Below, in pieces: positions 1 to 64,000 of a DNA stretch of 64,000 nt (within the stretch, counting starts at the first letter, position 1; each line of letters opens with the position of its first letter). The DNA is from Halothermothrix orenii H 168 (lineage in GTDB: Bacteria; Bacillota; Halanaerobiia; Halanaerobiales; Halothermotrichaceae), in assembly GCF_000020485.1 (NCBI RefSeq), contig NC_011899.1, positions 1,396,501-1,460,500 of the forward strand, in the 5' to 3' direction. The notes under the pieces are model-generated. The model ran no database searches, was not told the origin of the DNA, and saw only the letters and a list, made by a program, of their open reading frames with translations. The position numbers and the translations under genes are program-made.

Positions 1-421
1 CCCTCTGCTTGTACCCCTTTGATAAATTTTTAATTAACCTGTTTCTAACATCCTTAATACTTATCACTTCCATAACCCTGTCCAGTTCTTTATCATGCTG
101 GTCACGGGGTATATCTTTGAGTTCAGCAATAAATTTCAAAAACCTGTATACGGTCATATTCGGATATAAAGGCGGATTTTCAGGCAAATAACCGATCAAC
201 CTTTTAACATCCAGAGGGTTTTTAAAGGTATCAAATCCCCCTACCTTAACTTCACCAGAAGTTGGTGGGATATACCCGGTAATAATCTGCATAGTAGTAG
301 TCTTGCCCGCCCCATTGGGTCCTAAAAACCCGATAATTTCACCCTTACCTACTTTAAAATTGATTCCTTTCAGTGCTACTTTTTCCCCATACCTTTTAGT
401 TACTTGCTTAACCTCTATCAA
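1..421 (-). CDS. ABC transporter ATP-binding protein (5' part, runs off the left edge)
   Basis: This is the N-terminal ~140 residues of an ABC ATPase; the 3' end lies outside the window. The product would power an ABC-2 type export or drug/antibiotic-efflux type transporter at the inner face of the membrane. Walker A reads GPNGAGKTTT near residue 40, the Q-loop region LPENPPLYPNMTV follows, and the partial signature LSKGYKQR sits at the edge. The start is TTG at 421, seven bases after a GGGAGGG ribosome binding site. The partner permease is not visible. The CcmA/YtrB-like type is inferred from overall sequence. Confidence 0.85.
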   Translation of the reverse strand, partial: MIEVKQVTKRYGEKVALKGINFKVGKGEIIGFLGPNGAGKTTTMQIITGYIPPTSGEVKVGGFDTFKNPLDVKRLIGYLPENPPLYPNMTVYRFLKFIAELKDIPRDQHDKELDRVMEVISIKDVRNRLIKNLSKGYKQR

Positions 422-518
422 TTGCCAGCCCTCCCTTTCATCAAAATAAAAAATCCCATTCTTAGAAATAAAAGAAAACGCAAAAAAAAACGTTATCTTG
501 AATTCCTAAAAATGAGAT

Positions 519-544
519 TATATACCGGAAAAAATATATACCGG
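519..544 (-). promoter_or_regulatory. Direct repeat TATATACCGG x2, candidate promoter/operator of the ABC gene
   Basis: Two exact copies of TATATACCGG (519-528 and 535-544) lie 16 bases apart in the AT-rich spacer upstream of the ABC ATPase. On the minus strand the second copy is followed directly by TATAAT, so the repeats sit where a -35/-10 region would be. A regulator of the YtrA (GntR) type would fit, but none is visible here. Regulatory role is inferred from position only. Confidence 0.35.
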
Positions 545-647
545 CAATATAAAAATATCATAGTTAAAAAATAATTTCAATATTTTGTTAACATTTTTAT
601 CTATCCTTTTACAATATATCCCTCTATTACAGTTGTAATTTTTAAGA

Positions 648-1598
648 TTAGCCATCAGGTACAATAGATTTAACTGTCTCCATGATCTCCTTAATATCGG
701 ACTTTTTATCCCAGCTTAACACTCGCCATTCTTCAGTAAAAAAATATTTATCCTGTGGTCTTATTTTATTTAAGGGACCATGAACTTCAACTTCAAAATA
801 GTTATATTTATTGGTATCAAAAACTTCCATGGCATATCCGTGTCCAAATCGGGCTCCAGAAAAAACAGGGAATATTTTAAGATAACCGAGAAGCCAGTCT
901 TCCTTTTCAACCAGAGTCAAAATCCAGCCTTTTGAATAACCTGTTCCCAGTTTAAATATTTCCTGACCGGGACAGTGGACACTTATAAAACTTTTGCCAT
1001 CAAAATTATATCGCTCTGTATAGTTATTTTTTTCCGGGGTAACAATATAACCTAAACTATCATCTGAAAGAATAGGGAATATAACTCTGCCCTCTCCGTG
1101 GATCTGAGTAACATCCCAGAGCCCAAAAGTCCTGTCAGTGGTTGAACAATTTTCCATTCCCTGCTTAATAGTAACTTCCGGGCTTCCTGCTTTGAGGGTA
1201 ATAACCCTCATCAACCTCATACCACTTTCCCGGCAGACAGGACTTGTAAGCTCAACTTGAATTTTATCTTTTTCCTGAAATACAGACATATTATATGACC
1301 CCAGTTCCAGATCAAGGTAAGGAGGCCAGTCCCACTTTGACTGTGGAGCTAGCCAGGTTTTATAACCACCGGTAGGCACATAATCAAATTTCTTTCGATA
1401 AGACTTAACATCTCCTATACGGGAAAGGTCTATTTTAGAAGTGCTATTTTCCGGCAAATTAAAAAAGAGATCCTGTCCCCGATAGCTAAAACTTACTATC
1501 TTACCACCAACCTCCGGCAACAATATTAAACTGATAACCTTATTTTTTAACTCATAACCCTGCCAGCCTTTAAATTCTGTTTTTTTAAATTCAATCAC
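648..1598 (-). CDS. Conserved hypothetical protein, galactose-mutarotase-like fold
   Basis: A ~316-residue soluble protein without signal peptide. The beginning (GWQGYELKN, LLPEVGGKIVSFSYRGQDLFF) resembles the first strands of aldose-1-epimerase/mutarotase-like beta-sandwich proteins, including the DUF4380 group, but I see no certain catalytic His/Glu set, so no reaction is assigned. An ATG at 1607 directly touches the AGAGG ribosome binding site; GTG at 1598 has nine-base spacing and is chosen as start. It stands alone between the ABC gene and a membrane protein gene. Confidence 0.6.
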   Translation of the reverse strand: MIEFKKTEFKGWQGYELKNKVISLILLPEVGGKIVSFSYRGQDLFFNLPENSTSKIDLSRIGDVKSYRKKFDYVPTGGYKTWLAPQSKWDWPPYLDLELGSYNMSVFQEKDKIQVELTSPVCRESGMRLMRVITLKAGSPEVTIKQGMENCSTTDRTFGLWDVTQIHGEGRVIFPILSDDSLGYIVTPEKNNYTERYNFDGKSFISVHCPGQEIFKLGTGYSKGWILTLVEKEDWLLGYLKIFPVFSGARFGHGYAMEVFDTNKYNYFEVEVHGPLNKIRPQDKYFFTEEWRVLSWDKKSDIKEIMETVKSIVPDG

Positions 1599-1688
1599 AT
1601 AGATCATCCTCTACCATCAAATTTGTTCTATAAAGTTAATATATAAAATTTGTACTAAAATTCTTTTTTATTCAATAAATTGTTTTTT

Positions 1689-2150
1689 TTAATTAGCCTG
1701 TTCTGGTATATATTTTTTTCTTTTATTCCTGTTTAATCCCAGCCAGATTTTAATATAAGCAGAATAAATCAGACTCAAACCAAATAATATAAATTGAATA
1801 AAGTAAAATACTTTTCCGGGGTTAAAGCCCTCATTATAATATGAGGCAATCAAGATTCCCAGTATTACAGAAGAAATTATAATTAAAAAGATCCCCAGAA
1901 AAAGGGCCTGTTTAACCATATATGATGATTCATTTTCATTATTAAGTTTGTTCAAAAGTTTTTTGGTTATATCTCCAAAGAGTATAATGGTAATTATCAT
2001 CCAGTCAAGTAGTTTCAAATATTCCTTAAATTCAACCCTGAAAACAAACATTATACCAAGATGAATTATTAGCGGCAATAGTATAAATATAAAGGTTTCA
2101 GTTATCCACTCAACAAATAACTTTATCCCGGTCATAAATCTAATTTTCAT
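1689..2150 (-). CDS. Hypothetical integral membrane protein, four predicted helices
   Basis: A 153-residue protein with four hydrophobic segments (about 13-36, 48-62, 83-105 and 114-137) and a basic C-terminus (LNRNKRKKYIPEQAN). No family is recognised. The start ATG has a strong GGGGGAG site eight bases upstream. It is monocistronic; the opp operon terminator lies about 115 bases upstream of its start on the same strand. Confidence 0.6.
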   Translation of the reverse strand: MKIRFMTGIKLFVEWITETFIFILLPLIIHLGIMFVFRVEFKEYLKLLDWMIITIILFGDITKKLLNKLNNENESSYMVKQALFLGIFLIIISSVILGILIASYYNEGFNPGKVFYFIQFILFGLSLIYSAYIKIWLGLNRNKRKKYIPEQAN

Positions 2151-2264
2151 TATTAATTCTCCCCCAGCATATAAAATTTGTTAACATATAATTAGACAAA
2201 AGAGATTGTTTTTCCTCCCTTTACCAAATATTTATTTGTAAGTTTTTTCATTTTTTATTTAACA

Positions 2265-2289
2265 AACCCGCGGCTTTACACCGCGGGTT
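2265..2289 (-). terminator. Terminator of the opp operon
   Basis: A perfect 9-bp inverted repeat (AACCCGCGG / CCGCGGGTT) with a 7-base loop lies 26 bases after the oppF stop. On the minus strand it is followed by GTTAAATAAAAAA rather than a long T run, so termination may be partial. Confidence 0.7.
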
Positions 2290-2314
2290 GAGACCAAAAA
2301 TAACAATGGTATAA

Positions 2315-3316
2315 CTAAATTTCCTTATATCTCCGGCAGGCTACAAAATGACCATCTTCTGCCTCTTCTAACTGTGGATCATCACCCTCTTTGCACTCAG
2401 GTTTAGCATATATACACCTGGGGTGGAAGCGGCATCCTTCAGGAATATTGGCAGCTGATGGAATTTCTCCTTTAATGGGCAACTCCTTTTTCTTGTTAAC
2501 CCGCCCGGAAACAGGCTCACATACTGCCGAAATCAAAGCCATGGTATAGGGATGGAGAGTATTTTCTACTACATCATCAACAGAACCCATCTCCACAATC
2601 TTCCCGAGGTACATAACTGCAATTCTGTCGGTAAAGTACCTGGCTGTAGAAAGGTCATGGGTTATATAAAGATAAGTAAGATTCAGGTTTTTTTGTACAT
2701 CTTTCATCATCTGTAGTATCTCAGCCCTTGTTGAGAGGTCAATCATAGAGACAGGTTCATCGGCCACTATAAAGCTGGGTGATAGTATCAGAGTCCTGGC
2801 TGTAGCCAGTCTCTGCCTCTGCCCCCCGCTTAACATGTGGGGATGTCGGTTCATAAATTCCTCAGGTGGGGTTAATTTGACCTCTCTTAAAGCCTTTACC
2901 GCCATTTCCTCCCGGACCTCTTTACTCTCCCCAATATTATGGATGATTAATGGTTCTTCCAGGACATCTCTCGCCTTAAATCGGGGATTCATTGATGCAT
3001 AAGGATCCTGAAAAATCATCTGAACCTTACGTTTATGTTCACTCAAACCTTCTTCATCCAGGTAGGTCACATCTTTCCCATTAAAAATCATCTGTCCAGA
3101 TGTTGGCTCCAGTAATTTCATTATAAGTTTTCCTGTAGTTGTCTTTCCACAACCAGATTCTCCAATAAGTCCAAATATTTCACCCCGGTAAATTTTAAAG
3201 GTTATTCCGTCAACCGCTTTTACATAATCCCTTTCACCCCTTAGTACCTGGCCGAGACTACGCCGTAGCGGAAACCATTTCTTTAAATCTTTAACTTCGA
3301 GAATAACATCACTCAT
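2315..3316 (-). CDS. oppF: Oligopeptide ABC transporter ATP-binding protein, OppF type
   Basis: This 333-residue ATPase energises peptide (or possibly oligosaccharide) uptake with the OppD-like subunit. Walker [10 protein letters not shown] (near residue 53), signature LSGGQRQRLATART, Walker B FIVADEPVSMID and an H-loop ITHDLS are all present. The C-terminal CRFHPRCIYAKPEC segment is the cysteine motif of the OppD/OppF C-terminal domain. It overlaps oppD by four bases, so translation is coupled. It is the last gene of the operon, followed by a terminator. Substrate is not deducible: the family also imports oligosaccharides in thermophilic anaerobes. Confidence 0.9.
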   Translation of the reverse strand: MSDVILEVKDLKKWFPLRRSLGQVLRGERDYVKAVDGITFKIYRGEIFGLIGESGCGKTTTGKLIMKLLEPTSGQMIFNGKDVTYLDEEGLSEHKRKVQMIFQDPYASMNPRFKARDVLEEPLIIHNIGESKEVREEMAVKALREVKLTPPEEFMNRHPHMLSGGQRQRLATARTLILSPSFIVADEPVSMIDLSTRAEILQMMKDVQKNLNLTYLYITHDLSTARYFTDRIAVMYLGKIVEMGSVDDVVENTLHPYTMALISAVCEPVSGRVNKKKELPIKGEIPSAANIPEGCRFHPRCIYAKPECKEGDDPQLEEAEDGHFVACRRYKEI

Positions 3317-4281
3317 TCAAAACACCTCCAGCAGGCTACAAAATGACCCGGCTCAATTTCTTTAACCGGTGGTTCTTCTTTCTTACATTTATCCATGGCT
3401 ACATCACACCTCAGATGAAAACGGCAGCCCTCTGGAGGATTAAGAAGATCGGGTGGTGTCCCCGGAATAAAATCAAGTTTATTTACCTTTTTATGTAACC
3501 TTGGTGTTGCTGCCAGGAGCCTCCGGGTATAGGGATGGGCTGGACCCTGAGAACCATAAATCTGTTCGTTGGTACCTATTTCAGCAACTTTACCAGCATA
3601 CATAACCATGATTCTATCAGATACTTCGGCTTCAGTTGACAGGTCATGGGTGATAAATATAAAAGATAGCTTTAATTTCTCTTTAAGTTCCTTTAACAGG
3701 TTAATTATCTGGGCCTGAACAACTACATCCAGGGCTGTAGTTGGTTCATCACAAATGACAACCCGGGGTTCTAGAAATAGAGCCATGGCAATAACAATAC
3801 GCTGCTTCATTCCTCCTGATAATTCATGAGGGTATCTCTTTAAGACATCATCTGATAACCCCACCAGATTGACATATTTTTTTATCCGTTCTCTTGCTTC
3901 CTTTTCTTTCATTTTCCGGTGATGCTGGAGGGTTTCCATCATCTGTTTTTCAACAGTATAAACAGGAGTTAAACAATTCATGGCTCCCTGAAAAACCATC
4001 GATATTTTTTCCCAGCGTACATTTTTCCTTAATTCATTCTCATTAAGTTTAAGAATATCTTTACCATCAATGATTATTTCACCATCAACTATCTTCCCCG
4101 GAGGAGTAGGCATATTAAGCAAGGCTGTCCCCAGGGTAGTTTTTCCACAACCTGATTCCCCTACAACCCCCAGGGTTTCCCCTGCTTTCATATAAAAGGA
4201 TACTCCATCAACTCCATGAACCGCACCTTTGGTTGTAAAATAATGAAGTTTTAAATTCCTGACATCTAATATCTTCTCCAT
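3313..4281 (-). CDS. oppD: Oligopeptide ABC transporter ATP-binding protein, OppD type
   Basis: A 322-residue ATPase paired with OppF. It has Walker [10 protein letters not shown], signature [15 protein letters not shown], Walker [13 protein letters not shown], switch ITHDLS and the C-terminal [18 protein letters not shown] cysteine motif. Length fits OppD/DppD. It begins five bases after the oppC stop. All key residues for ATP hydrolysis are visible. Confidence 0.9.
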
Positions 4282-4286
4282 AATAT

Positions 4287-5744
4287 CTACCTCGTCTTCA
4301 ATTTGGGATTTAGAATTTTATCCATAGAAAATCCAATAAAGGCAAAAGTCATACCCATCAGGGCAATTGCCAATCCTGGTGGTATTACCCACCACCATAA
4401 GCCCTGTAGAACTGCCCCATTAACATGGGCACCGTGGAGTATCTGGCCCCAGGTAACTATTGTCGTATCGCCTACCCCGAGCAAACTCAAACTGGCTTCA
4501 ACAACAATAGCACCTGGAACTGAAAGGGCCATCGAAGCAAAAGCATAAGGAATTAGCTGGGGAATCATATGTTTAAATATAATTCTGGAATTAGAAGCAT
4601 TAAGGGCCTTTGCCGCTTCAATGTAAGTTTCTTCTTTTATTTGCAGACCCATACTCCTTACTGTTCTAACCGGTCCCGTCCAGTAGAAGATACACATCAT
4701 TAAAATAATTAACCAGATACTGGGTTTAAAAATAGCACTGACTACAATTAGAACCGGAAGCATCGGTATACTGACAAAAACCTCAAAGACCCTCATCATT
4801 GCCGAATCCACCCAGCCACCAAAATAAGCACTGGTAACACCATAAATAACTCCTACGGATACCGATATAAATGAGGTCATTAACCCGATTAACATTGCCC
4901 ATTTAGTTCCAACTACGATACCACTCCAGATATCCCGCTTGGCGTTATCGGTACCCAGAATTCCATACACCTTTCCAGCAACTATCAGAGAAGGTTCCTT
5001 TATATATGAATCTTTACCAATAGCTACTCCTTCAATCTTAACCTTATATTCACCCTTTAAGGGACTGGGATTTATTAAAATTCCCTCCTGACCTCTTGAA
5101 AAAATAACTTTAATCGGGTTGATAGAATTTTTATTTATTTTCTCTAAATTTTCACGGCTCTCAAACCTAGATGCAAGCCGGTATGCTCCAAACATGGCAT
5201 CATTGGCCATAGGAGCCCTGACCTTCTGTTCTTTTCTGGAATTAACACTGGCCTGGGTCATTCTTATTTCCTCACCATCGGGCCTGACCAGGGTGACCTG
5301 CATATTTACTGTCCCTTTACTCAGGGCCTTAAATATTAGTTCATCAGGTGGAATATCATACTGGTAATTATAGGTAAATGACCCACTATAGGTTTTCATT
5401 CTACCTCTGTCAATAACCTTCCACTCCGGATCCCTTAAAATTTCATGTTCAGTTCTCTTCTGTGATGAAAACCAGTTAATCCAGGCCGGGGCTGCACTCT
5501 GGGGATTATCTTCCCAGTATTCTATATCACTCCATCTGGTACCCGCTTCTTTAAAAGGTGTAATCTGGGAGCTAAAAATAATCATAAGGATAAAAATAGC
5601 CAGTAAAACTAATCCCCATTTACCATATTTTACCCTGCTAAATTCCTGCCAGAATTCTCCCAGGGAAGACTTAAAATCACTCCAGCCTGAAGACTTGACA
5701 TCTGGTCCTTTACCAGGTTTTACTGGAATATTTCCATTGCTCAT
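4287..5744 (-). CDS. oppC: Oligopeptide ABC transporter permease, OppC type, with enlarged extracellular domain
   Basis: A 485-residue permease, far longer than the usual ~300. A first membrane helix lies near residues 42-60. It is followed by about 200 mostly polar residues (aromatic and charged, roughly 65-270) predicted to be outside the membrane. The standard MetI-type domain with five helices follows. The coupling motif EAAKALNASNSRIIFKHMIP near residue 375 contacts the ATPases. The insertion may form a substrate- or binding-protein-docking domain (inference). It overlaps oppB by four bases. Confidence 0.88.
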   Translation of the reverse strand: MSNGNIPVKPGKGPDVKSSGWSDFKSSLGEFWQEFSRVKYGKWGLVLLAIFILMIIFSSQITPFKEAGTRWSDIEYWEDNPQSAAPAWINWFSSQKRTEHEILRDPEWKVIDRGRMKTYSGSFTYNYQYDIPPDELIFKALSKGTVNMQVTLVRPDGEEIRMTQASVNSRKEQKVRAPMANDAMFGAYRLASRFESRENLEKINKNSINPIKVIFSRGQEGILINPSPLKGEYKVKIEGVAIGKDSYIKEPSLIVAGKVYGILGTDNAKRDIWSGIVVGTKWAMLIGLMTSFISVSVGVIYGVTSAYFGGWVDSAMMRVFEVFVSIPMLPVLIVVSAIFKPSIWLIILMMCIFYWTGPVRTVRSMGLQIKEETYIEAAKALNASNSRIIFKHMIPQLIPYAFASMALSVPGAIVVEASLSLLGVGDTTIVTWGQILHGAHVNGAVLQGLWWWVIPPGLAIALMGMTFAFIGFSMDKILNPKLKTR

Positions 5745-6790
5745 TCTTTACCACCTACCTTTATACGGGGATCGAGGAAACCGTAAATCAGGTCAAGGAC
5801 TACCAGTCCAGCCAGGTATAACAGGATGGTTACCGACAGATTACCCATCAAAACCGGTATATCGTGTTGTTGTAAAGCAACCCAGTAAAGATTCCCCATG
5901 CCCGGCCAGCTAAAAATGCCTTCAAAAATGATAGCACCAGCAAAGGAGCGGAGCAGGGAAATAACAGACATAGTGGCAATAGGAGGAGCGGCTGACCTTA
6001 GAGCATGACCATACAGGACCCGTTTTTCTGATATTCCCCGGGCCCGGGCTGACATAATATAATCCTGCTGTAATGTCCCCAGAACAATATTACGGGTCAG
6101 GTAGGTACCACCCCAGACCCTGATTAAAACCAGGGTTAAAAGTGGTAATGTCATATGGTACAGCATGTCAAAAAAATAAGCCAGACCACCTTCCGGAGGT
6201 GGAGTGGAATGTATACCTCCAGACGGGAAAATAGGAATAACATAGGCAAATAACATAATTAAAATCATCCCCAGCCACCAGGTGGGCATACCCCAGACAA
6301 CCATGGTCAAAATGGAAGTACTCTGGTCCATCAGCCCCCCGGCCTTCTGGGCTTTTTTCAATCCCACTAAAATACTGATTATAACATTAATAAATGCAGC
6401 TACGGTAAAAAGTAGAGCTGTCCTCGGTAATTTCTCCATAACAATAGTAAAAACTTCTCTCTCACCTGCATTAGATTTTATATGGGTAGACCTGCCGAAA
6501 TCAAAGGTTATAGTATCATACGCCCTCCAGAAGACACGATAAATATAAGGTTCGTTTAAGTGATACATATTATATAATTCTTCCCGCCGCTGTTGTTTTA
6601 ATTGCTGGACTTCTTCATGGGATAAACGAGCCATATCCCTTGACATAAATTCTCCCTGAATTCTTTCTTCTATCTGGGAACGTAAAGTGGTTTCCATTAC
6701 GGTATTAAACAGGATTGAAAGCACAAATATTATCACTACATAGATAATTATCCCATAGATTATCCTCTTTACGACATATCGTCCATACAA
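5741..6790 (-). CDS. oppB: Oligopeptide ABC transporter permease, OppB type
   Basis: A ~349-residue inner-membrane permease with an N-terminal helix, a polar stretch of about 75 residues (TTLRSQIEERIQGEF...) and then the MetI-type domain ending in GFLDPRIKVGG, typical of OppB/DppB. The coupling EAA-like loop reads YIMSARARGISEKRVLYGHALR. The first ATG (6811) lacks a ribosome binding site, whereas TTG at 6790 has GAGGTG six bases upstream, so TTG is chosen. A hairpin separates it from the binding-protein gene. Confidence 0.88.
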   Translation of the reverse strand: MYGRYVVKRIIYGIIIYVVIIFVLSILFNTVMETTLRSQIEERIQGEFMSRDMARLSHEEVQQLKQQRREELYNMYHLNEPYIYRVFWRAYDTITFDFGRSTHIKSNAGEREVFTIVMEKLPRTALLFTVAAFINVIISILVGLKKAQKAGGLMDQSTSILTMVVWGMPTWWLGMILIMLFAYVIPIFPSGGIHSTPPPEGGLAYFFDMLYHMTLPLLTLVLIRVWGGTYLTRNIVLGTLQQDYIMSARARGISEKRVLYGHALRSAAPPIATMSVISLLRSFAGAIIFEGIFSWPGMGNLYWVALQQHDIPVLMGNLSVTILLYLAGLVVLDLIYGFLDPRIKVGGKE

Positions 6791-6827
6791 AGCTATCACC
6801 TCTACTTTCATAAAGAATAAAGAAACT

Positions 6828-6855
6828 ATGCCCCCTGTTTAATACCAGGGGGCAT
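6828..6855 (-). terminator. Intercistronic hairpin between binding protein and oppB
   Basis: A perfect 10-bp stem (ATGCCCCCTG / CAGGGGGCAT) with an 8-base loop follows the binding-protein stop. A TTTC/TTTA tail on the minus strand suggests partial termination or 3' protection, a common way to make more binding protein than permease. Confidence 0.6.
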
Positions 6856-6929
6856 ATTTAATTTCTACAATGAAATTAATTATATTTGTAACATAAACCC
6901 CTTTTTTACCGTTTCACCTCAATTGTAAA

Positions 6930-9431
6930 TTAGTAAATTACAAGGGTTTTAGAAACCGTAGAAGGAAGGGCATCCTTAGCCTCAGCAACAGCCATCACTT
7001 TATAGGAACCTGGTTCCAGCTCAGCAGTTACATTACCTGGAATTTTGGCAATAAATACGCCGGGGATAGCTTCATCTGCTTTAAATTTATATTCCTTATC
7101 CCCCGCCAGCAGGGTCAGAGTAACATTACCTGCTTCAGCAAGTTTACCTTCTTTTTCAGGGTATTCTATACTGGTCACATGGATATCAACAAGGATATCC
7201 TTACCTTTTTCAGACATAACAGGTAATTCTAACTGGTCTATTACCAGACGGGTTGACTTAAAGTGTTCCATCCAGTAGCCCGGTTCGAAGGGATAAGTTT
7301 CATCCCTGAAAGCTGTTAATTCAGCAAAACTGGTTTCCGGATCATATTTACTTAAATAGAAGGGCCCATTACTGATATAACCATGGCCATATTTTTCAAT
7401 AAAATCAAGGGCAGCCTTATATCTTTTTATACATTCTTCTGGAGTTATATAGTCCTTTATAGATACAGGCACGTGTTTTTCTTCTATCATTTCTCTTAAT
7501 TCAGCCTTGAGATCCTCAACATGGGAAGGAGTAAGGAGGTCAACTTCTTCAGTACCTTTAATACCCTTGGAGAATGAATACTTTGTACCAGAAGTTGAAC
7601 CTTCGGCGACCATCCGGGCCAGGGCTTCTAAAATCTCCCAGCTAACGCCACAGTAATGGCCTGAAGCAGTTACATCAAAGTAAGGAGCTCCCTGGGCCAG
7701 AGCCCTTTTCTTACTGGCCGGGAAGTTGTAATTAAAATAATTAATGGCTACATTGTTTTCCAGGTCATATATAGTGGCAACATCAATATCAAATGCATTC
7801 ATATTTGCAGCATAACTCTTATCATAATAGGGGTCTCCTTCAAAGTCTTTGGTAGACCATTCTTCTATAAATGCATCTGCATACATAAAGTCTACCAGGC
7901 TCATGGGAATACCGTGGTGGTAGTTACTTAACCTATATCTGTAAACACCTTTGGTAAAGGCAGTTTTACCGGGCCCGATTTCAACCCACTTCTCTTCAAC
8001 CGGGTCATAATAAATTGCATCTTCAGGAACAGGCACATCTCCCACTACTTCTCCATCTTCATTCCGGTGTACCTTGGTATAACTTTCATCCATATCGGGA
8101 ATAGCCCTGAGCCAGGTAAATTCAGCAGTAGAAGGACTTTCAAAGACAGCGTTGTCATATAATGGCTCTGCTATATAACCAATATAGGTATCATCAAATC
8201 CACCGGCTCCCACCGGGTCCCAGGCACTCATAAAGAGGCTCCCCTGGGAAGAAAGTTCCGTAACTCTCAAAATCCTATCTTTAGTCCTGGCAGTAACAAT
8301 GGAATATTTACTGGGGCCATCACCTAAACCGTAAGCAAACCTACCTTCAAAGCGCTCTTTATGGGCCAGATAGTTTGCAGTTGAATAGCAGACATAGATA
8401 CGCTGGGATTCATCGAGGGCTATGTCAAGTGCTGTCAGAACTAAATCCCAGTATTCTTCAGTAGTTAAAAAGTTACCGGAATAGGCCTTCTGGGCTATAC
8501 TATCAAGTTCTTCATTTTTGAATACCCAGCCATCAGCAAGGGCACCTGCTGTAAACCCACCCCAGGAGGCGTACATCTGACCGACGATATGTTCCCACCA
8601 CGCTCTGGTAGCACCTGCTGACCATGCTTCTGTGTAAAGATTCCATCCATAGTCTTCAGGTCTACCGAAATATACCGTTTCCACACACCTGGCCCGTTCC
8701 CAGACCAGTCTTTCCACTTTAAAACCGGCTTTTTCCAGCTGGTTGGCAACATATTCCCCGAGTGGCATTCTTACCTGTGGGTCATCAGCCCTGATAAGGA
8801 ATTTAAGGGTGATAGGTTTGCCATCATATGTCCATCATTTACCCTCTTTTTTAAGCCTTCCCTCGTTTTCAGGTAAAGAAGCTGCCTTATTCATAGCTTC
8901 ATTAATCATATCCAGGGCCTTTGCTTCATCACCTTCCGGAGTAAACCCTTTCTTAATACTTACCAGATTATACTTGTAAGTACCAGGCTGTCCAGGGGTA
9001 GCCATGTCAAACATGGGGGCCCCGCCACCGTCCAGGATTTCGTCAATAATATACTGCCTGTTAATTAAGAAATTCATTGCAAACCTGATCTTTTTGATAG
9101 CAAAAGGATTAAAGAATGTTTCTCCATCTTTTTCAAGGGTGTAGGGAGCCTTGTTTGGATAGGGATTAAATGGAATTGAAAAAGACAGGGCTGGAACAGA
9201 ATATATTTCCAATTTGTCCAGTTCTTCAGGAGATAAAGAGTTGATTAGAGGAGTTTCAACACCTTCAAGGAAGAGATCAGTCTTTCCTTCAATAACATCT
9301 TTAATTCCTATCTCCTTCTGCATTCTTACATTATAGTATACTTTATCGGGGTAAGGACCTTTTTCAGCCAGAACACTGACAGATAATAATAAAGCTAACA
9401 CAACCAGCAAACTAACTCTAAATAATCTCAT
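6930..9431 (-). pseudogene. Extracellular solute-binding protein family 5, with in-frame TGA at 8835-8837
   Basis: The reading frame codes for an 833-residue lipid- or membrane-exported binding protein of the peptide/nickel class, but codon 199 is TGA. The frame continues unbroken from both sides: ...GRLKKEGK, stop, then WTYDGKPITLKFLIRADDP, which is family-typical sequence. The N-terminus has a signal peptide (MRLFRVSLLVVLALLLSVSVLA). At 198 residues, the terminated product cannot bind substrate. Homologues usually have Trp around this place (GKW.YDGKP), so TGG to TGA is likely. The gene heads the opp operon, with a strong promoter, and has AAGGAGG 13 bases before ATG. A sequencing error, a true nonsense mutation or readthrough cannot be told apart here. 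Confidence 0.8.
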
Positions 9432-9672
9432 ACTCGCTACTATACCTCCTTATATAAGTAATGTAACTATGAAAAATAATTAAATTATCACTTAATCCCT
9501 ATACTCACCCCCTCAAAGAGAGTTAATATTTTAGAATCAACTACAAAAAAGTACCTATTTATATTTATAGTATTTTGCTTAAAATTTTATTATACCCATG
9601 TTAAAATATTATCCAGTTTATTTTATATTTTTTAAAATTTTCGTATTTTTTTGTTAATAATATTACTTTTAT

Positions 9673-9702
9673 ATTATAGTGTAAAATACCAATACTTGTC
9701 AA
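9673..9702 (-). promoter_or_regulatory. Sigma-A promoter of the opp operon
   Basis: TTGACA (9697-9702) and TATAAT (9673-9678) are separated by 18 bases on the minus strand, giving a leader of about 230 bases before the binding-protein start. The rest of the AT-rich 9432-9780 interval shows no ORF or clear structure. Confidence 0.8.
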
Positions 9703-9780
9703 GGTATTTTTTGGTGTTTTATTATGATAAAAATATATTAAGATATCTGTATTATATCAGAATTTATATTATATAAACAA

Positions 9781-9812
9781 AAATCTGTTCAGGATTTAAC
9801 CTGAACAGATTT
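9781..9812 (-). terminator. Terminator of the mannoside operon
   Basis: A perfect 13-bp stem (AAATCTGTTCAGG / CCTGAACAGATTT) with a 6-base loop lies directly after the dehydrogenase stop on the minus strand. Confidence 0.8.
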
Positions 9813-9822
9813 AAATTAAATA

Positions 9823-10833
9823 TTAATATATAACTAGCGATTTGACATTACTCTCATCTAAATTTCCGTCCAAAACATTTGGTAGCTCTTCAAGTGTGTA
9901 TTGAGAAGTTACTAACTTTTTTAAATTAACCATCCCTGATTCCAGTATTCTAACAGCTCTATCAGTAACAAAGGGATTAATATATGCCCCCTTTAATTTT
10001 AATTCCCTTTTATAAATTTCAAAAGGGTTAATTTCTATAACCTTATCTTTAGGAGGAACACCAAATAAAAGAACACTACCTCCCTTTCGGGCTAACTGAA
10101 TAGATTGCTTAAAAGTATGGATATTACCCACGGCCTCTATTACAACATCTGCTCCTTCCCTTTTAATTATTTTAATTTCTTTTTCAAGATTATCATTAAA
10201 GGGATCAAATACTTTACTGGCCCCTAATTTCAGGGCTAGTTTTCGTTTTTTTGAATTTGGTTCACTAACTATTACCTCACTGGCACCACTATGTAATGCC
10301 AGCTGAAGTAAAATTAAACCAATAGCTCCTGCCCCCAAAATCACAACAAAATCTCCAGGCCTTATCCCGGCAAGGTCAATCCCATGGAGGCAACAGGCCA
10401 GTGGTTCTACAAGAGCCATTTCTTTATAACTAACATTCTCCTTAACTTTATAAACATTAGTAGCAGGAGCAACCAAATACTCAGCAAAACCACCATTTCT
10501 TGTAACTCCGATTGCCTGCAATTCTTTACATAAATGAACTTCTCCACGGTGACAATAATAACATTGACCACAAAATATATTGGGATCTATGCAAACTTTA
10601 TCACCTTTTTTGAGACTACGCACCTGTCGTCCAGTCTCAATTATCTCTCCTGCATTTTCATGCCCCAGTATTACCTGAGTCCGGGCAGGTGCCTCTCCTC
10701 TGTAAATATGTCTATCAGTACCACAGATACCAGCTGCTTTAACTTTAACAAGTACTTCATTTTCATCTATTTTAGGAATCTCTTTATCTTCAATTTTTAC
10801 ATTTCCTGGTCCATAAAAAACTAAACTTTTCAA
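9823..10833 (-). CDS. Zinc-dependent medium-chain alcohol/sorbitol dehydrogenase
   Basis: A ~336-residue cytosolic NAD(P)-dependent polyol or alcohol dehydrogenase. Catalytic zinc ligands lie in CGTDRHIY and GHENAGEI; the structural zinc lobe is CGQCYYCHRGEVHLC; the Rossmann motif is GAGAIGLILLQLA. TTG at 10833 is the preferred start, five bases after GGAGGGGG; an ATG 15 bases upstream overlaps that site. It is the last gene of the mannoside operon, suggesting it oxidises a sugar or polyol released by the pathway (inference). The exact substrate is unknown. Confidence 0.82.
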   Translation of the reverse strand: MKSLVFYGPGNVKIEDKEIPKIDENEVLVKVKAAGICGTDRHIYRGEAPARTQVILGHENAGEIIETGRQVRSLKKGDKVCIDPNIFCGQCYYCHRGEVHLCKELQAIGVTRNGGFAEYLVAPATNVYKVKENVSYKEMALVEPLACCLHGIDLAGIRPGDFVVILGAGAIGLILLQLALHSGASEVIVSEPNSKKRKLALKLGASKVFDPFNDNLEKEIKIIKREGADVVIEAVGNIHTFKQSIQLARKGGSVLLFGVPPKDKVIEINPFEIYKRELKLKGAYINPFVTDRAVRILESGMVNLKKLVTSQYTLEELPNVLDGNLDESNVKSLVIY

Positions 10834-10870
10834 GATTACCCCCTCCATTTAGATAATTTTTACTTACTAG

Positions 10871-13384
10871 TTACTTGATTATGGCTTCTGTCCCGGTTAT
10901 ATCTGATACCGTTAATTGTTCGTAGGGTATCTTTTTCCTGCCCCTGTTTACTAGTTTAATTTGCTTTAACTCACCTGGTAGCAAATCAAAATAATTATCA
11001 CTAAAGACAACATTTTTACTTGGCAAATTCAAAGTAACAAAACGAGCCATTTTATCAGTCTTTAACTTGAGTTCATCTTTTTGTTCATTTATTTCTACAA
11101 TAATCCTTGGACAGGGTAAATTTAAATTTTTTTGGTCTGAAAGAAAATAAATATTTTTAGAGGTGTGTCCCTTACCTGAACGAAGAGCAAAAGCAATTTC
11201 TTCTAGCTTAACATCCTTAACTATATCTATACTATATTCTTTAATTTTCAGTGAACTATTGGCTTTTATATCTACAGATACTTTATCCCTAAAAATAATT
11301 TTACCGTAAAAATCTATAATATCTAATTGAATTTCATCATAAATATCTTCTAATAAATCATTTATAACCCACAATTCTATTTTTTTATTAGGTTCATAAT
11401 TCAAAGATATAAGATAAGGATTATAAAAATTTCTGGCATAATAATAAGATGCCTTAGGTAATAAATAATAATCTATCATAGACCAGCTGGTCCCAGGCCA
11501 ACAATCATTTAACTGCCATATTAAGGTGCCACTGGTCATCGGTTTTCTTCTCCGATAGTGTTCTACCCCAAACTTAAGACCTTCAGCCTGAGTCAACATA
11601 GAATACTTAATATATTTTTCAATATCATCTGGTATTCCCGTATAATCTTCCATTAATAATATTCCTTTTTGATGATGGTAATCTTTATTTCTATAATCCA
11701 TTTCAGGACTACCCCAGTAAAACTGTCCTTTAGGAATATTATCTTTCAGGGTGTACTCATTTGAAGAAGCATGCATTCCAAACTCACTTACAAATCTAGA
11801 AATATCTTTTTTATAATTCTTAAACGAAACCCCTTCAACACTATAATCAATTTTTGTTTTTTCTCCAAATTTACGGGGCTCAACCTGTCCGTGCCAAACA
11901 TACCAGTTATGTGTATCTCCTTCTCGGGGGTCATTGTGGTCATTACCACCATATGGAGAGCTTGGCCAATAGGGTCGGGTTGGATCAAGGTTTAATAATA
12001 AACCAGGTAATAATTCATGATATATTTTCTTACCATAAAAATCAGTTTTAATATCACCATCAGAATACATCTTTTCATATAACCAATCATTCTCATTATT
12101 TCCACACCATAAAGCTATACAGGGGTCATTACGTAATTTTTTTACAACTGAAATAATTTCCTTTTCGACATTATTTATAAAATCTTTATTATAATCAGGG
12201 TAAAGAGCACAGGCAAACATAAAATCCTGCCAGACAAGTATCCCTTGCCTGTTACATTCCTGATAAAAAACATCTTTTTCATAAATACCTCCCCCCCACA
12301 CCCGGAGCATATTCATATTGGCCTTACGGGCCATAGTAATCAAGTTTTTATACCTTTTATCGTCAACTGCCCCAAAAAGACTATCAGGGGGAATCCAGTT
12401 TGCTCCTTTAGCAAAAACCTTTACTCCATTTAAGAGAAAAGTAAAGACTTTGTTACCATTCTCGTCCTTATGTTGTAACTTTAAAGACCTAATTCCTACT
12501 TCTTTTTTATATTCATCTATAAGTATGTCCCCTTTATAAAGCTTTACAATAAGGTTATAAAGGTTCGGTTCTCCCAAATCATGGGTCCACCATAATTTAG
12601 GTTCCTTTACATTTAAGTATATAACTTCCTTATTTCTTTCAACTTTTTTCTTTAAATTAAATTCTTTATTTTTATGTTTAAGAGATACCTCCAATTTCAA
12701 GTTGTTTGCATGTGTATAATTATCTAAATCAATATCAATTTCTATTTTTGCATTATTATTAGATATATCAATTGTTTTAACAAATACTGAATCTATTTTA
12801 GCACATTTCCTCTTTTTGATATGAACCTCTTTCCATATTCCGGTTGTCACCAACCGGGGACCCCAATCCCATCCAAAATTCATCTGGGCTTTACGAACCC
12901 ATACCCTCTCTTTACTAAAACCAGACCATAAGTCTTTATTCTTATTTTTAACATGCTTGTTAATAGGATCAAATTTTACGGCTATAACATTCTTCCCGTA
13001 ATTAATTAAGTTAGTAACTTCAAAAATATGGGGTATAAACATGTTATCAGTACTACCCAGTTCTCTACCATTTAAAAAAACAGTGGCAAAGGTATCTAAT
13101 CCCTCGAAGATTAACTCCACTTTTTCATCATCCTTTAGATGTTCCTTATATTCAAATTCAGTCCTGTACCACCATTCCTTTTTTTCTATCCACCGGGATT
13201 TTTGATCATTATGACCTTTAAAGGGATTGTCAATTATTTTTCTATTTATTAAAGTACTATGTACATCACCAGGAACTGTAGCAGGAATCCAGAAATGATC
13301 TATGTAATCTTTGGAGGCTACTTCTGCACTATTTATTTCATTGACATCAAAGTAAGCTATCTTCCAGTTATCTTTTATTATCAA
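10871..13384 (-). CDS. Beta-mannosidase, glycoside hydrolase family 2
   Basis: A ~837-residue enzyme predicted to release mannose from the non-reducing end of beta-mannosides. The N-terminal GH2 sugar-binding fold (WWYRTEFEYKEHL), an Ig-like domain and the TIM barrel are present. The acid/base Glu lies in WCGNNEND (about residue 429) and the nucleophile Glu in FVSEFGMH (about 533). WCGNNEN is typical of beta-mannosidases rather than beta-galactosidases. No signal peptide: it acts in the cytosol on imported oligosaccharides. TTG at 13384 has GGAAGGAG eight bases upstream and is preferred to the ATG at 13405. It is preceded by two sugar permease genes. Confidence 0.88.
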   Translation of the reverse strand: MIIKDNWKIAYFDVNEINSAEVASKDYIDHFWIPATVPGDVHSTLINRKIIDNPFKGHNDQKSRWIEKKEWWYRTEFEYKEHLKDDEKVELIFEGLDTFATVFLNGRELGSTDNMFIPHIFEVTNLINYGKNVIAVKFDPINKHVKNKNKDLWSGFSKERVWVRKAQMNFGWDWGPRLVTTGIWKEVHIKKRKCAKIDSVFVKTIDISNNNAKIEIDIDLDNYTHANNLKLEVSLKHKNKEFNLKKKVERNKEVIYLNVKEPKLWWTHDLGEPNLYNLIVKLYKGDILIDEYKKEVGIRSLKLQHKDENGNKVFTFLLNGVKVFAKGANWIPPDSLFGAVDDKRYKNLITMARKANMNMLRVWGGGIYEKDVFYQECNRQGILVWQDFMFACALYPDYNKDFINNVEKEIISVVKKLRNDPCIALWCGNNENDWLYEKMYSDGDIKTDFYGKKIYHELLPGLLLNLDPTRPYWPSSPYGGNDHNDPREGDTHNWYVWHGQVEPRKFGEKTKIDYSVEGVSFKNYKKDISRFVSEFGMHASSNEYTLKDNIPKGQFYWGSPEMDYRNKDYHHQKGILLMEDYTGIPDDIEKYIKYSMLTQAEGLKFGVEHYRRRKPMTSGTLIWQLNDCWPGTSWSMIDYYLLPKASYYYARNFYNPYLISLNYEPNKKIELWVINDLLEDIYDEIQLDIIDFYGKIIFRDKVSVDIKANSSLKIKEYSIDIVKDVKLEEIAFALRSGKGHTSKNIYFLSDQKNLNLPCPRIIVEINEQKDELKLKTDKMARFVTLNLPSKNVVFSDNYFDLLPGELKQIKLVNRGRKKIPYEQLTVSDITGTEAIIK

Positions 13385-13432
13385 TAATATCACTCCTTCC
13401 ACCATGTTATTAATCTTATAACCTTATTTAAC

Positions 13433-14278
13433 TTATCCTTTAACTGCCCCAGAACTCATTCCCTTAATAAGATGTTCTTCCATTATTAAATAAAATATTA
13501 TTATCGGTATTAAAACCATAGTCAGGGCAGCCATTTGAACCCCATAATTTGTACTGTATTTTCCAGCAAAACTTGCTAAACCCAAAGGTATAGTTTTTAA
13601 AGAATCACTATTAATTAAGACCAGGGCAAAGGAAAATTCATTCCAATTAAAAATAAAATTCAATATGCTTACTGTAGCCAGGGCAGGTCTGCTCATCGGT
13701 AAAATAAATGACCAGAAAATCTTAAAAATCCCACATCCATCTACAACAGCAGCCTCTTCAACCTCGGTTGGAAGTCCTTTCATATAACTTACAAGTATAA
13801 AGATTGTTAAAGGTAGATTAAAACCTATATAAGGAAATATTAATGCCCAACGAGTGTTTATTAAACCTATTTTTCTCATTAAAATAAACATAGGAACCAA
13901 TGTACCATGAATGGGAACCAACATTCCAAATATAAAGATTACATATAAGATATTTTTCCACTTAAATTGAAACCTGGCAATAAAATAAGAAACAAGAGCT
14001 CCCAGTAGAACAGTTACAACCATAGCAACAATAGAAACAATAATACTATTAATAAATCTGTTTCCCAGGTGAGCAGTCTTCCAGGCTTCAAAGTAATTGT
14101 TTAAATACAATCTGTTAGGAAAAGAAAAAGAATTCATGGTTATCTCCTGTTCAGTTTTACAAGAATTAATAGCCATCCAAAGAATAGGATATAAATTTAC
14201 AACTGCAAATATAATTAAAATTGTATATATCACTATCTGTTTAATTTTCTTTTTATTAATAAAGGCTTTAGTGTTCAT
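13433..14278 (-). CDS. Carbohydrate ABC transporter permease, MalG type
   Basis: A 281-residue membrane protein with six predicted helices and the coupling motif EVEEAAVVDGCGIFKIFWSFILP. The ending IMEEHLIKGMSSGAVKG is characteristic of MalG-like permeases. ATG at 14278 is preferred, six bases after GGAGGTG; an upstream in-frame start covers the binding site. It forms the translocation pore with the adjacent MalF-type subunit. Import of manno-oligosaccharides is inferred from the linked beta-mannosidase. No dedicated ATPase gene is present, so a shared MsiK-type ATPase elsewhere is expected. Confidence 0.88.
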   Translation of the reverse strand: MNTKAFINKKKIKQIVIYTILIIFAVVNLYPILWMAINSCKTEQEITMNSFSFPNRLYLNNYFEAWKTAHLGNRFINSIIVSIVAMVVTVLLGALVSYFIARFQFKWKNILYVIFIFGMLVPIHGTLVPMFILMRKIGLINTRWALIFPYIGFNLPLTIFILVSYMKGLPTEVEEAAVVDGCGIFKIFWSFILPMSRPALATVSILNFIFNWNEFSFALVLINSDSLKTIPLGLASFAGKYSTNYGVQMAALTMVLIPIIIFYLIMEEHLIKGMSSGAVKG

Positions 14279-14295
14279 AAATTTCACCTCCATAT

Positions 14296-15177
14296 TTATA
14301 CAGTTTTCCTGTTAAATAGCTTTTTTATTGTAATAACTAGAAAAAGTCCAAAAATGACTACAAATACTGACACAGCACTACCATAACCATATCTTAATGA
14401 AGAAAAGCTTTTTTCATATAAATGAAGTGCTAAAACTTCAGTTGAATGGGCTGGCCCACCATTAGTCATGACATAAATTAAACCAAAAATTTTTAAACTA
14501 CCACTAATACATAAAACTATGGATGCAAGAATTGTATCCCAGATTATTGGTATAATAATATGAAAAGTTCTTTTTAAACCATGAGCTCCATCTATTTCCG
14601 CAGCTTCCAATATTTCTTTCGGTACATTTTGAAGAGCAGCCAGAAATATAACAAAATACAGTCCAATAAACTGCCAGATTACAGTAATAGCAACAGAATA
14701 CATTGCTAAATTTGGATCACCTAACCAATTTTGTGCCCATGAATTTAATCCCACTATTCTTAAAAATTTGTTGATTAATCCAAACTGATAATTATAGACC
14801 ATACTCCAGATAAGTGAAATAATAACTGCTGAAATCACTACAGGCAAAAATATAACTGTCCTAAAAAAATGGGACCCTTTAATTTTTTGGTTTACTAATA
14901 AAGCCAGTAGTAACCCCAGGGGAACCTGTCCAAAAACAGAGGCTAAAATAACAACTATATTATTTTTTAATGAAATCCAGAAAATAGAATTTTGGAACAT
15001 ATCGATAAAATTGTCCAGGGCAACAAATTTTAAATCCGGGGAAAAACCATTCCATTCTATGAATGAATAATAGAAAGATATTATTATTGGAACCAAAACA
15101 AACAAAAAATAAACAATTAAAGCTGGAGTAATACCCAAAAAGATATACTTATTTTTATGTTTAAATATATGTTCCAT
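14296..15177 (-). CDS. Carbohydrate ABC transporter permease, MalF type
   Basis: A 293-residue permease with six predicted helices and coupling motif EILEAAEIDGAHGLKRTFHIIIP. The start follows GGGGGGAG closely. It is the partner of the MalG-type subunit 17 bases downstream, and both follow the binding-protein gene after a stabilising hairpin. The order binding protein, MalF, MalG, glycosidase is classical for a CUT1 oligosaccharide uptake operon. Confidence 0.88.
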   Translation of the reverse strand: MEHIFKHKNKYIFLGITPALIVYFLFVLVPIIISFYYSFIEWNGFSPDLKFVALDNFIDMFQNSIFWISLKNNIVVILASVFGQVPLGLLLALLVNQKIKGSHFFRTVIFLPVVISAVIISLIWSMVYNYQFGLINKFLRIVGLNSWAQNWLGDPNLAMYSVAITVIWQFIGLYFVIFLAALQNVPKEILEAAEIDGAHGLKRTFHIIIPIIWDTILASIVLCISGSLKIFGLIYVMTNGGPAHSTEVLALHLYEKSFSSLRYGYGSAVSVFVVIFGLFLVITIKKLFNRKTV

Positions 15178-15208
15178 AATCTCCCCCCTAACTTAATAAT
15201 TTTTATTC

Positions 15209-15238
15209 AAGGAGAGACCAGCTTACTGGTCTCTCCTT
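15209..15238 (-). terminator. Strong intercistronic hairpin after the mannoside binding protein
   Basis: A perfect 13-bp stem (AAGGAGAGACCAG / CTGGTCTCTCCTT) with a CTTA/TAAG loop lies between the binding-protein stop and the MalF-type gene. It lacks a T tract, so it probably protects the upstream mRNA or attenuates. Confidence 0.65.
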
Positions 15239-15246
15239 TCTTAACA

Positions 15247-16521
15247 TTAATCTAAACTTTTTTGTAACTCTTTAGCAAGTTTTTCGGGAGTAATCATGCC
15301 AGCTATTAAAGACTGTAATCCATTATTTAGTACATTAGTAATATCAACAGGTAGTACTGCATCATATACCGGAGCTATATGATATTTTTGTACTAATTCC
15401 ATTTCTTTTTTCATTAATGGGTCAACATCAGTTACAGTAACCTTGGCTGGAACGAAAGTTCCAACTTTTAAGAACCCTTTATATAATTTCTCTGAATAAA
15501 AATATTTTAAAAATTGAAATGCAGCTTCTTTCTCTTTTTTGGAAAGATTTGCATTTAAGGAAATACCGTAGCCACTTACACCTGATAGTGATTTAGGGGC
15601 TTTTTCTCCTTCTATTTCAGGGAATGTTGCCACCCCAACATCAATATTTTTTGCTTTATTTATTACATCACCCAGTGCCCAGGTGCCTTCTACATACATT
15701 GCAGCTTTTCCCTGGTAAAAATACTGGCGCTGTTGAATATTATTTAATGAGTTAGCATCAAGGTTAAAGGCTTTTATATCACTTAGTTCTTTTATTACTT
15801 TAAGGGACTTAATAAACTCAGGATCAGTAAATTTCTTTTTACCTTCCATTACCTTTGTTAAAAATTCTTCGCCAGCCACTCTATCACCAATAGTAGAAAG
15901 AAAACATGATTGTAAAACCCACTTACCTTTATTTCCTAAAGCAATAGGTATAATATTGTTACCACGTAGTTTTTTAATTAAAACTTTAAATTCATTATAT
16001 GTACCGGGGAATTCATTATACCCAACACTTTTTAAAAGGTCTTTGTTATAATAAATAGTATGTGTATATACAATATTTCCTGGTATGGCATAGACCCTTC
16101 CATCTATACTATAATCTTTAAACTGGGAAGCAGGTATCAAATTGTTTTTCCAGTATCCAACAATCTCATCAATAGGCATTAAGGTTCCACCTTCAACAAG
16201 GGGTCTTAATTCTTCCCCTGGCCAGGTCTGAATAAGATCTGGGAGCTGTCCTCCAGCTGCCTGTATTTTTATTTTTGTTTTATATTGATCATGAGGTATT
16301 CTTTGCATCTTTATGTTAATATCAGAATGAGACTTATTAAACTCTTCTACCCTGGAAATCATAACTTTATAGTCAGGATTAGGACCAACCCATATATTCC
16401 AAAAAGTAAGCTCCACAGGGCTATTGTAAGCTAAGGCCATTTCAAAATTAAATATCAATAACATCCCTACAAGCAATAAACTAAAAACTACAGTAAATAA
16501 AAAATTAGAATTTTGTCTCAA
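15247..16521 (-). CDS. Carbohydrate ABC transporter solute-binding protein (family 1)
   Basis: A 424-residue exported protein. The signal region is MRQNSNFLFTVVFSLLLVGMLLIF, followed by FWNIWVGPNPDY and the family-1 pattern. The start is TTG at 16521 with AAGGAGG upstream. No lipobox cysteine is obvious, so it may be anchored by its uncleaved N-terminal segment (inference). It captures the oligosaccharide outside the cell; mannosides are likely from the linked GH2 gene. It is the first gene of the operon; the 119 bases before it, AT-rich with ATTAATTTAATTAAT, must contain the promoter. Confidence 0.86.
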   Translation of the reverse strand: MRQNSNFLFTVVFSLLLVGMLLIFNFEMALAYNSPVELTFWNIWVGPNPDYKVMISRVEEFNKSHSDINIKMQRIPHDQYKTKIKIQAAGGQLPDLIQTWPGEELRPLVEGGTLMPIDEIVGYWKNNLIPASQFKDYSIDGRVYAIPGNIVYTHTIYYNKDLLKSVGYNEFPGTYNEFKVLIKKLRGNNIIPIALGNKGKWVLQSCFLSTIGDRVAGEEFLTKVMEGKKKFTDPEFIKSLKVIKELSDIKAFNLDANSLNNIQQRQYFYQGKAAMYVEGTWALGDVINKAKNIDVGVATFPEIEGEKAPKSLSGVSGYGISLNANLSKKEKEAAFQFLKYFYSEKLYKGFLKVGTFVPAKVTVTDVDPLMKKEMELVQKYHIAPVYDAVLPVDITNVLNNGLQSLIAGMITPEKLAKELQKSLD

Positions 16522-16640
16522 AATAATTACCTCCTTATTATTTATTATGTTTGTTTTCCATGGCTTATTTATGTTATTTCTCTAATTAATTTAATTAATT
16601 TCACCCCCTTGATTAATTGTTTTCTTTTTAAGATGACCTA

Positions 16641-17675
16641 TTAATTATAGTATTTTGATGTAGAACCTCTAATAATGGTTTCTACAGAAACAACCAATTT
16701 GATAGGACTTGGGGTAATATTATTTATTAATTCATACAATCGTTTTCCAGCTAAAATACCCATTTCTTTTTTAAATATTCTAACTGTAGTAAGAGATGGA
16801 AGAGTGTGTTTGGCCATTTCAATATCATCAAAACCTGCAATAGATATATCTTGAGGGATTCTATAACCTAACTCTTTTAATGCTTTCATTACACCGATAG
16901 CAATTTTATCATTTCCAGTAAAAACTGCAGAAGGTAAAGTCTTCACATTCGAAAAAAAACTGTAAGCAGCTTTGAAAGCATCCGCTATTTCACTAAAAGG
17001 TTTACAGAAATATATTAAGTTATCATCTTTTTCAATACCAGCCAGTTTTAAAGCCTGCTTATAACCAATATACCTCTCTTCAAGGGAAACATGACTTAAA
17101 GGGCCTCCAAAAAAAGCTATACGTTTATGACCCAATTCAATTAAATAATTTACTATTTTTCTGGCTCCAGATATGTTATCGGTAACCACACAATCTATAT
17201 TCTCATCCCATAAATCATTATCAATTAACACAAGAGGTATATTACTATTTTTTATGTCTAAAATTAATTCTTTATCTATTTCATAACCCGTTAAAATTAA
17301 ACCAGCTAGATCCTGATCTTTGATTAAAGAATTAATTGTATAAACATCTTCGTTCTTTATGCCGGAAATTGTTTTAAAAAACAAATTATAATTATATTTT
17401 TTTAAACTTTCTTCAACACCTTCCATAACCTGCCCATAAAAAGGATCTCCAACTAGATTTGTGGAGATACGTTTACTGAAAATTATACCTACATTTTCTC
17501 CTTTTTTTCTATTGTTTTTTGTATAGTTTCGCGGAGTATATTTTAGTTTTTTAGCTGCTTCCAGAACTTTCTTACGAGTATGGTCAGCAATACTCCCTTT
17601 GTTATTAAAAACCCTCGACACAGTAGCCGGTGAAACCCCTGCTTTTTCTGCTACATCTTTAATTGTTGGAGCCAT
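16641..17675 (-). CDS. LacI-family transcriptional regulator of the mannoside operon
   Basis: A 344-residue repressor with an N-terminal helix-turn-helix (TIKDVAEKAGVSPATVSRVFNNKG) and a periplasmic-binding-like sensor domain (VGIIF to the C-terminus). The hinge helix is unusual: NYTKNNRKKGE replaces the common ARSL segment whose Leu intercalates at a central CG, so its operator may not be a classical CG-centred palindrome. ATG at 17675 lies eight bases after AAGGAG. It lies directly upstream of, and points the same way as, the sugar operon it likely controls. Confidence 0.87.
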   Translation of the reverse strand: MAPTIKDVAEKAGVSPATVSRVFNNKGSIADHTRKKVLEAAKKLKYTPRNYTKNNRKKGENVGIIFSKRISTNLVGDPFYGQVMEGVEESLKKYNYNLFFKTISGIKNEDVYTINSLIKDQDLAGLILTGYEIDKELILDIKNSNIPLVLIDNDLWDENIDCVVTDNISGARKIVNYLIELGHKRIAFFGGPLSHVSLEERYIGYKQALKLAGIEKDDNLIYFCKPFSEIADAFKAAYSFFSNVKTLPSAVFTGNDKIAIGVMKALKELGYRIPQDISIAGFDDIEMAKHTLPSLTTVRIFKKEMGILAGKRLYELINNITPSPIKLVVSVETIIRGSTSKYYN

Positions 17676-17814
17676 ATTTCTCACTCCTTAAAATTAATAT
17701 TTAAAAAGTTATTTTATTTTTATTACAATAATTATTATCTAATATTATTTATACTACAAAAATTCATAAAATCCTCCTTTTTTCCGAAAAATTTTTAAAA
17801 ATTTATTAAAGTTT

Positions 17815-17841
17815 CATGTAAAAATATTTATTTTTTACATG
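17815..17841. repeat. 27-bp inverted repeat between lacI and the phosphodiesterase gene
   Basis: CATGTAAAAA (17815-17824) and TTTTTTACATG (17831-17841) form an almost perfect palindrome in the divergent AT-rich spacer 17676-18066. It could be an operator for the neighbouring LacI gene or for the divergently transcribed gene. Nothing else clear is seen in this ~390-base spacer. Confidence 0.4.
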
Positions 17842-18066
17842 AATATTTTCACTTGTTTTTCAGTAATTTTCTTTCAACCCACTACTTTTTCATGCAATTT
17901 CAGAATTAAATTAACATCACTCCTGCTTATCCAGCCCGATAAAGTAAAGCCAATTAAGGGATTAACTTATAAAGGAAATCATTAATTGTTTGTTGAAATA
18001 AAAAGTAGTATTTTTTAAATTCATTTTAATTTAAAAAAACTATAAGTTTTTTAAAGGGGAGATTTG

Positions 18067-18816
18067 ATGAATGTTTCAAAAGAACATGTTAACATTATAG
18101 GACACCGGGGGGCAGCCGGTCTGGCCCCTGAGAATACACAAATATCTTTTGAGATGGCCTCTCAGAGTGGAATCGATGGTGTGGAATTTGATGTTCAGAT
18201 GACTAAAGACAAAAAACTGGTAGTTATACACGACCATGATGTAAAAAGAATCACAAAAGAAGACGGTCTGGTTAAAGACTTTACATTAACTGAAATCAAA
18301 AAGCTGGATGCTGGTGGCTACTTCAGCCCTGAATATAAAGGTCAACAGATATTAACTCTGGAAGAAACCCTGGATCTGGTTAAAGATTTTAACATAATAA
18401 ATCTGGAGATTAAAAATGGTCCTGTCATTTATCCTGAGATAGAAGAAAAAGTAATCTATGTAATAAAACAATTCAAGCTTGAAGATAAAATAATTATTTC
18501 ATCATTTAACCATTACACCCTGAATAAAATCAAACAGATAGAACCTGACATTAAAACCGGGGTTCTTTATATGGCCGGATTATATCAGCCCTGGGAATAC
18601 ATAAATAAAATTAAAGCCTGGTCAGCCCATCCATATTTTGCCGGGGTCAGGCCAGAGATAGTCAGGGGATGTCAAAAAAAAGGGGTAAATGTAATTGTCT
18701 TCGGTGTAAATGATGACCATGTTATCGAAAAGTTAATTAAAATGGGGGTTGATGGAATCATAACAGATTTTCCTGACAGAGCTAAAGACATCCGGGATAA
18801 ATATTTAAATTTATAA
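18067..18816 (+). CDS. Glycerophosphodiester phosphodiesterase
   Basis: A 249-residue cytosolic enzyme that hydrolyses glycerophosphodiesters to glycerol-3-phosphate and an alcohol. The GDPD signature GHRGAAGLAPENT at residues 12-24, EFDVQMTKDKKLVVIHD, the LEIKNG metal-binding segment and the closing DGIITDFP are all present. ATG at 18067 is chosen, with GGGGAG five bases upstream. It is transcribed divergently from the LacI gene and ends in its own terminator. Confidence 0.9.
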   Translation: MNVSKEHVNIIGHRGAAGLAPENTQISFEMASQSGIDGVEFDVQMTKDKKLVVIHDHDVKRITKEDGLVKDFTLTEIKKLDAGGYFSPEYKGQQILTLEETLDLVKDFNIINLEIKNGPVIYPEIEEKVIYVIKQFKLEDKIIISSFNHYTLNKIKQIEPDIKTGVLYMAGLYQPWEYINKIKAWSAHPYFAGVRPEIVRGCQKKGVNVIVFGVNDDHVIEKLIKMGVDGIITDFPDRAKDIRDKYLNL

Positions 18817-18828
18817 GGGTTGACAATA

Positions 18829-18868
18829 AAACCGGGCAATTCTATTAAAAGAACTTGCCCGGTTTTTT
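18829..18868 (+). terminator. Terminator of the phosphodiesterase gene
   Basis: A 10-bp stem AACCGGGCAA / TTGCCCGGTT with a 15-base loop is followed by TTTTTTAT, a typical Rho-independent terminator shortly after the stop codon. Confidence 0.85.
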
Positions 18869-18972
18869 ATTTGTTTTTTATTTATATTATCTTTTATTTA
18901 TATTTAGTCATATATATAATACACCTATTAATTAATTCTTTTAAATTATATTATAAAAATTTTATTTTATAA

Positions 18973-20244
18973 TTACTCCACTATTACATTATCACCCAGA
19001 AAAGCCCCCTGTTTTATTAACTCTTCCTGTAAAATTCTATAATCGATTCGATGCGGGTTTTTACCTGTTTCCAGACTGACTGCAGCTGCAATTCCAGCTG
19101 CCTGACCAATGGCAAAAACTATAGGCATAACCCTCAATGAAGAATGGGCCTCATGGGTTGACGAAATAGAACGGCTACCGATCAGTAAATTATTTAAGTT
19201 TTGAGGAACAAGGCAACGATAAGGGATGTCATACCATTCTCCTTCTTCAAGGTACTTCATAATCGTACCTTCACCCTCTGGATTATGAATATCTATAGGA
19301 TAACTCCCACAGGCAACAACATCATCAAATTTTCTAGTTTTCAGGAGGTCATTAACAGTTAATACATAATCCCCAATAACCCGGCGTGATTCCCTGATCC
19401 CTATCTGGGTTGCTGTTTGCTGAAGATAGGCATTCTCAAACCCAGGAATATTTTTAATTAACCACCGTGATAACTCCCAGCTCTGCCTTCTTCCTTCAAT
19501 TTCTGCTTTGCTCAAAGACTCAGAATCAGTAGGGTCATGCTTAATAACCCTGGTCTGGTTAAAATGGACCACCCCGGGGTTTGTTGTAAAGAAAAATAAA
19601 ATATCTTCACGGGGACAGTCAATTATTCCTTTCTCTTTAGCTTCTATATATTTTTCTGTTATTTCTCCCCGGGAAGGCATTCTTTCTAAGTCTACGTTGG
19701 CCATTCTAAAATTCAAGGTCATGGGCTGGGTTAAACCATCCTTAGGTCTCCCTTTTTCTACTCTAACCCCTGCTAAATAAGCCAGATCAGCATCACCAGT
19801 ACTATCAACATATATTTTAGCCTTTAATTTCTTTAAACCACCTTTAGTAACCACCTTTATACTGTTAATTTCATTTCCACAGGTTTCAACACCGGCTAAC
19901 ATGGCATGGAAATGGATATTAACTCCATTTTCCGAGCAGAGACGGTCAGCTACCACCTTAAAAGCTTCAGGGTCAAAGGCCCAGGGGGTTTCTTTCATTA
20001 AGCTGTTACCAAAGGCGTTCATATCCTTTAACCGTTCTACTATTTCCTGGAAAATACCCCTGATAATCTGTCTTTCTCCTGAATAGTAGGTCATAAAGGG
20101 GTTTACCAGCATGGCTGTTGCCCCACCACCGAGAAAACCATACCTTTCTACCAGAAGGACTTTTTTGCCCATCCGGGCAGCCCCAATGGAAGCTGCGATC
20201 CCCCCGGGACCACCACCACATACAATAACATCATATTCAGTCAT
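18973..20244 (-). CDS. FAD-dependent oxidoreductase
   Basis: A 423-residue flavoprotein. The N-terminal dinucleotide-binding motif is DVIVCGGGPGGIAASIGAARMGKKVLLVE and a late FAD segment NNLLIGSRSISSTHEAHSSLRVMP is present, matching the FAD-dependent oxidoreductases (pfam12831 type) often found in carbohydrate loci. The substrate is unknown. ATG follows GGAGGTAG. It lies downstream of two sugar permease genes on the same strand, about 90 bases apart, so it may belong to the aglEFG-like operon. Confidence 0.82.
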   Translation of the reverse strand: MTEYDVIVCGGGPGGIAASIGAARMGKKVLLVERYGFLGGGATAMLVNPFMTYYSGERQIIRGIFQEIVERLKDMNAFGNSLMKETPWAFDPEAFKVVADRLCSENGVNIHFHAMLAGVETCGNEINSIKVVTKGGLKKLKAKIYVDSTGDADLAYLAGVRVEKGRPKDGLTQPMTLNFRMANVDLERMPSRGEITEKYIEAKEKGIIDCPREDILFFFTTNPGVVHFNQTRVIKHDPTDSESLSKAEIEGRRQSWELSRWLIKNIPGFENAYLQQTATQIGIRESRRVIGDYVLTVNDLLKTRKFDDVVACGSYPIDIHNPEGEGTIMKYLEEGEWYDIPYRCLVPQNLNNLLIGSRSISSTHEAHSSLRVMPIVFAIGQAAGIAAAVSLETGKNPHRIDYRILQEELIKQGAFLGDNVIVE

Positions 20245-20332
20245 AACAAACTACCTCCATTAAGTCCTTAAACATTTTAGCATTTATTTTATAAATATAT
20301 CTTTATAAGTTTATATATAATACAAATATATT

Positions 20333-21187
20333 TTATCCTTTAACAGAACCGGCCAACATACCCCTGACAAAATACTTCTGCAGGGTAAAGAAAATTATCA
20401 GGGGAATAACCATCGAAATAAATGCAGCTGAAGTTAAAAGATGCCAGCTCTGTCCATGGGAACCAACCAGAGTTGAGAGCCTTAAAGTCAATGGAGCTAC
20501 ATCAGGACTCCCACCGAGGTATATAAGGGCTACCAATAAATCATTCCAGACCCATAAGAACTGAAAAATAACAAGTGAAGCCAGAGCTGGTGTCGAAAGA
20601 GGTAACGCCAGCCTGAAAAACATCGTTCCGACAGAAGCTCCATCAATGGACGCTGCTTCAAAAAGGTCATCTGGTAATGACTGAAAGTAGTTATGCAGCA
20701 TATATATTGCAAAGGGCAATCCATAAGCGGTATGGGCTAACCAGACCCCCAGAAAAGAGCCAGAGAGCCCAAGTGTATTATAAAGTTTAAGCACTGGAAT
20801 AAAGGTTAACTGAATGGGAACCACCATCAGGGCGAGTACAATCCCATAAAATATTTTCTTCCCCTCCAGGTTCAGCTTTGAGAGACCGAAGGCAGCAAAT
20901 GAAGCCACAATAACTGGCAGGGTACATCCAATAATGGTAATAAAAAAGCTATTTTTAAAGGCATTGGCAACACCATTTGTTTTGAGTACATCTTTATAGT
21001 TTTCAAGGGTAAACTGGGTTATTTTTAAGGGATTGCTTAATACTGTCCACCATCCGGTTTTCATAATTTCATTAGAGGGACGAAAAGATGTAACCAGTAA
21101 CCCCAAAGTTGGTAATACCCAGGTAATAACAATTACCAACAGGATAACATTTAGAATTATTTTTTTAAGATTTACCTTTGTACCCAT
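20333..21187 (-). CDS. Alpha-glucoside-type ABC transporter permease, AglG/MalG type
   Basis: A 284-residue membrane protein with six predicted helices, coupling motif DLFEAASIDGASVGTMFFRLALP and C-terminus YFVRGMLAGSVKG. The start has GGGGAG seven bases upstream. It pairs with the MalF-type gene just upstream. The AglG assignment rests on general resemblance of the gene set to aglEFG systems; the true sugar is not shown by sequence. Confidence 0.85.
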   Translation of the reverse strand: MGTKVNLKKIILNVILLVIVITWVLPTLGLLVTSFRPSNEIMKTGWWTVLSNPLKITQFTLENYKDVLKTNGVANAFKNSFFITIIGCTLPVIVASFAAFGLSKLNLEGKKIFYGIVLALMVVPIQLTFIPVLKLYNTLGLSGSFLGVWLAHTAYGLPFAIYMLHNYFQSLPDDLFEAASIDGASVGTMFFRLALPLSTPALASLVIFQFLWVWNDLLVALIYLGGSPDVAPLTLRLSTLVGSHGQSWHLLTSAAFISMVIPLIIFFTLQKYFVRGMLAGSVKG

Positions 21188-21204
21188 AATATTCTCCCCT
21201 TGTT

Positions 21205-22074
21205 TTAGTTGTTTTCCTGCTTCATTTTCTTAATATTCATAATTATTACTGGTAGTACTAATATAAACAGAATTACAGCAATTGCACTGGCCCGACCAAA
21301 ATGCCTGTATTTAAACATTTCTTTATACATTCTATTGGCTATTACTTCGGTTCCATAGTTACCATTTGTCATGACATAAATAATATCAAACATTTTAAAA
21401 GTCCGGATAACATTTGAGGTAATAACAACAATTATAGTTGGTAACAATTCCGGTATAACAACATAACGAAATGTCTGCCACCAGTTCGCACCATCTACCT
21501 TTGCTGCCTCCAGTAAATGGGAAGGAATATTTTTATAAGCAGCTGAAAGAATAACCATACTGAACCCTGTCCATATCCATATTCCTACATATATCAATGC
21601 TATATTATTAACCCACGGCCCTTCCAACAACCATCCTTTCGGTTCTTTTCCGATTAAAACCATTATCTGGTTAAGCAAACCAATCTGATCGAAAATTGGA
21701 GGCTTATAAGTATATACAAATTTCCATATGATACCGGCCCCGACAAAAGATATAGCCATTGGCATAAAAATAATTGATTTAGCTAACTTTTCATAGGGTA
21801 CTTTATCTGTCAAAATAGCAAAAATTAAGCCCAGTCCCACAGTACCCAGTGTAAATATTATTAACCATAATAAATTATTACGAAATGCTATTAACATCGA
21901 CTCACTTGTAAAAGCATAATTATAATTTTCAAGTCCTACAAACTCACTACCGGTTCTATCCATAAAACTCATTAAAAAAGTCTGCAGAGATGGGTATAAA
22001 AGATATATCCCCATTATTAAAAAAGCTGGTCCCAAAAAAATGGTACCCCAAAGCTTTTTGTTAAACACTTCCAC
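21205..22074 (-). CDS. Alpha-glucoside-type ABC transporter permease, AglF/MalF type
   Basis: A 289-residue permease with the coupling motif HLLEAAKVDGANWWQTFRYVVIPEL and predicted helices throughout. The start is GTG at 22074, five bases after AGGAGG. It follows the binding-protein gene after a hairpin and precedes the MalG-type gene by 17 bases. It needs a separate ATPase, which is not encoded here. Confidence 0.85.
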   Translation of the reverse strand: MEVFNKKLWGTIFLGPAFLIMGIYLLYPSLQTFLMSFMDRTGSEFVGLENYNYAFTSESMLIAFRNNLLWLIIFTLGTVGLGLIFAILTDKVPYEKLAKSIIFMPMAISFVGAGIIWKFVYTYKPPIFDQIGLLNQIMVLIGKEPKGWLLEGPWVNNIALIYVGIWIWTGFSMVILSAAYKNIPSHLLEAAKVDGANWWQTFRYVVIPELLPTIIVVITSNVIRTFKMFDIIYVMTNGNYGTEVIANRMYKEMFKYRHFGRASAIAVILFILVLPVIIMNIKKMKQENN

Positions 22075-22092
22075 CAGCTCCTCCTTTTTAAA

Positions 22093-22123
22093 CGGGGTAG
22101 CCTGTAAATATTAGACTACCCCG
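22093..22123 (-). terminator. Intercistronic hairpin after the sugar-binding protein gene
   Basis: An 8-bp stem CGGGGTAG / CTACCCCG with a 15-base loop lies between the binding-protein stop and the first permease gene. It resembles the hairpins at 6828 and 15209, suggesting a shared way to raise binding-protein mRNA relative to permease mRNA. Confidence 0.55.
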
Positions 22124-22134
22124 CCCTGGTTTAC

Positions 22135-23409
22135 TTAATAGTTTTCTTCAGCTACAGCTTCAATAGATTTTAAGACATCATCTAAGTCTTTTCCCCTAAC
22201 ATAATCCAGGATACCCGGGTTAAAAGCACCAGAACCTACAGCTGCCGGCATTGAATTAGAACCATCAAACCTGAAAACAGAGGCATTTAACAGAGTTCTG
22301 GCCATCTTCCTGGTAATCTTATCAGGGTATACTGCCAGGTCTATTGTTTTGTTTACACCGATTTTACCCAGTTCTTTGATAAAGATTGTCTGGGCTTCAG
22401 GTGTTGATAAAAAGTCTACAAACTTCCTGGCTTCAGGGGTATCTTTAAGCATACTTACCATATCAGCAGCCCCGAGGACAGGTACCCCCTCTCCTTTTTC
22501 AGCCGGTGGGAAGGGGAAGAAATCATAATCTTCACCGGCCACAAGGTCAGGATTATGTTCCAATATGAAACTGGTAATAAAGCTAGCCTGTTTATGCATA
22601 AAAGCCTGTGGAGGTTCAGTATAAAGTGGGGCTACAGCATCGCCAAAATTAGTCATTAGGACACTGGTTGGTCCACCCCAGACATATTTTGAGTTTTTAA
22701 CGATTTTTCCGAAGTACTCAAAGGCCTCTTTTATTCTTGGATCTGTCCAGGGGATCTCATGGTTAATCCATTTATCAAATACTTCAGGGCCTGCCAACCT
22801 TAAGACAAGATCCTCAATCCAGTCAGTACCTGGCCAGCCACTGGCCGGACCAGATTCTAATCCTACAGCCCAGGGAATATCTCCCTTTCTGGCCATTCTC
22901 TCAGTTAAACTCATCAGTTCATCCAGGGTTCCAGGGACCTCATACCCCCTGGCTTTAAAGGCTTTAGGATTATACCAGATAAGACTTTTAATATCGGCGG
23001 TCATTACCAGACCATACATGTGGCCATCTACAGTAGTTAAGTCAAGCCAGACATCGTTATATTCTTCTTTAATCCTGTCCATATCCAGAACCTTATTCAG
23101 ATCAACTAAACTCCCTTCTTGACCAAGGTCTTTAATCAAACCAAGGTCAGGGATAACACATACTTCAGGCGGGTTTCCTGCCTGGATTCTGGTAACCAGT
23201 ACAGTGGAAGTATCACGGGTGCTTTCATATTTAACGTCAATACCAGTTTTCTCCTCAAACCTTTCAATAACTTTCATAAAGGCATCAAGTTCCTGACCAC
23301 CCCACTGGGCCATTACGGTTAAACTACCATTATCAGCAACTGAAACACCTGTAAAAGCAAATACAATAATAAGCAAATTAAGTACCAAGCATAAGCCCTT
23401 TTTTGTCAT
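22135..23409 (-). CDS. Sugar ABC transporter solute-binding protein, AglE-like
   Basis: A 424-residue exported binding protein with signal peptide MTKKGLCLVLNLLIIVFAFTGVSVA. The mature start (LTVMAQWGGQELDAFMKVIERFE) is like alpha-glucoside binding proteins. The start ATG has AAAGGAG upstream. It heads the operon and has operators for the LacI regulator (23791-24828) in its 350-base upstream region. The sugar is uncertain: the operator type points to glucosides/cello-oligosaccharides, the protein type to alpha-glucosides. Confidence 0.85.
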   Translation of the reverse strand: MTKKGLCLVLNLLIIVFAFTGVSVADNGSLTVMAQWGGQELDAFMKVIERFEEKTGIDVKYESTRDTSTVLVTRIQAGNPPEVCVIPDLGLIKDLGQEGSLVDLNKVLDMDRIKEEYNDVWLDLTTVDGHMYGLVMTADIKSLIWYNPKAFKARGYEVPGTLDELMSLTERMARKGDIPWAVGLESGPASGWPGTDWIEDLVLRLAGPEVFDKWINHEIPWTDPRIKEAFEYFGKIVKNSKYVWGGPTSVLMTNFGDAVAPLYTEPPQAFMHKQASFITSFILEHNPDLVAGEDYDFFPFPPAEKGEGVPVLGAADMVSMLKDTPEARKFVDFLSTPEAQTIFIKELGKIGVNKTIDLAVYPDKITRKMARTLLNASVFRFDGSNSMPAAVGSGAFNPGILDYVRGKDLDDVLKSIEAVAEENY

Positions 23410-23533
23410 TGATTTGTCACTCCTTTGTTAATTTTGACTTTGATAATTTAAACAAAATAAATTAGCAAAATAATTTAGTACACTACCTTTGATCAATAAC
23501 TATTACCCGGGGTATTAAACCACCTCCATTTTT

Positions 23534-23547
23534 TGGGATCGCTCCCA
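23534..23547. promoter_or_regulatory. LacI-family operator O1, TGGGATCGCTCCCA
   Basis: One mismatch from the perfect palindrome TGGGAGCGCTCCCA found twice nearby. It lies ~125 bases upstream of the binding-protein start, in its 5' region, and should control the aglEFG-like operon. Confidence 0.8.
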
Positions 23548-23721
23548 GTGTTGTTTGACTGGAGGAGTAAAAAACCCTGGTATATTAAAAGCTTATATTT
23601 AGTTATATTACTTATTAACTGATACTACTATATATTAGTTAATTTACTGATACAACTAGTTAAAGATTTTAAAATTTACATCCTGTAATTAGATTTTATT
23701 AAAATAAGTTTAACAAATTAG

Positions 23722-23760
23722 ATGATAAAACCAGCTATTTCAATTTTATAGTTTTATCAT
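23722..23760 (-). terminator. Inverted repeat after the LacI gene
   Basis: A perfect 10-bp stem (ATGATAAAAC / GTTTTATCAT) with a 19-base loop directly follows operator O2 on the minus strand. It is AU-rich and weak; it could end lacI transcription. The rest of 23410-23790 holds the operators and no ORF. Confidence 0.35.
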
Positions 23761-23763
23761 GTA

Positions 23764-23777
23764 TGGGAGCGCTCCCA
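23764..23777. promoter_or_regulatory. LacI-family operator O2, TGGGAGCGCTCCCA
   Basis: A perfect 14-bp palindrome, extended to 16 bp by flanking A/T, 14 bases past the lacI stop and upstream of the transport operon. It equals the published CebR/CelR operator of actinobacteria. Confidence 0.85.
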
Positions 23778-23790
23778 TATATAAATATAT

Positions 23791-24828
23791 TTATTTTAAA
23801 GGGGCAGTTGACCCCCTCACCACCAGTTCAGCATCGAGAACAACATTACCGGTCTCTTCTCCATTTATTTTTCTTAATAAGGTCCTGACGGCATTTATCC
23901 CCAGCTTTATTTTATTTTGTTTTACTGTTGTCAATGGTGGGTTAAAATATCTAGCTGTATTTATATCATTAAAACCAATTACTGAGATGTTGTCAGGTAC
24001 AGCAATTCCCTGTGATGTTATTACCTTAATTAAATTTTGAGCTAAAATATCGTTAGCACAAATTATGGCATTAATATTTTTTATAGTTAATATATGGTTC
24101 CTGACTATTTTTTCAACATAATCTTCGTTATTTGATGTTACTTCTATTATGTAATCAGAATTAAATTTAATATTTTTTTCTTCTAGTGCTCTTTTATAAC
24201 CCCTCAATTTATCTTCAAGAAAATAATAATCCACCGTTGACTGTAAAAGAACAATTTCTTTCCTTCCCAGGCTTAAAAGATGCCTTGTTGCTTTATAAAT
24301 TCCATCTTCGTAATCCGTACAAACATATGGAATGTCCAGGTTTTTGGTATCTCTTTTCCCAATAATAACAACAGGAAGGTCATTATTGGCAAAAAGTTTT
24401 AAGTAATCAAAATACATGAGGGAACCAATAACAATTAGTCCATCAACATTTTTCTGTCCAATAATCTTATAGCAAAGCTCCTGTCTTTTCTCTTCTTCTT
24501 TATGGGTTGTATACAAAACCAGGTTGAGGTCATGTTTTAAGGACTCTCTTTGAATACCCTGTAGAATTTCATAATAAATTGGATTAGATAAAAATTCAGG
24601 GTCATGACCCCAGAATATTATCCCTATATTGTTAGTTTTCCGGGAAGCCAGGCTTCTGGCTGAAGCATTGGGATAATATTTTTCTTTTTTAATAACTGAT
24701 AGCACCTTTTTCCGGGCTTTTTCACTGACATTTCCCTTATTATTAATTACCCTGGAAACGGTTGACCTGGAAACCCCGGCCAGTTTAGCTATACTTTCCA
24801 GAGTATGGTGTTTTTGTTTATCAGCCAC
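23791..24828 (-). CDS. LacI-family transcriptional regulator, CebR-like operator specificity
   Basis: A 345-residue repressor with helix-turn-helix TLESIAKLAGVSRSTVSRVINNKG, classical hinge NASARSLASRKT (Leu for minor-groove insertion) and a sugar-sensing domain. Start is GTG at 24828 with GGAG ten bases upstream. A perfect operator lies 18 bases before its start and two more lie beyond its stop, so it probably represses both itself and the transport operon until its sugar ligand binds. Confidence 0.88.
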   Translation of the reverse strand: MADKQKHHTLESIAKLAGVSRSTVSRVINNKGNVSEKARKKVLSVIKKEKYYPNASARSLASRKTNNIGIIFWGHDPEFLSNPIYYEILQGIQRESLKHDLNLVLYTTHKEEEKRQELCYKIIGQKNVDGLIVIGSLMYFDYLKLFANNDLPVVIIGKRDTKNLDIPYVCTDYEDGIYKATRHLLSLGRKEIVLLQSTVDYYFLEDKLRGYKRALEEKNIKFNSDYIIEVTSNNEDYVEKIVRNHILTIKNINAIICANDILAQNLIKVITSQGIAVPDNISVIGFNDINTARYFNPPLTTVKQNKIKLGINAVRTLLRKINGEETGNVVLDAELVVRGSTAPLK

Positions 24829-24845
24829 AAAATACCATCTCCTAC

Positions 24846-24859
24846 TGGGAGCGCTCCCA
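24846..24859. promoter_or_regulatory. LacI-family operator O3, TGGGAGCGCTCCCA
   Basis: A perfect palindrome (16 bp with flanking C/G) in the lacI leader, just downstream of its promoter, positioned for autorepression by roadblock. Confidence 0.85.
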
Positions 24860-24892
24860 GTATAGAATAAAAAAATTAATGACTACATTTTA

Positions 24893-24921
24893 ATTATAAT
24901 TTTTTAATAAAAAAATGTCAA
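24893..24921 (-). promoter_or_regulatory. Consensus sigma-A promoter of the LacI gene
   Basis: TTGACA (24916-24921), 17-base spacer, TATAAT (24893-24898) on the minus strand. Operator O3 lies about 30 bases downstream of the expected start site. Confidence 0.85.
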
Positions 24922-24984
24922 GACTAATTTTTAAAAAAATAATACTTTTATGTAAGTAACACCACTGAAAAAAGTAAAAATTAA

Positions 24985-25032
24985 ACCGGGCTTTTCTCTG
25001 GTTATAAAAACAACCACAAATAACAGCCCGGT
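24985..25032 (-). terminator. Terminator of the VOC-nitroreductase gene
   Basis: An 8-bp stem ACCGGGCT / AGCCCGGT encloses an inner hairpin (GGTTG... TAACC). On the minus strand it follows the stop codon by about 10 bases and leads into TTTAATTTTTAC. Confidence 0.65.
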
Positions 25033-25042
25033 CTTTTACCAG

Positions 25043-25879
25043 TTACACAAACCTGACCATCTCCTGAACCTTCTTCCTGGGAGGTATATTTGGTTTTTCG
25101 GCAGGATAACCAAGTGGGGTTACCGTGGCTACATAATGATCCCGGGGAATATCAAGGACCTTTTTGACTTCTTTTCTATCCATGGCTGCTATCCAGCAGG
25201 TACCCAGACCGAACAGACGGGCTGCTAAAAGAAAATGGTAGGCGGCAATACAGCCATCCTGAATAAACCTTTTAGATTTTTTACTATCAGAGCAAATAGC
25301 TACAGCCATAGGAGCAGTTGCAATAGGTCTGCTGTTACTACCTCTTAAAGAGGCCAGGTATTCTAATTTGTTTCTATCTTTGACCACAACAAAATAATAG
25401 GACTGGGAATTGCGGGAAGTTGGGGCATAACGGCACCTCTCAAAAACGTTCCACAGTATTTCTTCCGGGACTTCTCTATCCCTGTATTTTCGAATACTCC
25501 GACGTGTCAGGAGTAATTCAACACCGGTAAGATAAGGATTAAGATCATGGAGAAAAGTCTGAAATTCTACCTTTCGCCCTTCCGGGTCTTTTATATAAAA
25601 ATGATAAATATTAAATTTTTCATTTATAACCGGTTTATCAAGGGCTTCCTTCTCAAACCGTTGATAATATTCATCCACAGTTGATTTTGAATCAAAGTAA
25701 AAAGTAATAATCCCTTCTATGTCAGCTCTATCTCCCTTACAGAAACCAAGCTGTAAATTACCCTTTTCAAAAATAAGACATTGCCCCTGATCTAACCAGA
25801 GGTCCATACCTATTCTATCCTGGTAAAATTTTTTTATTTCTTCCAGCCTGGTTGTCTTAAAAAATACAATACCGGACAT
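25043..25879 (-). CDS. Fusion of a VOC (glyoxalase-like) domain and a nitroreductase domain
   Basis: A 278-residue protein. Residues 1-~110 resemble the vicinal-oxygen-chelate/glyoxalase fold (FFKTTRLEEIKKFYQDRIGMDLWL ... FYIKDPEGRKVEFQ). Residues ~120-278 form an FMN-dependent nitroreductase (LLTRRSIRKYRDREVPEEIL, CRYAPTSRNSQ, GLGTCWIAAMDRKEVKKVL). The true start is ATG at 25879 after TTAAGGAGG; a longer frame would overlap the next gene. NAD(P)H-dependent reduction of a nitro compound or quinone is the family role; what the VOC domain adds is unknown. Confidence 0.85.
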   Translation of the reverse strand: MSGIVFFKTTRLEEIKKFYQDRIGMDLWLDQGQCLIFEKGNLQLGFCKGDRADIEGIITFYFDSKSTVDEYYQRFEKEALDKPVINEKFNIYHFYIKDPEGRKVEFQTFLHDLNPYLTGVELLLTRRSIRKYRDREVPEEILWNVFERCRYAPTSRNSQSYYFVVVKDRNKLEYLASLRGSNSRPIATAPMAVAICSDSKKSKRFIQDGCIAAYHFLLAARLFGLGTCWIAAMDRKEVKKVLDIPRDHYVATVTPLGYPAEKPNIPPRKKVQEMVRFV

Positions 25880-25880
25880 T

Positions 25881-26861
25881 TTACACCTCCTTAATATGGT
25901 TATACTCTGCCAACCCGGTACAAATACCTGCTTTTTTATAACGGAAAACCACCCAGCCAACTATAAGTAAAATCCCCAGCAAAGTAGCCAGTACCCCGAG
26001 CAAACCAGCTTCTGGACCAAATGCCCCTCCGGTCCATAACTCTGGCCCTTTTTGCTGAATGGTAATGAGACTGGCCTGCCTGTTCATCCCACTGACCGGA
26101 AAACCAAATACATTTCCCTGAAAAAAATTCCAGCTAATATGTAAACCAATCGGTATGGCCAGCTGACCGGTAAGAACAAATCCGGTTGCCAGGAAAATAC
26201 CTGCCAGGAAAATGTTTATTAAACTAACTGCGGTAACATTGGGATTGCCAGCATGAAGAATACTGAAAAAACCAGAGGTAACAAGGGTAGCAAGAATAAT
26301 GGCACCTACCGGATGGGATTTTTTGTAATTGAAACCCTCACTAAGGTTTAATAATTGATAACCTCGGGATAAAAGTTCTTCTTCTATACCAACCATTATA
26401 AAAAAAATTAAATTCAAGAAAATACCGGTTAAAACACTGGCACTGGTTCCCGAACCTATCCCCTGAAAAACAGAGTTTTTAATTTCTATCCAGCCGGCTT
26501 TAAGTTCTATTATAAATATAATACCCATTAAAAAAATTCCCAGCACAAATCCAAAAATAAAATCCAGCCACCAGTCTTTATTGATATCAAACCCAAATTC
26601 ATAAAAAGGCCTTTTATCTAATTTAGTTCCCACAAACCAGACTGAGAGTACAGTACTAACAAGAGTAAAAAAATAAATGATTGTATCACCAGGGGCAGTA
26701 TTCATAAACTTTGGGGAAATACCTGCCATGATAAGAAGATTAACAACAATCGTTGAAATAACAAAAATTAAAAACAGGGTTAGCAACAACTGAATGAGAA
26801 CACGCCATAACGACCGGACCCTGTTTTCTTCCCCATTCCAGAACAAATATTTAATATTCAT
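25881..26861 (-). CDS. CPBP-family intramembrane glutamic endopeptidase
   Basis: A 326-residue membrane protein with about eight hydrophobic segments. Motif EEELLSRGYQLL (near residue 160) is the EExxxR catalytic motif of CAAX-protease/bacteriocin-processing (CPBP, Rce1-like) proteins, and FSILHAGNP and LHISWNFFQG carry the other family motifs (FxxxH and HxxxN). ATG is ten bases after GGGAG. It ends one base before the VOC-nitroreductase start, so the two are cotranscribed. Its substrate is unknown. Confidence 0.85.
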   Translation of the reverse strand: MNIKYLFWNGEENRVRSLWRVLIQLLLTLFLIFVISTIVVNLLIMAGISPKFMNTAPGDTIIYFFTLVSTVLSVWFVGTKLDKRPFYEFGFDINKDWWLDFIFGFVLGIFLMGIIFIIELKAGWIEIKNSVFQGIGSGTSASVLTGIFLNLIFFIMVGIEEELLSRGYQLLNLSEGFNYKKSHPVGAIILATLVTSGFFSILHAGNPNVTAVSLINIFLAGIFLATGFVLTGQLAIPIGLHISWNFFQGNVFGFPVSGMNRQASLITIQQKGPELWTGGAFGPEAGLLGVLATLLGILLIVGWVVFRYKKAGICTGLAEYNHIKEV

Positions 26862-26886
26862 AGTAAGACCACTCCCTTTTAAAAAA

Positions 26887-27480
26887 TTATCTAACTACCT
26901 CTATTTCCTCCCCGGGGTATGGCCGTAAAAGTTCCTTTAATATTCCGGGCTCTTCCCTATCTGGATTAAGCCATAATTCTTCACTTTCAGGCGACAAAAT
27001 TACTGGCATCCGGTTATGTATATTTTTTATTTTTTTGTTGGGCCTGGTGGTTATAATTGAAAAGCAGGGGACTTCTACCCCGTTTTTATCGGTAAAAATA
27101 TCATATATCCCGGCCATGGAAAATATATCTTCACCGTTAACAGTTATTTTATATCTCTGACTACCATTTTCTGTCTTCTTCCATTCAAAAAATCCGGTAG
27201 CCGGTATGAGACACCTCCTCTTAAAAAAAGACTCCCGGAAGGTCGGTTTTTTGTCTATGGTCTCTCCCCTGGCATTAATAATTAACCACCTGGTAAATTT
27301 GGGAGAAAAACCCCATTTAAAAAGCCGCAACTGTTTTTTGTTACCCTCCCTGGTTACCACCGGAGCCTTCTCCGAGGGAAATATTTCAGCCCGTGGTGCA
27401 AAATCAAACCCCGCCTCTTCAATCCCATACCTGGTTATAATTCGATATATATCGACAGATAATATATACCGCCCACACAT
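26887..27480 (-). CDS. SRAP-family protein, HMCES/YedK-like abasic-site shield
   Basis: A 197-residue protein that begins MCGRY: the catalytic Cys2 forms a DNA-protein crosslink with abasic sites in single-stranded DNA. Further family motifs are NARGET, RRCLIPATGFFEW and IHNRMPVIL (conserved His). The start follows GGGGGGGTAATT. It lies just downstream of a Y-family DNA polymerase with a LexA-like promoter, so it is probably part of a DNA-damage-inducible operon, although the gap is about 70 bases. Confidence 0.9.
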   Translation of the reverse strand: MCGRYILSVDIYRIITRYGIEEAGFDFAPRAEIFPSEKAPVVTREGNKKQLRLFKWGFSPKFTRWLIINARGETIDKKPTFRESFFKRRCLIPATGFFEWKKTENGSQRYKITVNGEDIFSMAGIYDIFTDKNGVEVPCFSIITTRPNKKIKNIHNRMPVILSPESEELWLNPDREEPGILKELLRPYPGEEIEVVR

Positions 27481-27549
27481 AATTACCCCCCCTATATTAA
27501 ATTATATTATTTTAAAAAAAATCCTTTTATTTAAATCTTTTTTATGAAC

Positions 27550-28809
27550 TTACCTGGCCTTATGGCCTCCAATTAACTTTTGCTGCCTGAAGCTTATAGC
27601 TCCCCTGGTCAGGCTCCTGGCCCTTAAGATAGCCGTATAACCATATTTATCGCGTATTCTGTCCATTGTCCGGGCCAGATTAATTTTTTTAAGCTTATCC
27701 TCAAACAGGCTTAACTGCATACTGGAATCAGGAATAAAATTACCCAGGGAAACTGCCAGTTTTCTTACCACCTGTCCTGAATAGTTCTCATTAAATAGAT
27801 CTAAACATACCTGGTATATATCCATAGTCAAATTGGTATGGTATTTAATAGTTCTCTGAACGTGAAACCCCTTTTCCACTTCATCCTTACTAAAGCCCAC
27901 GGTAAGAGCAATTGTCTTCCCGGCCAGGTTTTCCTTGCGGGCCCGCCGGGCTACTTCTTCGCATAGCTCCATAATAACAGTTTTTATCTCTCTGGGGTTA
28001 CTGTAATCACGCAGAAGGGTAACCCCTTTTCCAACATTTTTAGGTTGATTATAATAATGGCCTTCTAATTTGGAGAGGTCAACACCCCAGGCATGGTAAT
28101 AAAGCTGGCTACCCATAATTCCATATTTATTCTCGAGATAGGATAGGGGCAAATGAGCAAGATCACCAACGGTCCTAACCCCAATCCGGTTAAATTGTCG
28201 AGCCAGGCGGACCCCTACCCCCCAACATTTTTCCAGTTTTACTGGCCATAACTTTTCAGGAACATCTTCATAAGTCCATTCAGCAATTCCCTTTCGTTTG
28301 CCTTCAATATCCATAGCCACCTTGGCCAGAAACATGTTAGGACCCAGCCCAATACTACAATGAAGTCCCATTTCTTTTAAGAGCAATTCTTTAATTTTAG
28401 AAGCTACCTCCCATTTATCCCCAAAAAGCCTCTCCGTTCCATCCAGTTTTAACCAGGCCTCATCAATTGAATAAACATGAATATCCCTGAGGGGAACAAA
28501 TCTGTTAAAAAGGCATGTAGTTTCTATAGATTTGTCCAGATAAAGCCCCATCCTGGCTTCCACAATTTTTATTTCAGAGGAATCCGGTATTTCATATAAT
28601 CTATTACCGGTCCTGATATTATACTTTTCTTTAAGGGCAGGAGTCGCCGCCAGAACCACAGAACCGGACCTCTGTTTATCGCCCACTACAGCAAGGCAGG
28701 TTTTCAAAGGGTCAAGCCCCCTGGCAACAGCTTCAATACTGGCATAAAAAGACTTCATATCAATACACATGATACTGTTTCTGGGAAGCTGACTGTAATC
28801 TATCTCCAT
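27550..28809 (-). CDS. Y-family DNA polymerase (UmuC/ImpB/DinB type)
   Basis: A 419-residue translesion polymerase. The metal-binding motifs CIDMKSFYASIEA (residues ~15-27) and YSIDEAWL (about 112-119) carry the acidic residues; the thumb HhH part reads WGVGVRLARQFNRIGVRTVGDLA. The little-finger domain follows. It resembles the UvrX/YqjW group of Firmicutes more than DinB proper. ATG is preceded by AAAGGAG. The promoter has a LexA-like box in its spacer, so SOS induction is likely. Confidence 0.88.
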   Translation of the reverse strand: MEIDYSQLPRNSIMCIDMKSFYASIEAVARGLDPLKTCLAVVGDKQRSGSVVLAATPALKEKYNIRTGNRLYEIPDSSEIKIVEARMGLYLDKSIETTCLFNRFVPLRDIHVYSIDEAWLKLDGTERLFGDKWEVASKIKELLLKEMGLHCSIGLGPNMFLAKVAMDIEGKRKGIAEWTYEDVPEKLWPVKLEKCWGVGVRLARQFNRIGVRTVGDLAHLPLSYLENKYGIMGSQLYYHAWGVDLSKLEGHYYNQPKNVGKGVTLLRDYSNPREIKTVIMELCEEVARRARKENLAGKTIALTVGFSKDEVEKGFHVQRTIKYHTNLTMDIYQVCLDLFNENYSGQVVRKLAVSLGNFIPDSSMQLSLFEDKLKKINLARTMDRIRDKYGYTAILRARSLTRGAISFRQQKLIGGHKAR

Positions 28810-28859
28810 TGTACCAGACTCCTTTAAAATTTTAATCGACTACAATAGCGGATATTTTC

Positions 28860-28888
28860 ATATTACCATACATGTGTTCGGTTTTCAA
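28860..28888 (-). promoter_or_regulatory. SOS-type promoter with a LexA-like box in the spacer
   Basis: TTGAAA (28883-28888), 17-base spacer and TAATAT (28860-28865) on the minus strand. The spacer contains CGAACACATGTATG (28867-28880), matching 12 of 14 positions of the Gram-positive LexA consensus CGAACRNRYGTTYC. Repressor bound here would block RNA polymerase. Confidence 0.72.
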
Positions 28889-29014
28889 ATAAAAAAATTA
28901 TCCATTTCCCTGAATTATTTATATCAGAGTCTTTAATAATTAATTTAAATTGTAAAAATTATCTTATATATAGTTAATTTTTAAAACTTATAAAAAAGCC
29001 TAACAGCAAAAAAA

Positions 29015-29027
29015 TGAGGGTGTAAAA
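29015..29027. repeat. Left copy of a 13-bp inverted repeat flanking the repeat-protein gene
   Basis: TGAGGGTGTAAAA here is exactly reverse-complemented at 30241-30253, 56 bases outside the stop and 82 bases outside the start of the secreted repeat protein. Similarity ends with these 13 bases. Confidence 0.4.
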
Positions 29028-29070
29028 AGTTTTAAGACTAAACGACTTTAGCTGCCTTAAAAACAGATAC

Positions 29071-30159
29071 CTAATTATCAAAGCACTTATCGGGCTCGGT
29101 AGGTTTAAAAAATGCATAGGATACAGGATAAGAATTCCCACCCTGGAACAGGGTCATTATAATTCCACTCCGGGCTTTAGAAAGAAACAGAATGTCACTG
29201 TTCTCAATAATAACACCCCGAATATCAGTTAAACCATCTGGAATAAAATAAAGGCCCTGTTCGCCCTGAAGCTCTCTGTTATCAACTTTGCTGGGTTCTG
29301 TGGATTGAAACCTGGCATAGGAATTCGGGTAGGACTCTCCCATATTGTAGAAAATCATAGCAACATCACCGCGATCCGTAGGAGCCGTTAAAACAAACTC
29401 ATTTCCGACAAAATCAACAGCCCTGACATCTGTACCACCATCAGGGATATAGTACATTCCCTTTTCAACGGGAAGTTCCCGGTTATCCACTTTTTCAGGG
29501 GCAGTAGCCTGGAAGATAGCAAAAGATGTTGGATAAGATTCACCCATTTCATAAAATATCATAGCAACATCACCGATTGTAGTCTGACAGGTTAAGATAA
29601 TCTCCTGACCAATTATATCCACATCCCTGACATCAGTAGTCGTATCTGGAATATAATATAGACCATGTTCTGGTGTCAGGTTATTATTAAGAATTTTTTC
29701 AATAGGTTCGGCCTGATAAAGGACAAAACTAGTGGGGTAGGACTGGCCCATCTGATAGATGGTCATAGCCACATCCCCTCCATCGGTTCTGGAGGTAATT
29801 AATATTTCCCTATTTATAATTTGGATATCCCGTACATCAGTAACCCCATCAGGCAGGTAATAGACCCCCTCTTCTTCAGGCAGAGTTCCATTCTGTATGT
29901 CTTCAATACTTGTGGCCAGGAAATTATATACCCCAGTTAAATAAGGATTTCCTAGTTCATATACTAAAAAATATGTATCTCCGTTGTAGGCCCGGGCTAA
30001 AATACCGACTTCAGTACCATTAAAATATAAATCCCTGGCATCCATTAAAGTTTCAGGATAATAATAGACTCCTTCTTGTTCTTTAGCGGTAATCGTTAAA
30101 GAAGCTAACGTAATAACAAGAAGAAAAAAAAGCAATCCATAACCTACTCTTTTTTTCAT
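29071..30159 (-). CDS. Secreted protein built from five ~68-residue tandem repeats
   Basis: A 362-residue protein with signal peptide MKKRVGYGLLFFLLVITLASLTITA. The rest is five tandem repeats starting GVYYYPE, GVYYLPD, GLYYIPD, GMYYIPD and GLYFIPD. Each has the pattern Y-PDG-TDVR-V-I ... GDVAM-FY-MG-SYP-S-A-FQ-T-P-K. Repeats 3 and 4 are most alike, repeats 1 and 5 most diverged. No catalytic motif or named family is recognised; a beta-rich, propeller- or ligand-binding-like surface protein is possible. It is monocistronic with short inverted repeats on both sides. Confidence 0.75.
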   Translation of the reverse strand: MKKRVGYGLLFFLLVITLASLTITAKEQEGVYYYPETLMDARDLYFNGTEVGILARAYNGDTYFLVYELGNPYLTGVYNFLATSIEDIQNGTLPEEEGVYYLPDGVTDVRDIQIINREILITSRTDGGDVAMTIYQMGQSYPTSFVLYQAEPIEKILNNNLTPEHGLYYIPDTTTDVRDVDIIGQEIILTCQTTIGDVAMIFYEMGESYPTSFAIFQATAPEKVDNRELPVEKGMYYIPDGGTDVRAVDFVGNEFVLTAPTDRGDVAMIFYNMGESYPNSYARFQSTEPSKVDNRELQGEQGLYFIPDGLTDIRGVIIENSDILFLSKARSGIIMTLFQGGNSYPVSYAFFKPTEPDKCFDN

Positions 30160-30240
30160 AAAATCCTTCCTTTCCAGTTCCTTAATCTGCTTTAATCAAA
30201 TGTAAATAAGTGATTAAATTAAGTCTAACAGATCATTCCC

Positions 30241-30253
30241 TTTTACACCCTCA
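30241..30253. repeat. Right copy of the 13-bp inverted repeat
   Basis: TTTTACACCCTCA, the exact reverse complement of 29015-29027, upstream of the repeat-protein start. Role unknown; it could be chance or a remnant boundary. Confidence 0.4.
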
Positions 30254-30306
30254 GTACTATTATTTACTAAATATACTGTCATGTCAAATTTTTAGCAAAA
30301 AAATCG

Positions 30307-30669
30307 TTATTTGTGGCTTTTTGTCCAGGGTTTAAATTTTTTAATTTTATTAAGGAAATTATTATCCCATTTCCCTTCAAAAGTAAGGGCCCGGTCATCA
30401 ATCTGGACAAAGGCAGGGATTTTGGTATAAACTATATCATCTACCACAATACCGTATTTATTCAGGTATTCTTTTACTGCGTCTTTTCCCCTTTCATCCC
30501 GACACCGTGACGAACAGATAACAACTCTATAATTCTTTCTTAGTTTCTCGATAGCTTTTTTCACCCCGGGTACTGGTGGATCTACCACACGGGATATACC
30601 CTGCCATCCGGATGTATAGGAATGAATAACACCATCAAAATCAAGTAAGACGGTTCGCTTGCCTGACAT
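30307..30669 (-). CDS. Small HAD-like phosphatase-related protein
   Basis: A 120-residue protein beginning KRTVLLDFDGVIHSY, the DxDG nucleophile motif of the HAD superfamily, followed by VVICSSRC (motif II, Ser) and FVQIDDRAL (motif IV acid pair). No cap domain: it resembles the short HAD-like hydrolases of phage and bacterial origin. ATG lies after GGGGG. Substrate is unknown. It stands alone between the repeat protein and the response regulator gene. Confidence 0.75.
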   Translation of the reverse strand: MSGKRTVLLDFDGVIHSYTSGWQGISRVVDPPVPGVKKAIEKLRKNYRVVICSSRCRDERGKDAVKEYLNKYGIVVDDIVYTKIPAFVQIDDRALTFEGKWDNNFLNKIKKFKPWTKSHK

Positions 30670-30902
30670 TAATAAACCCCCTACAATTATTTTTATAATT
30701 ATAGTGTTATTATTTATTATACCTTATCACTTAATATAAAATACCCTGATAACTTTGTCATAAAGTATCCCAATCATAAAAATCAGTATATATAAACCCT
30801 GGCTTATATAAACTCTGACTTAATTGAAAACTTAAAATTTAATTGTTATAATTAAGAAAATTTAATAATAAATTTAAGACCACTAAAAAGGAGTGGTTAA
30901 GG

Positions 30903-31586
30903 TTGAACCCCAAAATACTGGTTGTAGATGATGAGAAAAAAATCAGGAAGGTCCTTAAGGCCTTCCTGGAAAAACATGATTTTTCTATAGAAATGGCCAG
31001 TGATGGTAAGGAGGCCCTTTCTAAAGTAAATGAATTTAATCCAGATCTGATCATTCTTGATTTAATGCTCCCTGAAATAAGTGGTGAAGAAGTCTGCCAG
31101 AAAATAAGGCAAGACAAACAGACTCCGATCCTGATGTTAACCGCTAAAGGCACCGAGGAAGATAAAGTCAACGGTTTTGCTTATGGAGCCGATGATTACC
31201 TGGTCAAACCCTTCAGTCTTCGGGAACTTTTAGCCCGAATTAAGGCAATTTTACGACGAAGTAACCAGAAGGCCGAAAAAGCAGAAATTTTTGTGTACCA
31301 GGATGGAAGGTTAAAAATTCATCCTAACAGAATGAAAGTATTAGTTAATGGTAGAGATGCTGACTTAACCAGAACCGAGTTCAATATCTTAGTGACCCTG
31401 ATCCGTAATCCCGGTCAGGTCTTTACCAGAGAACAGTTGGCCAAAAAAGTTATGGGCCTTGAATATAAAGGGTATGACCGGACAATCGATGCCCATATAA
31501 AAAATATCCGGAAAAAGCTTAATCTAGAAAAAAACCAACTTATTATAACTGTATATGGTGTCGGCTATAAATTTGAGGGGGATTAA
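30903..31586 (+). CDS. OmpR-family response regulator
   Basis: A 227-residue DNA-binding regulator. The receiver has DDEKK acidic residues (near 9-10), phospho-acceptor Asp in LIILDLMLP (about 53), Thr in MLTAKGT and Lys in VKPFS. The C-terminal winged helix ends in TRTEFNIL ... RTIDAHIKNIRKKL ... YGVGYKF. The start is TTG at 30903, preceded by AAAAGGAG. It overlaps the binding site of the following kinase gene and forms a two-component operon with it. Confidence 0.92.
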   Translation: MNPKILVVDDEKKIRKVLKAFLEKHDFSIEMASDGKEALSKVNEFNPDLIILDLMLPEISGEEVCQKIRQDKQTPILMLTAKGTEEDKVNGFAYGADDYLVKPFSLRELLARIKAILRRSNQKAEKAEIFVYQDGRLKIHPNRMKVLVNGRDADLTRTEFNILVTLIRNPGQVFTREQLAKKVMGLEYKGYDRTIDAHIKNIRKKLNLEKNQLIITVYGVGYKFEGD

Positions 31587-31587
31587 A

Positions 31588-32979
31588 ATGAGTAAACTGG
31601 GTATAAAAATTTTTTTAATAATGTTATCAGTAGCTATAATGGGTTTAGTATTTATAGGTTTATACCTGAATTATAGCATTCCCGAACATTTTAAAGACTA
31701 TCTATACCTGGAGAAAAAAGAAAAAATAGAAAATCTTGTTTCGGTGCTGGAAAACAATTACAAAGAGACCCGGAGCCTTAGGAATAGCCAGAGGTTACTG
31801 TCAGAGTTCTCCCGGATAAATAATGTAAATTTAAAGCTTACTGATGCCAGGGGTAATATAATTTATAGTTCTACCCCAATGCCCGGGAGAATGATGAAGG
31901 GTTATTGTATAACCCCTTTCAGAAGAAGAATAATGGTAGAACGAAATTATCCCCTCGGTTATGAGGCCTTTAACCTGTCAAATAATAACCAAACAATCGG
32001 GAAACTCTACTGGTTACGTTTTGAAGGCCCTTATATTCCCATTAAATCCAGTTTATTCGTTAGAAAAATTAACAGGGCAATTATCTTTTCGGCTATAATT
32101 ATTGCCATTATTACCATGGTCTTTAGTTATTTTCTATCCCGGTATTTAACAAAACCTTTAATCAAAATTAATAATGTAGCTAAAAAAGTAGCCGATGGGC
32201 AGTTAGACCACCATGTTACTGTTAAGGGAAATGATGAAATTAAAGAACTGGCTACTTCATTTAATCAAATGGTTGCTAAGTTAAAATATCTGGAGACAGT
32301 AAGGCGGAAATCAACCTCAGACCTGGCCCATGAACTGCGGACCCCTCTTACCAATATAAAGGGTTACCTGGAAGGAATTAAAGAAGGGGTCCTTGAAGTT
32401 GATTCAGTTACCCTGACCGAAATTGACGAAGAAATCAATAGATTAATAAGGCTTATAAATAGACTAAACGACCTTGCCACGGCTGAAAAATATATAATTC
32501 AGGGTAAAAAGAAAAAAATAAAACTGGCCAATTTTCTAGAAGACCTCCTTAATTCCTATCTCCCCCAGGCCCGGGAAAAACAGATTGACCTTATCAAAAA
32601 ATACAACCCGGAACAATCTATTTTTATAGACAGTAATGAAGACGCCCTGAGGACGATTTTTGGTAACCTTATCAATAATTCCCTGAAATATACCCCTGAG
32701 GGTGGTAAAATTGAAATAACCCTCTCTTCTAAAAAAAATCAGGCAATAATTAGTGTAAAGGATAATGGAACAGGTATTTCTGCAGAAGACCTCCCCTATA
32801 TCTTTGAGCGTTTTTACCGGGCTGATAAATCCCGGTCTACCAGGTCCGGGGGAACAGGAATTGGGTTAACCATTACCAGGGAGTTAGTTAACTCCATAGG
32901 CGGAAAAATAATTGCCTCCAGTGAAGGAAGAGGTAAAGGTGCAACCTTTACCGTTTATCTACCATCCAGAAATAACTGA
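31588..32979 (+). CDS. Sensor histidine kinase
   Basis: A 463-residue membrane kinase. Helix 1 lies at about residues 7-29, the extracellular sensor at about 30-160 and helix 2 at about 165-187. They are followed by a HAMP linker, the H-box DLAHELRTPLTNIKGYLEG with the phospho-His, N-box IFGNLINNSLKYTPEGG and G-boxes VKDNGTGIS and GGTGIGLTI. ATG at 31588 follows the regulator stop by one base, with the ribosome binding site (GGGGGAT) inside the regulator gene. The downstream Spy-like protein suggests an envelope or metal stress signal (inference). Confidence 0.92.
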   Translation: MSKLGIKIFLIMLSVAIMGLVFIGLYLNYSIPEHFKDYLYLEKKEKIENLVSVLENNYKETRSLRNSQRLLSEFSRINNVNLKLTDARGNIIYSSTPMPGRMMKGYCITPFRRRIMVERNYPLGYEAFNLSNNNQTIGKLYWLRFEGPYIPIKSSLFVRKINRAIIFSAIIIAIITMVFSYFLSRYLTKPLIKINNVAKKVADGQLDHHVTVKGNDEIKELATSFNQMVAKLKYLETVRRKSTSDLAHELRTPLTNIKGYLEGIKEGVLEVDSVTLTEIDEEINRLIRLINRLNDLATAEKYIIQGKKKKIKLANFLEDLLNSYLPQAREKQIDLIKKYNPEQSIFIDSNEDALRTIFGNLINNSLKYTPEGGKIEITLSSKKNQAIISVKDNGTGISAEDLPYIFERFYRADKSRSTRSGGTGIGLTITRELVNSIGGKIIASSEGRGKGATFTVYLPSRNN

Positions 32980-33106
32980 AATTATTTTATTTAAATTCAT
33001 ATTTTCTTCAAATTTATCTCCTATAATTATAACAGGGTCGAAAAATACAGATTAAATAACGGCAAAGCAGAAACGGCCCTTAACTAAAAAAAAGGAGATG
33101 GTTGAA

Positions 33107-33619
33107 TTGAATAAAAAGTTTGTTATTGCAGGACTACTTATCTTAAGCCTTGCTATAACAGGTGCAAGTATTAACACTCTGGCCTTCGGTGGAGGACCCT
33201 ACAACAATAATTCCACACCTTATAGCAATTATGATATGTTCGAATACCTGGGTCTAACCAGTAGTCAGGTCGAGGCTTTAAGTAATTTAAAGAGAGATTT
33301 TAGCCTTGAAAGAGATAAAATAAGACTGGAAATGCGAAAAGCAGTTTATGAATTAAGGGATTTAATTTTTTCCAATATAGAATCAAAAGAGATTAACCTG
33401 GCCAAAGAAAGACTTAATGAACTACAAAACAAACTATTAGATCTGAGAATAAGGTATCTTCAGGAATATAAGAATATCCTGACTCCTGAACAACTGGAAA
33501 AAATAAAAGTTTTTCCTTTTAAAAATGGGTTTAACTGGAACAACAGGTGGGCAGGTAAAGGATGGAACCGGAGAAATCGACAAAATTTTGGTCCGGTCTG
33601 CCCCTTCCTGTTTAACTAA
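33107..33619 (+). CDS. Spy/CpxP-like exported helical protein
   Basis: A ~170-residue exported protein. Signal peptide KKFVIAGLLILSLAITGASINTLA; the mature part is helical with the LTxxQ-type motifs LGLTSSQVEALSNLKRDF and LTPEQLEKI typical of Spy/CpxP/metal-resistance proteins, and a basic-aromatic tail (NNRWAGKGWNRRNRQNF). TTG at 33107 (AAGGAG nine bases upstream) is preferred to an ATG that touches the binding site. Family members act as periplasmic chaperones or metal sensors; lying behind a two-component pair, it is a likely accessory or target. Confidence 0.8.
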   Translation: MNKKFVIAGLLILSLAITGASINTLAFGGGPYNNNSTPYSNYDMFEYLGLTSSQVEALSNLKRDFSLERDKIRLEMRKAVYELRDLIFSNIESKEINLAKERLNELQNKLLDLRIRYLQEYKNILTPEQLEKIKVFPFKNGFNWNNRWAGKGWNRRNRQNFGPVCPFLFN

Positions 33620-33639
33620 AAACAAATATAATAAACTAA

Positions 33640-33690
33640 AACCCCCTGTAAGTTAACCACAGCTCCAGTGGTATCTTCCAGGGGGTTTTT
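33640..33690. terminator. Terminator between convergent genes
   Basis: AACCCCCTG (33640-33648) pairs with CAGGGGGTT (33679-33687), followed by TTTTT on the plus strand and by A-rich sequence on the other side; it can end both the Spy-like gene and the LysE-type gene. Confidence 0.75.
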
Positions 33691-33691
33691 A

Positions 33692-34336
33692 TCACGAAAA
33701 AATAAAAAATTTAACCCCGTCATACATAAACATTAAAGCAAAATAAATAAGGATAATCCCGAACAGGGCTACCAGCCCTCTATACATCCTGTCGTTTAAC
33801 AATTTCCGGCCAAAGACAACCAGCCAGCTAATAAATGAATACCAGACAAAATCAGCCAGAATATGTCCTGTGAAAAAAGCCCCGGTTCCCAGGACTCCCT
33901 GTTGATGGCTTTTAGCCAGATAAGTCATTCCAACTGTAGCCCACCACAGTACCCAGTAAGGATTTGAAATACTAACAATGGCCCCGGGTAACACCAACCC
34001 TGCGATGTTAACTTTATTTTCAACCTGTCCTTCTAACGATATTTCCCTTTTTATGACTGATTTTATCATTCCATAACCCATCCAGAGTAAAATACTACCT
34101 CCGATAAGGCCCAGAGCTGAAGTAAATATCTGGTTTGAAAATAGGTTATTAAGCCCCAATAATAATAACACAATCAATATAAGTTCCAAAATGGCGTGAC
34201 CCACAATTAAAAGAGGACCTGCTTTAAAACCTTTCCTCAAACTTCCGTTGATAACATAAGTCAGTAAAGGTCCTGGCATCATAGCTCCGGAAAAACCAAT
34301 AATAAATGCAGATACAAAAAGTGCCCCAACTGACAT
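33692..34336 (-). CDS. LysE/RhtB-family exporter
   Basis: A 214-residue membrane protein with about six helices; the opening GFSGAMMPGPLLTYVINGSLRKGFKAG and ISNPYWVLWWATVG match the LysE/RhtB amino acid exporter family. ATG is preceded by AGGGTGA. It lies downstream of csoR and an RseC-like gene, so it may export an amino acid or a metal-related solute; the substrate is not known. Confidence 0.85.
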   Translation of the reverse strand: MSVGALFVSAFIIGFSGAMMPGPLLTYVINGSLRKGFKAGPLLIVGHAILELILIVLLLLGLNNLFSNQIFTSALGLIGGSILLWMGYGMIKSVIKREISLEGQVENKVNIAGLVLPGAIVSISNPYWVLWWATVGMTYLAKSHQQGVLGTGAFFTGHILADFVWYSFISWLVVFGRKLLNDRMYRGLVALFGIILIYFALMFMYDGVKFFIFS

Positions 34337-34379
34337 ATAACTATCACCCTGCCTTTGTATTTAAATTTTAAGAAAAACT

Positions 34380-34655
34380 TTAATCTGTAAATTTAGAAAA
34401 AACTACCATTAGTTCATCGATAATTTTTTCACCCTCATCGTCTTTTATAGCCCGCTGCACACAACCATGGGTGTGTTCATCTAAAACCATTAACCCGACT
34501 TTCTTTAAAGCACCTCTTACGGCAACTACCTGTGTTAATATATCAACACAGTACTTGTCCTGTTCTATCATTTTTTGTATACCCCTGACCTGCCCCTCGA
34601 TTCGCCTTAACCTGTTCAATAAATCTTTTTTTGTTTCATCATTTATAGAATTCAT
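34380..34655 (-). CDS. csoR: CsoR-family metal-sensing repressor
   Basis: A 91-residue all-helical repressor (DUF156). The ligand set is Cys in DKYCVDIL (about 36) and His and Cys in DEHTHGCVQ (about 61 and 65), the C-H-C pattern of Cu(I)-sensing CsoR; the lysine-rich N-terminal helix RLRRIEGQVRGIQKMI binds DNA. ATG follows AAGGGAGGG. A copper chaperone-like gene lies about 0.6 kb upstream, which supports copper, but RcnR/FrmR/CstR relatives cannot be excluded. Confidence 0.85.
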   Translation of the reverse strand: MNSINDETKKDLLNRLRRIEGQVRGIQKMIEQDKYCVDILTQVVAVRGALKKVGLMVLDEHTHGCVQRAIKDDEGEKIIDELMVVFSKFTD

Positions 34656-34673
34656 GAAGACACCCTCCCTTAT

Positions 34674-35105
34674 TTATTCTACAATCTCACTGACCCGGGG
34701 GTGGTATTTACGATTAAAACTTAAAAATTTGTCTACCACTTTCAGAAGATAAAATGACAAAATGAAAAAGATAATTGAACCAATCACACCAGCGGCTTCA
34801 GAAGGTTTAAAACCCAGGGCTTTAACCAGGGAAAAGGTTATAAAATAACCTGCTATAAGAGATATAATAGGTAAAAGATATACCAGCATTGAAGCGACCA
34901 CGAGAGGCTGTTCTCCCATTTCCAGTTTTACAACCTGACCCTCTTTAGCCCCGACTGTGTTATCTACCTCTACTTCTATTTCATCCACTTCATGGGCTCC
35001 AGCAAGACCACATTTATGACCACACTTACTGCAGGCTGACCTGCGGATAATCTTTACAGTAAGTTTATCACCTTCAGTCTTGATTACCTTTCCGAGCTCT
35101 TCCAA
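34674..35105 (-). CDS. RseC/SoxR-reducing-system-like membrane protein
   Basis: A ~143-residue protein with an N-terminal soluble part holding cysteines in SACSKCGHKCG (RseC family signature) and two membrane helices (about 75-98 and 103-125). TTG at 35105, eight bases after GGGGG, is preferred to the upstream ATG. RseC-like proteins link to electron-transport or redox control; here it precedes csoR with 18 bases between. Confidence 0.8.
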   Translation of the reverse strand: MEELGKVIKTEGDKLTVKIIRRSACSKCGHKCGLAGAHEVDEIEVEVDNTVGAKEGQVVKLEMGEQPLVVASMLVYLLPIISLIAGYFITFSLVKALGFKPSEAAGVIGSIIFFILSFYLLKVVDKFLSFNRKYHPRVSEIVE

Positions 35106-35220
35106 TCTAGATACCCCCATATAGTATTTTTATTTAACTTATCACTGTAGAGTTGATTTGTCAAGTTATTTATATTGAAGAACACATAATAAAACCCACC
35201 AGTAAGGCGGGCTTAAAAAA

Positions 35221-35430
35221 TTATTTCACTTTATATCCGGCTTTTTTTATAGCTCTTTTCAGACTATCAATTCCTGTTTTTTCTTCACATAAAACCTTAA
35301 CCTCACCCGTGGTTAAATCAGTATCAACATGTTCAACACCTTCAACTTCCTTCAGTGCTTTCTCAACATTATCCCTACAATTATCACACTTCATCCCTTC
35401 AACTTTAAGGACAATTTTTTTATCCTCCAC
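35221..35430 (-). CDS. copZ: HMA-domain metal chaperone, CopZ-like
   Basis: A 69-residue beta-alpha-beta-beta-alpha-beta protein carrying the MxCxxC metal site (EGMKCDNCRDNVEKAL) and the family pattern VEGVEHVDTDLTTGEVKV. It likely carries Cu(I) in the cytosol. Start GTG at 35430 follows AGGGGC. No P-type ATPase is next to it, but csoR is close by. Confidence 0.85.
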   Translation of the reverse strand: MEDKKIVLKVEGMKCDNCRDNVEKALKEVEGVEHVDTDLTTGEVKVLCEEKTGIDSLKRAIKKAGYKVK

Positions 35431-35557
35431 TCTATCAGCCCCTTCCTAATAATTTTAGGATTTGTAAAGTTCTCTTTTTTTAATCTAAACTAAATTAAAA
35501 AATTAATGTAATAACCCCCAGATAATAATCTTCAGTAATTATAATCAACTAATCCAC

Positions 35558-35719
35558 TTAACTTTCTTTTTTAAAAATACTGTAAAGACTACACCCATCA
35601 CACTCTGAACACCTTGTAATCAGTAACCCATTGCAGCGAGGGCATTTTATCAAAGAATTATCATCAGTTTTGTAACCGCAATGGGGGCATTTATTTGTCC
35701 CCGATATTGGGCATCCCAT
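35558..35719 (-). CDS. Small zinc-ribbon protein downstream of feoB
   Basis: A 53-residue protein with nine cysteines, most in CPHC, CPRC and C--C--C pairs (residues 11/14, 26/29, 37/40/43), like a rubredoxin/zinc-ribbon metal site. ATG at 35719 has AGGTGG five bases upstream. It begins 14 bases after the feoB stop and is therefore probably the third gene of a feoAB operon, in the position of FeoC or FeoB-associated Cys-rich proteins, without clear resemblance to either. Confidence 0.72.
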   Translation of the reverse strand: MGCPISGTNKCPHCGYKTDDNSLIKCPRCNGLLITRCSECDGCSLYSIFKKES

Positions 35720-35733
35720 CTATACCACCTCAC

Positions 35734-37584
35734 TTATAATATATAGGCAATAAGCCCCCCGACTCCAAAGGCTGTAACCCAGCTCCCAAGCCAGATAAGA
35801 ACAGCTTCTTTCCAGTTTCTCTCCTTTATCATAATCATCATGGCTGCAATACAGGGTACAAAAAGGGTTAGAGTAATTAAGGCTACCAGTGTCTGATCAG
35901 AACTGAGACTCATACTGTTTAACCCCGCTGCCCCAAAGTCTCTCCTGACAATCCCCATAATAAAAGCGGTGGCAGATTCAGGGGGCAACTTCAATAGACC
36001 TTCTGTAACTGGAGCTACCATATTTTGAATGGCAGGAAGAGTTCCTGTTGTCTGTAATAAAGTAATGACGATTGAACCCAGCACAAATATGGGACCAGCC
36101 TCTTTTATAAAAGACTTTGATTTGACCAGGGTCTTTTTTAGGACATTTTTAATTATTGGAACCCTTAAAGGGGGTAAGTCTATCAGTAAATCAGTTGATT
36201 TTCCAGGTAATACTTTATTTAAAGCCGTTCCTGCTATTACATAAACAACCGTAATAGTTGCAATATATGTTAACAGATAATTGAATCCAAGAGGCGCTAT
36301 CAGACCGGCAATTACACCCAGCTGTGCTGAACAGGGAATAGCCAGACCCAGCAAAAATATAGCAATTATCCTCTCCCGTCTGGACCCAAGGAGTCTGGTA
36401 GTTATGGTAGCCATGGTGACACATCCAAAACCGAGAAGCATTGGTATTATCGCCCGGCCATTTAACCCCAGGTAATTCAGAACCCTGTCTACCAGAACAG
36501 CAATCCGGGGCATATATCCCGAATCCTCAAGGATTGAAAGAAATAAGTAAAAACCAACCACAAGGGGCAATAATAATCCAAAGATATAGGTTACAGCCAT
36601 AGTCAGAACACCAAATTCACCTATCAACAGCTGCCCCAGAAAAGAAGACGGTTCAATAAACCGGGATATAAATTCTATAATAAAAGGCTCATAGATACCA
36701 AGAAAAAGAATCTCTTCCGTAAAGCCAACCACCGTCTGGGCAACAAACACCCCGATCAACTGGTAAAGGGCATATAATGTTAAAAATAATAGCGGTATTC
36801 CACCTAAAGGGTTTAGCATTATACTTCCCAGTTTCTCCTTAAACCCGGGAGCTTTTTCTTTCTTACTTACTGTCTGTCTAATAATTTCATTAACTCTTTC
36901 TCTTCTCCTGGTATAGATTTCTTCCCGATAATCAAGTGCTTTAACCCCGTACATTTGCGATACATATGGATCCCCTTCCAGGACAAGCAAAGCAGCCTGT
37001 CTGCCTATTTTGTCACTTAAATCATATAATAAATTTTTTAACCTTAAATTATCATCAAGTGTTGTGTGACCCCTGGTTGCCCTGTCTATAGATTCTTTGA
37101 CTTCATCAAGCCCTGAGCCATTTATGGCAACAGTAGGGATCACCGGAACTCCCAGTTCTTTAGATAAAGCTTTCACATCTATGTTAAGGCCATTCTTGAT
37201 AGCCTCATCCATCATATTCAGGGCTACAATAACTGGAATGTTCATATCTATTATCTGCTGGGTCAAAAATAAATCCCGTTCCAGATGAAGGGCATCAACT
37301 ATGTTTACCACTATGTCGGCTGACAGAATTACATCCCGGGCTACCCTTTCTTCATCATTAAAGGATGAAACCCCGTAGACACCAGGAGTATCAATTATGA
37401 CATAATCTTTATACTTGCCTGTACTTATGTCAAGGGTTGTACCAGGGTAATTGGAAACACTGACATATATTCCAGTAAATGCATTAAAAAAAATGGACTT
37501 CCCGACATTGGGGTTTCCTACTAAAACTATTTTTTTATCATTTTCAGGTATAGGTATTTTATGGCTTATATCACAGCAATCCAT
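35734..37584 (-). CDS. feoB: Ferrous iron transport protein B
   Basis: A 616-residue inner-membrane Fe(II) transporter. The N-terminal G domain has G1 GNPNVGKS, G3 DTPGVYG and G4 NMMD, and is followed by helical linker and two Gate domains (GFGCVTMATITTRLLGSRRER, and FGAAGLNSMSLS). The usual length is about 670-770, so this is a compact version. It starts four bases after feoA. Repressed by Fur with iron is expected from the promoter. Confidence 0.93.
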   Translation of the reverse strand: MDCCDISHKIPIPENDKKIVLVGNPNVGKSIFFNAFTGIYVSVSNYPGTTLDISTGKYKDYVIIDTPGVYGVSSFNDEERVARDVILSADIVVNIVDALHLERDLFLTQQIIDMNIPVIVALNMMDEAIKNGLNIDVKALSKELGVPVIPTVAINGSGLDEVKESIDRATRGHTTLDDNLRLKNLLYDLSDKIGRQAALLVLEGDPYVSQMYGVKALDYREEIYTRRRERVNEIIRQTVSKKEKAPGFKEKLGSIMLNPLGGIPLLFLTLYALYQLIGVFVAQTVVGFTEEILFLGIYEPFIIEFISRFIEPSSFLGQLLIGEFGVLTMAVTYIFGLLLPLVVGFYLFLSILEDSGYMPRIAVLVDRVLNYLGLNGRAIIPMLLGFGCVTMATITTRLLGSRRERIIAIFLLGLAIPCSAQLGVIAGLIAPLGFNYLLTYIATITVVYVIAGTALNKVLPGKSTDLLIDLPPLRVPIIKNVLKKTLVKSKSFIKEAGPIFVLGSIVITLLQTTGTLPAIQNMVAPVTEGLLKLPPESATAFIMGIVRRDFGAAGLNSMSLSSDQTLVALITLTLFVPCIAAMMIMIKERNWKEAVLIWLGSWVTAFGVGGLIAYIL

Positions 37585-37588
37585 ACTA

Positions 37589-37813
37589 TCACCCTTCCTG
37601 TTTTTTTACCCTTATCTCCTGGGCTAATCTTCTTCCAATTGCTATCTCCTGCATATTGCATTTAAGGACTACAGGGCCACCCGGTACCTTTTCGCCACAG
37701 ATAAGCCGGGCCCCTTCTGATATTCCAAACCTCAAAGCCTGAGCCCTTATTTTTTTATCAGGAATTTTAACTATTTTAAACTTATCCCCTCTCCTGACAT
37801 CAGCAAGTGTCAA
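37589..37813 (-). CDS. feoA: Ferrous iron transport protein A
   Basis: A ~74-residue SH3-like protein (TLADVRRGDKFKIVKIPDKKIRAQALRFGISEGARL ... VVLKCNMQEIAIGRRLAQEI) that regulates FeoB. TTG at 37813 is chosen because GAGGGGGG lies six bases upstream; the ATG at 37819 directly touches that site and a longer frame to 37861 has no site. It is the first gene of feoAB. Confidence 0.9.
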   Translation of the reverse strand: MTLADVRRGDKFKIVKIPDKKIRAQALRFGISEGARLICGEKVPGGPVVLKCNMQEIAIGRRLAQEIRVKKQEG

Positions 37814-37889
37814 CTTCATCCCCCCCTCTGTTAATTGATAATCATTTTCAATTAAACCCAAAAAATTAAAGGTTTAGTATTTAAGTTTC

Positions 37890-37925
37890 TATAATAATTA
37901 TAACTATCTTTATCTGTTTTGTCAA
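37890..37925 (-). promoter_or_regulatory. feoAB promoter with overlapping Fur-like box
   Basis: TTGACA (37920-37925), 17-base spacer, TATAAT (37897-37902). The minus-strand 19-mer GATAGTTATAATTATTATA (37890-37908) matches 15 of 19 positions of the Fur consensus GATAATGATAATCATTATC and covers the -10 element, so iron-loaded Fur would block transcription. Confidence 0.78.
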
Positions 37926-38019
37926 CTTTATAAAATGGGAAACACATTTTGACAAAAAAATTCATATATTATATTAACCTTTTTTAATACCCCCATTTAA
38001 CCAATCCCCTCCAGACATT

Positions 38020-38048
38020 GAAGCCAGGAGATTTACTCACCTGGCTTC
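38020..38048. other. Isolated 9-bp hairpin between leuS and feoAB
   Basis: GAAGCCAGG / CCTGGCTTC with an 11-base loop, followed on the plus strand by TTGTTTGTT. No plus-strand gene ends here, so it may be a terminator for an unseen small transcript or a structural element. The spacer 37926-38150 is otherwise AT-rich without ORFs. Confidence 0.4.
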
Positions 38049-38152
38049 TTGTTTGTTATAAGAAAATAATCACCATTATAATCAATTAAATTGATTAAAC
38101 ATATTAAATGTATTAACCATATTAAATAAAACATTTTCCCTCTATAAACAAA

Positions 38153-38178
38153 AAGCTCCTCCGGTTACGGAGGAGCTT
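38153..38178 (-). terminator. leuS terminator
   Basis: A perfect 11-bp stem AAGCTCCTCCG / CGGAGGAGCTT with a GTTA loop and a TTTTTG tail on the minus strand, 32 bases past the leuS stop. Confidence 0.88.
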
Positions 38179-38209
38179 ATATCTTCCTTAAAATTCAAAG
38201 CTCATGTAA

Positions 38210-40702
38210 TTACTTTACTACTATATTAACCAGCTTTTTCGGTATAATTATAGTCTTAACAATCTCTTTACCTTCAGTATATTTTTGAATTCGAGGAAGT
38301 TCAAGTACTTGTTCTTTTAATTTATCCTCATCTATATCGGCAGAAACCTGTAGTTTATCCCTTACTTTACCATTTACCTGAACTACAATGGTTACCTCAT
38401 CTTTTTTCAGAGCCTTTTCTTCATATCCAGGCCACTTTTGAATATGAATACTCTCATCATTACCAAGCTCACTCCATAGTTCTTCAGTCATATGGGGAGC
38501 GAAGGGAGCCAGAATTAATAGCATCTTTTCTATTATATCTTTAATCAATGTATAGTTAACCTTTTCTACTCCGTTAAGATACTGATAGGTAGCATTGGTC
38601 AACTCCATAATAGCACTGATGGCTGTATTAAAATTTAACCTCTCTCCAATATCTTCAGTAACTCTTTTTATCGTTACATGGAGATTCCGGTAAAGATCTT
38701 TTTCATTTTTATTAAAAGAATTAACATCCAGGGATGCCTGGTCTGTATTCTTTATTTCCTTTATATTGTCGGCAACCAGGCGCCAGACCCTGTTTAAAAA
38801 CCTTTCAGCCCCTTCTACACCCCGGTCACTCCATTCAAGGTCTTTTTCCGGTGGAGCGGCAAACAGAATAAATAACCTGGCAGTATCAGCCCCAAAACGA
38901 TCCAGAATATCTTCAGGATCAACTACATTACCTTTAGATTTGGACATTTTGGCTCCATCTTTCAATACCATTCCCTGAGCCAGCCAGTTGGTAAAAGGCT
39001 CCACTGAATCTATCATATCCATATCATAGATGACTTTAGTAAAGAACCGGGCATAAAGAAGGTGCAGAATTGCATGTTCTATACCACCTATATATTGATC
39101 TACCGGGAACCACTTTTTAGCATTTTCTTTGCTGAAAGGAAGTTTATCGTTTTTGGGATCAGTATACCTCAGGAAGTACCATGAAGAATCCACAAAAGTA
39201 TCCATGGTATCAGTTTCACGTCTGGCTTTACCCCCACATACAGGACACGTTGTGTTTACAAATTCATCAACTTTGGCCAGTGGTGATTCTCCGGTCGGAC
39301 TAAATTCTACGTCTCTAGGTAAAACAACCGGGAGCTCTTCTTCCGGAACAGGCACTGTACCACATTTTTCACAATAAACAATAGGAATAGGGGTTCCCCA
39401 GTAACGCTGTCTGGAAATCAACCAGTCCCTTAAACGATAATTTACTTCTCTCTTACCAATACCCTCTTTTTCCATATCTTCAGCCATCACATCAAAGGCT
39501 TCTTTAACCGTCAGACCATTGTACTTATCTGAATTAATCAGATGCCCGGAGCCTTCGTAAGCCTCATTGAGATCGGTATCTTTCAACTCCTCTTCCCTTT
39601 CTTCAGGCTGGATTACAACCCTGATGGGAAGGTCATACTTGCGGGCAAAATCAAAATCCCGCTGGTCATGGGCAGGAACAGCCATTATGGCACCGGTACC
39701 ATACCCCATCAAAACATAATTGGCGATCATAATCGGTATTTCTTCTCCGGTCATGGGGTTGATAGCATAGGCACCGGTAAACAAACCTTCTTTTTCTGAC
39801 TCCGGAGACGTTCTCTCCATTTCTTTTTGTTTTTTAACCCTGTCTATGAATTGACGGACTTCCTTCTCCTTTTCGGTTCCGGAAATTAATTTTTCCACAA
39901 GGGGATGCTCCGGAGCCAGTACCATATAAGTAGCCCCGAAAATAGTATCTGGTCTGGTCGTGAAAACTTCAATTTCTTCACTGCTTCCCTTTACGGGGAA
40001 CTTAATCCTCATACCTTCACTGCGTCCAATCCAGTTTCTCTGCATTATTTTAACCTTTTCTGGCCAGTTCTGTAACAGTTTGTGGTCTTCAAGCAACCTT
40101 TCTGCATAATTCGTTATCTTAAAAAACCACTGCTCCAGTTCCTTTTCTTCAACTTCAGTACCACAACGTTCACAGGCATTATTAACTACCTGCTCATTGG
40201 CCAGAACAGTTTCACAACCGGGACACCAGTTTACAGCTGCCTTCTTTTTATAAGCCAGGCCCTTTTTAAACATTTTAACAAAAAACCATTGGGTCCACTT
40301 ATAATAATCTTCTTTGGCTGTTGTAACCTCCCGGTCCCAGTCATAACTTAGACCAAGAGATTTCATCTGTTTTTTCATATTCTTTATATTATCCCAGGTC
40401 CAGTCCTGAGGATGGATATTACCATGCTTTATGGCTGCATTTTCAGCCGGAAGTCCAAAGGCATCCCAGCCCATGGGGTGCAATACATTATATCCATTCA
40501 TCCTCTTAAACCTGGCAATTACATCCCCGATTGAGTATACCCTCACATGGCCCATATGCAAATTACCCGAGGGATAAGGAAACATCTCCAGGACATAATA
40601 ATTATCCTTATCAGTCTCCTCCTGGGTTTTATAAAGACCATCTTTTTCCCATTTATCCTGCCATTTTTTCTCAATGTCAGCAAAGTTATAATACCCTTTC
40701 AT
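38210..40702 (-). CDS. leuS: Leucine-tRNA ligase
   Basis: An 830-residue class I synthetase. The HIGH-type motif [15 protein letters not shown] is near residue 43, the editing (CP1) domain lies about 225-415, the zinc cysteines [21 protein letters not shown] near 155-180 and the KMSKSKG loop near residue 585. The C-terminal anticodon-binding and extension domains are present, so length and motifs are complete. ATG follows GGAGGGATG. Expression is controlled by a T-box leader. Confidence 0.96.
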
Positions 40703-40762
40703 TTAAACATCCCTCCTTCTTAATATAAAACATTTATGAAAACCAATACTTTAAATCCAAAT

Positions 40763-40995
40763 AAAAAAATCCCCGTCCTGAAAACAGGGACGAGGTTATT
40801 CCCGTGGTACCACCCTTTTTGGCTTCATACCCACTCATTACCGATATCGCTGGTAGCGTGACCAATTACTTAAATTTCACCGGTCAGGCTCTGGAACGAG
40901 TTCAATATACTTTGACACCGGTTCACACCAACCACCGGCTCTCTGAAGACAGAAGTATACCTACTACTTTCCATCATTGCCTGATAAGTATTAAC
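40763..40995 (-). ncRNA. T-box leader of leuS (leucine specifier)
   Basis: The minus-strand leader contains the T-box core GGGTGGTACCACGG (complement at 40802-40815) and a terminator stem with CCTCGTCCCTG / CAGGACGGGG followed by seven Ts (40763-40793). Stem I holds TTGAACTCGTTCC with a CUC leucine codon as the likely specifier. Uncharged tRNA-Leu pairing should stabilise the antiterminator and allow leuS transcription. Confidence 0.93.
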
Positions 40996-41026
40996 ATTTC
41001 ATTTACAATTTTTATGATTTAAATAG

Positions 41027-41055
41027 ATTATAATAATATTTTTTATAAATGTCAA
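41027..41055 (-). promoter_or_regulatory. Promoter of the T-box/leuS transcript
   Basis: TTGACA (41050-41055), 17 bases, TATAAT (41027-41032) on the minus strand, about 35 bases upstream of the T-box stem I. Confidence 0.88.
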
Positions 41056-41122
41056 GGAATAATATATTTTAAACCTTAAAAGAGCAAAAAAGGTTGTAGC
41101 AGTTATACCGGTAAGTACTGAA

Positions 41123-41488
41123 TTATTCACCCTTTCTCAATATTTGCTCGGCGTCAGCCCATAACCTCTCAAGCTCATAATACTGTCTTTCCTCTTCTAA
41201 AAAGATATGAACAATAACATCGGCATAATCCATCAATATCCAGCGGGCATTATCTTTTCCCGCCACTTTCTGGGGATGTATGCCTTCTTCTCCAAGCTTA
41301 TCTTCCACTGACCTCGCTATCGCCTTAACCTGTGGTTCTGAATTACCACTGCATATCACAAAATAATCGGCTATTATAGTTAACTCCTTGACATCTAATA
41401 CCTGAACATCATTTGCTTTTTTATCTTCAGCTGCTTCAGCAGCCAGTATAGCTAACTCTTTAGTAGTCTTTTCAGTATTATTACTCAT
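41123..41488 (-). CDS. rsfS: Ribosomal silencing factor RsfS
   Basis: A ~121-residue protein of the Iojap/RsfS family: AAEDKKANDVQVLDVKELTIIADYFVICSG and KDNARWILMDYADVIVHIF are the family core. It binds uL14 and stops subunit joining under nutrient stress. The ATG at 41488 overlaps the end of the LCP gene; a longer in-frame TTG start at 41500 exists. It follows yqeK/nadD and the LCP gene in one operon, as is common in Firmicutes. Confidence 0.92.
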   Translation of the reverse strand: MSNNTEKTTKELAILAAEAAEDKKANDVQVLDVKELTIIADYFVICSGNSEPQVKAIARSVEDKLGEEGIHPQKVAGKDNARWILMDYADVIVHIFLEEERQYYELERLWADAEQILRKGE

Positions 41489-42698
41489 CCTTTTTACCAA
41501 CTCCCTTATCTTCTTTCTTTTCTATTTTTTTCTTTTCTTCTTTATAATCTATTCTTTTTAAATAATCATGGCCAATAATTATCTCCAGAAAACCCTTTTC
41601 AGTATCTTCAACATGTTTCACTTTGCCACCAATTAATTTTTGTATCTTAAAAGCACAATTTTTATCCCTTATGTCATAGTACTTAATAAGAGTATTATTA
41701 TAATCAAAGTGATCAGCATTTCCTATCTTCTCAATATAGAAACCATATTTCTCAAGTTCATCGGACAGTTCACCGGCTAGTCCAGTTACTCCATTGCCAT
41801 TATTAATAACTAAATGATACTGCCCATTATTAATATATTCTTTACTCATTATAAGGTTTTCAACCAGGATCCCAAGTTTCTTTCTATCAGAAATCCAGTA
41901 ACTGACACCATCTATATATCTGGGTTCACCAGGGACAATCTCTGCCTGGATATTATCCAGGTTAACATCTTTAAAAAGATGAATAAAAGGACTTATATCC
42001 TTGAGAGGAATATTGGTTTTAACTGACTCCCTGAAAATTTTATAAATAGCAGGGAGCTTAACTATAGTATCTGGACTGAGTACTTTTTTAATCATTGACT
42101 TTATAAATTTCTGCTGCCTCTTTATTCTCCCAATATCTCCATATACGGGCTCCCTGAATCTGACATATTCCAGGGCTTTTTCACCATTTAGTAGATGCTC
42201 TCCAGCCGGTAAATCTATATATAACCCACCTGCCTTATCAACATAATGGAGGGGTTCTTCTATATAAACTTTAACTCCACCAATGGCATCAACAATACGG
42301 GCAAAACCCTGAAAATCTGTTTCCACATAATAATCTATCCTGACATTCAAAAATGATTCCAGAGTTTCATGAGTTAATTTCACCCCACCGAAGGCATGGG
42401 AAGCATTAACCCGGTTAACACCATGTCCAGGAATTTCAACCCTTGTATCCCTTGGAATTGACAGAATCCCAACTTCTTTTGTATCTAAATCAACACTGGC
42501 CAGAATTATAGTATCAGCCCGGGGGGGACCATTTATTGAGGAATCATAACCAACTACAAGAATATTCAATTTAGAAGTATTAAAGGGGTTTCTCCGTAAG
42601 ACACTAAACTGGGTATTAAAGATAATAGCCAGAATAAAACCAGTTATAAATAATATTATAAAGAGTGTTGCTATAATAGACTTGCTGGGCTTTCTCAT
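41481..42698 (-). CDS. LytR-CpsA-Psr family protein with LytR C-terminal domain
   Basis: A 405-residue membrane-anchored protein. Helix at residues ~9-29; LCP domain from NILVVGYDSSINGPPRADTIILASVDL to REPVYGDIGRIKRQQKFIK (conserved Asp/Arg residues); LytR_C domain near 300-385 (YHLVINNGNGVTGLAGELSDELEKYGF). It transfers glycopolymers to the cell wall. The tail is highly charged (KEEKKKIEKKEDKGVGKKDE). ATG follows AAGGAGG directly after the yqeK stop. Confidence 0.88.
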   Translation of the reverse strand: MRKPSKSIIATLFIILFITGFILAIIFNTQFSVLRRNPFNTSKLNILVVGYDSSINGPPRADTIILASVDLDTKEVGILSIPRDTRVEIPGHGVNRVNASHAFGGVKLTHETLESFLNVRIDYYVETDFQGFARIVDAIGGVKVYIEEPLHYVDKAGGLYIDLPAGEHLLNGEKALEYVRFREPVYGDIGRIKRQQKFIKSMIKKVLSPDTIVKLPAIYKIFRESVKTNIPLKDISPFIHLFKDVNLDNIQAEIVPGEPRYIDGVSYWISDRKKLGILVENLIMSKEYINNGQYHLVINNGNGVTGLAGELSDELEKYGFYIEKIGNADHFDYNNTLIKYYDIRDKNCAFKIQKLIGGKVKHVEDTEKGFLEIIIGHDYLKRIDYKEEKKKIEKKEDKGVGKKDE

Positions 42699-43268
42699 CT
42701 ATTGTATCCTCCTTAAACATTCGTTTCTAAGCAGTAAAGTATTGGGATGTATAATGCGACCTTTTTTTATGTTATACTCAAGAGACTGATTACAGGCAGC
42801 GATAACACCATGGATAAGACTTTTATCAACTTCTTTTCTCAACTTTTCAACCCCGGGAAACTGCCTATTGGGCTCTATAAAATCGGCTACAAATATTATC
42901 AGTCCGGTCGTACTCAAATCAGGGCTACCAACTGTATGGTGCCTGATAGCTTCCAGTATTTCCTGATCATTTACTCCAAACTCCTGCCTGGCCAGAAAAG
43001 CCCCGGCCGGGGCATGTAATAAAGGGGGTAAATTCATTTCATATTCATCTACTGAAAAAGATGACATCCTTGCCAGCTCTATAAGCCTGTCCAGGCCAAG
43101 GCCTTTAGCACAGTCATGGAGTAAACCGGCCAGACGTGCTTTTTTCCAGCTCCCCCCGTACTTTTTTGCCAGATCACCAGCTACTTCGGCAACACCTAGA
43201 GTATGTTCAAACCTTTCTTTGCTAAGTTTTCTTTTCAATATCTTAATAATATCCCTTTCTGGAAACAC
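42699..43268 (-). CDS. yqeK: HD-domain phosphohydrolase, YqeK type
   Basis: A 189-residue HD hydrolase. HTLGVAEVAGDLAKKYG starts the domain; LAGLLHDCAKG holds the HD pair; LLHAPAGAFLARQEFG and IRHHTVG give the other metal ligands. YqeK enzymes cleave Ap4A symmetrically. GTG at 43268 directly follows the nadD stop with AGAGGTGA as site, so the two are translationally coupled. Confidence 0.9.
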   Translation of the reverse strand: MFPERDIIKILKRKLSKERFEHTLGVAEVAGDLAKKYGGSWKKARLAGLLHDCAKGLGLDRLIELARMSSFSVDEYEMNLPPLLHAPAGAFLARQEFGVNDQEILEAIRHHTVGSPDLSTTGLIIFVADFIEPNRQFPGVEKLRKEVDKSLIHGVIAACNQSLEYNIKKGRIIHPNTLLLRNECLRRIQ

Positions 43269-43883
43269 TCAATCACCTCTGTACAGACCCTCTTCTTCTA
43301 TATATGATATTACACAGGGGAGGGTCTGATACCTGATGGATTCCCCCCTGTTTACCTGTTCCCTTAATCTGGATGATGATATATCAATTAAAGGCTCTTT
43401 TAAAATATAAATATTATTACGGTAAATATTATACTTGCTATTTTCAAATATACCCTTCAGGGAATAACCAGGCCTCGGGGCCACAATAAAATTACCTTTT
43501 TCCAATAGATATTCAGGCTCCTTCCAGTTATATATATCAAGAAGTGAATCAGCCCCGATTATAAAATAAATCTCCCTGGCTATTTTCTTATTATAAAGAA
43601 ACCTGAGAGTCTCAACCGTATATGACTTACCTTCTTTCTCCAACTCATAGGTAGAATAATCAAAATGGGGATTATCTGATATTGCCCGTTTTAACATTTC
43701 TAACCTATGTCTGCTAGCAGTAATTTTTTTACCACTCTTATGAGGGGGAATACCCGCTGGCATAAATATTACTTTATCCAGATGAAAGTGGTTATATGAT
43801 TGTTCAGCAATGATAAGGTGTCCCAGGTGAACCGGGTCAAAGGTCCCCCCCATGACGGCAATTCGTTGATATCTGTTATCCAT
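43269..43883 (-). CDS. nadD: Nicotinate-nucleotide adenylyltransferase
   Basis: A 204-residue NAD-biosynthesis enzyme. GGTFDPVHLGHLIIAEQ is the nucleotidyltransferase GxFxPxHxGH motif and ISSSRLREQV the ISSTxxR motif near the C-terminus. ATG is preceded by GGAGG. It ends with TGA, showing that TGA is used as an ordinary stop here. First gene of nadD-yqeK-LCP-rsfS. Confidence 0.93.
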   Translation of the reverse strand: MDNRYQRIAVMGGTFDPVHLGHLIIAEQSYNHFHLDKVIFMPAGIPPHKSGKKITASRHRLEMLKRAISDNPHFDYSTYELEKEGKSYTVETLRFLYNKKIAREIYFIIGADSLLDIYNWKEPEYLLEKGNFIVAPRPGYSLKGIFENSKYNIYRNNIYILKEPLIDISSSRLREQVNRGESIRYQTLPCVISYIEEEGLYRGD

Positions 43884-43960
43884 AACCTAACCTCCACAAC
43901 CATATATACACATATTATACATACATTAATACACCCTATATTATAATAGATGGTGTAGGT

Positions 43961-44152
43961 TTAATCAAGTTTACGCTTTTTCAGATTTTTGATTTTCTGG
44001 GTCATATACCCTCCAATTTTCCCGGTTTCTTCAGCTGTCAACCCTGCCCATCCCACCTTTTTCACCTTTTCAATTAAACCCAGTTCCTGAGCTACTTCTA
44101 GCTTTAATTGTAACAGGGTTATATCATCTGTCTTTTTGTTTTTACTGGACAT
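43961..44152 (-). CDS. Alpha/beta-type small acid-soluble spore protein-like
   Basis: A 63-residue protein: LKLEVAQELGLIEKVKKVGWAGLTAEETGKIGGYMTQKIK resembles the core of alpha/beta-type spore proteins (KxEVAxELG ... G.LTxxExGxIGG.M). These bind and protect DNA in spores. ATG is eight bases after AGGGGG. It suggests a spore-forming lineage. Spore-specific promoter elements were not identified with confidence. Confidence 0.8.
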   Translation of the reverse strand: MSSKNKKTDDITLLQLKLEVAQELGLIEKVKKVGWAGLTAEETGKIGGYMTQKIKNLKKRKLD

Positions 44153-44211
44153 CCCGGTTACCCCCTGACCAGGTCTTTAGTTTTAATTCCTTTATAATAT
44201 AATTTGTTGTA

Positions 44212-44649
44212 TTACTTTTTATTATTCTTAGAATCCTTTCCTTTGAGTAAAGACTGATAATTTCGAGAACGGTGAGTAATTAATAACTTCATCACCTCTT
44301 TAATTTCTTCTTCGGATTCTTTAATTTCATCAATAATATCATTCCGGTAATCCTTCATATCATCATTAACTTTGTTGATATTTTCATCTATATCTTTCAT
44401 ATCAATTAAATTTGTATTTAACTTCTGGATTAACTCTTTATACACACTTTTATCGAGGTCTTTCATTCTATTTTTAATATCATTTAAATTTTCCTCATGC
44501 TTGTTCCATCTATCTTCAAAAGAATGAAAACTATTATTTATATTCCATAACAACCACCCATAATACCCAAAAATAATTATGATCAATCCCATAAACAAGG
44601 TCTCGGAACTACCCATGAGTAGTTTAATAATATATTCAAATAAAAACAA
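44212..44649 (-). CDS. Membrane-anchored coiled-coil protein
   Basis: A ~145-residue protein with one helix (GSSETLFMGLIIIIFGYYGWLLWNI) followed by a ~95-residue heptad-rich region (EENLNDIKNRMKDLDKSV ... DEIKESEEEIKEVMKLL) and a basic tail. TTG at 44649 is preferred: GGAAGGAGG lies six bases upstream, while upstream codons lack a site. No function is recognised. Confidence 0.65.
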   Translation of the reverse strand: MFLFEYIIKLLMGSSETLFMGLIIIIFGYYGWLLWNINNSFHSFEDRWNKHEENLNDIKNRMKDLDKSVYKELIQKLNTNLIDMKDIDENINKVNDDMKDYRNDIIDEIKESEEEIKEVMKLLITHRSRNYQSLLKGKDSKNNKK

Positions 44650-44735
44650 TTTTATCCTCCTTCCAACAAAAAAGTATATATTTATAGTATTTAAATACAT
44701 TTTATTCAAGTTGGAAGGTGGTTGTGTAAAATAAA

Positions 44736-44763
44736 AAGGTCCGGGTAAATTTACCCGGACCTT
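44736..44763 (-). terminator. Perfect 28-bp palindromic terminator
   Basis: A completely self-complementary 28-base element whose half-site is AAGGTCCGGGTAAA, followed on the minus strand by TTTTTATTTT. It ends the transcript that includes the small ORF at 44782 and probably the MFS gene. Confidence 0.8.
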
Positions 44764-44781
44764 AAAGTATTAGTTCCTTAT

Positions 44782-44943
44782 TTATTTTTTTCTAACAAAT
44801 CCAGTAATTTTTATTATTGCTTTATTATTGTCTCCATCGTATATTCCCCTGTTTAATAACACTATATTACCTTTATCCATAAAACTTAACGAATTCCAAT
44901 TATTTTTCAATCCATAACGTGTATTTGCTGTTGCTCTTTCCAT
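44782..44943 (-). CDS. Hypothetical 53-residue protein
   Basis: A short frame (MERATANTRYGLKNNWNSLS ... ITGFVRKK) between the MFS gene and a strong terminator on the same strand. It has no clear ribosome binding site and no recognised family. The terminator right after its stop is the main support that it is transcribed; coding is uncertain. Confidence 0.35.
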   Translation of the reverse strand: MERATANTRYGLKNNWNSLSFMDKGNIVLLNRGIYDGDNNKAIIKITGFVRKK

Positions 44944-44947
44944 TTTT

Positions 44948-46225
44948 TTAATTATTTGTTGTAGACATTTTAATATACAGTATAACCCGGTGTAGAAGAA
45001 GAAACATTAAAAATAAACAAACTATAAAGATAGGAATAACCTCCAGGGAGATATTCTGGGCCAATACACCCGCCAATCCCGGGAGTAATGCTCCACCCAG
45101 GCCAGCTGCAGCAATCTGCATTCCAATTGTGTTTGATGTATGTTCCTTACCAACCCGGTCTGATGTGCTTGAAACCAGAGCTGGAAAAATAGGAGCAATC
45201 GCAATGCCGATAAGGACAATACCTAGAAGATAAAACCAATGTTCTATATTCAAACATAACAAAAGGCTACCCCCTAACGCCAGTAACCCTCCTAATTCAA
45301 CTAACTTTTTACTCTTAATACGAAAAGATAAAAAGCCAGCCAGAATCCTTCCTACCGTAAAAGAGCCCCAATAACCCCCTACCCATAATCCAGCTAGTTC
45401 AGGGCTAATACAGCGGGATTCAGTGAACAATGTGTATGACCAATGACCTACAGACAATTCAATCCCTGTATAGATGAAAAAAAGACCAATACTTAACCAG
45501 GCCGGAAGATGTTTTAAGGTTTGAGTCAGACTGACTTTTGAAGACATTTTGTTACCCGATTTTCTTTTGCTTTTACTCTCTTTATTTCTTTCCTGCTTTT
45601 CCCACATTGAAATGGTCAATAAAAAAGTTGCAGCCAGTAATAACTGAGCTACCCCAACAACTATATACCCGGTACGCCAGGTTCCAGTCAGGCTTAAACC
45701 CGTAGACATAATAATTGGACCCAGGGTAACCCCGATTCCAAAACTAGCATGTAACCATTGCATAAGACTCTCTCCATAATTTTCCTCTACATAGGTATTG
45801 AGTCCAGCATCAATAGCACCAGCCCCCAGGCCTGCTAAAACAGCTAATATTGGCAAAAGCCACCAAACAGGGACCAGGGTATATCCGACTAAAGCCAGAC
45901 CAGTTGCAAAGCAACTTGTAGCTAATAGTCCAGCTACCCCCATTTTTTTAATTAAAACACCGTTAAAAAAACTAGATATCAAATATCCACTTGTAAAAGC
46001 AATGGTTATAATTCCCAGGGCATCCAGAGGCAAGCCAAAACTGGACCTCATATCGGGCCAGGCTACTCCCAGTAGTCCATCGGGTAACCCCAGAGATATA
46101 AAAGCAATATAAATAAGTAGAATTAATCCAATATTTGATTTTTTTCTTTGGCTATTAAAGTTTGTTCTCAGACGTTTTTCCATAAAGTAATAATCATCCC
46201 TTTCATTATTTTTTGGTATAATCAT
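44948..46225 (-). CDS. Major facilitator superfamily transporter
   Basis: A 425-residue membrane protein with about 12 helices. Features such as GLPDGLLGVAWPDMRSSFGLPLDALGI, the loop after helix 2 (GVLIKKMGVAGLL) and ASFGIGVTLGPIIM fit the MFS fucose permease/FucP- or YfkF-like group. A central loop (EKQERNKESKSKRKSGNK) is charged. The substrate is unknown. The start is uncertain: ATG at 46225 touches GGGGG, and an internal ATG at 46183 is possible. Confidence 0.82.
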   Translation of the reverse strand: MIIPKNNERDDYYFMEKRLRTNFNSQRKKSNIGLILLIYIAFISLGLPDGLLGVAWPDMRSSFGLPLDALGIITIAFTSGYLISSFFNGVLIKKMGVAGLLATSCFATGLALVGYTLVPVWWLLPILAVLAGLGAGAIDAGLNTYVEENYGESLMQWLHASFGIGVTLGPIIMSTGLSLTGTWRTGYIVVGVAQLLLAATFLLTISMWEKQERNKESKSKRKSGNKMSSKVSLTQTLKHLPAWLSIGLFFIYTGIELSVGHWSYTLFTESRCISPELAGLWVGGYWGSFTVGRILAGFLSFRIKSKKLVELGGLLALGGSLLLCLNIEHWFYLLGIVLIGIAIAPIFPALVSSTSDRVGKEHTSNTIGMQIAAAGLGGALLPGLAGVLAQNISLEVIPIFIVCLFLMFLLLHRVILYIKMSTTNN

Positions 46226-46278
46226 GCCCCCATTATTTTATAGAAAATAAAATTTTAACGTTAAATTATATTATTGTC

Positions 46279-46917
46279 TTACCAAATCTTTGGAACAATT
46301 CTTTTTGTTTCTCTCATGTATTCCTCATACTCTGGAATTTCTTTTTTAAGAAAACTTTCCTCAACTCTAATTCTCCATATAAAACCATATATCGTAATTA
46401 ATGATAAAATCAAACTAAAATATGAATTTAAAATTAACGGGAATCCTATAATTTGTAATATGTTTCCTGCATATGCTGGATGACGAATATATTTATAAAT
46501 ACCTGTTCTAACTATTTTATGATCATCCCATGTTTCTACATCTCTTGAAAAATATTTGCCTAAAGTTTTTATTCCTATTCCTCTTATTGTTATTCCTGCT
46601 ATTACTAATGCTGCACCTATAATTGTAAACATAGAATTGTTTCTCATTATGTATCCATACTCTAAAACTGGAATTATTAATGAAGTAAACCATGTAAAGG
46701 ATATAAAAGAACTTGTCATTTCGTATTTTTTCTTGTTCTCTGATTTTTGTCCCTTATAAAAATATCTATCTGATATTAAACTAATAACAACCAATGTTAT
46801 ATATAGATAGATATATGCTCTGTTCAACTTACCACCATTTGCTTCAACAATTGACCACGTATAAACAAATAATGATATTACTAATAATTTTGTTAAAGTA
46901 TTAAATACTTTCTTCAA
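46279..46917 (-). CDS. Isoprenylcysteine carboxyl methyltransferase-like membrane protein
   Basis: A 212-residue protein with about five helices and the C-terminal SAM-binding pattern of the ICMT/PEMT family: GIYKYIRHPAYAGNILQIIGFPLIL and RIRVEESFLKKEIPEYEEYMRETKR. In bacteria these methylate lipids or other hydrophobic substrates; the target is unknown. TTG at 46917 is taken as start with a weak site. Confidence 0.82.
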   Translation of the reverse strand: MKKVFNTLTKLLVISLFVYTWSIVEANGGKLNRAYIYLYITLVVISLISDRYFYKGQKSENKKKYEMTSSFISFTWFTSLIIPVLEYGYIMRNNSMFTIIGAALVIAGITIRGIGIKTLGKYFSRDVETWDDHKIVRTGIYKYIRHPAYAGNILQIIGFPLILNSYFSLILSLITIYGFIWRIRVEESFLKKEIPEYEEYMRETKRIVPKIW

Positions 46918-47087
46918 CTGATATCACCAACTTTTATAAAAGTTTACTTACCATTTTTTATTCAACTAAATCTCAGGCCTGGCTAAAAATTTACTACACA
47001 AACTACTTACCTTATTACTTACATAATTTATAACTGAGGGTATACTTTTTATTTTACGGTTTATCAAAAAAACAATACAATCACCCT

Positions 47088-47504
47088 TCAATTATTTATT
47101 ATTACATATGAAACAAGATTTAATTTATTAGCTGGTTCAAACCCATTTGCTTTATAAAATAATTTTGTTTTTTCAGTATCATCAGTCAAAAGAACTATTT
47201 GTCTAACCCTGTTATATTTATCAAGAACTGCTTTCAATAATTGTGAACCTATTCCCTGTCGTTGATATTCTTTCAAGACCAGAATATCCTGTATATAGAT
47301 AATTGTTTCCTCATCACCAACAATTCGAATTAATCCAACCAGCTTATTGTCATCCCATGCTGTTAATATATATAAGGAATTTTTTAAAGCTCTAATAAGT
47401 TTTTTCGTATTTTTAGTATACTCTACCCATCCCACGTTATCATATAAACTTAAAATATCTTTTTCCGTAAAAGAAAAATCATTCTTATAAACAATTTCAG
47501 ACAA
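47088..47504 (-). CDS. GNAT-family N-acetyltransferase
   Basis: A ~138-residue acetyltransferase. The acetyl-CoA motif VLKEYQRQGIGSQLLKAVLDKY (R/Q-x-x-G-x-G/A) and the NGFEPANK ending are typical of GNAT. TTG at 47504 is chosen because AAGGAGG lies upstream; a GTG at 47561, overlapping the upstream gene's stop, would add 19 residues. Substrate unknown. Confidence 0.82.
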   Translation of the reverse strand: MSEIVYKNDFSFTEKDILSLYDNVGWVEYTKNTKKLIRALKNSLYILTAWDDNKLVGLIRIVGDEETIIYIQDILVLKEYQRQGIGSQLLKAVLDKYNRVRQIVLLTDDTEKTKLFYKANGFEPANKLNLVSYVIINN

Positions 47505-47557
47505 GTATCCCAACTCCTCCTTCTTTTCATTGGTTCCTTTCCAGCATGTAGTTTCAC

Positions 47558-47965
47558 TCACACAGATTTCATATCTTTAAGTGCTTTTAGAAGGAATATA
47601 CATCCTATCAATAAGCTTAACATCCCAACATGAGGTGAAACTTTATCTTTAAATACTGGAACCACTCCTTTAATAATAAATAAAGCAATGATTAAGAAAA
47701 TAAAAAAATAATTAGCAGCGACTAATCTATCTTTCAAAGCTGGGGTTTTTTTTATAAAAGTAAGTACCAATAATATTAACGAGCAAATTAATATAGCCCA
47801 ACCAGCAATATACTCATGGCCGATTATTGTTTCTTCAATCCTGGCTTCTACGCCTCCCTTTCCGCCATGAATTTTATAGTATCCTATTATACCTTGCCAG
47901 GGCATGAAAATACTGATAATAATTAAGTATATCCCACTCAAAAGCTCTTTTTCGTATTTCATCAT
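47558..47965 (-). CDS. Hypothetical membrane protein
   Basis: A ~135-residue protein with four hydrophobic segments (LLSGIYLIIISIFM, AGWAILICSLILLVLTF, YFFIFLIIALFII, LLIGCIFLLKAL). ATG at 47965 is 12 bases after AGGAGG; upstream in-frame codons have no site. It overlaps the possible GTG start of the following acetyltransferase gene, suggesting cotranscription. No family recognised. Confidence 0.6.
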   Translation of the reverse strand: MMKYEKELLSGIYLIIISIFMPWQGIIGYYKIHGGKGGVEARIEETIIGHEYIAGWAILICSLILLVLTFIKKTPALKDRLVAANYFFIFLIIALFIIKGVVPVFKDKVSPHVGMLSLLIGCIFLLKALKDMKSV

Positions 47966-48173
47966 TGTAACCAACTTCCTCCTTACTAAATGTTTGTAAA
48001 TCCTATACTGATTAAATCTAATAAGACAAATCAATATTTATTATCCCTTAAATTTTAAATAATTAAAACAAGTTATTATCCCTCTATTTCACAAATGCCA
48101 GAAAAAAATATAGTATAGTATTCTTTTGCCTGAAATTTCTGGCGATACCATCCCGGCAGAGTTTATAGAATTT

Positions 48174-48749
48174 TTACTTCAATAACCCCTTACCCTTGAG
48201 TATTTCGTGATTCCAAACCTGAGCTTCTATATAAGGGATAAAATCATCTGGCAGATTTCCCCACCAATCTTTTTCCAGTAATTCTCTTTCTTCAATTATA
48301 GAATATATTTCAGATAGCGTAAACACTTTACCATGATACTCAGGTTGATAATATTCAGGAGATTTATCACAACCTAATTGATACGAGAACATACTATCTA
48401 TAAAAGTAAAGCTTACGTCCTCTTCCTTAAAATCTGAAAGTGGTATTTGAATTTTTGATAGTTTATATTTCTTCATGTTTTCCTCTATCTTTTTACATTC
48501 TCCCAAAACCATATAAATTGGATAATCTTCCTTAGGATGACCTCCTTTTGATATAAATTGTTCCCTTAGCCAAGATTCTGTTTTCTTCCTTTCTCGTAAA
48601 TAGATTGCTGGATCTTTGAATCGACCCCATATTGCATTATCTACATACAATTTTTCCATTTTTTTAATAGCTTCCTTCTCTGGTAGTTCTGATAAACTTT
48701 TAAAGGGAGTAGTTCCAGTTCTATAGTAATGGGTTAAAAACTTAATCAT
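48174..48749 (-). CDS. Conserved hypothetical protein
   Basis: A 191-residue soluble protein (KFLTHYYRTGTTPFKSLSELPEKEAIKKMEKLY ... WNHEILKGKGLLK). The pattern HYYRTGTTPFKSLSEL and the tryptophan- and acid-rich rest look like an uncharacterised Firmicutes family seen as single accessory genes. ATG at 48749 has AGGAGG six bases upstream. No catalytic motif is visible. Confidence 0.6.
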   Translation of the reverse strand: MIKFLTHYYRTGTTPFKSLSELPEKEAIKKMEKLYVDNAIWGRFKDPAIYLRERKKTESWLREQFISKGGHPKEDYPIYMVLGECKKIEENMKKYKLSKIQIPLSDFKEEDVSFTFIDSMFSYQLGCDKSPEYYQPEYHGKVFTLSEIYSIIEERELLEKDWWGNLPDDFIPYIEAQVWNHEILKGKGLLK

Positions 48750-48887
48750 CAAATACCTCCTAATTTATTAGTCATGAATGCATTTTTGGATTTTTTTGTA
48801 TATTTACCTAATTTTTATGTAACCATATTGTTTTTAAAAACCGCTCAACTTATATTAGCTGGTTTATGTGGATTTGTTGCCTGCTCT

Positions 48888-49511
48888 TTAAAGTTCTATA
48901 TTGGCAACAACTCTAACCATAGACGCTTCAGCTTTAATCTTTAAAGGAAAAGCAATTATATTAAATTTATTAAATTTTACTAACTCGGATAAATTAGTCA
49001 AATTCTCAATTATTAATATGTTATTTTTAAAAAGTTTTTTATGTATCTCAAATGGATAGTTATCGGGCGAAGGCATATCCATTCCCAACATTTTTATATT
49101 TTTGTCAACTAAAAAATCAGCTAAAGCTTCACTAATTACTGGATGGTTTGTATAATATTCGTCTGTGCCATATTTATCACTATAACCTGTATACAATATT
49201 ACAATATCGTTTTCATTAACGACATCTATATATTCTTGTTTAAAACCAATTATTTTTTCATCTCTTACATCAAGTAAACAACCACTTCCAGCAAATTTCT
49301 CTAAGGGTATCTCGCTTATAAATATTTTCCGATCAGTTAAATGCATCGGTGTATCTATATGAGTACCAGCATGCATTCCAATTTCTAATCTAAAATTATT
49401 ATACTCATCTTCTTCTAAATATTTATCCTGATATAATTTAACTTTATCGTCATATGGATGAACATTCATATTATCAATTATTTCCTGGCTCAAATCTATG
49501 AATTTACCCAT
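48888..49511 (-). CDS. Cyclase-family metal-dependent hydrolase (kynurenine formamidase-like)
   Basis: A ~207-residue protein with the metal-binding motif HAGTHIDTPMHL near residues 45-56 of the family pattern HxGTHxDxPxH, and FIDLSQEIIDNMNVHP at the start. Such enzymes hydrolyse amides (N-formylkynurenine, isatin) . ATG at 49511 is preferred over the long frame to 49571, whose N-terminus is unlike the family. Substrate unknown. Confidence 0.82.
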   Translation of the reverse strand: MGKFIDLSQEIIDNMNVHPYDDKVKLYQDKYLEEDEYNNFRLEIGMHAGTHIDTPMHLTDRKIFISEIPLEKFAGSGCLLDVRDEKIIGFKQEYIDVVNENDIVILYTGYSDKYGTDEYYTNHPVISEALADFLVDKNIKMLGMDMPSPDNYPFEIHKKLFKNNILIIENLTNLSELVKFNKFNIIAFPLKIKAEASMVRVVANIEL

Positions 49512-49604
49512 TATTATTTCACTCTTTCTATTTTCATTAATTATAACATACACGTATGCTTTCTCACGCAAGATTATACTTAAACTTTTAAGAATTACTG
49601 AAGT

Positions 49605-49781
49605 TTATTGACTGCCTTTTAAACTATTTGGCATTTCTACAACTTTTAAGCCAAATAATTTTTCTATTCTTATTTTACCTATCTCATATCTGTTCCTATA
49701 ATCTTTATCCCCTGCCCCACCCCAGGACAAACTTACAGTTGCTACTTTATCTCCTCTTTTTAATTTTTCTGGTTTTATCAT
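49605..49781 (-). pseudogene. N-terminal fragment of an LD-carboxypeptidase (peptidase S66)
   Basis: A 58-codon frame (IKPEKLKRGDKVATVSLSWG ... KLFGLKVVEMPNSLKGS, then a stop) matches the start of MccF/LdcA-like S66 peptidases, which are about 300 residues long. The nucleophile region and the rest are missing, so this is a remnant. AGGAGG lies 16 bases before the ATG. It fills most of the apparent gap 49512-49875. Confidence 0.6.
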
Positions 49782-49875
49782 TATTGGATTTGGAAAACCT
49801 CCTTTTAGTACTTTATGTAAAAGAAATAGACACGGTGTAGCGAATCTTGTTTTTAATATGAGTCGTTAATGTTTT

Positions 49876-50673
49876 TTAAGAACCAAACTTACCATATTGT
49901 TTTCTATCAGTAAAATATAAAATAATTACATTCTTTCCTCTTTTATAAGGATAATATAATTCATAATTACCATCATAAGCACTAAATAAATATTCATTAT
50001 TATTTCCATCAAATATTGATTTTAAATATTCTTGTTCTTCTGGTGAACAAGCATAAATGTAATCAATTTTTGAATAATTTTTGTTTTTGTCTTTATAAAA
50101 ATAACTTGTAAATCTTAAAAAAACATCTTTTCCATTAATAGTATCTTCAATTATAATACTAATTGATGGAAAGCTTTCTGCTTGTTTTGCAATAAATTTT
50201 AAACCTTCTGCTGTTTGTTGAAGATACTGTTCATTAAATGAATAATTCAAAAAATTTTCAGTAATTTCTTGATTATTTGTTATAGAATATTTAGCTGCTT
50301 CGATTAATTTCTGTTCTCTTATTTTTGTAGTTCTATAATCCCCAAAAAACAAGATCCCTAAAATTAAAGGAAAAGATAATATTATTAAAGCCATCCATAA
50401 CTTATTGCGTTTTTTATTAACATCCTGGCGCTTCGATTTTTTTAATGATTCTGAAATACTTGTTAAATTAAACATTATATTTACAATTACAACTCCAATT
50501 AATATACCAATAATCCCTACTATTGACAAATAAAAAAGTTCAGTAATATTTTCTCTAAATACTTTCAACCCAAATACTGTTATGGAGATAAAAATAAAAA
50601 CCCAATAAACAAGTAATATAATAACAAAAAGTGCTATTCTATTTGTCCATTTAATAATTGTTTTATTATCCAT
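49876..50673 (-). CDS. Hypothetical membrane protein with extracytoplasmic domain
   Basis: A 265-residue protein with three hydrophobic segments (about 13-34, 42-66 and 93-112) followed by ~150 polar residues, probably outside. No motif is recognised. ATG lies six bases after AAAGGGG. A terminator-like hairpin occurs at 50816-50862 upstream on the same strand, so it has its own promoter. Confidence 0.6.
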   Translation of the reverse strand: MDNKTIIKWTNRIALFVIILLVYWVFIFISITVFGLKVFRENITELFYLSIVGIIGILIGVVIVNIMFNLTSISESLKKSKRQDVNKKRNKLWMALIILSFPLILGILFFGDYRTTKIREQKLIEAAKYSITNNQEITENFLNYSFNEQYLQQTAEGLKFIAKQAESFPSISIIIEDTINGKDVFLRFTSYFYKDKNKNYSKIDYIYACSPEEQEYLKSIFDGNNNEYLFSAYDGNYELYYPYKRGKNVIILYFTDRKQYGKFGS

Positions 50674-50815
50674 ACTTAACCCCTTTCATTCAAATAATTA
50701 TCCTTAATATATATTAATTTTAAAATTTATGACCACCAAAGTCCCATATTATCTGAGGTGCGTCATTTTAAATTAAAAGTAATACATTTATAACATATAA
50801 TTTCCATTATAAAAT

Positions 50816-50862
50816 AAAAAATCCTCCAAAATTCATTAATTAAATTTCAGAGGATTTTTTTA
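50816..50862 (-). terminator. Terminator downstream of the rsgA region
   Basis: AAATCCTC (50819-50826) pairs with GAGGATTT (50850-50857); on the minus strand it is followed by TTTTTTATTTT. It ends the transcript coming from rsgA. Confidence 0.7.
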
Positions 50863-50907
50863 AAATCTTTTATTTTTTGTTATAATGTATCCCAATAATT
50901 TTTAACT

Positions 50908-51051
50908 TTACCTTTTATTATCTTCTACTGCATCAGTTATATAAGGATTATATTTAGCACATTCTTCCCACCATAATTATACATCAAAATATTTATTAGC
51001 TTTAATCATCTTAAATCTACCAACATCTACTCTTCTAGTATTGTAAAACAT
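50908..51051 (-). pseudogene. Short broken ORF after rsgA
   Basis: In one frame: a 24-codon peptide (MFYNTRRVDVGRFKMIKANK...), TAA, then 22 more codons (LWWEECAKYNPYITDAVEDN..) and a stop. The composition after the TAA looks like protein, so this may be a remnant of a small gene with one nonsense codon. No family recognised. Confidence 0.3.
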
Positions 51052-51069
51052 CCCCAAAAAACTGGTACA

Positions 51070-52107
51070 TTAAGATTCTTCTCCCATAATTATATCCCAT
51101 TTGTATTTTTCCATTGCATTAGCTCCCCGTTCCTTTTTAATCTCAATATATTTCCTTTCCCGTTGGAGCTTCTTGTAACTATTAAACCTTTCCTCTGTAA
51201 TTATACCTTCTTCAATAGCTTTCTTAACTGCACATTTAGGCTCAGATTCATGCTGACAATCATTAAAATAACAATCCTGAGCCAATTTTTCTATATCTGA
51301 AAAGCTATTACCTATTCCTTCAGAAACATCCCACAATTGAATTTCTCTCATTCCTGGAGTATCAATAATTATTCCCCCTTCATCTAAAAGTATCATCTCT
51401 CTACGAGTAGTAGTATGTCTTCCCTTTCCATCATCTTCTCTAACATTATTAACCTTCATCTTTTCCTTACCAAGTAGGCTATTAATCAAAGTAGACTTTC
51501 CTACTCCTGAAGAACCTAATAAAGCAACAGTTTCTCCTCTCTTAAAATATCTTTTTAACTGATCAACACCTTCATTTTCTAAAGCAGCAATTACATAAAT
51601 TGGTACCCCAAAAGCAATAGATTCCACTTCACTTTTTCTAACTTCAATCTCATCACATAAATCAGCCTTGTTTAAAATTACAACAGGATTAGCACCACTA
51701 TCCCAGGCAATTGTCAAATATCTTTCTATTCTCCTTAAATTAAAATCTTGATTTAAAGAAGTAACTATAAAAATAGTATCAATATTAGAAGCTACTATCT
51801 GTTCTTGAGTTTTACTTCCAGCTCTATTTCTAGAAAACTTACTCTTTCTAGGCAAGATATCATGGATTATAGCTCGCTTCCCTCCACTTTGTAAATCTGC
51901 AATTACCCAATCACCTACCACAGGAAATTTATTGTTATAACGCATCTTTCCTGTAATCTCTCCTAATACTTCTCCTGCTTCAGTATACAACTTATAGATC
52001 CCCTTATACTCTACAGCAACTCTAGCTACTTGATAATTTTCTTTATTATTAATTTGGTTAAATTTACTTTCAAAATCTTGATTCCAACCTAAATCCACTA
52101 AATTCAA
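51070..52107 (-). CDS. rsgA: Ribosome small subunit-dependent GTPase A
   Basis: A ~345-residue circularly permuted GTPase that helps 30S maturation. OB-fold at the N-terminus; G4 VILNKADLCDE comes before G1 LLGSSGVGKSTLINSLLG and G3 IIDTPGMREIQLW; the zinc domain is CYFNDCQHESEPKC. TTG at 52107 with GGGAGG upstream is preferred over a longer ATG frame. It is the longer RsgA type that binds the decoding-site end of the 30S. Confidence 0.9.
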   Translation of the reverse strand: MNLVDLGWNQDFESKFNQINNKENYQVARVAVEYKGIYKLYTEAGEVLGEITGKMRYNNKFPVVGDWVIADLQSGGKRAIIHDILPRKSKFSRNRAGSKTQEQIVASNIDTIFIVTSLNQDFNLRRIERYLTIAWDSGANPVVILNKADLCDEIEVRKSEVESIAFGVPIYVIAALENEGVDQLKRYFKRGETVALLGSSGVGKSTLINSLLGKEKMKVNNVREDDGKGRHTTTRREMILLDEGGIIIDTPGMREIQLWDVSEGIGNSFSDIEKLAQDCYFNDCQHESEPKCAVKKAIEEGIITEERFNSYKKLQRERKYIEIKKERGANAMEKYKWDIIMGEES

Positions 52108-52226
52108 TGTATTTTCCTCCCTGTTTATTATTATGGTCCTGGTCTCCCTCGTTTTTACATTATTCCAATTCATTTTCTGTATCCACTATTTAAATCATCT
52201 CCCTTTTTAATTACAGACGTTAACTA

Positions 52227-52784
52227 TTACCAATATTCAGGTTTATTAATTGCTTCTACGCAGTATGAATTGCCTGAAATGGGCTCAATATTATCACTCA
52301 CCAATGATTGAGCTAACCAGCCTTCTGGATACGACAGTTCTAAAGGAGCTTTTACTACTTTTTCCGGGATCACTTTGTAACCAACTTTAGAATAAAAATT
52401 AATATCACCATAAGTAAAAACCAGTTCTACTCCATTCTTTTTCAAATCTGTATGACCAAAATTAATTAATTTCTGTCCTATTCCTTTTCCTTGATAGGCA
52501 GGGTGAACCGCCACCGGTGATAATAAAAAAGCATTAATCTGACTTCTTTCAAACCTTAACCTGGAAAAAATAATACTTCCTATAATTTTTTTGTTGGAAA
52601 TAGCAATAAAAGCATGTAGATCTTGACTGTCAGTCTTAGTCATAAGATCAAATACTAAATTTCCTATTAACTTTCCTTCTGATTCACCTTCGGAATCTGA
52701 AAAAGTCTTAATAAATAACTGTTTGATTTCTTTTATTTTTTCTAATCTACATTTGTTTTTCAATCTAAATTTTGAAAGTTCCAT
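52227..52784 (-). CDS. GNAT-family N-acetyltransferase, YhbS-like
   Basis: A 185-residue acetyltransferase with acetyl-CoA motif SPVAVHPAYQGKGIGQKLINFGHTDLKKNG and GDINFYSKVGYKVIPEKVVKAPL, which are typical of the YhbS-like group. ATG has GGGAGG upstream. Substrate unknown. Confidence 0.85.
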   Translation of the reverse strand: MELSKFRLKNKCRLEKIKEIKQLFIKTFSDSEGESEGKLIGNLVFDLMTKTDSQDLHAFIAISNKKIIGSIIFSRLRFERSQINAFLLSPVAVHPAYQGKGIGQKLINFGHTDLKKNGVELVFTYGDINFYSKVGYKVIPEKVVKAPLELSYPEGWLAQSLVSDNIEPISGNSYCVEAINKPEYW

Positions 52785-52993
52785 TTCTTATCCTCCCATT
52801 GTAATATTTTGTATTTTTTATTTTCAACGTGTAGGGTTGAACACCTTTACTTTAATTTAGGTTGATATTTAGTTTCTATGTTTACTCACCCCTTTCGAGT
52901 CCAATATCTAAACCATATTATCCAATCCTTTCCTCAGAGCAGATAGTACTTTCCTACACTATCACCAAAAACTACAAAGTACACATATAAAAA

Positions 52994-53025
52994 AAGCCAT
53001 GAGTTAGATAATAAACCCATGGCTT
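52994..53025 (-). terminator. Terminator-like hairpin in a long intergenic stretch
   Basis: AAGCCATG / CATGGCTT stem with a 16-base loop and a T7 run on the minus strand. No clear gene ends here; the 1,078-base interval 52785-53862 contains further AT-rich hairpins near 53095-53165, a possible 26-codon ORF and the weak ORF at 53337. Confidence 0.55.
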
Positions 53026-53336
53026 AAATAAATCAAACAAAAAATTCCTTGAAGAACAAAACCAGTTTAAAAAAATAATCATATTATACAGCACTTTAAT
53101 AATGATATAAAAGATTATTTATATCATATAAACTAAAAATACTATGGTAATAATCCCCCATAGTATAAACATACATCACTATATAATCTTTTCCTATATA
53201 CTGGGGTTTATTAATCTAAAAAATTATCTCTCTTAAGTCTTAGCCTGGTTCTTCAAAAAAGACGCACTAATCCCCGGGAATTAAAGCTTTAAAAACTAAA
53301 AACTTAAGAAAGAATGGTATTATTTAATTTAGTAAT

Positions 53337-53582
53337 TTAGATTAATAAACCAACTTGCATTAAGGCACTTCCCTTTTTTATGTTTAATGTTCCAAAATAA
53401 TTGTAACAATAATTTATTTGTTTGTCAATGTTTAACAGTGTCACCAGGTCAAAATCTAATAATTTTTTCCCTTTACCTCCTGTTGTAAATAAAAAAATCA
53501 TATAAATATCTTCTATAAAACCAATGAGAGCTTTCTGTACCATCAAATGGTTTATAAAAGAATATCTAAATTGTGATTCCAT
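53337..53582 (-). other. Weak 81-codon ORF, possibly a gene remnant
   Basis: The frame (MESQFRYSFINHLMVQKALI ... KKGSALMQVGLLI) has no ribosome binding site and no family resemblance. It might be a decayed gene piece; it is listed because it is the longest frame in the gap. Confidence 0.2.
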
Positions 53583-53804
53583 ACCATCATAAATAAACTC
53601 ATCTGATGTACAAAATTAGGGTTTAAATTCTTCTTCAATTTAATTTGTTACGTTGATCTTAAAAACCTCCTTGATAAAACTTAAAATATGGTCTTCATTT
53701 CATATAAAGTTTTCATATTATTTATGCAAGATGACGTGTTCGCTTTACATATATCTTTCTTTCAAACCAATAATGTTCCTTCAATTTAGTAAAAAAAAAT
53801 ACTT

Positions 53805-53849
53805 TTGACAGAAACAAAATATTATAATATAATGTAAGCAAGTACTTGC
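53805..53849 (+). promoter_or_regulatory. Promoter and operator of the TetR gene
   Basis: TTGACA (53805-53810), 17 bases, TATAAT (53828-53833), then the perfect palindrome GCAAGTACTTGC (53838-53849) over the expected start site. A related half (GCAAGTAAGT) lies at 54441-54450 before the next gene. Both fit autorepression by the TetR protein and control of its neighbour. Confidence 0.75.
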
Positions 53850-53862
53850 ATGAGGTGGTAAT

Positions 53863-54423
53863 ATGTCAAAAGAAAAAACTTCAAAAGCTATACTAACTGC
53901 GGCCCTTAAACTTTTTTCAAAAAAGGGTTACAGTAATGTAACCACAAAAGAAATATCTGAAAAAGCCGGGGTAAATGAGGTAACTATATTTAGACATTTT
54001 AAATCTAAAGAAAAACTCTTTGAAGAAGTATTTGAACAATTTATATTTAAACCAAATATTCCTGATGTTAATGCCCTGAATAATAAAAACCCTAAAGAAT
54101 TTTTATTATGTATGGCTCATTCGTTATACGAGATATTTAAATATAATTTATCCTTAATAAAAATTGAATTGAAAAATGAGGAAACCTCTATTGATAAAAT
54201 GAGATTACCTTTAGATAAATTTGCAAATGAAATAAAAGATATTATAATAGATTATTTAAAAAAGAACAAAGAAATAAATATTTCTCAACCAGATATTTTC
54301 ACAATTAACTTCCTTTCTGCTGTCTGGGGGCTATTCATGAATAATCATATCATCAGACCCTTTAAACCAGCAATTGATTTTAACACCTGTATAGAAAAAC
54401 TGATTACTGATCTTCTTGAATAA
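53863..54423 (+). CDS. TetR/AcrR-family regulator
   Basis: A 186-residue repressor with helix-turn-helix AALKLFSKKGYSNVTTKEISEKAGVNEVTIFRHFKSKEKLF at residues ~12-53 and a variable ligand domain. ATG follows GAGGTGG. Its promoter carries a perfect 12-bp palindrome. It probably controls itself and the iron-sulfur reductase gene 56 bases downstream; ligand unknown. Confidence 0.88.
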   Translation: MSKEKTSKAILTAALKLFSKKGYSNVTTKEISEKAGVNEVTIFRHFKSKEKLFEEVFEQFIFKPNIPDVNALNNKNPKEFLLCMAHSLYEIFKYNLSLIKIELKNEETSIDKMRLPLDKFANEIKDIIIDYLKKNKEINISQPDIFTINFLSAVWGLFMNNHIIRPFKPAIDFNTCIEKLITDLLE

Positions 54424-54479
54424 AATCTTTTATCTTTAATGCAAGTAAGTAATTACATTCACTAAAGGGGGAACCTTAT

Positions 54480-55523
54480 ATGGGTAAAAAATTTTCACAA
54501 ATTCAAACCAAAATGGAAAGGAAATTTCTTAAGCGTATAAAAAAACATCCCGATAAAGTCATTATGGCCCACAAGAATTCTGTACAGGAAGGGTTTGAAT
54601 ATTTCGAGTCTAAACATGGTTTATTAATAAAAAATATGTTTTTTGCAATGGGATTAAAAAATGCTTTGAAAATACTAAAAATAATGGCTAAATATATGCC
54701 TTCTATGCTTCGCGAAAGAAATAAATGTTTTACAGATCTAGAAGAATATCTTAATGAAATTAATGAAAGTGGTCAAATTTCATCAACGGCTCAAGAAAAA
54801 TACCTAATTGAAAGTTATCCAAATAAAGAATTATGGAATAAATTAAAAAACTATGCATGGGAAAAGTGGGGAGTTATCATTGGCTTTACTGAACTGCCAA
54901 GACAACTAATATTTAAAGATAAAGCTGTCTTATTTAAATATGCCCTGGTCTGTATCCAGGAAATGGATAAAAATAAAATAGATTTGGCTCCTGAGCTTGA
55001 TGCGGGAGAAGAAGTACAGAGAGTTTATAATTCATTAGGAATTGCTGTAAACGATATCGCTAACTGGTTACGTAAAAATTTCGGAATCAAATGTCAAAGC
55101 AACCACCCTCTTGGTGGTCTGGTAGATACATCACCTTTAGCAGGTAAAGCTGGACTGGGTTGGCAAGGACATAACGGATTATTAATTACTCCACAATTCG
55201 GACCCCGTAACCGAATTGCACCAATTTTGATAAAAAATAAGCTTTTTGAATTTACCGATAATCACGAACATGTCTGAATTGAAAATTTTTGTGAAAAATG
55301 TAGAAAATGTGAAAAATCATGTCCTACTCAGGCAATCTATCCTAAAAAACAACCATCTATTGAAAATATTCCGGGAATAAATCAAACAAGAACCTGTATT
55401 GACCGTGAAAAGTGTTACCCACAATTTAGCAAAACACTGGGCTGTAGTATTTGCATGAAGGTCTGCCCTTTTTCACAAGGAGATAACATTTACTACACTA
55501 TTAAAGAAAATTTTTTGAACTAA
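54480..55523 (+). pseudogene. Double 4Fe-4S reductase (epoxyqueuosine-reductase/reductive-dehalogenase-like), with in-frame TGA at 55275-55277
   Basis: The frame codes for 347 residues but codon 266 is TGA. Upstream are QueG-like motifs (LVDTSPLAGKAGLGWQGHNGLLITPQFGPRNR). Downstream, in the same frame, both 4Fe-4S sites follow: FCEKCRKCEKSCPTQAIYP and GCSICMKVCPFSQG. Every cluster cysteine is after the stop, so the terminated 265-residue product could not hold the clusters. Relatives usually have Trp here (EHVWIENFC), so TGG to TGA is likely. GGGGG precedes ATG. Actual role (reductase coupled to the TetR regulator) is inferred. Confidence 0.8.
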
Positions 55524-55538
55524 TTATAAAAATATCAT

Positions 55539-55617
55539 CATTGCAAGCTTTGTGAATAAGGAGCATATTTTGCAAGGGTAGGCTGGTCTTTGCCATTATG
55601 GAAATACTGTGTTAGAC
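55539..55617 (-). repeat. attC-like element A (truncated; distal end of cassette array)
   Basis: On the minus strand it begins GTCTAACACAGTATTTCC (R''-type box RYYYAAC) after the phosphotransferase gene and shares GGCAAAGACCAGCCTACCCT-like sequence with elements B, G and I. The opposite arm with its GTTRRRY box is missing, so the element is truncated where the chromosome continues. Confidence 0.6.
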
Positions 55618-55690
55618 GACGCCCGTTCCTTTTTTACCAGTTCAATAAAGTGACTGTAAAATTTAATATACGTAATATTAAGTACAAAGT

Positions 55691-56629
55691 TTAAAATTGA
55701 CAATTTGCAATTATATCTTTAAATCTTTTTCGCATTTTATTATAAAATTGGTAATCATATCTTTCATCAGTTACTCCTACCTGGTATGATAGCATTGTAA
55801 TTAGTCGATAAAATTTATAAAAGTTTATATTTTCAAAATAAAATTTATCTATTTCCTTTATAAGCTTATATCCCTTATAATATGAATTAATTTGCCTATT
55901 AAAACCATCAAGTTCAGCAAACAAATCAAATGAAACAAGATCATCCATAAATGGTGCAGAAGATGCCCATTCAAAATCTATTATTCCTACAATCTGATTA
56001 TTTTTGACTAAAATATTGTTCGGAGTATAATCACAATGGCATAGTACATTTTTTCTTCCACCAAAATAATAATTAATATCAACTTTTTTTAATAATGAAT
56101 ATTTTTCACGAGAAATAACACCATTGACAAAAAGTTTTTCAAGAAAAAATAAATATTCGGTTTTTGAAAAAATATCATACTTTTTGACAGACAAATCGGG
56201 TTTTATAATGCCTTTATCTTCAAACTCAATACTATGTAATTTAGCCAGTATTTGTCCCGCCTCATAAAATATATTTTCAACATTCCTGGTCTTTTTAAAA
56301 TATTCTTTTAAACTATGACCTTCAATAACTTCTCTTAATAAATAACTTCCATGTTGATTTTGACCATAAGTTAAAACTTCAGGAACAGGTATGTCTGTTT
56401 TAGAAGTAATAAATTTATACATTGTATTTTCAATTTCTAATCTTCTTGCCTCATTTTGGGGGACAAATTTAACCATATATGGCTTTTTATTATCAGTAGT
56501 TAAAAAAACCCAATTATTATTATAAACCCCATCAATTTCTCTTTTTTCTCCTAAATATTTTAATATTATATTTTGGGCATTTCTTTTTAATTTTTTGTAA
56601 TTTTTATCTTTAATTTCCGCATTAGACAA
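55691..56629 (-). CDS. Aminoglycoside phosphotransferase-family kinase
   Basis: A ~312-residue kinase-fold protein. The catalytic motif is LCHCDYTPNNIL (HxDxxxxN, about residue 200) and the metal motif GIIDFEWASSAPFMDDLVSFD. TTG at 56629 is nine bases after GGAAAGG; an ATG 9 bases upstream touches the site. It is the last gene of the cassette array with an attC-like element downstream. The substrate is unknown: such proteins include antibiotic and sugar kinases. Confidence 0.85.
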   Translation of the reverse strand: MSNAEIKDKNYKKLKRNAQNIILKYLGEKREIDGVYNNNWVFLTTDNKKPYMVKFVPQNEARRLEIENTMYKFITSKTDIPVPEVLTYGQNQHGSYLLREVIEGHSLKEYFKKTRNVENIFYEAGQILAKLHSIEFEDKGIIKPDLSVKKYDIFSKTEYLFFLEKLFVNGVISREKYSLLKKVDINYYFGGRKNVLCHCDYTPNNILVKNNQIVGIIDFEWASSAPFMDDLVSFDLFAELDGFNRQINSYYKGYKLIKEIDKFYFENINFYKFYRLITMLSYQVGVTDERYDYQFYNKMRKRFKDIIANCQF

Positions 56630-56691
56630 TAAAATCATCCTTTCCATTTTATTATACACTTTACTTTATTTTAAAATCAAAATAGAATAGT

Positions 56692-57045
56692 TTACTTTTC
56701 TTCTACATAAATAGCTGCTTCTTTTTTCTTAAATATTAAATCAAAGTTACGATAACCAACCTCATTAAATAACTTTTCCTGTGTTTTTACTGAAAGATTT
56801 TCTTTGTTTGCCCATTCGGTTAACCCTTCTATTGCTACCGGGGATAAATCAATGGCTTTAACATTGAATCCAGCTTTAGCAAACTGTATTGAATGTCTTC
56901 CTCTTCCACAGCCTAAATCAAGAAAATTATTAAATCCTTTTTCTTTCCAACGATTGATTAAATAGTATGATTCCTCACAAGGTATAAACCATATCTCATC
57001 TGTACTTTTATTCCAATTCCAAGCTTTAGAAATTTTATTCTGCAT
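56692..57045 (-). pseudogene. SAM-dependent methyltransferase with internal deletion
   Basis: A 117-residue frame. Residues 1-~85 are a methyltransferase start with motif I FLDLGCGRGRHSIQFAKAGFNVKAIDLSP. The remainder (KTQEKLFNEVGYRNFDLIFKKKEAAIYVEE) looks like the C-terminal end of such a protein. About 100 central residues, including motifs II and III, are missing, so catalysis is unlikely. ATG at 57045 follows CTGGAGGAG. Its start is 41 bases from the end of attC-like element B, as in integron cassettes. Confidence 0.65.
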
Positions 57046-57085
57046 TATATCTCCTCCAGATATATTTATTGAATTAGCCAATGTA

Positions 57086-57287
57086 GTCTAACGTTCTATC
57101 ATGCAGAATTACCGCACTGGGCTCCTCAGGAATATTCTCTTCCGTAATTTCAGGCAAATATAAATTGTTCTTAGAATTGTCATAGCTTTAGCCACCATAT
57201 ACCCTTATATAGCAAAAGACATGACAAAGGCAATGTCCCGCAGGGTAGGCTCGCTCTTTAGCCGTCAACGGAAATACCATGTTAGAC
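57086..57287 (-). repeat. attC-like element B
   Basis: Both ends fit the integron consensus exactly: GTCTAAC (57086-57092) and GTTAGAC (57281-57287) on the plus strand, reverse-complementary to each other over seven bases. It contains GCAAAAGACATGACAAAGG, identical in element G, 4.9 kb away. The half next to the methyltransferase gene may be replaced by a coding remnant (an open frame reads across the box). Confidence 0.62.
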
Positions 57288-57295
57288 GAAGTATT

Positions 57296-57937
57296 TTAGT
57301 ATCCTAAATTTTCGTCAACTATAATAATTTTAATTCGGTTTTTTTTAAGCTGTCTTTTTATTATTGTTATATTATTACATATTCTATCCTTCGAATTACA
57401 ATCTACACAATATCCAACTTTTGTACATGGAGTATCTTTATTAAGTCTTTTTGCGTCAATAGGAGCTGCGATATTCTTAACTCTATTTTTTGCCTCTTCT
57501 AAATCCTTAACTATTTTATTTTTTCCAGCTACAATAATAACCTGTTTGGGGCCAAAAATCATTGCAGATACCCTATTTCCGTACCCATCTATATTATATA
57601 ATTCTCCTTTTTCTGTGATTGCATTTGTACTACATAAAAAAGTGTCAGCACTAAAAATATCTAAATAAAGTTTATCCTTTTCAGCTCTTGTTAAGCCCTC
57701 TTTATATTTATCTAAAAATATATAATTTTCTTGTCTTAATAAATTTATAATACCAGTTTCAAATAAAGTCATTGAATCTCCAACTCCAACGACAGATCCC
57801 TCCGGAACAAGCTCCTTTATTTTGTTAATCAAATCTTCTCGAGTCTTTACATAAAAACCCTTCATATTATTATTTCTAATATTATCTAGTATTCTTTCTA
57901 TTTTCATAGTTTGGTGCCATTTAATATTTTCATCCAT
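57296..57937 (-). CDS. LUD-domain protein (lactate-utilisation/DUF162 family)
   Basis: A 213-residue protein; GSVVGVGDSMTLFETGIINLL, DTFLCSTNAITEKGELYNIDGYGNRVSAMIFGPKQVIIVAGKNKIV and TPCTKVGYCVDCNS are the LUD pattern. The C-terminal cysteines could hold a metal. LUD proteins act with LutABC in lactate oxidation or stand alone, as here. ATG follows AAGGAGG. The element boundary is 64 bases upstream. Confidence 0.85.
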   Translation of the reverse strand: MDENIKWHQTMKIERILDNIRNNNMKGFYVKTREDLINKIKELVPEGSVVGVGDSMTLFETGIINLLRQENYIFLDKYKEGLTRAEKDKLYLDIFSADTFLCSTNAITEKGELYNIDGYGNRVSAMIFGPKQVIIVAGKNKIVKDLEEAKNRVKNIAAPIDAKRLNKDTPCTKVGYCVDCNSKDRICNNITIIKRQLKKNRIKIIIVDENLGY

Positions 57938-57993
57938 TGTTTTATTTTCCTCCTTAATTTAAAGTTATATGTAGTAGCATCTAAAATATTTCT

Positions 57994-58067
57994 CCCTAAC
58001 GTTCCTGGTATTTCCGACGTTAGTGTCCCGACATGATTGTCATTTATAATTAATCACAGTATTAGAC
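57994..58067 (-). repeat. attC-like element C (chimeric)
   Basis: The left arm (CTAACGTTCCTGGTATTTCCGACG region) is like D and H, but the right arm ending ATTAGAC (58061-58067) does not pair with it and is unlike B or G. It seems to be composed of halves of different elements. Confidence 0.5.
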
Positions 58068-58089
58068 GACCGTTTGGCAAACAGCGCAA

Positions 58090-58263
58090 TCATTTGTCAA
58101 ACCTATACATCAAAACTAAATTTGGGATCATTACAAATGCGGAAAATATAAAGAGAACAGGAACTACTATAAATATCATAGCATATTTTTTCCTGTTTTG
58201 AACTACCGGCCTTTTAAAAAAAACTACAGTTGAATGAACTTGGATGAAGCACATCGAAACCAT
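58090..58263 (-). CDS. Small membrane protein, unlisted 57-residue ORF
   Basis: The frame (MVSMCFIQVHSTVVFFKRPV ... MIPNLVLMYRFDK) contains one strong helix, YAMIFIVVPVLFIFSAFVMI. It has no clear ribosome binding site and starts within the R'' region of the preceding element. It may be a cassette-encoded small membrane protein or a gene remnant. Confidence 0.35.
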   Translation of the reverse strand: MVSMCFIQVHSTVVFFKRPVVQNRKKYAMIFIVVPVLFIFSAFVMIPNLVLMYRFDK

Positions 58264-58271
58264 AATCTCGT

Positions 58272-58278
58272 GTTATAT
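58272..58278 (-). repeat. attC-like half-site C2 after the radical SAM gene
   Basis: ATATAAC on the minus strand, 17 bases past the radical SAM stop, in the same position as the R'' box of the other elements. The matching arm is not found; the element may be partly deleted. Confidence 0.4.
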
Positions 58279-58294
58279 GAACGTTTCCCTGATT

Positions 58295-59635
58295 TTACTT
58301 AAGTTTTTCCTTCTCTATACCAAGAGCAACATTACGATAATTGAAATTAGAACTTAATGCCCAAATACTTGCACTCAAGCTTTTTGTAGAAAATAACGTT
58401 TTAAAAAATTTTGATAATATTACTTTCATTGAATATAAACGGCAATTACTGGTACTCATCAATTGCGATAATTGTTCTGGAGTCATATGTACTGGATTAT
58501 AGGTAACTTCAGTCATATCAAAATGTACCCAATCATCAGGATAATTATTATAGAGCAATCTTCCTTCATCTGATAACTTTTTAAATAACCTAGTGCCTGG
58601 AAGTGGAGTCAGTATAGTCGTTTGCATAACATCTACTGGACATTTAATTATATATTCAATTCTTCTCTGAAGAGATTCTATAGTATCATTATCTAGCCCG
58701 TAAATAAAAGATCCCAAAACAGCTATTTTATAGCTATTAATTTTATCTATTACATCCTTATATTTATTTGAACCTACTTTAATATTCATTTTTTTGTTTA
58801 CACTATCTAAGGATTCTACATCTTCAGCTTCTAAACCTATAAAAACCATTTTACAACCACTTTTTGCGGCATATTTTAGTACTTCTTCATTTTCAGCAAA
58901 ATTAATTGATGCCTGGCAAAACCATTCTTTTTTTATTCCACGATTTATCATACCCTTAAAAAGTTTTATAGCACGCTCATTAGCGTTTTTTCCATGTCCA
59001 AGAATGTTATCATCAACAAAAAATATCATTTTTTGTGGTATACTTTCTAATTCATCTAATACATCTTTAATTGGTCTTTGACGGTATTTATACCCATTAA
59101 ATTGTGTAACTGAACAAAATTCGCAATCCATAGGGCAACCCCTCGCTGTTTGTACTGCTCCAAACATATATCCTGGATGAAATAAATCATGTCTGGCTTT
59201 TGGGATTATATCTGCTTCATTTAATTTGCTTTGATAAATTTTTTTCAGTTTTCCTTCTTCAAAATCTGATATGACTTCAGGCCATATCCCCTCAGCTTCA
59301 CCTATTACTACTGTATCTACATATTGTTTGGCTTCATCCGGCATCATAGAGGCATGTATTCCACCTATAATTGTTGGGATGCCTCTTTCCCGGTATTGTT
59401 TAGCAATTTCATAAGCCCTTGTTGCTGAAGAAGTAAACGCTGTTAACCCTACCAAATCTGCATCTTCATATCTAAAAGTATCAAAATTCTCATCAACAAT
59501 TTTTATATTCCAATCGCTTGGTGTAAGTGCTGCAATTATACCTAAACCTAAAGGTGGAAATCTTGAACTTTTATTAACTGTTAAACCTGTTTTACAGGGA
59601 TTTGATGGATTAATTAATAATAACTTTTTTTTCAT
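58295..59635 (-). CDS. B12-binding-domain radical SAM protein
   Basis: A 446-residue enzyme. The N-terminal part is a cobalamin-binding-like Rossmann domain (LLLINPSNPCKTGLTVNKSSRFPPLGLGIIAALTP, IIGGIHASMMPDEA). The radical SAM motif GCPMDCEFCSV (CxxxCxxC) lies near residue 168 and the C-terminal part is as in the BchE/P-methylase-like group. ATG at 59635 is nine bases after GGAAGGA. Reaction unknown; methyl transfer or ring formation is usual in the family. Confidence 0.87.
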   Translation of the reverse strand: MKKKLLLINPSNPCKTGLTVNKSSRFPPLGLGIIAALTPSDWNIKIVDENFDTFRYEDADLVGLTAFTSSATRAYEIAKQYRERGIPTIIGGIHASMMPDEAKQYVDTVVIGEAEGIWPEVISDFEEGKLKKIYQSKLNEADIIPKARHDLFHPGYMFGAVQTARGCPMDCEFCSVTQFNGYKYRQRPIKDVLDELESIPQKMIFFVDDNILGHGKNANERAIKLFKGMINRGIKKEWFCQASINFAENEEVLKYAAKSGCKMVFIGLEAEDVESLDSVNKKMNIKVGSNKYKDVIDKINSYKIAVLGSFIYGLDNDTIESLQRRIEYIIKCPVDVMQTTILTPLPGTRLFKKLSDEGRLLYNNYPDDWVHFDMTEVTYNPVHMTPEQLSQLMSTSNCRLYSMKVILSKFFKTLFSTKSLSASIWALSSNFNYRNVALGIEKEKLK

Positions 59636-59773
59636 AAAATTCATTCCTTCCGTAAGTTTTGTCATAGAATTTTACGAACTCCATATTTTTCAAATTCATG
59701 CTCATTATTTTGAAAAATGTAAATATCCTCCTCCGAAATCCAGAGTTTACCATAGAAGGTGTACCCTTAAATT

Positions 59774-59915
59774 CTATTCAAAGATGTTCTTCTCTCCTTC
59801 TATAGCAAACAAGGTTTTCCATTTATATTTGCCAAATAGATTTTTCTTATATGGAAATATTACAATTGCAGAATAACCGCTTTTATGTTCTAAGCTTATC
59901 ACAACTGCATCTGAT
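59774..59915 (-). pseudogene. C-terminal fragment of an unknown protein
   Basis: A frame reading KSDAVVISLEHKSGYSAIV ... PYKKNLFGKYKW ... GEKNIFE ends at 59774. It has protein-like sequence but no start; upstream it runs into the AraC fragment in another frame. It is probably the end of another gene joined to the AraC remnant by a deletion. Confidence 0.4.
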
Positions 59916-60145
59916 TTGTATTATCCGGTTGGTCTTCATCTCTGAGTTTAACAGCAGCTCGAGAAAGACGAAATTTTCTAATATATTCAAAAGGAGTTTT
60001 TCCAATTAGTTCTTTAAAAATTCTCCCAGAATGCCAGGGAGAATAACCAGCTGCCCGGGCGAGCTGATGTAAAGTAATTGGTTTCCTAATATGTTTCTCT
60101 ATATAATCTTGCATACGTTTAACTGCATTAATTTTTTCCTCTCCA
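59899..60145 (-). pseudogene. AraC-family regulator remnant
   Basis: The frame at 59899-60114 (MQDYIEKHIRKPITLHQLARAAGYSPWHSGRIFKELIGKTPFEYIRKFRLSRAAVKLRDED) is an AraC helix-turn-helix that stops after one-third of the domain. The proper start (ATG at 60145, after AGGAGG) is out of frame with it: ATGGAGAGGAAA has an extra AG compared with an expected MEEK start. So there is an N-terminal frameshift and a C-terminal truncation. Confidence 0.65.
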
Positions 60146-60257
60146 TATTTTCACCTCCTATAAAAAGGATAACACATTTAACATGGAAAATTCTTGACCT
60201 GAATTGCTAGGTTATAATTTTTGCTTCATTTACGTTTCTTGTTAATTTAGGTATGTC

Positions 60258-60381
60258 ATATAACGTTCCTGGTGTTCCCGACGTTGCCGTTCCTCTGGTG
60301 TTAACATGGCTTTTGCTGTACCCCTTACCCCTCTGCAAAAGAAATAATAATAAAGCCATGTCCCAATATCAGCTGTTATTG
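60258..60381 (-). repeat. attC-like element D
   Basis: Left box ATATAAC (60258-60264) followed by GTTCCTGGTGTTCCCGACG, which also occurs in element I. Internal ATGGCTTTTGCTG matches element G. Right end near GTTATTG (60375-60381) is unlike the others, so this arm looks altered. Confidence 0.55.
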
Positions 60382-60445
60382 TATATTTTATTTTCCTATT
60401 ACTAACATAAGACTAAAATAATATTTTACTCAGTTTTAAAAATTT

Positions 60446-60739
60446 TTATTTTTCATATTTTTTACAACCTATATTAGTTCGAATACTTAAAACAACTACT
60501 ATTATAATAAAAGTGACTACTATCCACATTGTAATATTAAGTAAATATTCTAAAATAGATATTAGTATAGTCAGTGCTCCCATTATAAGAATATTTTTTC
60601 CTACCCATTTTGCCAATCCCTGCTTATCCCTAGTTTTTTCCTCACTATAACCTGCAATTAGATTTACTAAATTATACTTCCAGATTAAGAGGCCTAATAC
60701 ACTTAGAAAAATCCCTACAATTAATAATACAATAGTCAA
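60446..60739 (-). CDS. DUF3784-like membrane protein
   Basis: A 97-residue protein with three helices (IVLLIVGIFLSVLGLLIW, NILIMGALTILISILEYLL, MWIVVTFIIIVVVLSI) and the segment NLIAGYSEEKTRDKQGLAKWVGK between the first two, typical of DUF3784 proteins. TTG at 60739 has AGGAGG eight bases upstream. Start is 58 bases from element E. Confidence 0.75.
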   Translation of the reverse strand: MTIVLLIVGIFLSVLGLLIWKYNLVNLIAGYSEEKTRDKQGLAKWVGKNILIMGALTILISILEYLLNITMWIVVTFIIIVVVLSIRTNIGCKKYEK

Positions 60740-60787
60740 ATACCATACCTCCTTTCTTTTTAATAATACGTATGTTACAAACCTTTA

Positions 60788-61330
60788 TCACATGTCGTAT
60801 AACGTATCCGTATTGCTATTATTTATTAAGTACTTTACTACACTATCATCTTGGTTTGACCCAATAATTTCATCTGCATATTTCTTTAATTCATTTTTTG
60901 CATTACTTACTGCTACTGCTTTTAAAGCTTCCCTGAACATTTTAATATCATTAGCATTATCACCAAAAACAATTAAATCATTTAAATTATGACCAGTTAT
61001 TTTTACTAGTTCCTTTATAGCCTGGTCCTTTGTTGCTTTTACATCATGAATTGTTAACCAATACCATCCAGGAAAATAGTCGTTTTCCATTAGAAGTATT
61101 TCAACCATTTCTCCGTACTTTTTTTCTAAAACTAAACTTAATTCTTCTAATTTTTCTTTTTTATCTATTATGGTAAAACAAACTATGTGTTCATCCATCA
61201 CTTTTTTCAATGGATCAACTTGAGTTAACCTACTACCCCCTACTATCCTTTGAATTTTTTCTATCATCCACATACCATTTAATTCCTTCGTTTTGTATGT
61301 CAACGTAATATAATAAATCCTTTTCACCAT
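60788..61330 (-). pseudogene. C-terminal half of a Cof-type HAD phosphatase
   Basis: A 180-residue frame with the C-terminal HAD motifs of Cof enzymes: KATKDQAIKELVKITGH, DLIVFGDNANDIKMFREALKAVAVSNAKNELKKYADEIIG and SVVKYL. The N-terminal part with the nucleophile Asp (DxD) is missing, so it is inactive. Its last codons (DTLYDM) run across the GTATAAC box of element E, so the gene's true end was lost. Confidence 0.65.
60797..60803 (-). repeat. attC-like half-site E
   Basis: GTATAAC on the plus strand (GTTATAC on the minus strand) followed by the TTG-started DUF3784-like gene 58 bases away. The rest of the element is missing; the HAD remnant is joined straight to it. Confidence 0.4.
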
Positions 61331-61340
61331 TAAAGCTTGA

Positions 61341-61389
61341 TATTAACGGAAAACCGATATTTAGCCGTCACAGAAATACCGTGTAACAT
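61341..61389 (-). repeat. attC-like element F (short, degenerate)
   Basis: The minus strand reads ...CATGTTACACGGTATTTCTGTGACGGC; the TTTAGCCGTCACAGAAATACC stretch is as in B. The box at the right (GTAACAT) is degenerate. It follows the phosphoesterase-like gene. Confidence 0.45.
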
Positions 61390-61440
61390 GAAGTGGCTGA
61401 CATAAATTTATTGTCATAAAAGAATTAAACCACCTTGTAC

Positions 61441-61968
61441 TTAACCTAAATCAAAAGATATATACTCACTCCAATCATTTCCCTTCTTGATATATATTCC
61501 AATTTTTCCAGCTTTCAAAACTAAAGGGGTTTTTCCAAACTTTGCAAAATACTCTTCAATAATTCGTCGATTTTCTTCAATTTTTTGCCCAAAAGCTATG
61601 GTCATATGATAAATTGGAAAACCAAATTTTTTATCACTAAAATGTGGAAAACTATTATATAATTTTTCTGTTAATTTCTCAATTGGTGTTACAGGTACCG
61701 GTGATAAGTACAACACATTAGTAGTTGGAAAACTTGATAATGGTTTTGCAAAAAAATCAAATTTTGGGGTTCTTCTTGCAATACTAGTTAACTTACCTAT
61801 TACTGTTTCATCAATTTCATGTGGTAAGTAAAAATCATATTACAATGTGATATGAAAAGGTACCGCCTTCCCAGAATTTTTAATATATTTTTGCCTGAAT
61901 TTTTCTAATCCATCTATTTTGTTATCAGGAAAAAGACATACTATGCTTCTCTCAGCTTTATCACTCAT
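61441..61968 (-). pseudogene. 2H phosphoesterase/2'-5' RNA ligase-like protein with in-frame TAA
   Basis: A 175-codon frame with two HxT motifs, HITL (codons ~40-43) and HMTIAFG. TAA at 61840-61842 (codon 43) follows HITL, where homologues have hydrophobic residues (HITLLY). An in-frame ATG after the stop would lack the first HxT. Otherwise the frame is unbroken. AAGGA precedes the ATG at 61968. Confidence 0.65.
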
Positions 61969-62010
61969 TAAATATCATTCCTTATTAAAAATATAATTTT
62001 GAGTTATGAT

Positions 62011-62147
62011 TCGACGTTACCGTACCGTTAGGGTTGGCATGGCTTTTGCTGCAACAACCTCTTACCCTTCTTTTGCAAAAGACATGACAAAGGTAATGTC
62101 CCTACAGGGTAGTCTGCTTTTTGGCGTCACGGGAAATCTTGTTATCT
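62011..62147 (-). repeat. attC-like element G
   Basis: Right box GTTATCT (62141-62147) with GGCGTCACGGGAA before it, shared with I. It has the internal GCAAAAGACATGACAAAGG identical to B. The left box is lost: GTCGAAT stands where GTTRRRY is expected. Confidence 0.55.
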
Positions 62148-62185
62148 GAAGTTCCTGGCGCATTTTCATTGTTAAATTATTAAAA

Positions 62186-62868
62186 TTAATCAGCAAATGG
62201 TTTATTATTTAATTTACTATAAACTTTATTTTTCAAAGCTTGAATCCTCCATGACATATTTCCCATAAAAGTATATAATCGTTTGCTAGACATAAGTGGC
62301 TTTGCCATATATTCAATAGCTTTTTCAGGAATTTCTTCATCTTTAATTATAGACTCACTTACTAAATCTAATGATTTTTTTACATTTGTAACCATACTGC
62401 CTAACTTATCAAAAGATTTTCCACTAATATTTCCTCCCATACCTAAAGCTAGTCCTCCAACCCACTGTATTCCTGTTTCTAAAGCAAACTGTTCACAAAT
62501 AGCAAGAGCAAATCTATTCTGATTTGCTTCTGGAAAACCACAATTAGCTATAGCCATTAACTTTTGTGTTCTTTCCTGCTTTTCTCTATTAATATTATCT
62601 GAAATTAATTCAAATGTTTTATTACAGGAGCAGGAAGAGTATCAACATAAAGAGGAAAAGTGAGTACTATTAAATCTGTATTTTCAATTTTATTAAGTAA
62701 CTGTTCTCTTTTGTTTTGTGTTTTTAATTGTGAATGTATATGTAAAACATCTGTTTGGAAACTTTTCTCTTTAAGCTTTTTTAAAATATAATGACCTAAC
62801 ACTGCTGATGTACTAGATTCTCCTTTAGGACTACCAATTAATAAAGTCACTTTTTTTGTATTATTCAT
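62186..62868 (-). pseudogene. Flavodoxin-like NADPH-dependent FMN reductase with frameshift
   Basis: The 5' frame (start ATG 62868: TKKVTLLIGSPKGESSTSAVLGHY ... FPLYVDTLPAPVIK) and the 3' frame (FELISDNINREKQERTQKLMAIANCGFPEA ...) join by adding one A at the AAAA run (plus-strand 62617-62620). The full protein would have the GSPKG FMN-phosphate loop. It overlaps the next gene upstream (stop at 62861), so the two share one cassette. A sequencing error in the run is possible. Confidence 0.65.
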
Positions 62869-63436
62869 TTTTATCACTCACCTTATTTAAAAGCTTATTT
62901 ATTTTCTTTTGCATGTGGTCTATATCTTTATCACTTACAATAACCTCACTTACATAATTTGGTGAATGAAAATTAATACTATTCCTCTTAATTAAATTAT
63001 TGAACAATTGTACTTGTTCTTCATTAAAATTTGACATTACTCCTATTCCCAAAATTGAAGGGTACTCTTTATAACGTGGTTTATGATGTATCTCTCCATC
63101 GACTTTGATAAAAAAAGGAGAAATTAAAGGAATCATTCTATCAAGTGCTTTCTTAAGCTGATATGAATCCCCCCCAAAAACTATCGGGGTTAAATAAATT
63201 ACTAAATCTGAATTAATAAACATATTTGCTATCTTTTGAGCATAGTCGTCTATAATGCAGACACCAGGTTTTTTTATCCAACACCCAAAACAACCTATAC
63301 AGTCAGCAATTCTTTTTTCATGCAATATAACAGTATTAACTTCATAATCTCTACTTTTAAGCTCTTTTCTAATAATTTTTGAATATACATTTAAAGATTT
63401 ATTATCCTTTTCTCCATTAAGTAATAAAGCTTTCAT
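62861..63436 (-). CDS. Flavodoxin-like iron-sulfur flavoprotein/NADPH-dependent FMN reductase
   Basis: A 191-residue protein; LLNGEKDNKSLN is the FMN-phosphate loop and DCIGCFGCWIKKPGVC is the cysteine segment of iron-sulfur flavoproteins. ATG at 63436 follows GGGGG. It is the first gene of a two-gene cassette; its start is 76 bases from element H. Confidence 0.8.
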   Translation of the reverse strand: MKALLLNGEKDNKSLNVYSKIIRKELKSRDYEVNTVILHEKRIADCIGCFGCWIKKPGVCIIDDYAQKIANMFINSDLVIYLTPIVFGGDSYQLKKALDRMIPLISPFFIKVDGEIHHKPRYKEYPSILGIGVMSNFNEEQVQLFNNLIKRNSINFHSPNYVSEVIVSDKDIDHMQKKINKLLNKVSDKNE

Positions 63437-63511
63437 GGTTTTCCCCCTAATAATAACATTATGATTTAGATACATTTAATCTTTTCAGAGTGTGCTCTAG
63501 TCAGGAATTTC

Positions 63512-63615
63512 AGATAACGTTCCTGGGGTTTAAGAGGTTCATGAGCCTTAGGGCGGCTGTTCTTGGCGAATGAGTTTGGGTGCAGCGATAGCAGAACCTT
63601 AAACCCATGTTATAC
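63512..63615 (-). repeat. attC-like element H (best preserved palindrome)
   Basis: Left box AGATAAC (63512-63518), right box GTTATAC (63609-63615). Between them GGGTTTAAGAGGTTC pairs with GAACCTTAAACCC, leaving a two-base bulge, the imperfect palindrome expected of an attC site. Total 104 bp. Confidence 0.62.
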
Positions 63616-63642
63616 GACGTTCTTTACGTTTCATTAATAAAT

Positions 63643-63745
63643 TCAATTGATTTTTTTTATATGATTAGAAAAGTTTTCTGATAAAGTATGGCCTAAATCT
63701 TTCTCTACAATTAATTTTATTGGATAATTTAATTCATTAAAAATT
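63643..63745 (-). pseudogene. C-terminal fragment of an alpha/beta hydrolase
   Basis: A 34-codon frame ending in YPIKLIVEKDLGHTLSENFS NHIKKIN. LGH fits the catalytic-His region near the end of alpha/beta hydrolases. Its 5' part is cut at the inner arm of element I, so most of the gene is deleted. Confidence 0.4.
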
Positions 63746-63886
63746 GGTGTTCCCGACGTGCCCGGGCCAAAGGCCTGGCACAAAGCTTGCCAGTCACATC
63801 TACCTCATTCATTGCAAGCTTTATGACAGAGGGCATGTCTCAAAGAGTAGCCACGTTTTTGGCGTCACGGGAACACCATGTTATGT
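63746..63886 (-). repeat. attC-like element I
   Basis: GGTGTTCCCG (63746-63755) pairs with CGGGAACACC (63868-63877), with ACG/CGT extending the stem after a two-base bulge. Right box GTTATGT (63880-63886). The left box is missing; the stem begins directly after the hydrolase remnant. Confidence 0.6.
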
Positions 63887-63938
63887 GATGTCGACGACTC
63901 TTACACCTACTATCTTTCTCATATTATCAAATTATTTC

Positions 63939-64000
63939 TTAAATATTTTTTCTTTCAAAACCAATTTCGCTTATTTGGTTATCTATAAAATTATAAACTC
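63939..64000 (-). CDS. Possible 3' end of the next cassette gene (runs off the right edge)
   Basis: The minus-strand frame VYNFIDNQISEIGFERKNI followed by TAA at 63939 stays open to the window edge and lies 53 bases upstream of element I, where a cassette gene is expected. Only 20 codons are visible, so no identity is possible. Confidence 0.3.
   Translation of the reverse strand, partial: VYNFIDNQISEIGFERKNI

Follow-up and report, generated by a model that had tools for sequence, protein, structure and literature searches.

The reductase-like gene at positions 54480-55523 (+) of the window, i.e., the 64,000-nucleotide stretch analyzed here, which represents positions 1396501-1460500 of the closed 2,578,146-base chromosome of the halophilic bacterium Halothermothrix orenii, contains a single in-frame TGA at codon 266 (55275..55277, +) that most probably reflects a recent TGG-to-TGA nonsense mutation. 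The frame extends from an ATG at 54480 to a TAA at 55521-55523 and would specify 347 residues if the TGA were read through. According to the open reading frame listing and the orthologue alignment, its translated part comprises 265 codons up to the TGA (54480..55277, +), and the continuation of the frame (55278..55523, +) consists of 81 codons and the TAA, with no further stop or frameshift. The earlier note had proposed that the TGA occupies a tryptophan position and cuts off both iron-sulfur sites, and both proposals are borne out: the four nearest orthologues (L032/L071, L033/L070, L072 and L073) carry TGG as codon 266, tryptophan is also present at this position in more distant relatives, e.g., L034, and the first cysteine motif, CEKCRKCEKSCP (55290..55325, +; Cys 271, 274, 277 and 281), as well as the second, CSICMKVCP (55443..55469, +; Cys 322, 325 and 329), are located past the TGA in the same frame.

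In the read-through protein, residues 271-331 match the 4Fe-4S double cluster domain PF13484 (32.6 bits, versus the Pfam cut-off of 30). The protein scores 75 bits with the reductive dehalogenase model TIGR02486 (curated cut-off 160) and 51.6 bits with the QueG model TIGR00276 (curated cut-off 200), both scores being under their cut-offs. By sequence it is only distantly related to reductive dehalogenases and epoxyqueuosine reductase. Another, uninterrupted relative of the reductase superfamily is present in the H. orenii genome at 1168707.

It is proposed that a G-to-A change converted the conserved TGG 266 to TGA, and that RF2 would terminate translation at this codon. The predicted 265-residue product would be devoid of the double [4Fe-4S] domain and, hence, of electron transfer, so that the gene, situated beside a TetR regulator, would represent a copy of a small reductive-dehalogenase/QueG-like iron-sulfur protein that was inactivated recently. 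Its mutation would be one of a few stop-generating changes in this genome, among which TGA, TAA and TAG are all represented. Of the three options which the earlier note had left, nonsense mutation is the likeliest, base error is possible and partial readthrough is unlikely. If the change is an ordinary nonsense mutation, it is chiefly of importance for annotation: the interruption should be indicated for both the reductase-like gene and the opp-type gene described below, and metabolic reconstructions of H. orenii should not include their products.

Conservation and neighbourhood of the interrupted gene

The orthologue search covered 60 related genomes, among which intact orthologues were found in G058 (74% identity over the whole length) and G028 (59% identity), and two further orthologues (L072 and L073) were obtained from metagenome-assembled genomes; a scan of genome_contigs added just two close relatives to those already known. 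A stop at the corresponding position was not found in any other species among the orthologues searched, and the stop is thus specific to this lineage. A chance open frame is ruled out by the 74% whole-length identity to an intact orthologue, together with the concentration of substitutions relative to G058, before and after the TGA alike, at third codon positions.

The dN value of the reductase gene relative to G058 is 0.173 upstream and 0.141 downstream of the TGA. Of the columns that do not vary among three other orthologues, 15 of 128 upstream and 3 of 45 downstream are changed in H. orenii, the corresponding figures for G058 being 6/119 and 2/44. Relaxed constraint past the TGA, to be expected if the mutation were old and not otherwise, was seen neither in dN against G058 nor at the invariant columns; evolution of the gene may be somewhat accelerated as a whole, but not specifically past the TGA. 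The absence of a further lesion past the TGA, the retention of the cysteines and a downstream dN that does not exceed the upstream value count against the nonsense reading to some degree, since 81 undecayed codons imply that the TGA is recent, is a base error or is not fully effective; if a nonsense mutation, it would consequently have to be young, unless the full-length product retained some residual use.

The reductase-like gene is located just 3' of an intact gene encoding a TetR-family regulator of 186 amino acids (53863..54423, +; PF00440, 3e-19), and the G058 orthologue has the same neighbour, the two TetR proteins being 69% identical. The copies closest to the H. orenii gene come from a spirochaete bin and from a different family within the class, and most members of the order do not possess the gene. 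Because of this patchy distribution and the low GC content of the region (28-31%, compared to 38% for the H. orenii genome; PMC2626281), the TetR-reductase pair was probably acquired laterally.

The AT-rich neighbourhood is a region undergoing gene loss. It contains a truncated methyltransferase gene (56692-57081, -), whose profile is matched in part only, a remnant of a Cof-type hydrolase gene whose N-terminal half is missing (60788-61330, -) and a 2'-5' RNA ligase-like gene (61444..61974, -) that is interrupted by a TAA at 61840-61842, 6.5 kb from the reductase TGA, with PF13563 matching across the stop (8e-15). At 49605-49607 (-) of the window, a cyclase gene is joined in frame, via a TAA, to a short fragment that resembles coding sequence. 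A repeated segment, GGGACATTGCCTTTGTCATGTCTTTTGC, occurs at 57212-57239 (-) and 62075-62102 (-) with similar flanks; when up to four mismatches are allowed, a 1.264 Mb sample of the genome contains ten copies.

Stop-interrupted genes elsewhere in the genome

The earlier note had paired the reductase TGA with a second one in the window, in an opp-type solute-binding protein gene (6930..9431, -; TGA at 8835-8837, codon 199). This position is likewise a conserved tryptophan: of the five homologues nearest to the opp-type gene, four (L104-L106 and L108) have TGG there. A count of TGA at conserved tryptophan positions had been suggested for the whole genome, and was made for about 49% of it, i.e., 1.264 Mb in stretches that include the window, by scanning for frames that continue to code across a stop with no start nearby. 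Most candidates were either ends of genes or adjacent genes that share a frame, and were removed by eye or by means of Pfam. The resulting counts are small, dependent on manual filtering and to be read as lower bounds. Recovery of the reductase-like gene required relaxed settings, under which no further convincing TGA case was found in the 1.264 Mb.

In total, five TGA-interrupted genes were identified, three of them at tryptophan positions (the reductase-like gene, the opp-type gene and a chemoreceptor gene), compared to 2,697 TGG codons in long frames. In the chemoreceptor (2351325; L101:11325, -), the position is tryptophan in 8 of 14 homologues, several of the others having alignment gaps. 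The remaining two TGAs are not at tryptophan codons: that of an RHS-like protein (1983804; L098:3804, -) had given the impression, based on a motif, of a tryptophan site, which was discarded as a 97% identical paralogue has glycine, and that of an M42-type peptidase (589265; L157:9265, -) corresponds mostly to Glu or Lys, and never to Trp, in homologues. Four genes are interrupted by TAA or TAG. Apart from the RNA ligase-like gene described above, such stops were located, following homology checks, in genes encoding an ABC transporter membrane domain (TAA, 2343164) and a rubrerythrin-like protein (TAG, 577830), and, on the basis of paralogue comparison within the genome, in a TIR-domain gene (CAP12/Pycsar effector type, PF10137) whose two copies carry the same in-frame TAA (34297 and 1475510; L083:14297 and L164:15010). 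The published genome lists 24 pseudogenes (PMC2626281).

The suggested count thus yielded three cases of the expected kind, together with TAA, TAG and non-tryptophan TGA interruptions. A mutation model based on the genome's own codon usage and a G:C>A:T bias predicts that 31-52% of TGA nonsense changes affect tryptophan codons, and under this model the observed three of five are unremarkable (P 0.18-0.53); equal mutation rates, which are unrealistic, would give P 0.007. TGA accounts for five of about 9-10 interruptions, versus an expected 22-23% (P about 0.05 for 5/10), a share that is slightly above expectation, at the edge of significance, and is counted against the nonsense reading. A TGA-specific excess was nevertheless rejected, as the two scans of half the genome returned a mixed set of stops. 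The proposal that the reductase and opp-type TGAs jointly hint at UGA-specific readthrough was not upheld, in view of this mixed set, a plain CCA-bearing tRNA-Trp and the presence of RF2, and there is no special mechanistic link between the two.

A possible, if rather unlikely, alternative is that the finished sequence has a base error at this site, and that the chromosome carries TGG within an intact gene. Its appeal lies in the isolated nature of the change within an otherwise intact and conserved gene, and in the published error rate, given only as below 1 in 50,000 (PMC2626281), at which the genome could contain as many as about 50 errors. This rate, however, is an upper limit for a finished Sanger genome, and as only a few percent of random substitutions generate stops, the roughly nine isolated stops in half of the genome cannot all be errors; moreover, the truncations that have broken nearby genes are not base errors.

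Decoding apparatus

The conclusion of the earlier note that UGA is not fully reassigned is confirmed. The RF2 gene (prfB) is present with its in-frame UGA autoregulatory frameshift site, CTTTGAC (L078:2515-2521, -), and TGA terminates 107 of 700 long frames. The tRNA-Trp genes, whose inspection had been advised, are two in number and different (L027:1498-1573, -, and L001:1417-1492, +), one of them adjoining the tmRNA gene. Both specify a CCA anticodon, A9, G24 and a five-pair anticodon stem, and neither exhibits a lineage-specific change. The anticodon stem of the tmRNA-linked tRNA-Trp consists entirely of Watson-Crick pairs, and the main tRNA-Trp, encoded beside tRNA-Thr, has wobble pairs G27-U43 and G10-U25. 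A UCA anticodon was not found among 52 tRNA places, all of which were covered by ARAGORN on the fetched loci. The published count is 56 tRNAs (PMC2626281), and the difference probably resides at least partly in stretches of N, e.g., within rRNA operons. UGA-to-Trp reassignment was accordingly rejected, there being no UCA anticodon, four-pair stem, A9C or G24A, with RF2 present and TGA common as a stop.

Occasional readthrough of UGA as tryptophan by tRNA-Trp(CCA), such that a leaky stop would lower and not abolish the amount of full-length protein, is quite improbable. It would accommodate the three tryptophan sites among the five TGA interruptions and the lack of decay past the reductase TGA; in-frame stops with dN/dS below 1 are, furthermore, widely reported in bacterial genes (PMC7918605), and opening of the 27-43 pair of tRNA-Trp, where the main H. 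orenii tRNA has its G27-U43 wobble, promotes UGA reading in E. coli (PMC13092985). Both wobble pairs, however, also occur in most tRNA-Trp genes recovered from the order, and are thus not a change tied to the interrupted genes, the searched orthologues of the order having no TGA at these positions; a special tRNA-Trp behind the TGAs was rejected for this reason. Positions 9 and 24, the sites of UGA-suppressing changes, are a normal A and G, RF2 with its UGA autoregulation is available, and TAA, TAG and non-tryptophan TGA interruptions coexist with those at tryptophan codons. A stop is leaky when TGA is directly followed by C, and the base directly 3' of the reductase TGA is A. It is very doubtful that the wobble pairs at 27-43 and 10-25 allow the H. 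orenii tRNA-Trp(CCA) to read UGA to an extent that keeps genes with TGA at tryptophan codons alive, without reassignment. If readthrough were demonstrated, this thermophile with the standard code would be of use as an example of near-cognate decoding by a tRNA-Trp of normal appearance.

Insertion of selenocysteine at the TGA, as might be considered for an in-frame TGA near a redox domain, has a negligible probability and is refuted by the missing SelA: selA was not found in the genome search, all selB matches were under the cut-off, and orthologues have Trp and not Cys at this position. Retention of the shortened 265-residue protein for a new role can hardly be credited either, as the intact and conserved frame before the TGA is matched by an equally conserved downstream part, which leaves no time for separate selection of a shortened form, and a relative with such a form was not found among the orthologues searched.

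Comparison with known systems

The nonsense, base error and readthrough readings all fall within known biology. With the UGA-reading tRNA-Trp(CCA) species that possess a four-pair anticodon stem or A9C/G24A (PMC13092985), H. orenii shares TGA at tryptophan codons, the CCA anticodon and a wobble pair at 27-43; it differs in having a five-pair stem, normal A9 and G24, a wobble feature that is order-wide, RF2, and TGA as a common stop. As for the protein itself, the alignment with reductive dehalogenase (TIGR02486; PDB 8q4h and 4uqu) and QueG (TIGR00276; PDB 5d08) extends over the double [4Fe-4S] module at its C-terminus and some of the domain before it, whereas its N-terminal part is unmatched and its scores (75 and 52 bits) are below the respective cut-offs of 160 and 200. 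The preferred reading, that of a recent nonsense mutation, finds its counterpart in single-stop pseudogenes, or short-lived in-frame stops, of bacterial genes (PMC7918605), from which the H. orenii stop differs in having no orthologous counterpart in a second species, and which it resembles in the presence of one stop in an otherwise intact frame, in past purifying selection and in the occurrence of all three stop types.
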